The notes under the pieces: model-generated | The model's database searches: none | What the model was told of the DNA's origin: nothing | What the model saw: only the letters and a program-made list of their open reading frames with translations | Translations under genes and position numbers: made by a program | Part shown: one piece after another, positions 1 through 16,289 of the stretch | Position numbering within the stretch: position 1 is the first letter of the stretch | Layout: the number at the start of each line of letters is the position of its first letter | Assembly (NCBI GenBank): GCA_025060595.1 | Contig: JANXBX010000002.1 | Location: 1-16,289, forward strand | DNA: 16,289 nucleotides | Direction: 5' to 3' | Origin: Synergistota bacterium | GTDB lineage: Bacteria > Synergistota > GBS-1

Positions 1-725
1 TCCCAACCAACTAAAACTACAGCGTGATTAGAAATATATCCCGGAACTCCACAGTAATAGGTTTTAGCAGAACTATTAAAAAAAGGCTTATCATAGTACA
101 TAGAAGCATAAACCCCTCCATAGATATATATAGCTTCCTTTATATAATCGTTATCGTAAACATCTTCTCTACCTGGAAGAACTACCGCGTTTTCAACGTA
201 AAGAGTCCCATCCAAAATGGGGCTTGAACCAGGACCAAGGATATAAGGATCCTGAGATTCAGGAACTGGACCGCTACCCCTTGAAAGATAGGCCATGCTC
301 TTTAAAATATTTCCACCCTTATTCCAAGGATCATCATAACCACAAAGATTAATAAGATTCCTCTCAGAGAAATCGTAAGAGCCTCTACCCCTAAGCAAAA
401 GGTGAGACTCAAGGGAACCATAAGTTGCAAAAGCCCAACAAGTTCCATAAGATCCTTGATCTTTAACGCTTGTAAGAAGACCACGATTTCTTAAATCATA
501 TCTTGATGGAAGAGAAACCTTAGCTTTAAAGCTTTCCCTCTTATGCTTTCCCAAATCAACAGGTAAAGGGATTAAACCAAAATTCCTTTCAGCAGGTTCT
601 AATCTTTCAAGATATTTAATAAACTCCGGATTTAAGGGAGCGCTCTTTAAAGAGACTTCCTCACCAACAGCCAACGACGCCCAAATCAAAACTACAGCTA
701 CCACTGAAAAAACCACCCTTTTCAA
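1..725 (-). CDS. Exported papain-like (family C1) cysteine peptidase, 3' part beyond the window
   Basis: Reading from a TTG at 725 gives 241 uninterrupted codons that run off the left edge. Residues 1-21 form a signal peptide (basic start, hydrophobic core, ASLAVG end), so the enzyme acts outside the cytoplasm. The mature domain has papain landmarks: YDLRN at 76-80, oxyanion Gln90 and nucleophile Cys96 in VKDQGSYGTCWAF, and catalytic His234 in NHAVVLVGW. The catalytic Asn (NSWG-type motif) should lie beyond base 1. The usual GSCGSCW reads GSYGTCW, so the Cys before the nucleophile, which is disulfide-bonded in papain, is Tyr here. Residues 22-70 could be a short propeptide or linker. The TTG is chosen because AAGGAGG (734-740) precedes it by 8 bases, a stop lies upstream in frame, and the signal peptide begins at once. 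It follows a chagasin-like inhibitor gene by 46 bases. The family assignment is firm; the substrate is unknown. Confidence 0.88.
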   Translation of the reverse strand, partial: MKRVVFSVVAVVLIWASLAVGEEVSLKSAPLNPEFIKYLERLEPAERNFGLIPLPVDLGKHKRESFKAKVSLPSRYDLRNRGLLTSVKDQGSYGTCWAFATYGSLESHLLLRGRGSYDFSERNLINLCGYDDPWNKGGNILKSMAYLSRGSGPVPESQDPYILGPGSSPILDGTLYVENAVVLPGREDVYDNDYIKEAIYIYGGVYASMYYDKPFFNSSAKTYYCGVPGYISNHAVVLVGW

Positions 726-733
726 TTTTCTCT

Positions 734-740
734 CCTCCTT
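734..740 (-). promoter_or_regulatory. Ribosome binding site fixing the TTG start of the C1 peptidase
   Basis: The minus strand reads AAGGAGG here, 8 bases before the TTG at 725-723. No ATG or GTG with comparable spacing opens this frame, so this site decides the start. Confidence 0.7.
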
Positions 741-771
741 AAAATCCAACAATCACTCCCTACAAACTATA

Positions 772-1173
772 TCAATCAATAAACAACTCCAAATAAAATA
801 GCTTTCCATAAACGCTGAAGTCCTCCCAGGGTCTGCTATAAACGATTTTCAGAGGAGTTTTACCTATCTCTATAGCTCTAAAAACAAATATGCGAAGATC
901 TGTTCCTCCAAGTACCCCAAGCGGAGAAAGTTTAACGTTATCACTTTTCAAGAACAAAAGCCTCCCCTTATCGAAGTCCGTCACTTTCCAAACAAAACCT
1001 GCCGTAGTTACTTCCCTAAGCAAAACAACAAGAATATCTCCCCTTTTTAACAACACCTCCCTTCCAGAATCCTCCTCCTTCAAAGCAATCACATTAAAAC
1101 TCCCTTGAGCAAAGGCAAAAGACCAGAAAAATAGATTAAGCGACAAAAGAAATAAAAACACATACAATTTCAT
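772..1173 (-). CDS. Chagasin-like (family I42) inhibitor of papain-type cysteine peptidases
   Basis: This is a small exported protein of 133 residues. Residues 1-22 are a signal peptide ending AFA, followed by QGSF. The mature part, about 110 residues, has the usual chagasin length and its three inhibitory loop motifs in order. VTTAGFVW matches the NPTTGY-x-W loop, LGVLGG the GxGG loop, and YSRPWE the RPW loop. In characterised family members these three loops plug the active-site cleft of C1 peptidases. The gene directly downstream encodes such a peptidase, so the two form a likely inhibitor-protease pair, either protecting the cell from its own enzyme or holding it in check. The ATG at 1173 is preferred: GAGG (1184-1187) lies 10 bases upstream, whereas the GTG at 1182 would touch that site and add only three residues. 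Confidence 0.87.
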   Translation of the reverse strand: MKLYVFLFLLSLNLFFWSFAFAQGSFNVIALKEEDSGREVLLKRGDILVVLLREVTTAGFVWKVTDFDKGRLLFLKSDNVKLSPLGVLGGTDLRIFVFRAIEIGKTPLKIVYSRPWEDFSVYGKLFYLELFID

Positions 1174-1192
1174 CCTATCCACCCCTCAGTAT

Positions 1193-1221
1193 CTTATACA
1201 CTCTCTTCTATTTTATCACAA
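1193..1221 (-). promoter_or_regulatory. Candidate promoter of the inhibitor-peptidase operon
   Basis: The minus strand shows TTGTGA (1216-1221), a 17-base spacer and TATAAG (1193-1198), four and five matches to the sigma-70-type consensus. The predicted transcript would begin very close to the Shine-Dalgarno site, so the leader would be short. The surrounding DNA is AT-rich, which makes chance matches easier. Confidence 0.35.
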
Positions 1222-1340
1222 ATTATTAAATTATCGTGTATCAGAAATAAAAACTATAAAAAATTAAGAGATAAATCTAAACAAGTTATTAATTTTTCTT
1301 ATCTTATCAAAACACAAAGGAAAGGGCTTTAAAATAGCTT

Positions 1341-1387
1341 AACTTAAAAAAATAAAAGGGGAGAGCTTATTCTAAGCTCTCCCCTTT
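1341..1387 (-). terminator. Rho-independent terminator after the first 139-residue secreted protein
   Basis: Bases 1355-1369 and 1373-1387 are a perfect 15-base inverted repeat (AAAGGGGAGAGCTTA type) with a 3-base loop. On the minus strand it is followed by a T-rich tract (TTTTATTTTTTTAA). It lies 20 bases after the stop of the gene at 1407-1826 and separates that gene from the inhibitor-peptidase operon. The rest of 1183-1406 is AT-rich and holds only the promoter listed above. Confidence 0.88.
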
Positions 1388-1406
1388 CAAAAACAACCTT
1401 TTACCT

Positions 1407-1826
1407 TTACTTCTTTAGCTTAGCGGTAACCGTAAGCCCAGCCGGCTGAAGCACTACCTTGCCCTTCTTAACCACAAAGTCTACCTGAGCGTTAAGATTA
1501 TCCTTTGCCTTGTCGGTAGCGGTAGCCTTAACCTCGACGGTCAAGGTCTTAGGAGCATCACCCGGCTTCAAAGCCACGGAGCCAGAGGCCTCGACCTTCC
1601 AACCCTCAGTAACATCACCGGGAGCAAGCTCGATAACCACCTCCTCGGTCAAGTCCTTGGGCGTGAAGGTCAAGGTAACAGAAGCACCCCCTGTTCCACC
1701 TACCGCAATTTCTCCAAGGTCGACGTTTGCAGGACTAACTGTAACTGTAGGATCGGCAGCAAAGGCAACCACGGCAAAAAGAAGAGAAGCAACTAACGCC
1801 ACTCCTAAGCTAACTATTTTCTTCAT
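1407..1826 (-). CDS. Small secreted Ig-like/beta-sandwich protein, copy 1
   Basis: The product has 139 residues. Residues 1-23 form a clear signal peptide ending FAFAA-like (VVAFAA). The mature part, about 115 residues, is rich in Val, Thr, Ala and Lys in alternating strands, with VTVSPANVDLGEIAVGGT near its start. That opening resembles bacterial ASPM/Hydin-like and DUF1573-like Ig folds; this is a similarity by eye, not a proven membership. No catalytic motif is visible. It has a gap-free paralogue at 3979-4398, about 77% identical. The ATG at 1826 has an AAGGAGGTGA site just upstream. The gene is richer in G and C at third codon positions (GCC, GTC, ACC, AAG) than its neighbours, which fits strong expression. 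Likely an abundant surface or periplasmic structural protein; function unknown. Confidence 0.82.
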   Translation of the reverse strand: MKKIVSLGVALVASLLFAVVAFAADPTVTVSPANVDLGEIAVGGTGGASVTLTFTPKDLTEEVVIELAPGDVTEGWKVEASGSVALKPGDAPKTLTVEVKATATDKAKDNLNAQVDFVVKKGKVVLQPAGLTVTAKLKK

Positions 1827-1869
1827 CTAAGTCACCTCCTTTCTCCATTTCCGCCCCTTTCGGGAAAGA

Positions 1870-1898
1870 AGTATACTACGCTTCTTAACCGAAGTAAA
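1870..1898 (-). promoter_or_regulatory. Promoter of secreted protein copy 1
   Basis: The minus strand shows TTTACT (1893-1898), a 17-base spacer and TATACT (1870-1875). The same two hexamers with the same spacing precede the paralogue at 4398, so this pair is conserved between the duplicates although the spacers differ. The leader is about 35-40 bases. Confidence 0.7.
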
Positions 1899-1966
1899 GA
1901 GGTAGTGCTAAACTCGATTCTATTTTTTAGCTTCACTACTTGAAAAATAAAACTAAAAATTTTTCA

Positions 1967-1995
1967 TTGACATTATCTTTAAGCCCTGGTAGACT
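1967..1995 (+). promoter_or_regulatory. Promoter of the 633-residue exported protein
   Basis: TTGACA (1967-1972, a perfect -35), a 17-base spacer and TAGACT (1990-1995, four of six). It lies 33 bases upstream of the ATG at 2028 and diverges from the promoter of the gene at 1407-1826. Confidence 0.65.
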
Positions 1996-2027
1996 AAATT
2001 TTGCAAAAAATTAGGAGGTGTATTAAG

Positions 2028-3929
2028 ATGAAGAAAATATTATTATTATTATTATTTATCGAGGTTTTGACTCTGTTAGCTCTTTTAACTTCCGTTTGTT
2101 TCTCAATCGAAAAGGAGTCTCTACTTAATTTCGCTTACAAAACCTCTTATTTAGAGGAACCAGTTAAATTAAAAAACGGGAAAGGCGTCATCATAGCAAA
2201 AGATGGGAAAACCCTAGACATATCTTTTGAGAACTTCATATTTATTCACTCTGCAAAAAAGGAGCTTAAAGCAATCGCGGTTATACTATCTGCCAAAGCG
2301 GATAGAGAAGACCCATCTTACGACATTATGGTCCTAATTCCAGAGAAAGAAGGATTAACCCAGCTTAAACCCTATAGCCTGGGTAAGGTTAAAATAAAGG
2401 ACTGGCAAGGAAAGTGGCAAGTATCAACCATGCCCTTTAATGAAAGATGGATAATAACCCTGGATATTAAACTTCCAAACGGAGAGGAAGAAACCCTTTC
2501 ACTAAGTCAAAAAGGGGATAGTATAGTCCCTGCAGATGAAACGGTGATTAGAAAACCCGCCTTGTATCTTTATCCAACTAGAAAAGAAAAGATAAAAGTT
2601 CGACTAAGCATAGACGGAGAAATAACAGAGTCTGACCCTCCTTATAATAATCACTGGGAAGTTGAGGCAACACCCGAAGGAAACCTTTCCACTGGGCATA
2701 GATATCTCTTTTACGAAGCTAAGTTAAACTCGCCTTTAAAGCTTTCAAAAGGAGGATGGTTAGTAAAACGCGAGCAACTTTCCTCTTGGCTTGATGAGAC
2801 CCTCCCAAGACTTGGCCTTAAGGGAAGAGAGATAAGCGACTTTAAGGAATACTGGCTTAAAGAGCTTCCGGAATCCCGCTACTATGTAATAAGAACGATA
2901 TCTAAAGAGTCGATTTCAGAAAAGCTTAAGCTTAACATAGATCCTCCCCCCGCAACGATAATAAGGGTGTTTCTACACATCGAACCCACAAACGAACCGG
3001 TTAATATAGAACCTGAAAAGCTATTAGATGAGCCCAAAAGGATCGGCTTTACAGCAGTTGAGTGGGGAGTGGTTATAAAGGGAGAGGTAGAAATTAAGGA
3101 AAAACCGAAAATCTCCTCTAACCAATATGAAACCGGACTAATGCTCTTAAAGGGCATAAAATTAGATGGACCACAACTTACTATAAGGGTGGATAGCGGT
3201 GGATGCACCACCAAAGAAACTATAGAGACTAAGATAAGAAAGGGAAAACCGATAATTAAAGGACATAACCATTACTCCATATCCTTTATAAGAAAGGTAC
3301 CGGACAAGTGCAAGGCTTTCTTTCCAGAGGGAATCGATATAGCTTACGACTTAATAAAGGAGCTTAAGCTAAATCCTCCTTTCACCATATCAATAGAAAA
3401 TCCCGTGTCTCCAGTTATAACTGAGAAATACTTCTCCATTAAGCCTGGCAAATCTGAATCTAAAGAGGTAAACCCTGAAACATCACTTAAGATAGATCTT
3501 ATTCAGGCCACGATAAGGGCCATCGAATCGGAGATTAAAAGATATATGTCCAGAGTTCCCCCGGAACCAGAAAAGGCAAAGGAGCTTGAAAGAGAGCTTG
3601 AAAGATTTAAATCTATGAGGCCAGAGGATTACCCCTTGGAGGGAGCTCAACATGATCCTTTTAAAAGACCTGGTGTAATAATGCCGCCCCTTATCGAAGA
3701 GGTGGAAATCGTATCCTTACCAAAGCTGGGAGAGCTTCTTAAATTAACAAAGCAGTCCAAATCCGGACCTTTCTTTCACGTGGCAGGAATAGCTAAGGAT
3801 GTAAGCTTATTAGCCAAGCCAGATATAACCCCACCCTTTAAAGCCAAAATATACTTAATTTTCAAAAGAGAATACTTCGCAAACATACCAAACTACTATG
3901 TATATGTAGAGAGAATTTCCAGGGAATAA
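2028..3929 (+). CDS. Exported protein with KPALYLYP-type domain, function unknown
   Basis: The product has 633 residues. Residues 1-26 form a hydrophobic signal peptide; Cys24 is not in a convincing lipobox. Residues 27-165 look like a beta-rich N-terminal domain. Residues 174-350 resemble a recurrent family of unknown function that opens with KPALYLYP (176-183), followed here by PPYNNHWEVEATPEG (204-218), DFKEYWLKELPE (271-282) and GFTAVEWG (340-347). Residues 383-460 form a second module with two cysteines, SGGCT (Cys393) and VPDKC (Cys428), which may form a disulfide outside the cell. Residues 485-535 are charged and helical. The ATG at 2028 is chosen because AGGAGGTG (2013-2020) precedes it by 7 bases; an in-frame TTG at 2001 lacks such a site. 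It is the only plus-strand gene and lies between two paralogous secreted-protein genes. I recognise the KPALYLYP pattern but know no assigned activity. Confidence 0.8.
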   Translation: MKKILLLLLFIEVLTLLALLTSVCFSIEKESLLNFAYKTSYLEEPVKLKNGKGVIIAKDGKTLDISFENFIFIHSAKKELKAIAVILSAKADREDPSYDIMVLIPEKEGLTQLKPYSLGKVKIKDWQGKWQVSTMPFNERWIITLDIKLPNGEEETLSLSQKGDSIVPADETVIRKPALYLYPTRKEKIKVRLSIDGEITESDPPYNNHWEVEATPEGNLSTGHRYLFYEAKLNSPLKLSKGGWLVKREQLSSWLDETLPRLGLKGREISDFKEYWLKELPESRYYVIRTISKESISEKLKLNIDPPPATIIRVFLHIEPTNEPVNIEPEKLLDEPKRIGFTAVEWGVVIKGEVEIKEKPKISSNQYETGLMLLKGIKLDGPQLTIRVDSGGCTTKETIETKIRKGKPIIKGHNHYSISFIRKVPDKCKAFFPEGIDIAYDLIKELKLNPPFTISIENPVSPVITEKYFSIKPGKSESKEVNPETSLKIDLIQATIRAIESEIKRYMSRVPPEPEKAKELERELERFKSMRPEDYPLEGAQHDPFKRPGVIMPPLIEEVEIVSLPKLGELLKLTKQSKSGPFFHVAGIAKDVSLLAKPDITPPFKAKIYLIFKREYFANIPNYYVYVERISRE

Positions 3930-3933
3930 AAAA

Positions 3934-3958
3934 AGGAGGGGATGTAGAATCCCCTCCT
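3934..3958. terminator. Bidirectional terminator between convergent genes
   Basis: Bases 3934-3943 and 3949-3958 form a perfect 10-base inverted repeat (AGGAGGGGAT type) with a 5-base loop. On the minus strand it is followed by a run of T (complement of the A run at 3928-3934), ideal for the gene ending at 3979. On the plus strand it follows the stop at 3929 but the T tract is weak. Confidence 0.82.
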
Positions 3959-3978
3959 CCTAATTTAAAAAGCCTATC

Positions 3979-4398
3979 TTACTTCTTGAGCTTTGCAACA
4001 ACAGCAATGGCAGCAGGTTTAACTGTTGCCTTGCCCTTCTTAACTACAAGGTTTATCTTAGCGTTAAGGTCACCCTTCGCCTTATCAGTAGCGGTAGCCT
4101 TTACCTCAACGGTCAAGGTCTTAGGAGCATCACCAGGCTTCAACGTTACCGAGCCCTTAGCCTCAAGCTTCCAACCCTCGGTAACATCAGCAGGAGCAAG
4201 CTCGATAACTACTTCCTCAGTTAAATCCTTAGGCGTGAAGGTGAAATTAACGGAAGCACTAACTGTCCCACCTACTGCAACCTCCTTAAGGTCAACCTTA
4301 TCCGGGCTAACTGTAACCGTAGGTCCAGCCGCAAAGGCAAAAGCAGCCATAAGAAGGGAAGCAACCAACATTAATCCTAAACTAACTATCTTTTTCAT
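3979..4398 (-). CDS. Small secreted Ig-like/beta-sandwich protein, copy 2
   Basis: This 139-residue paralogue of the protein at 1407-1826 aligns end to end without gaps, with about 32 substitutions. Residues 1-23 form the signal peptide (ending AFAFAA). The central block from TFTPKDLTEEVVIEL through KPGDAPKTLTVEV is nearly unchanged, whereas the mature N-terminus and the last 30 residues have diverged, so the core is the constrained part. The C-terminal half is more basic than in copy 1 (for example Lys replacing Gln). The start has a GGGGGTGA Shine-Dalgarno site. As in copy 1, third codon positions are richer in G and C than in neighbouring genes. The role is unknown; a structural or surface-layer-associated protein is my inference. 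Confidence 0.82.
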   Translation of the reverse strand: MKKIVSLGLMLVASLLMAAFAFAAGPTVTVSPDKVDLKEVAVGGTVSASVNFTFTPKDLTEEVVIELAPADVTEGWKLEAKGSVTLKPGDAPKTLTVEVKATATDKAKGDLNAKINLVVKKGKATVKPAAIAVVAKLKK

Positions 4399-4423
4399 CT
4401 AAATCACCCCCTTTCTAGGAAAA

Positions 4424-4452
4424 AGTATAATACATCTTTCGAATAAAGTAAA
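4424..4452 (-). promoter_or_regulatory. Promoter of secreted protein copy 2
   Basis: The minus strand shows TTTACT (4447-4452), a 17-base spacer and TATACT (4424-4429), matching the hexamers of copy 1 exactly. The first transcribed base would lie about 20 bases before the ATG at 4398. Confidence 0.7.
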
Positions 4453-4487
4453 GAGTTACAACAAAAAACTTTTTAAAAAGTGAAACC

Positions 4488-4922
4488 CTACTCAAGCTCA
4501 TAGGACCAGAAGTAAACTATCCCTTTATCTCTTAACAGATCCTCTGTTTCAGGCTGAAAATCGTGAGCTAGAATTGCTTCTCCAAGCTATAGCCAACGCT
4601 ACTAGATATTTCCTCAAGACGCTCTTCCAAACGATCCATTCTCTCAATAAGCTTGGCAAACCTTTCCTCGCTTCTCTTTTGGACTTCAATAAGCTCCTTA
4701 ATACTTACCTCGTTCCTTCTTTGAGCCTCGGTAAGCTCCTGAATGCTTTTTGTCAAGTCACGAACTATTCCCTTAAGCTCATTAAATTCCTCCCTTGTAA
4801 ACAATCCTTCTCTATTTTTATCTATCTCTTCAGCAAAGGAAAGAAAAAACATTTTTCAACTTGGAATCCAAGCTCTCAAGCTCTTTGAATAGCGCTACAC
4901 TGATATCCTCAATAATATTCAC
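4488..4922 (-). pseudogene. Decayed gene for a coiled-coil protein (DUF3782/PD-(D/E)XK-like), with two frame breaks
   Basis: Three reading-frame pieces join into one plausible protein. Piece 1 follows an AAGGAGG at 4922-4928 and reads ATT(4913)-EDISVALFKELESLDSK; it stops in frame soon after an A5/T6 tract at 4844-4856. Piece 2 (4568-4852) carries on in the next frame as a coiled coil ending SSVGYSLEKQF. Piece 3, in another frame, reads AILAHDFQPETEDLL and continues RDKGIVYFWSYELE to a stop at 4488. Removing one base from the tract joins pieces 1 and 2 smoothly. The start with good spacing is ATT, perhaps a former ATG; a GTG at 4922 overlaps the Shine-Dalgarno site. Heptad-rich proteins ending in VGYSLE-like motifs usually continue into a PD-(D/E)XK nuclease-like domain, which is missing here, so an internal deletion is likely. 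The family link is from memory and moderate. Confidence 0.6.
4568..4852 (-). CDS. Coiled-coil open frame inside the decayed gene
   Basis: This is the longest intact frame of the degraded locus, 94 residues. Residues 17-83 form an almost continuous charged coiled coil with repeated variants of ELxEAQKRxEE. No catalytic motif is present. The ATG at 4852 has no Shine-Dalgarno site; the only good site lies 70 bases upstream and serves a different frame. It may still be translated, but it is more likely a fragment. Confidence 0.4.
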   Translation of the reverse strand: MFFLSFAEEIDKNREGLFTREEFNELKGIVRDLTKSIQELTEAQRRNEVSIKELIEVQKRSEERFAKLIERMDRLEERLEEISSSVGYSLEKQF

Positions 4923-4932
4923 CTCCTTTTAA

Positions 4933-4961
4933 ACTATACCACACTGAGAAAAATCTCTAAA
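4933..4961 (-). promoter_or_regulatory. Candidate promoter of the decayed coiled-coil gene
   Basis: The minus strand shows TTTAGA (4956-4961), a 17-base spacer and TATAGT (4933-4938), four and five matches to consensus. It overlaps the weak hairpin proposed as the end of the cit operon. Confidence 0.35.
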
Positions 4962-4970
4962 TTTGAGATT
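4946..4970 (-). terminator. Weak candidate terminator of the cit operon
   Basis: AATCTC (4952-4957) and GAGATT (4965-4970) form a 6-base stem with a 7-base loop, followed on the minus strand by TTT and more pyrimidines. It lies about 18 bases after the citG stop. The stem is short and AT-rich, so this is tentative. Confidence 0.35.
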
Positions 4971-4987
4971 AACTTCAGAAAAAGACC

Positions 4988-5860
4988 TTAAAGCTGAGTA
5001 CACAAAAGATATATGAAAAACGTAGCTGCAGCAAGGTCTGCTGAACCCCCAGGGCTTATACCTCTTCTCTTAAAATCTTCATCCATCTCGAAGATGGCCT
5101 TTCTACCCTCCTCTGTAAGCATGCCACCCATACTCATGACGTTTTTAGCTTTCCCTCTAACCTCCTCAAGAGCCTCTAAGGAGAATCTACCTATCACATT
5201 CGTATCCTCAGCAACCTGCATTATAGCCAAGAGAGTATGAACAATCGCATCGTTATCGTTTAAGCCGGCTTTCTTAGCCTCAATTAAAGCCGGGAGCCCA
5301 TAGTTTATCACCGTTGGAAGCCCTTTTTCTACTTCCCCTCTTATGCCTTTAATACCATATTTGATGTAGAGGCTTTCCCCTCTCGTAAGGCTCTTCTTAA
5401 GATGCAGTCCAGATAAATCTTTCTCCACAATTCCCTTACATATTTCTCTAACCCTCATAGAAATCCCTTCAGGAGTGATGCTCTCACCCTTACCTAACAT
5501 ATAACCAACCGAAGCGGATATTATTCCAAATAGAAAAAGAAGGCCCTTCTGAGTATTAACTCCACCGGTTACCTCAAACATTCTCCTTTCAGCCTCTACT
5601 CCTATCTTTCGCAACTTACCAAAAATGGCCTCGAGCTCTTCCCTTCTTCCTATCTCAGCACATAGGGCTATAGGGAAAAACAAAACTGAGGAACTTTTCA
5701 AAAAGATAAAAAAGTCCATATCCTTATGGCTACCTGAAGAAAAGGGAGAAACCAATCCTGGTGAGGGATAAGAAGCTACCTCATAAAGCATAGAAGTTAA
5801 AGCTAACTCAGCTATTCTAATAGAAACTTCACTTATCTCGTAAGTGACAATTTCTCTCAT
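4988..5860 (-). CDS. citG: Triphosphoribosyl-dephospho-CoA synthase CitG
   Basis: CitG makes the precursor of the citrate lyase prosthetic group from ATP and dephospho-CoA, releasing adenine. The 290 residues carry the family blocks in order: YPSPGLVSP (31-39), GSHKDMD (43-49), TGGVNTQKG (98-106), GIRGE (172-176), EDTNVIGR (218-225) and GISPGGSADL (267-276). The length is normal. The ATG at 5860 lies inside citX, overlapping it by 32 bases; the next ATG would remove part of the first conserved helix, so the overlapping start is preferred. Its ribosome site is weak, so coupling to citX translation is likely. Last gene of the cit operon; a cytoplasmic maturation enzyme. Confidence 0.93.
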   Translation of the reverse strand: MREIVTYEISEVSIRIAELALTSMLYEVASYPSPGLVSPFSSGSHKDMDFFIFLKSSSVLFFPIALCAEIGRREELEAIFGKLRKIGVEAERRMFEVTGGVNTQKGLLFLFGIISASVGYMLGKGESITPEGISMRVREICKGIVEKDLSGLHLKKSLTRGESLYIKYGIKGIRGEVEKGLPTVINYGLPALIEAKKAGLNDNDAIVHTLLAIMQVAEDTNVIGRFSLEALEEVRGKAKNVMSMGGMLTEEGRKAIFEMDEDFKRRGISPGGSADLAAATFFIYLLCTQL

Positions 5861-6341
5861 TGTAAACCCTAACCATATTTTCTATTTTAGTTAAAAGCTC
5901 ACTTAAGGAATGCCTTCTCTCTATAATACACTCACTTGCCTCTCTACCGCAAAGAATACAGGCTCTAACTTTAAAACCTAAGTCTCTCCTACTTAAAATC
6001 CTAAAGGGATAATCTATAATGTCTATATCGAAAAGCCTACCTAAAGGATGCTCTTCCTCTATCTTCACAGCTTTTAACTTAGCCTGAAGCGGATCTTCGG
6101 AAAGGAGGCCAATAAGGCAAAAACCTGCGGGACCCTCCTCCTGAATCGTTAAAATAAAGCTAAAAATATCAATGCTTTTAAGGGCTTCACTGAAGATAAA
6201 TCTAGATATATCATTAATCTTATTAACCCCAGGATAGTTAAGCGTAAGGACAAGTAAAGGCCTTTTAAACCTTTCCAAAAGCTTTAAAAGGAGATCATAT
6301 CTCTTTTCTCTACCTTCAAGAATGCTTTCTAAGATATCCAT
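5829..6341 (-). CDS. citX: Apo-citrate lyase phosphoribosyl-dephospho-CoA transferase CitX
   Basis: CitX attaches the prosthetic group made by CitG to the conserved Ser of CitD, turning apo- into holo-citrate lyase. The 170 residues begin with the typical ILEGREKR helix (7-14), followed by LTLNYPGVNK (32-41), GRLFDIDI (101-108), ISR-like LSRRDLG (116-122) and the C-terminal CILCGREASEC...RRHS block (128-145). The ATG at 6341 shares one base with the citC stop (TGATG). An in-frame TTG one codon earlier is possible. The upstream sequence is pyrimidine-rich with no Shine-Dalgarno site, which points to translational coupling with citC. It is separate from citG, unlike the citXG fusions known in some bacteria. 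Confidence 0.92.
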   Translation of the reverse strand: MDILESILEGREKRYDLLLKLLERFKRPLLVLTLNYPGVNKINDISRFIFSEALKSIDIFSFILTIQEEGPAGFCLIGLLSEDPLQAKLKAVKIEEEHPLGRLFDIDIIDYPFRILSRRDLGFKVRACILCGREASECIIERRHSLSELLTKIENMVRVYNERNCHLRDK

Positions 6342-7381
6342 CAATGGGGAGAGAGGGTCTTTTTAATCCTTTCTATTATTCCCTTAGCCTCTTCGCTCAT
6401 CAAAAACTCCAAGGTAGTTCTCGGTAATAGCTCCGCTAAACCCTCAAAATCACCCTTCCTTATCCTCTCCCTGACTAAGGAAGCAGAGACCGCCTTCCCT
6501 CCGACCTCGAGTCTCGGAATCTCTACAAACTCTATTCCCCTTTCAGGAAGCCTCTTAGACATAACCCTATTATAGGTGTATGTGACCGGATCATAGGGCT
6601 CAGAGCCAACGAACCTCCTCTTTATGCTCAGAGTCGGAGCTATATATCTGGAAAACAAGTCTATATCTAGTTCGGCCTCGCTCTCTATCCTCTCACTCTG
6701 TTTTCTTATGAAATACCCAGGGAAAGTTGCAGAGGATACCACATAGTCACCACCATCTATAATAATCACATTCTTAAGATCGCCAGTTCCCTTTTCTATT
6801 AGCATCTTCCTAATCTTGAAAGGAAATAACGATCTTTCCTCTTGGACAACAAAAATATACAGGGTTTCACATAAAGAAGAGGCCTTTTCCACAAGAAACC
6901 TATGCCCTAAAGTAAAGGGATTACAGTTCATAACTATAGATCCGTTATTCAATGTATTCCTATCATATCTCTTAAGCCTATTCACATAGTCCTCTATTCC
7001 ATCCATTCCGTACTCAAGAAGAATCACCTTACTGCCACTTGCTATATGCTTATAACCCAAGCTTTCAAATATAATGAGATTATCAGGCTTAGTAAAAACG
7101 AAATTCTTATAAATCCCTTTTGAGGAAAGCCTCTTTATCATCTCCCCAACCAAAACTGAAGCTAAATTTCTACCTCTATAATCCTCCCTAACAGCAAAGC
7201 ACTTAAGCACCTTGCCGCTCAATGAACAGGTAGCAACTATTTCGCTTCCATCAAACAAAGCTATCGATCCCTCCACATCCTCATCAAGGGATAGGTCATG
7301 CATCTCCAAGAAAGCTATAAGCCTTTTCCTATCTTTATCAAAGGATAAGTCTATATCTTTTAAGGTTAATCCCTCTATCAC
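6341..7381 (-). CDS. citC: [Citrate (pro-3S)-lyase] ligase CitC
   Basis: CitC uses ATP and acetate to acetylate the thiol of the CitD prosthetic group, switching citrate lyase on. The 346 residues have two domains. Residues about 1-125 form a GNAT-like domain (FAVREDYRGRNLASVLVGEM is its acetyl-CoA-binding-like segment). Residues 145-345 form a nucleotidyltransferase domain with MNCNPFTLGHRF (151-162), where TLGH is the family's version of the HxGH motif, and ASLVRERI near the end. The GTG start at 7381 overlaps the citF stop by four bases (GTGA) and has AAGGAGG just upstream. The position of citC between citF and citX differs from the usual citCDEF order. Confidence 0.94.
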   Translation of the reverse strand: MIEGLTLKDIDLSFDKDRKRLIAFLEMHDLSLDEDVEGSIALFDGSEIVATCSLSGKVLKCFAVREDYRGRNLASVLVGEMIKRLSSKGIYKNFVFTKPDNLIIFESLGYKHIASGSKVILLEYGMDGIEDYVNRLKRYDRNTLNNGSIVMNCNPFTLGHRFLVEKASSLCETLYIFVVQEERSLFPFKIRKMLIEKGTGDLKNVIIIDGGDYVVSSATFPGYFIRKQSERIESEAELDIDLFSRYIAPTLSIKRRFVGSEPYDPVTYTYNRVMSKRLPERGIEFVEIPRLEVGGKAVSASLVRERIRKGDFEGLAELLPRTTLEFLMSEEAKGIIERIKKTLSPH

Positions 7382-8919
7382 ACCTTTACCCTCCTTATAA
7401 CATCGATAACCGTTCCATCCCTATACTCCACCACACCAACTATTTTATCGCCAAACTCTATATCTTCAGGTCTACCACAAAGCTTGTAGGCTCTATTCCT
7501 AAGCTCCAGTATGTCAACAACTGGAAGCCTTTTATCAGTGAGCTTTCTTTTAATATCCTCTCTTCGTGGGTTAACTGCTATTCCATGCTCAGTTACTAAA
7601 ACATCTACAGTCTCACCTGGTGTAGTAACTGTTGTAACCTTATCAACCACTATGGGGATCCTACCCCTTAAAAGATTAGCGACTATAACCGTCAATTTAC
7701 TTCCAGCGGCAGTATCGCTATGCCCGCCTGACCCACCCATTATGTAACCATTGGAACCAGTGGTAACGTTAACATTAAAATCTAAATCTATCTCTGTAGC
7801 ACCAAGTATTATAACGTCTAAGTTATTTACTACCGCTCCCTTGTTATGAGGATTACCATACATAGAAGAAGATATCTCTACGTGATTCCTGTCCTCCCTC
7901 AGGGACTCTACAGCTTTCAGGTCGAAACACTGAGTATCTAAAAGAACTTTAAATAAGCCTTCTTTAAGCATATCAACAAAAAACCCGGTTATGCCACCAA
8001 GCCCGAAGCTACCGACTATCTTCCTCTCTCGCATTATATCCCTTACGAACTTGGCAACCGCTAGAGAAGTTCCACCTGCGCCAGTTTGAAAGGAAACTCC
8101 ATCTACTAAAAGGCCTGAAGCTTCGACGACCTGAGATGCCATGTAAGCTATCTTAAGCTCAAGAGGATCCCTTGTTATACTGGTTGTTCCTGAAACTATC
8201 CCTCTAGGATCCCCTATTTTATCCACCTTAACCACATAATCTATAAAGGTCTGATCTATGCTTATCGGAAATAGCGGATAATCAACTAAGTTATCTGTAA
8301 TTACAACTACATGGTCGGCATACCTTGCATCCGAAAAGGCATATCCAAGAGAACCACAGGCCGAGGGGCCACATACTCCATTCACATTTCCATATACATC
8401 TGCAGAAGGGGCCGCAATGAAGGCCACATCAATATGAAGCTCCCCAGCCTCTATGGCTCTATCCCTTCCACCGTGAGATCTCATAATAACCGGAAGATCG
8501 AGAATCCCCTCAGAAACAGCGCTAGCCACGGGACCAACTATATAATTAGTTTCTATTCCTACAACTACCCCTTTCTTAATATGTTCAACAAGAGGCGCAT
8601 GACATTCAAACAGAGCACTAGGTGCGATCCTAATATCTCTTATTCCCATCTTAGCTATCTCATCTAAAACCATGTTTAACACATAATCTCCATTCCTTAA
8701 ATGATGATGAAAGGAGATCGTCATACCATTACTTAAGCCCACCCTCTCAATGGCATCCCTTAAGCTACCTAAGACTTTAGCCTCTCCAGGTAATACCGTT
8801 TTATACCTGCTTGAAGCTCTAACACCGCTTCCCAAGATAGAGAAAGCTCCGCTAAAGGGGGTCACCTTTTTGTAACCTTCTATTTTAGAGGGGATCTCCC
8901 TTCCAACGGCATTAATCAA
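7378..8919 (-). CDS. citF: Citrate lyase alpha subunit, citrate:acetyl-ACP transferase CitF
   Basis: CitF swaps the acetyl group on CitD for citrate, forming citryl-ACP and acetate. The 513 residues match the usual length. Landmarks include SFHHHLRNGD (69-78), SADVYGNVNGVCGPSACGSLG (172-192), SFQTGAGGTSLAVAKF (276-291), GNPHNKGAVVNNLDV (355-369) and the Gly-rich GGSGGHSDTAAG (395-406), all typical of CitF and the coenzyme A transferase fold. The start is a TTG at 8919, overlapping citE by 8 bases, with GGAGGTGG 7 bases upstream. A cytoplasmic enzyme of the lyase complex. Reading frame is intact. Confidence 0.95.
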   Translation of the reverse strand: MINAVGREIPSKIEGYKKVTPFSGAFSILGSGVRASSRYKTVLPGEAKVLGSLRDAIERVGLSNGMTISFHHHLRNGDYVLNMVLDEIAKMGIRDIRIAPSALFECHAPLVEHIKKGVVVGIETNYIVGPVASAVSEGILDLPVIMRSHGGRDRAIEAGELHIDVAFIAAPSADVYGNVNGVCGPSACGSLGYAFSDARYADHVVVITDNLVDYPLFPISIDQTFIDYVVKVDKIGDPRGIVSGTTSITRDPLELKIAYMASQVVEASGLLVDGVSFQTGAGGTSLAVAKFVRDIMRERKIVGSFGLGGITGFFVDMLKEGLFKVLLDTQCFDLKAVESLREDRNHVEISSSMYGNPHNKGAVVNNLDVIILGATEIDLDFNVNVTTGSNGYIMGGSGGHSDTAAGSKLTVIVANLLRGRIPIVVDKVTTVTTPGETVDVLVTEHGIAVNPRREDIKRKLTDKRLPVVDILELRNRAYKLCGRPEDIEFGDKIVGVVEYRDGTVIDVIRRVKV

Positions 8920-9757
8920 CTTGATCCACCTCCAGGCCAGCTCTTCTTAAAGTAAGCTTAGCCCTGGCGATTATAGGAGCATCCACCATCCTACCATCAA
9001 CTATGAAAACTCCTCTACCTTCTCCTCTTTTCAAAGCCCTCAAAACTCTTAAGGCAAACTCCACCTCTTCTTCTGAGGGGAGATAAACCTTCTTTATCAC
9101 TTCAATTTGCCTCGGATTTATAGCAGCCTTGCCAGTATAGCCTAAGCTTTTACCTTTAAGAGTATCTAACCGCAAACCCTCCATATCATTAATATCTGTA
9201 AATGGGGTATCAAGTCCCTCCATACCAAAAGCATGAATTGCATTCGCTATCCTAGATCTCGCAAAGAGGATCTCTTCCCCTTCCCTAGTTCTTCTTATAC
9301 CCATATCAAGGGCGTAATCCTCAGCACCAAAAAGAAGACCTTTAACCCTTGATGAAGCTCTTATAATATCGATCACAAGCTCAACTCCAAGAGCGGTTTC
9401 AATAATAGGCACTATAAAGAGCTTAGATTCGAACCTATCAAGAACATCTGACACAGCCTTAATACCTTGAGGGCTCGCCTTCGGAACCATTGCTCCCCAT
9501 GCGGGAGTATCCACAACATACTCCAAATCCTTATACCAAAGATCGCTATCAAGCGAGTTAATTCTAACGATAACGCTTTTCCCAAAAAAATCAAGATTAA
9601 GCAAGGCTTCCCTTAAAAGCTCTCTTGCGGAATCCTTCTCGCTTAGTGCTACGGAGTCCTCAAGATCGAATATCAGGGAATCGCAATCAAACGCCAAAGA
9701 GGCATTTATCATCGCAGGAGAAAACGCTGGAACAAACAGAGATACAACACCTAACAT
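8912..9757 (-). CDS. citE: Citrate lyase beta subunit, citryl-ACP lyase CitE
   Basis: CitE cleaves citryl-ACP to oxaloacetate and acetyl-ACP with Mg2+. The 281 residues show LFVPAFSPAM (7-16), IFDLEDSVALSEKDSAR (29-45), Arg65 in VRINSLDS, metal-site candidates Glu120 (PIIET) and Asp147 (GAEDY), and the family end block GKAAINPRQI followed by VDGRMVDAPIIARA. The N-terminus is slightly unusual: the common RRSxLFVPG reads VVSLFVPAF, with the Gly replaced by Ala and the basic pair absent. The ATG at 9757 overlaps citD by 7 bases, with AAGGAGG upstream inside citD. Nothing suggests loss of activity. Confidence 0.95.
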   Translation of the reverse strand: MLGVVSLFVPAFSPAMINASLAFDCDSLIFDLEDSVALSEKDSARELLREALLNLDFFGKSVIVRINSLDSDLWYKDLEYVVDTPAWGAMVPKASPQGIKAVSDVLDRFESKLFIVPIIETALGVELVIDIIRASSRVKGLLFGAEDYALDMGIRRTREGEEILFARSRIANAIHAFGMEGLDTPFTDINDMEGLRLDTLKGKSLGYTGKAAINPRQIEVIKKVYLPSEEEVEFALRVLRALKRGEGRGVFIVDGRMVDAPIIARAKLTLRRAGLEVDQVD

Positions 9758-10017
9758 CTCAAATTTGCCCTCCTTATAGCGCTTTTGAGGCGCGCCCTTA
9801 TACAGTAGTCTAAGGCACCCCTATCCTGAACTTTGAAATATCCCTTAACTATCCCTAACTCCCTTATCGTATCTTCCACAATCTGCTTTATCCTTCTACC
9901 ATATCGTTCCATAACAACGCTTTCTATATCTACCTTTAGAGTCTCATAGGGCTTAACCATAACAAGGCAGTCACAGGACTCCAAGGATCCTGCAACTGCC
10001 TCTCTTAATATCTCCAA
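9751..10017 (-). CDS. citD: Citrate lyase gamma subunit, acyl carrier protein CitD
   Basis: CitD carries the phosphoribosyl-dephospho-CoA arm that shuttles acetyl and citryl groups between CitF and CitE. The 88 residues begin with AVAGSLESCDCLV; Ser14 is the expected attachment site (AGTLESSD in enteric CitD). The later DRGALDYCIRARLKSAIRRA segment matches the conserved C-terminal half. The start is a TTG at 10017: GAGGTGA lies about 7 bases upstream and the TTG gives the normal distance to Ser14; no ATG or GTG fits. It begins 13 bases after the symporter stop. Confidence 0.94.
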   Translation of the reverse strand: MEILREAVAGSLESCDCLVMVKPYETLKVDIESVVMERYGRRIKQIVEDTIRELGIVKGYFKVQDRGALDYCIRARLKSAIRRANLRC

Positions 10018-10030
10018 TTATCTTCACCTC

Positions 10031-11326
10031 TCACATCTTTCCCACAAGACTTACCAAAAATCCTCCCAATATAAGCATTATAGCCCCACCGATTCTAGAT
10101 GATATCTGAGCAAAAGGCATAAGCTCCATCCTCTTGCAAGCCGAAAGTACCGCCACGTCACCGGTCCCACCCATGTTAGACATACAGAGGCCTGCGGTTA
10201 TCGATGATTCTATTGGATAAAATCCAACCCATTTACCAACTATCCACGCCCCTATTATTGCTCCAAGCACAGTAATGAAAACTATAGCTATGTACTGCCA
10301 AGAAGCCATTGCCTTTAAAACATCAGGTAAGCTTGTATAACTTACACCTATTCCAACAAGTAAAGCTCTTGTCCAATAGTTTACCACAAACCTATACCAC
10401 TGATTTGCACACTGTTCTAATTTCTCTGAAAGAAGGCCAAACCCCTTTACCAAAGCAACAGAAATTATCATCCATGCAAAGGAATGAATCATAGGAAAAG
10501 CCTTACCTATGATAGCTCCAAGAATATAAAAGCAACACGCCATGAACATACCCATACCCATCATCGTCAAATCAAGACTAAACTTCTTGCTCGTCGAGGT
10601 ATCAATATCCTGAGAGGTCATCATTTTTCCGTTTCCAGTTAAGTGAGGTTTCACCTTACCCAACCTATCAAGAAGACCAGCAGCCACTATAGACAAAGCA
10701 TTACCTAAGGCTACAGCCGGAACCATTATAGACAATATAGTTGCAGGATCTTGCTTCAAAGCCTCACCATATATCTTAGACATGGGAACGGCACCAGCAC
10801 CCATACCACCACCCATTATAGGAACACCTATGTAAAGAAGAGCCTTTTGCCAGCCGTAACCGGTCAAAGCCCCTAAAGCGGAAGCAAAAAGTAAAGAAAC
10901 TAATATCGAACCAAAAAGGGCAGGGAAATACCTCGCACCGGCATTTATAAGAAGCCTTCTATCCATACCAAGAATACTACCTGTTATCAATGCAGCGATA
11001 TAAAAATCTAAAAAATTACTTGTCTTCATAAAAGCATCAACGGTTTTTATCGCAACATCAGGGATAATCTTATAAGCAACTAAAGCAGCGCTACCAAATA
11101 TAACCACTATAGGGCCACCACCTAAATAATCCTTAACGATGGGTAACCTATCCCCAAGCTCCCCAAATATAGCGCCTACAACTATCATAACCGCAAAAGC
11201 TCCAACCATATTGGAAGGAAGAATCTTAAGATAAAGGCTCAAAAAAACTATGAGAGCAAAAATTAAAAAAACGATAGGGGGAAAGCCTTCAATCTTAAAA
11301 CCGCCATTCCTTGACTCCTGAGACAT
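10031..11326 (-). CDS. 2-hydroxycarboxylate (2HCT) family symporter, probably citrate or citrate/malate
   Basis: The product has 431 residues with about eleven hydrophobic segments. Both re-entrant loop signatures of the 2HCT family (CitS, MaeN, CimH, CitP) are present: GGGMGAG (172-178) and GGTGD (386-390). The substrate-binding Arg is Arg411 in ISSRIGG. It would import citrate, or a related 2-hydroxycarboxylate, with Na+ or H+ into the cell for CitDEF; which ion and substrate cannot be read from sequence. The ATG at 11326 has GAGAGGTG 7 bases upstream. It is the first gene of the cit operon and lies 110 bases from the response regulator gene. CitS- and MaeN-like proteins are not reliably separable by eye, so no symbol is given. 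Confidence 0.93.
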   Translation of the reverse strand: MSQESRNGGFKIEGFPPIVFLIFALIVFLSLYLKILPSNMVGAFAVMIVVGAIFGELGDRLPIVKDYLGGGPIVVIFGSAALVAYKIIPDVAIKTVDAFMKTSNFLDFYIAALITGSILGMDRRLLINAGARYFPALFGSILVSLLFASALGALTGYGWQKALLYIGVPIMGGGMGAGAVPMSKIYGEALKQDPATILSIMVPAVALGNALSIVAAGLLDRLGKVKPHLTGNGKMMTSQDIDTSTSKKFSLDLTMMGMGMFMACCFYILGAIIGKAFPMIHSFAWMIISVALVKGFGLLSEKLEQCANQWYRFVVNYWTRALLVGIGVSYTSLPDVLKAMASWQYIAIVFITVLGAIIGAWIVGKWVGFYPIESSITAGLCMSNMGGTGDVAVLSACKRMELMPFAQISSRIGGAIMLILGGFLVSLVGKM

Positions 11327-11350
11327 TAGGATACACCTCTCTTTAAGGGG

Positions 11351-11379
11351 ATTATGTTTTCCTTTAGGATAGCTGATAA
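11351..11379 (-). promoter_or_regulatory. Candidate promoter of the symporter-cit operon
   Basis: The minus strand shows TTATCA (11374-11379), a 17-base spacer and CATAAT (11351-11356), four and five matches to consensus. The start point would lie about 18 bases before the symporter ATG, leaving room for its ribosome site. No terminator is visible after the regulator gene, so read-through from the two-component operon is also possible. Confidence 0.5.
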
Positions 11380-11414
11380 CAGGGGATCAAGAAAGCTTTA
11401 AGAAAATATTTTCC

Positions 11415-11429
11415 AAATTTATGAAATTA
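11415..11429. promoter_or_regulatory. Candidate operator, AT-rich palindrome upstream of the cit promoter
   Basis: AATTT (11416-11420) and AAATT (11424-11428) form an inverted repeat around a 3-base centre, about 36 bases upstream of the -35 hexamer. CitB/DcuR-type regulators bind AT-rich sites upstream of the promoters they activate, so the position is suitable. The repeat is short and could be chance in AT-rich DNA. Confidence 0.25.
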
Positions 11430-11436
11430 ACGAAAG

Positions 11437-12099
11437 CTATAGCACCTTATATAAGGTTATAGGACGTCCGGCCGACCTATAGCAAATCTCACTAATTAGA
11501 AGACCTTCCTCTTCAAGATAATCCAAATATTTTTTAACCGTAACACGGGAAATGCCCAATACCTTAGAAACCTCTTCAGCAGAGACAGGCTTACCTAAAG
11601 ACCTCACTGCTGAAAGTATTCTCTCTATAGTCCTTCTATCAAAGCCCTTTTTCTCAAAGGACTGTTCCTCTCTACCCGCAAGAATTACATCAAGGTCGCT
11701 CTGGGAAAGAGATTGAGACTCTTTTATTTTGCTTTTCTTCTTAAGATAGCTACATAGGGCACACTTTAATCTTCCTAAATCAAACGGTTTTATCAAATAG
11801 TCGAAAACACCATACCTTAAGGCTTCTTCTACATCCGCGCTTTGATTATCTGCGGTAACCATTATGACATCAACTTTATAACCAAGCCTTCGAAGCTCCT
11901 TTAAAAAGGTTATCCCGCTTTCTCCAGGCATATAGATATCGAGGATTATCAAATCAACCGCCGAAATCTCAAGAAACCTCTTAGCTTCAACAGCGCTCCT
12001 AGCAACTCCAACAACGCTAAAACCATCAACCATATTTACACACTTTCTATTTATCTCAGCTACCATAGGGTCATCCTCTACTATCAATACGTTAATCAT
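11437..12099 (-). CDS. CitB/DcuR-family response regulator
   Basis: The product has 220 residues. Residues 1-120 form a receiver domain with acidic pocket Glu8-Asp9-Asp10, phospho-acceptor Asp54 (LIILDIYMPG), Thr82 and Lys104 (KPFD). A linker leads to a C-terminal winged helix-turn-helix (about 172-199, VSAEEVSKVLGISRVTVKKY) as in CitB, DcuR and CitT regulators. It probably activates the adjacent cit operon when phosphorylated. The ATG at 12099 overlaps the kinase stop by four bases (ATGA) and has AAGGAG at 12109-12114, 9 bases upstream. An ATG three codons earlier would abut that site and is less likely. Confidence 0.93.
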   Translation of the reverse strand: MINVLIVEDDPMVAEINRKCVNMVDGFSVVGVARSAVEAKRFLEISAVDLIILDIYMPGESGITFLKELRRLGYKVDVIMVTADNQSADVEEALRYGVFDYLIKPFDLGRLKCALCSYLKKKSKIKESQSLSQSDLDVILAGREEQSFEKKGFDRRTIERILSAVRSLGKPVSAEEVSKVLGISRVTVKKYLDYLEEEGLLISEICYRSAGRPITLYKVL

Positions 12100-13682
12100 A
12101 CCCCGCATCTCCTTGGAATTTTAACCACAAAAACAGTGCCACTATTAGCACTAGACCTAACCTCCACGCTTCCGCCCTTCCTTTCAACTATCTGCTTAAC
12201 CATGAATAGTCCCATACCCTTTCCATCCCTTTTTGTCGTAAAGCCCTTTTCAAATATCCTCGGCAATATATCCTTGGCTATACCAGGACCGCTATCATAA
12301 ACCTTAATAAAGATATAATCCTTACGTTCTTTAAGATATATACCTACAACCTTGTTACCTTTATCAATCATGGAAAGCGCATCTATAGAGTTTTCTATAA
12401 GATTTCCCAATATGGTCACAAGCTCACCCGATGATACATGACCATGATCTTCATAAAGTTCGCTTCCTTCATCTAAATAAAGCCTTGCACCTATCTCAGA
12501 AGCACGGCTATACTTACCCAAGAGCAAGGCAGCTACCTTTTTATCCTTTATGCTCCTTGTGACCTGCCCAGTAAAACCATGCTGAGCTCCAAGCTCATCA
12601 TAAATAAAGCTTAAAGCATCAGAGGTTTGTCCCAAGCTTATTAAGCCAGCAACCACATGCATGTGATTCATAAACTCGTGAGCTTGAGCCCTCAAAGTAT
12701 CCACCACCTGCTTATAACCCGTTAACTGCTCTCCAAGATGCTCAAGGTCGGTCTTAAGCCTAAAGCTCGCTATTGCACCTTCAACCCTACCATTAACTAC
12801 TATAGGTACCCTATTAGTTATTATAGATGTCCCATTAACTACCTGTTCATCATCACGCTCAGGTATACCTGTCCTTAAAACCACCTTCAAACGAGATGTA
12901 GGTATTAGCTCTTCCACATCCTTACCTATAACGCTTTCCTTTTCTTCCACGCCTACTATTCTTTTAGCAGCATTATTCATCAACGTTATTTTGCCTTCCT
13001 TATCCACCGCGATTATACCTTCTACTACAGCATCAAGAATCACGTTCTTTTCTTCAAGCATCTTAGCTATCTGATATGGCTCAAGACCAAAGATATCTTT
13101 TTTAATGTTCTTGGAAAGCAGGTAAGAGCCAGCCACACCTATAGCCATAGCGAAAAACATTATAATAACTACATTTTTAGCAACCTCCCACTGTACCTTT
13201 CTTATATCCTTAGTTAACGTTCCCACCGCTACAGCACCTATCTGTTTATCCCCATCCTTTATGGGCGTTAACGCTCTTAAGGAAGGACCTAAGGTACCAA
13301 CCGCCTTCGATATGTAGGTTTCACCTCTTAAGGCTCTACCCTCATCTCCGCCGACGAACTTCTTCCTTATGTTTTGAGGATTAGGGTGAGAATACCTTTC
13401 ACTATTCATATTAATAATAGTTATAAACTCTATATTAGTTGAGTTTCTCCTTATCCTTTCCGCATAGGGCTGAAGTATCTCCTCTGGGCGCTCAGAATAA
13501 AAGGCAGATATCACAAAAGGATCAGTTGCTACCGATCTTGCAACGTTCATCACATTTATAGCCATCTGCTTCTCTATAGAGTCGCTCACAATCCTTATGG
13601 TAAAGAAAGCAGTAGAGGAAAGACATATCACCACTATCGTAAAGGCTAAAAGCATAACCTTCGTCTGGAGTCTAAGCCTCAT
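12096..13682 (-). CDS. CitA/DcuS-family membrane sensor histidine kinase
   Basis: The product has 528 residues. Two membrane segments (about 8-29 and 169-190) enclose an extracytoplasmic PAS/Cache-like ligand domain with the family pattern RYSHPNP (96-102), GGDEGRALRGE (111-121) and GTLGPSLRALTPI (129-141). A cytoplasmic PAS domain follows (about 212-310). The kinase part has phospho-acceptor His335 in AHEFMNHMHV, N box NLIENSID (427-434), DSGPGIA (463-469) and GKGMGLF (487-493). Its place beside a 2HCT transporter and citrate lyase suggests it senses external citrate; malate or another dicarboxylate cannot be excluded. The ATG at 13682 has GGGGGG at 13690-13695 seven bases upstream, so it is preferred over an in-frame GTG at 13697. 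Translationally coupled to the regulator. Confidence 0.93.
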   Translation of the reverse strand: MRLRLQTKVMLLAFTIVVICLSSTAFFTIRIVSDSIEKQMAINVMNVARSVATDPFVISAFYSERPEEILQPYAERIRRNSTNIEFITIINMNSERYSHPNPQNIRKKFVGGDEGRALRGETYISKAVGTLGPSLRALTPIKDGDKQIGAVAVGTLTKDIRKVQWEVAKNVVIIMFFAMAIGVAGSYLLSKNIKKDIFGLEPYQIAKMLEEKNVILDAVVEGIIAVDKEGKITLMNNAAKRIVGVEEKESVIGKDVEELIPTSRLKVVLRTGIPERDDEQVVNGTSIITNRVPIVVNGRVEGAIASFRLKTDLEHLGEQLTGYKQVVDTLRAQAHEFMNHMHVVAGLISLGQTSDALSFIYDELGAQHGFTGQVTRSIKDKKVAALLLGKYSRASEIGARLYLDEGSELYEDHGHVSSGELVTILGNLIENSIDALSMIDKGNKVVGIYLKERKDYIFIKVYDSGPGIAKDILPRIFEKGFTTKRDGKGMGLFMVKQIVERKGGSVEVRSSANSGTVFVVKIPRRCGV

Positions 13683-13702
13683 AAATCTACCCCCCACTAA
13701 GA

Positions 13703-13711
13703 ATTATAGCA
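13703..13711 (-). promoter_or_regulatory. Extended -10 promoter of the two-component operon
   Basis: The minus strand reads TGCTATAAT, a perfect -10 with the TGn extension that can replace a good -35. No strong -35 is seen at 16-18 bases. The expected start lies about 14 bases before the kinase ATG. Confidence 0.55.
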
Positions 13712-13719
13712 TCATTAAT

Positions 13720-13762
13720 AGTCGTAAATAAAAAGGGCTGGAGTCTTTTGGACTCCAGCCCT
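13720..13762 (-). terminator. Rho-independent terminator of the surface-lipoprotein operon
   Basis: Bases 13734-13745 and 13751-13762 form a perfect 12-base inverted repeat (AGGGCTGGAGTC type) with a 5-base loop, followed on the minus strand by TTTTATTT. It lies 19 bases after the stop of the gene at 13781-15907 and isolates it from the sensor kinase. Confidence 0.9.
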
Positions 13763-13780
13763 CTATCCTAAGGGGTTTTT

Positions 13781-15907
13781 CTACTCTACTTCTACTGTAA
13801 ATCTATAAGTACTGCTCGTCTTCCCATCTGGAGCCACAATCTCTACGGTAATAACTGAACCATTAGAAACAGGAACCTTAACCCTTTCACGATAGCCTAC
13901 TTGTTGACCATTGACCTTAATTGAAACAACTTTTGTAGACATGGTTGTCGGAATAACAGTTACCTCTTTTATTCCAGAAGCGACTTTTATCTTATAATTG
14001 AAAGTCCATGGATCAAACATATTAGCAAGCGAATTCTCTATTATCCTTTGTTCCCCAGCCCAATCTACTATAGTTGGAGAAGCCCATGTTAATTTCGTTC
14101 CTACTAAGGTTGCTCCTTCAAACTCTATGTTAGAGAGCACCGAATACTTTTTAAAACCATTAGGACCATTATAGTTATATACAACGCCATCCTTTGTAAT
14201 ATTTGTCAGATATTCTGTGGAGTCGAACATTATACCTGGAATCCTTAAAGCTATCCAGCGAGTATTATCGTACCACATATCTCCTATCATGGTTGTTCTG
14301 GCCCCTACTGGATCCCTACCACCACGTAAGGTTGGTCTGCAAGCCGCTTCACCATAATCTATAACTTGCTGTAAAGCCATCTCAAACAACTTAAGATTAA
14401 TGTCTTCTAGAGGTGTTTCATCATGCCCAGTGAATAGAAGATTAATTTTACCATTTTCTTTAAGGTAAGCAGAGTAAACCTGCTGCACTAAGGATAGCAA
14501 TAAGTCTGTTTTAACTCCTGTTACACCAACATTATCAGCAGAACCAGCACGAGTACAACCATATATATCCGATGAGAAAATTAATCCATTAGCTTTATCC
14601 TGAAGTATAACATTACCATGCGAATGTCCAGGTAATGCATAAACATGAAGGGTACATCCTCCAAGGTCTATCTTATCACCCCAGTCAATGTTTATTATCT
14701 TTGCCTGATCGCTCGGATTCGTAACAATTGTTCTCAAGCCAGACCAATCACGCATATTGCAGTAAATCCTATGCCCAAAGTTAATGAAATTGGCTATTTG
14801 AGCCGCATGATCTGTATGAGAGTGTCCAATAACAACATCATATGGTTTTGTTGCTATATTAGTATCAATATAAACTTTTAAGCTCCTAATAGAAGCCCCT
14901 GTTTGACCAGCATCAAACAATATCCCTCGTTCTTGTCCCTCTATGTACCACATCATAGGACGCACACTATCCGAATCATTCCAAATGGAATAAACTGCTG
15001 GTCTTGTATTAGTTTTGCTAAGTATCTTTCTGTGACCAAATTCAGACTCCTCAGGTGTAGGTCTATATAGATACCATACAAAGGTTTGGACTTGACTTGG
15101 GATCAACCCCTGCTTGTAAGAATATGCTTTAAAAATTACCTTACAATTAACTCCTCCTGTCGCTAATCGTTCTAGTGAAATATGACCATTAACTGCCAAA
15201 TTCCACACCTTCGCTGTTCGTGAAGTACGCGGATCTGTACCATCTGTTGTATAAACTATAGTAGCATCTGGATCCGGACAATAAAGCTTCACATAACGAC
15301 GAGGAGCAGTATAGTTTTGCCTTGGAAGAGCATAAACTGGAGGTGTTATAGTACCCAATATAGCATTAAATATTTCCTCTACTTCCTCCCTAGTTATGAA
15401 TGCTTTCGGCATAAACAGTTTATCTGTTCTGCCTTTCATGCACTTAAGTTCCACAAGGGCATATACACTTCCTCTTGCTTTTTCACTTATTGAACTATTA
15501 TCTTCGTAATTCGTTGGTTTACTAGATTCAGGAATCTTAAAAGCTCTAACAAAAATAACAGCTGCTTCTTCCCTAGTTATGTAACTACCTGGATTAAAGT
15601 TGCCTCCCTCATCAGGCTCTACAATACCTTCTTCATAAGCAGCCTCTATTTGCATTCCATAGGGATCCTCAGTTTTTACATCTTTAAATTTTTTAGGAAG
15701 CACTTGATATTTCCAAATATCATTATACTGATTTGGATGTGGCCATTGAAAATAATCTGCAATTTTAGCAATTAGCTCTGCTTTCGTTATTAAGCCCTCG
15801 ACATTCTCTTCCTCCCCCCCAACACAACCAAAAAGAACCATCGAAAAAACCGACACGAATAAAAGTAAAATCCAACTTAAACCTCTTAATTCGAATAAGT
15901 TCTTCAC
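13781..15907 (-). CDS. Surface lipoprotein with SLH repeats and a metallo-beta-lactamase-fold hydrolase domain
   Basis: The product has 708 residues. A lipobox-like VLFGC places the lipidated Cys at 28. Residues about 37-185 hold SLH-type repeats (ITKAELIAKIADYF, ITREEAAVIFVRAF, ITREEVEEIFNAIL), which usually bind cell-wall polymer. Residues 186-280 resemble a chitobiase C-terminal domain (IVYTTDGTDP, 217-226). The metallo-beta-lactamase domain (about 300-520) has all zinc ligands: HSHTDH (362-367), His428 (LPGHSHG), Asp447 (FSSDI) and His495 (FTGHDE). After about 540 comes an unassigned region, then a cadherin-like beta-sandwich (645-708, VVSIKVNG and TYRFTVEV). It should be an active extracellular hydrolase; the substrate is unknown. 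The GTG at 15907 has a GGGGGG-rich ribosome site 5-6 bases upstream. It lies 37 bases after another secreted-protein gene. Confidence 0.88.
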   Translation of the reverse strand: MKNLFELRGLSWILLLFVSVFSMVLFGCVGGEEENVEGLITKAELIAKIADYFQWPHPNQYNDIWKYQVLPKKFKDVKTEDPYGMQIEAAYEEGIVEPDEGGNFNPGSYITREEAAVIFVRAFKIPESSKPTNYEDNSSISEKARGSVYALVELKCMKGRTDKLFMPKAFITREEVEEIFNAILGTITPPVYALPRQNYTAPRRYVKLYCPDPDATIVYTTDGTDPRTSRTAKVWNLAVNGHISLERLATGGVNCKVIFKAYSYKQGLIPSQVQTFVWYLYRPTPEESEFGHRKILSKTNTRPAVYSIWNDSDSVRPMMWYIEGQERGILFDAGQTGASIRSLKVYIDTNIATKPYDVVIGHSHTDHAAQIANFINFGHRIYCNMRDWSGLRTIVTNPSDQAKIINIDWGDKIDLGGCTLHVYALPGHSHGNVILQDKANGLIFSSDIYGCTRAGSADNVGVTGVKTDLLLSLVQQVYSAYLKENGKINLLFTGHDETPLEDINLKLFEMALQQVIDYGEAACRPTLRGGRDPVGARTTMIGDMWYDNTRWIALRIPGIMFDSTEYLTNITKDGVVYNYNGPNGFKKYSVLSNIEFEGATLVGTKLTWASPTIVDWAGEQRIIENSLANMFDPWTFNYKIKVASGIKEVTVIPTTMSTKVVSIKVNGQQVGYRERVKVPVSNGSVITVEIVAPDGKTSSTYRFTVEVE

Positions 15908-15944
15908 TCACACACCCCCCTTTCATAAACCACAAAACTAAATA

Positions 15945-16289
15945 TTAGTCACCTTTTCCATTCAAAACAACAACAGCCTTGGTAATATTAGTTACAGAAG
16001 GAATGTTACCGGGGAAACCAACAGTATTAACTATAGCAACAGTAAGAGGCACCTTATAAGTCTCCCTATCAATGGGTCTAAAGATTACTTTCAAAACTAT
16101 AGAGTAATTAGAAGTATTAGCAGGCACCGTCCAAATAGCCCTATCTACATAAAAACCAAGCCCTGGCGTAAGATTTACAATTAAATCAACAGGGTTATTA
16201 GTGAGATTAGCCACACTAACATTAAGCTCTAATACCCTCTCCATTCCTAGCTTAACCTCGCCAAAGTTAAGAAGTGTAGGATTAACAGA
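15945..16289 (-). CDS. C-terminal part of a secreted Ig-like protein, 5' end beyond the window
   Basis: The frame is open to the right edge: 15 codons precede the internal Met at 16244, so that Met is not a start. The visible 114 residues open with VNPTLLNFGEVKLG, the same pattern as SPANVDLGEIAVGG in the two 139-residue proteins, and continue as alternating beta strands with few charges. This resembles ASPM/Hydin-like or DUF1573-like Ig domains. It contains six N-x-S/T sequons (NVS, NLT twice, NTS, NYS, NIT), an unusual density. The stop is TAA, 37 bases before the lipoprotein start, so the two are probably one operon. Function unknown. Confidence 0.72.
   Translation of the reverse strand, partial: SVNPTLLNFGEVKLGMERVLELNVSVANLTNNPVDLIVNLTPGLGFYVDRAIWTVPANTSNYSIVLKVIFRPIDRETYKVPLTVAIVNTVGFPGNIPSVTNITKAVVVLNGKGD

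Follow-up and report, generated by a model that had tools for sequence, protein, structure and literature searches.

The analysed stretch of DNA (the window, 16,289 nucleotides) opens with a gene pair that probably constitutes an enzyme–inhibitor operon, in which an exported chagasin-family (I42) inhibitor guards the cell's own envelope proteins from a Cwp84-like peptidase. The inhibitor gene precedes the papain-like (C1A) peptidase gene on the same strand, an arrangement that is conserved among Synergistota. Combinations of the two families are also found in other phyla, and the inhibitor has been kept in several genomes in which the enzyme is broken or gone.

Inhibitor and peptidase genes

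The window lies at the beginning of contig C2, which has 208,309 bases and is one of the 34 contigs of a 1.86-Mb genome; the host belongs to the Synergistota. The features of the pair, all on the minus strand, are the following.

1353–1389, minus strand: terminator-like hairpin of 17 pairs, which ends the gene upstream of the pair and sets the pair apart
1253–1281, minus strand: weak promoter-like site ahead of the inhibitor gene, TTTAGA-17-TATAGT
772–1173, minus strand: inhibitor gene, chagasin family (I42), 133 aa, ATG start, product predicted to be exported
1108–1173, minus strand: putative signal peptide of the inhibitor, MKLYVFLFLLSLNLFFWSFAFA followed by QG, read from the sequence
994–1011, minus strand: loop L2, VTTAGF (family consensus NP[ST]TG[YF]), from alignments
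895–918, minus strand: loop L4, GVLGGTDL, a partial match to the family GxGG, from alignments
820–834, minus strand: loop L6, RPWED, with RPWE intact, from alignments
731–740, minus strand: ribosome-binding-site-like AAGGAGGAGA before the peptidase start, read from the sequence
3–725, minus strand: N-terminal part of the peptidase gene, C1A papain-like, product predicted to be secreted, probably starting with the TTG at 725, truncated where the contig ends
438–458, minus strand: oxyanion-hole Gln (456–458) and catalytic Cys (438–440), both matching the corresponding residues of relatives in an alignment
24–26, minus strand: catalytic His codon, aligned with the His of relatives

The preliminary description had proposed an inhibitor–peptidase pair, and the pair is real: both proteins match their family profiles, the strand is shared and the inhibitor gene comes first. 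The 46-base spacing given there stands provided that the peptidase starts at TTG 725, just after the AAGGAGGAGA box, and each protein, read by eye, opens with a signal-peptide-like stretch as had been reported. Given that the preceding gene ends in the hairpin and that a weak promoter-like site lies between the hairpin and the inhibitor gene, the pair probably begins its own transcript. In a profile search of the whole genome, I42 and C1 gave one match each. Across the analysis as a whole, three antisense open reading frames with C1 scores were treated as artefacts and dropped.

The inhibitor belongs to I42 by profile (Pfam PF09394, 43.2 bits, cut-off 27.2). The mature protein, modelled with AlphaFold2 (mean pLDDT 90.4, pTM 0.81), has the Ig-like chagasin fold: in a Foldseek search the best match was EhICP2 (TM 0.87–0.88), chagasin itself gave a TM of about 0.72, and the top 12 PDB matches were all ICP or chagasin structures. 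The loop motifs were read from an alignment against 84 I42 family members. Here the earlier statement that all three motifs are present holds for L6, where RPWE is intact, but not in full for the others, since L2 reads VTTAGF and L4 retains GxGG only in part. In L2 the Asn and Pro are lost and the second motif Thr is replaced by Ala, with the first Thr and the Gly kept; of the positions conserved among the 84 members, the inhibitor further retains a Tyr, the RPWE of L6 and, behind L2, an invariant Gly and Trp. The departures in L2 and L4 are shared by its two nearest relatives (52–53% identical), which read VETAGY and ASTAGY in L2. The residue on which chagasin depends most when it inhibits cruzipain, an enzyme of the same parasite, is the first Thr of this loop; the substitutions P30A and T32A raise the Ki from 7.6 pM to 20 and 16 pM, a cost of only about 2–3 fold (PMC2607524). 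Since that cost is small, the L2 departure of the inhibitor is compatible with inhibition. Most of the inhibitors scanned from neighbouring genera carry an N-terminal carboxypeptidase-regulatory-like domain; several Synergistota I42 proteins (L064, L068 and similar ones) have it as an extra domain, and the window's own family is without it.

The peptidase fragment matches Peptidase_C1 (Pfam PF00112) with 58.4 bits against a cut-off of 20.7, and the Gln, Cys and His that had been assigned to it are all there. Contig C2 ends at base 1, within the gene. With the C-terminal part of a relative's enzyme as query, the 3' part of the gene was located at the very end of contig C13 (G000:C13:56654-57269 of 57269, minus strand), in an orientation that fits a continuation. 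Comparison with relatives places about 60 codons in the gap between the two contigs. The catalytic Asn, which is present in the relatives, falls in this gap, so the activity of the window's peptidase copy is not certain. On C13 the frame is open; it encodes a lectin-like domain (PF18560, 90.9 bits) and a tail of the form GGGGGGCSAGG-hydrophobic-RRR. Against the Synerg-CTERM model TIGR04564 this tail scores 18.1 bits, below the cut-off of 22.5, and that of the relative in G082 scores 29.2, above it. The best PDB match of the peptidase fragment is Cwp84 (4ci7, E 5.7e-18), in an alignment that begins in the propeptide region, and a relative's enzyme matches Cwp84 over both domains, with Cwp84 among its two best PDB matches. 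When the two parts are joined across the unsequenced gap, one protein thus contains a propeptide, a C1A domain and a PF18560 lectin-like domain. On the basis of this lectin-like domain and of the Cys/membrane/Arg sorting tail on C13, the enzyme is by sequence Cwp84-like and probably surface-anchored. A tree of C1 domains put the window enzyme on a long branch beside enzymes of other phyla; the program flagged this join as possibly false, and it was set aside.

Several other genes of the window were recorded. At 1407–1826 and 3979–4398 (both minus strand) lie genes for two exported proteins of 139 aa that are nearly identical and fit no clear family. Between them, in the opposite orientation (2001–3929, plus strand), lies a gene for a 633–642-aa exported protein, which no Pfam or NCBIfam model matched. 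By reading, the region 4988–13697 (minus strand) resembles a set of citrate lyase genes accompanied by those of a 2-hydroxycarboxylate transporter and of a two-component system similar to CitAB. A 708-aa protein (13781–15907, minus strand) has an unusual combination of S-layer homology, metallo-beta-lactamase-fold hydrolase and cadherin-like domains.

Gene order and gene loss among relatives

Among 185 Synergistota genomes, 30 contain an I42 gene over the cut-off, and in 13 of these it is immediately followed by a C1 gene in the same orientation, the inhibitor coming first every time (G000, G003, G020, G022, G029, G033, G043, G051, G081, G082, G105, G115 and G149). These 13 span seven genera and five families. 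The adjacency that the preliminary description predicted for relatives, a test set beforehand, is therefore conserved, with contiguous peptidase and inhibitor genes on one strand. Where the start is clear, the spacing ranges from a stop/start overlap (G003, G081, G051) up to under about 200 bases. In G029, G043, G020 and G115, two C1 genes follow the inhibitor gene. The relatives searched have at most 11 C1 genes each in genomes of roughly 2,000–3,000 genes, so that chance adjacency is expected for well under 1% of genes; it does not explain the 13 of 30 observed. In 16–17 of the 30 there is no C1 gene next door, some of these I42 genes being at contig ends, and among the first 100 relatives I42 is present without any C1 match in G007, G057 and G097. 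In the same 100, a C1 gene occurs in 19 of 22 genomes with I42 and in 43 of 78 others (Fisher p 0.012, for genomes that are related and hence not independent draws).

The association is with a particular kind of enzyme. Enzymes at least 48% identical to that of G029 occur in 12 genomes, and all 12 are I42-positive, although only 30 of the 185 genomes are. In contrast, more distant Cwp84-like enzymes with C1 and lectin-like domains are common in genomes without I42. The inhibitor is thus tied to one enzyme subclade and is not generally required by enzymes of this type.

In three or four genomes, the enzyme is lost or broken and the inhibitor is intact. In G003, an intact inhibitor gene lies beside an enzyme gene that has a frameshift and a deletion over the region of the His and Asn. 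In G002, the gene right after that of the inhibitor reads as gmhA; the enzyme gene is absent at the locus, and no lectin-like gene was found anywhere in the genome. Elsewhere, G002 encodes a C1 peptidase distinct from the paired one (L062:2292-3992), which combines a PKD domain with a Cys/membrane/Arg tail. In G057, an intact inhibitor gene is followed by a 94-bp remnant of the enzyme 3' end; two enzyme genes have been deleted, the sister genomes G029 and G043 each having the inhibitor and two enzymes. The orphan inhibitor of G057 has a dN/dS of 0.14–0.16 relative to G029 and G043, which indicates purifying selection. In G108, finally, the close homologue of the enzyme has an internal stop. 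Retention of such orphan inhibitors could reflect another target of I42.

Beyond these relatives, a scan of named genomes with the window's inhibitor as single query returned no relatives; an alignment of canonical I42 domains did retrieve loci. Of the 80 I42 loci obtained, nine lie within 6 kb of a C1 domain, and in all nine the two are on one strand, either as immediate neighbours or in a single protein. Four of the nine are from Synergistota. The reverse order, with the enzyme first, is seen in two Deltaproteobacteria MAGs, one Acidobacteriota and one Aminicenantes MAG. In a Chloroflexota MAG, I42 and C1 are fused in one 864-aa protein (L153:996-3590) that has the canonical NPSTGY and RPWE, with the catalytic residues in place. 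In this protein, a signal peptide is followed by I42, a middle domain and the C1 peptidase, with a dockerin-like stretch at the C-terminus.

Proposed function and alternatives

In the mechanism that we favor, the inhibitor would be made first from a shared transcript and exported on its own. The enzyme is predicted to comprise a signal peptide, a propeptide and a papain domain, then a lectin-like domain and finally a membrane/Arg tail that contains a Cys and is of the Synerg-CTERM or MYXO-CTERM type. It would leave the cytoplasm as a zymogen and become attached to the cell surface, where it may cut surface proteins or peptides. Should the enzyme be activated too early in the envelope, the inhibitor would occupy its active-site cleft, and the cell's own exported proteins would be protected. 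The idea of a cognate, self-protecting pair, already put forward in the preliminary description, is supported by the adjacency, the pairs in other phyla, the fusion and the repeated loss of the enzyme from genomes that retain the inhibitor. The toxin–antidote wording that came with it has support only as an analogy: both proteins have export signals, the enzyme resembles a surface peptidase of the Cwp84 type that has a propeptide of its own, and nothing points to addiction or killing. Likewise, a toxin–antitoxin system in the strict sense has a toxin that acts in the producer's cytoplasm, which does not fit two proteins with export signals, one of them with a propeptide-like region and a sorting tail.

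The inhibitor might instead be aimed at foreign cysteine peptidases, those of hosts, protists or competing bacteria, and share a transcript with the peptidase only as part of an extracellular protein-use set. The bacterial chagasins tested so far were indeed assayed on eukaryotic enzymes, that of P. aeruginosa on cathepsin L (PMC2784779) and Cip1 of P. syringae on tomato proteases (PMC5014320). This explanation would also accommodate the persistence of I42 without a partner enzyme in G007 and G057 and the many I42 genes here that have no adjoining C1 gene. The repeated adjacency of I42 with one enzyme family across several phyla, a natural I42–C1 fusion and an enzyme subclade confined to I42-positive genomes point instead to an enzyme of the same cell as the target, and we consider this explanation unlikely.

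Somewhat more doubtful is a broader proposal, that bacterial I42 proteins may be envelope immunity factors against surface C1A peptidases of self or kin. The pair would then have been shuffled between phyla in both orders and once fused, with orphans kept against the peptidases of neighbors.

The retained orphans, one of them under purifying selection, could similarly be immunity genes of a toxin–immunity pair, in which the peptidase hits other cells and the inhibitor confers immunity on self and kin; a predicted surface-anchored peptidase with a separate exported inhibitor is compatible with such a role. However, no delivery module or polymorphic-toxin architecture was seen, PADLOC gave no match, and the enzyme resembles a zymogen of the Cwp84 type that processes surface proteins. 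Moreover, the inhibitor proposed for a papain-like polymorphic toxin belongs elsewhere, being Imm35 with Tox-PL1 (PMC3482391). A toxin–immunity pair is therefore quite improbable. An anti-phage defence system, for which PADLOC was likewise without a match, was rejected. Least probable of all is that the two genes lie together by chance or that the pair is in decay, with a peptidase broken in the gap and a degenerate inhibitor loop: L2 departs from NPTTG in all three members of family f1, the enzyme is broken in G003 and absent in G002, and the contig breaks inside the peptidase gene, but both visible enzyme parts are open, the Gln, Cys, His and C-terminal tail are intact, and so are the inhibitor fold and its RPWE loop.

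Comparison with known systems

With I42 proteins such as chagasin, EhICP2 (amoebiasin-2), the ICP of P. aeruginosa and Cip1 of P. syringae, the inhibitor shares the fold, the RPW loop and the first Thr and Gly of L2, and, like the secreted Pseudomonas I42 proteins (PMC5014320), it is predicted to be exported. It differs from known I42 proteins in its L2 (VTTAGF), its partial L4 and the pairing of its gene with that of a C1A peptidase. In a 2009 survey, inhibition by bacterial chagasins was shown only for a eukaryotic enzyme (PMC2784779), and according to a 2016 paper the role of bacterial chagasins had not been elucidated (PMC5014320); in the searched literature, no target within the producing organism was found demonstrated (PMC2784779, PMC5014320). 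The conserved operon with one peptidase subclade, together with the fusion, names a specific same-cell partner for bacterial chagasins, which is their likely target as judged from gene context. The question of what bacterial chagasins act on thereby becomes testable with two purified proteins.

Cwp84 of Clostridioides difficile is a surface-layer processing peptidase that cleaves SlpA and whose propeptide lies in the active site (PMC4089489). Its propeptide, C1A and lectin-like domains are in the same order as in the window enzyme. Unlike Cwp84, the window enzyme has a predicted Cys/membrane/Arg tail in place of cell-wall-binding repeats, a diderm host and an I42 partner gene, and it would represent a Cwp84-type enzyme that likely has a protein inhibitor dedicated to it.

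Operons that place a papain-fold peptidase beside a specific inhibitor, which is thought to block premature activity, are known for staphopain and staphostatin, for SpeB and Spi, and for the C10 peptidases and staphostatin-like proteins of Bacteroides (PMC3462683). Side-by-side peptidase and inhibitor genes are common to these operons and to the pair described here, and the principle of the operon is thus not new. The combination of I42 with C1A is new in the searched literature, where no report of such an operon was found, although a 2002 paper on conservation of the chagasin family may mention such pairs. In the present pair, both the inhibitor family (I42, Ig-like) and the peptidase family (C1A) are different from those of the known operons. 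In addition, Spi and the staphostatins act in the cytoplasm, whereas the window inhibitor has, by reading, a signal peptide, and in Synergistota its gene comes first. Since it is an I42 protein with a signal peptide, the inhibitor is expected to work like the staphostatin/Spi group without being a member of it. The pair would therefore represent the staphostatin/Spi logic applied beyond the cytoplasm, with an inhibitor from an unrelated family.
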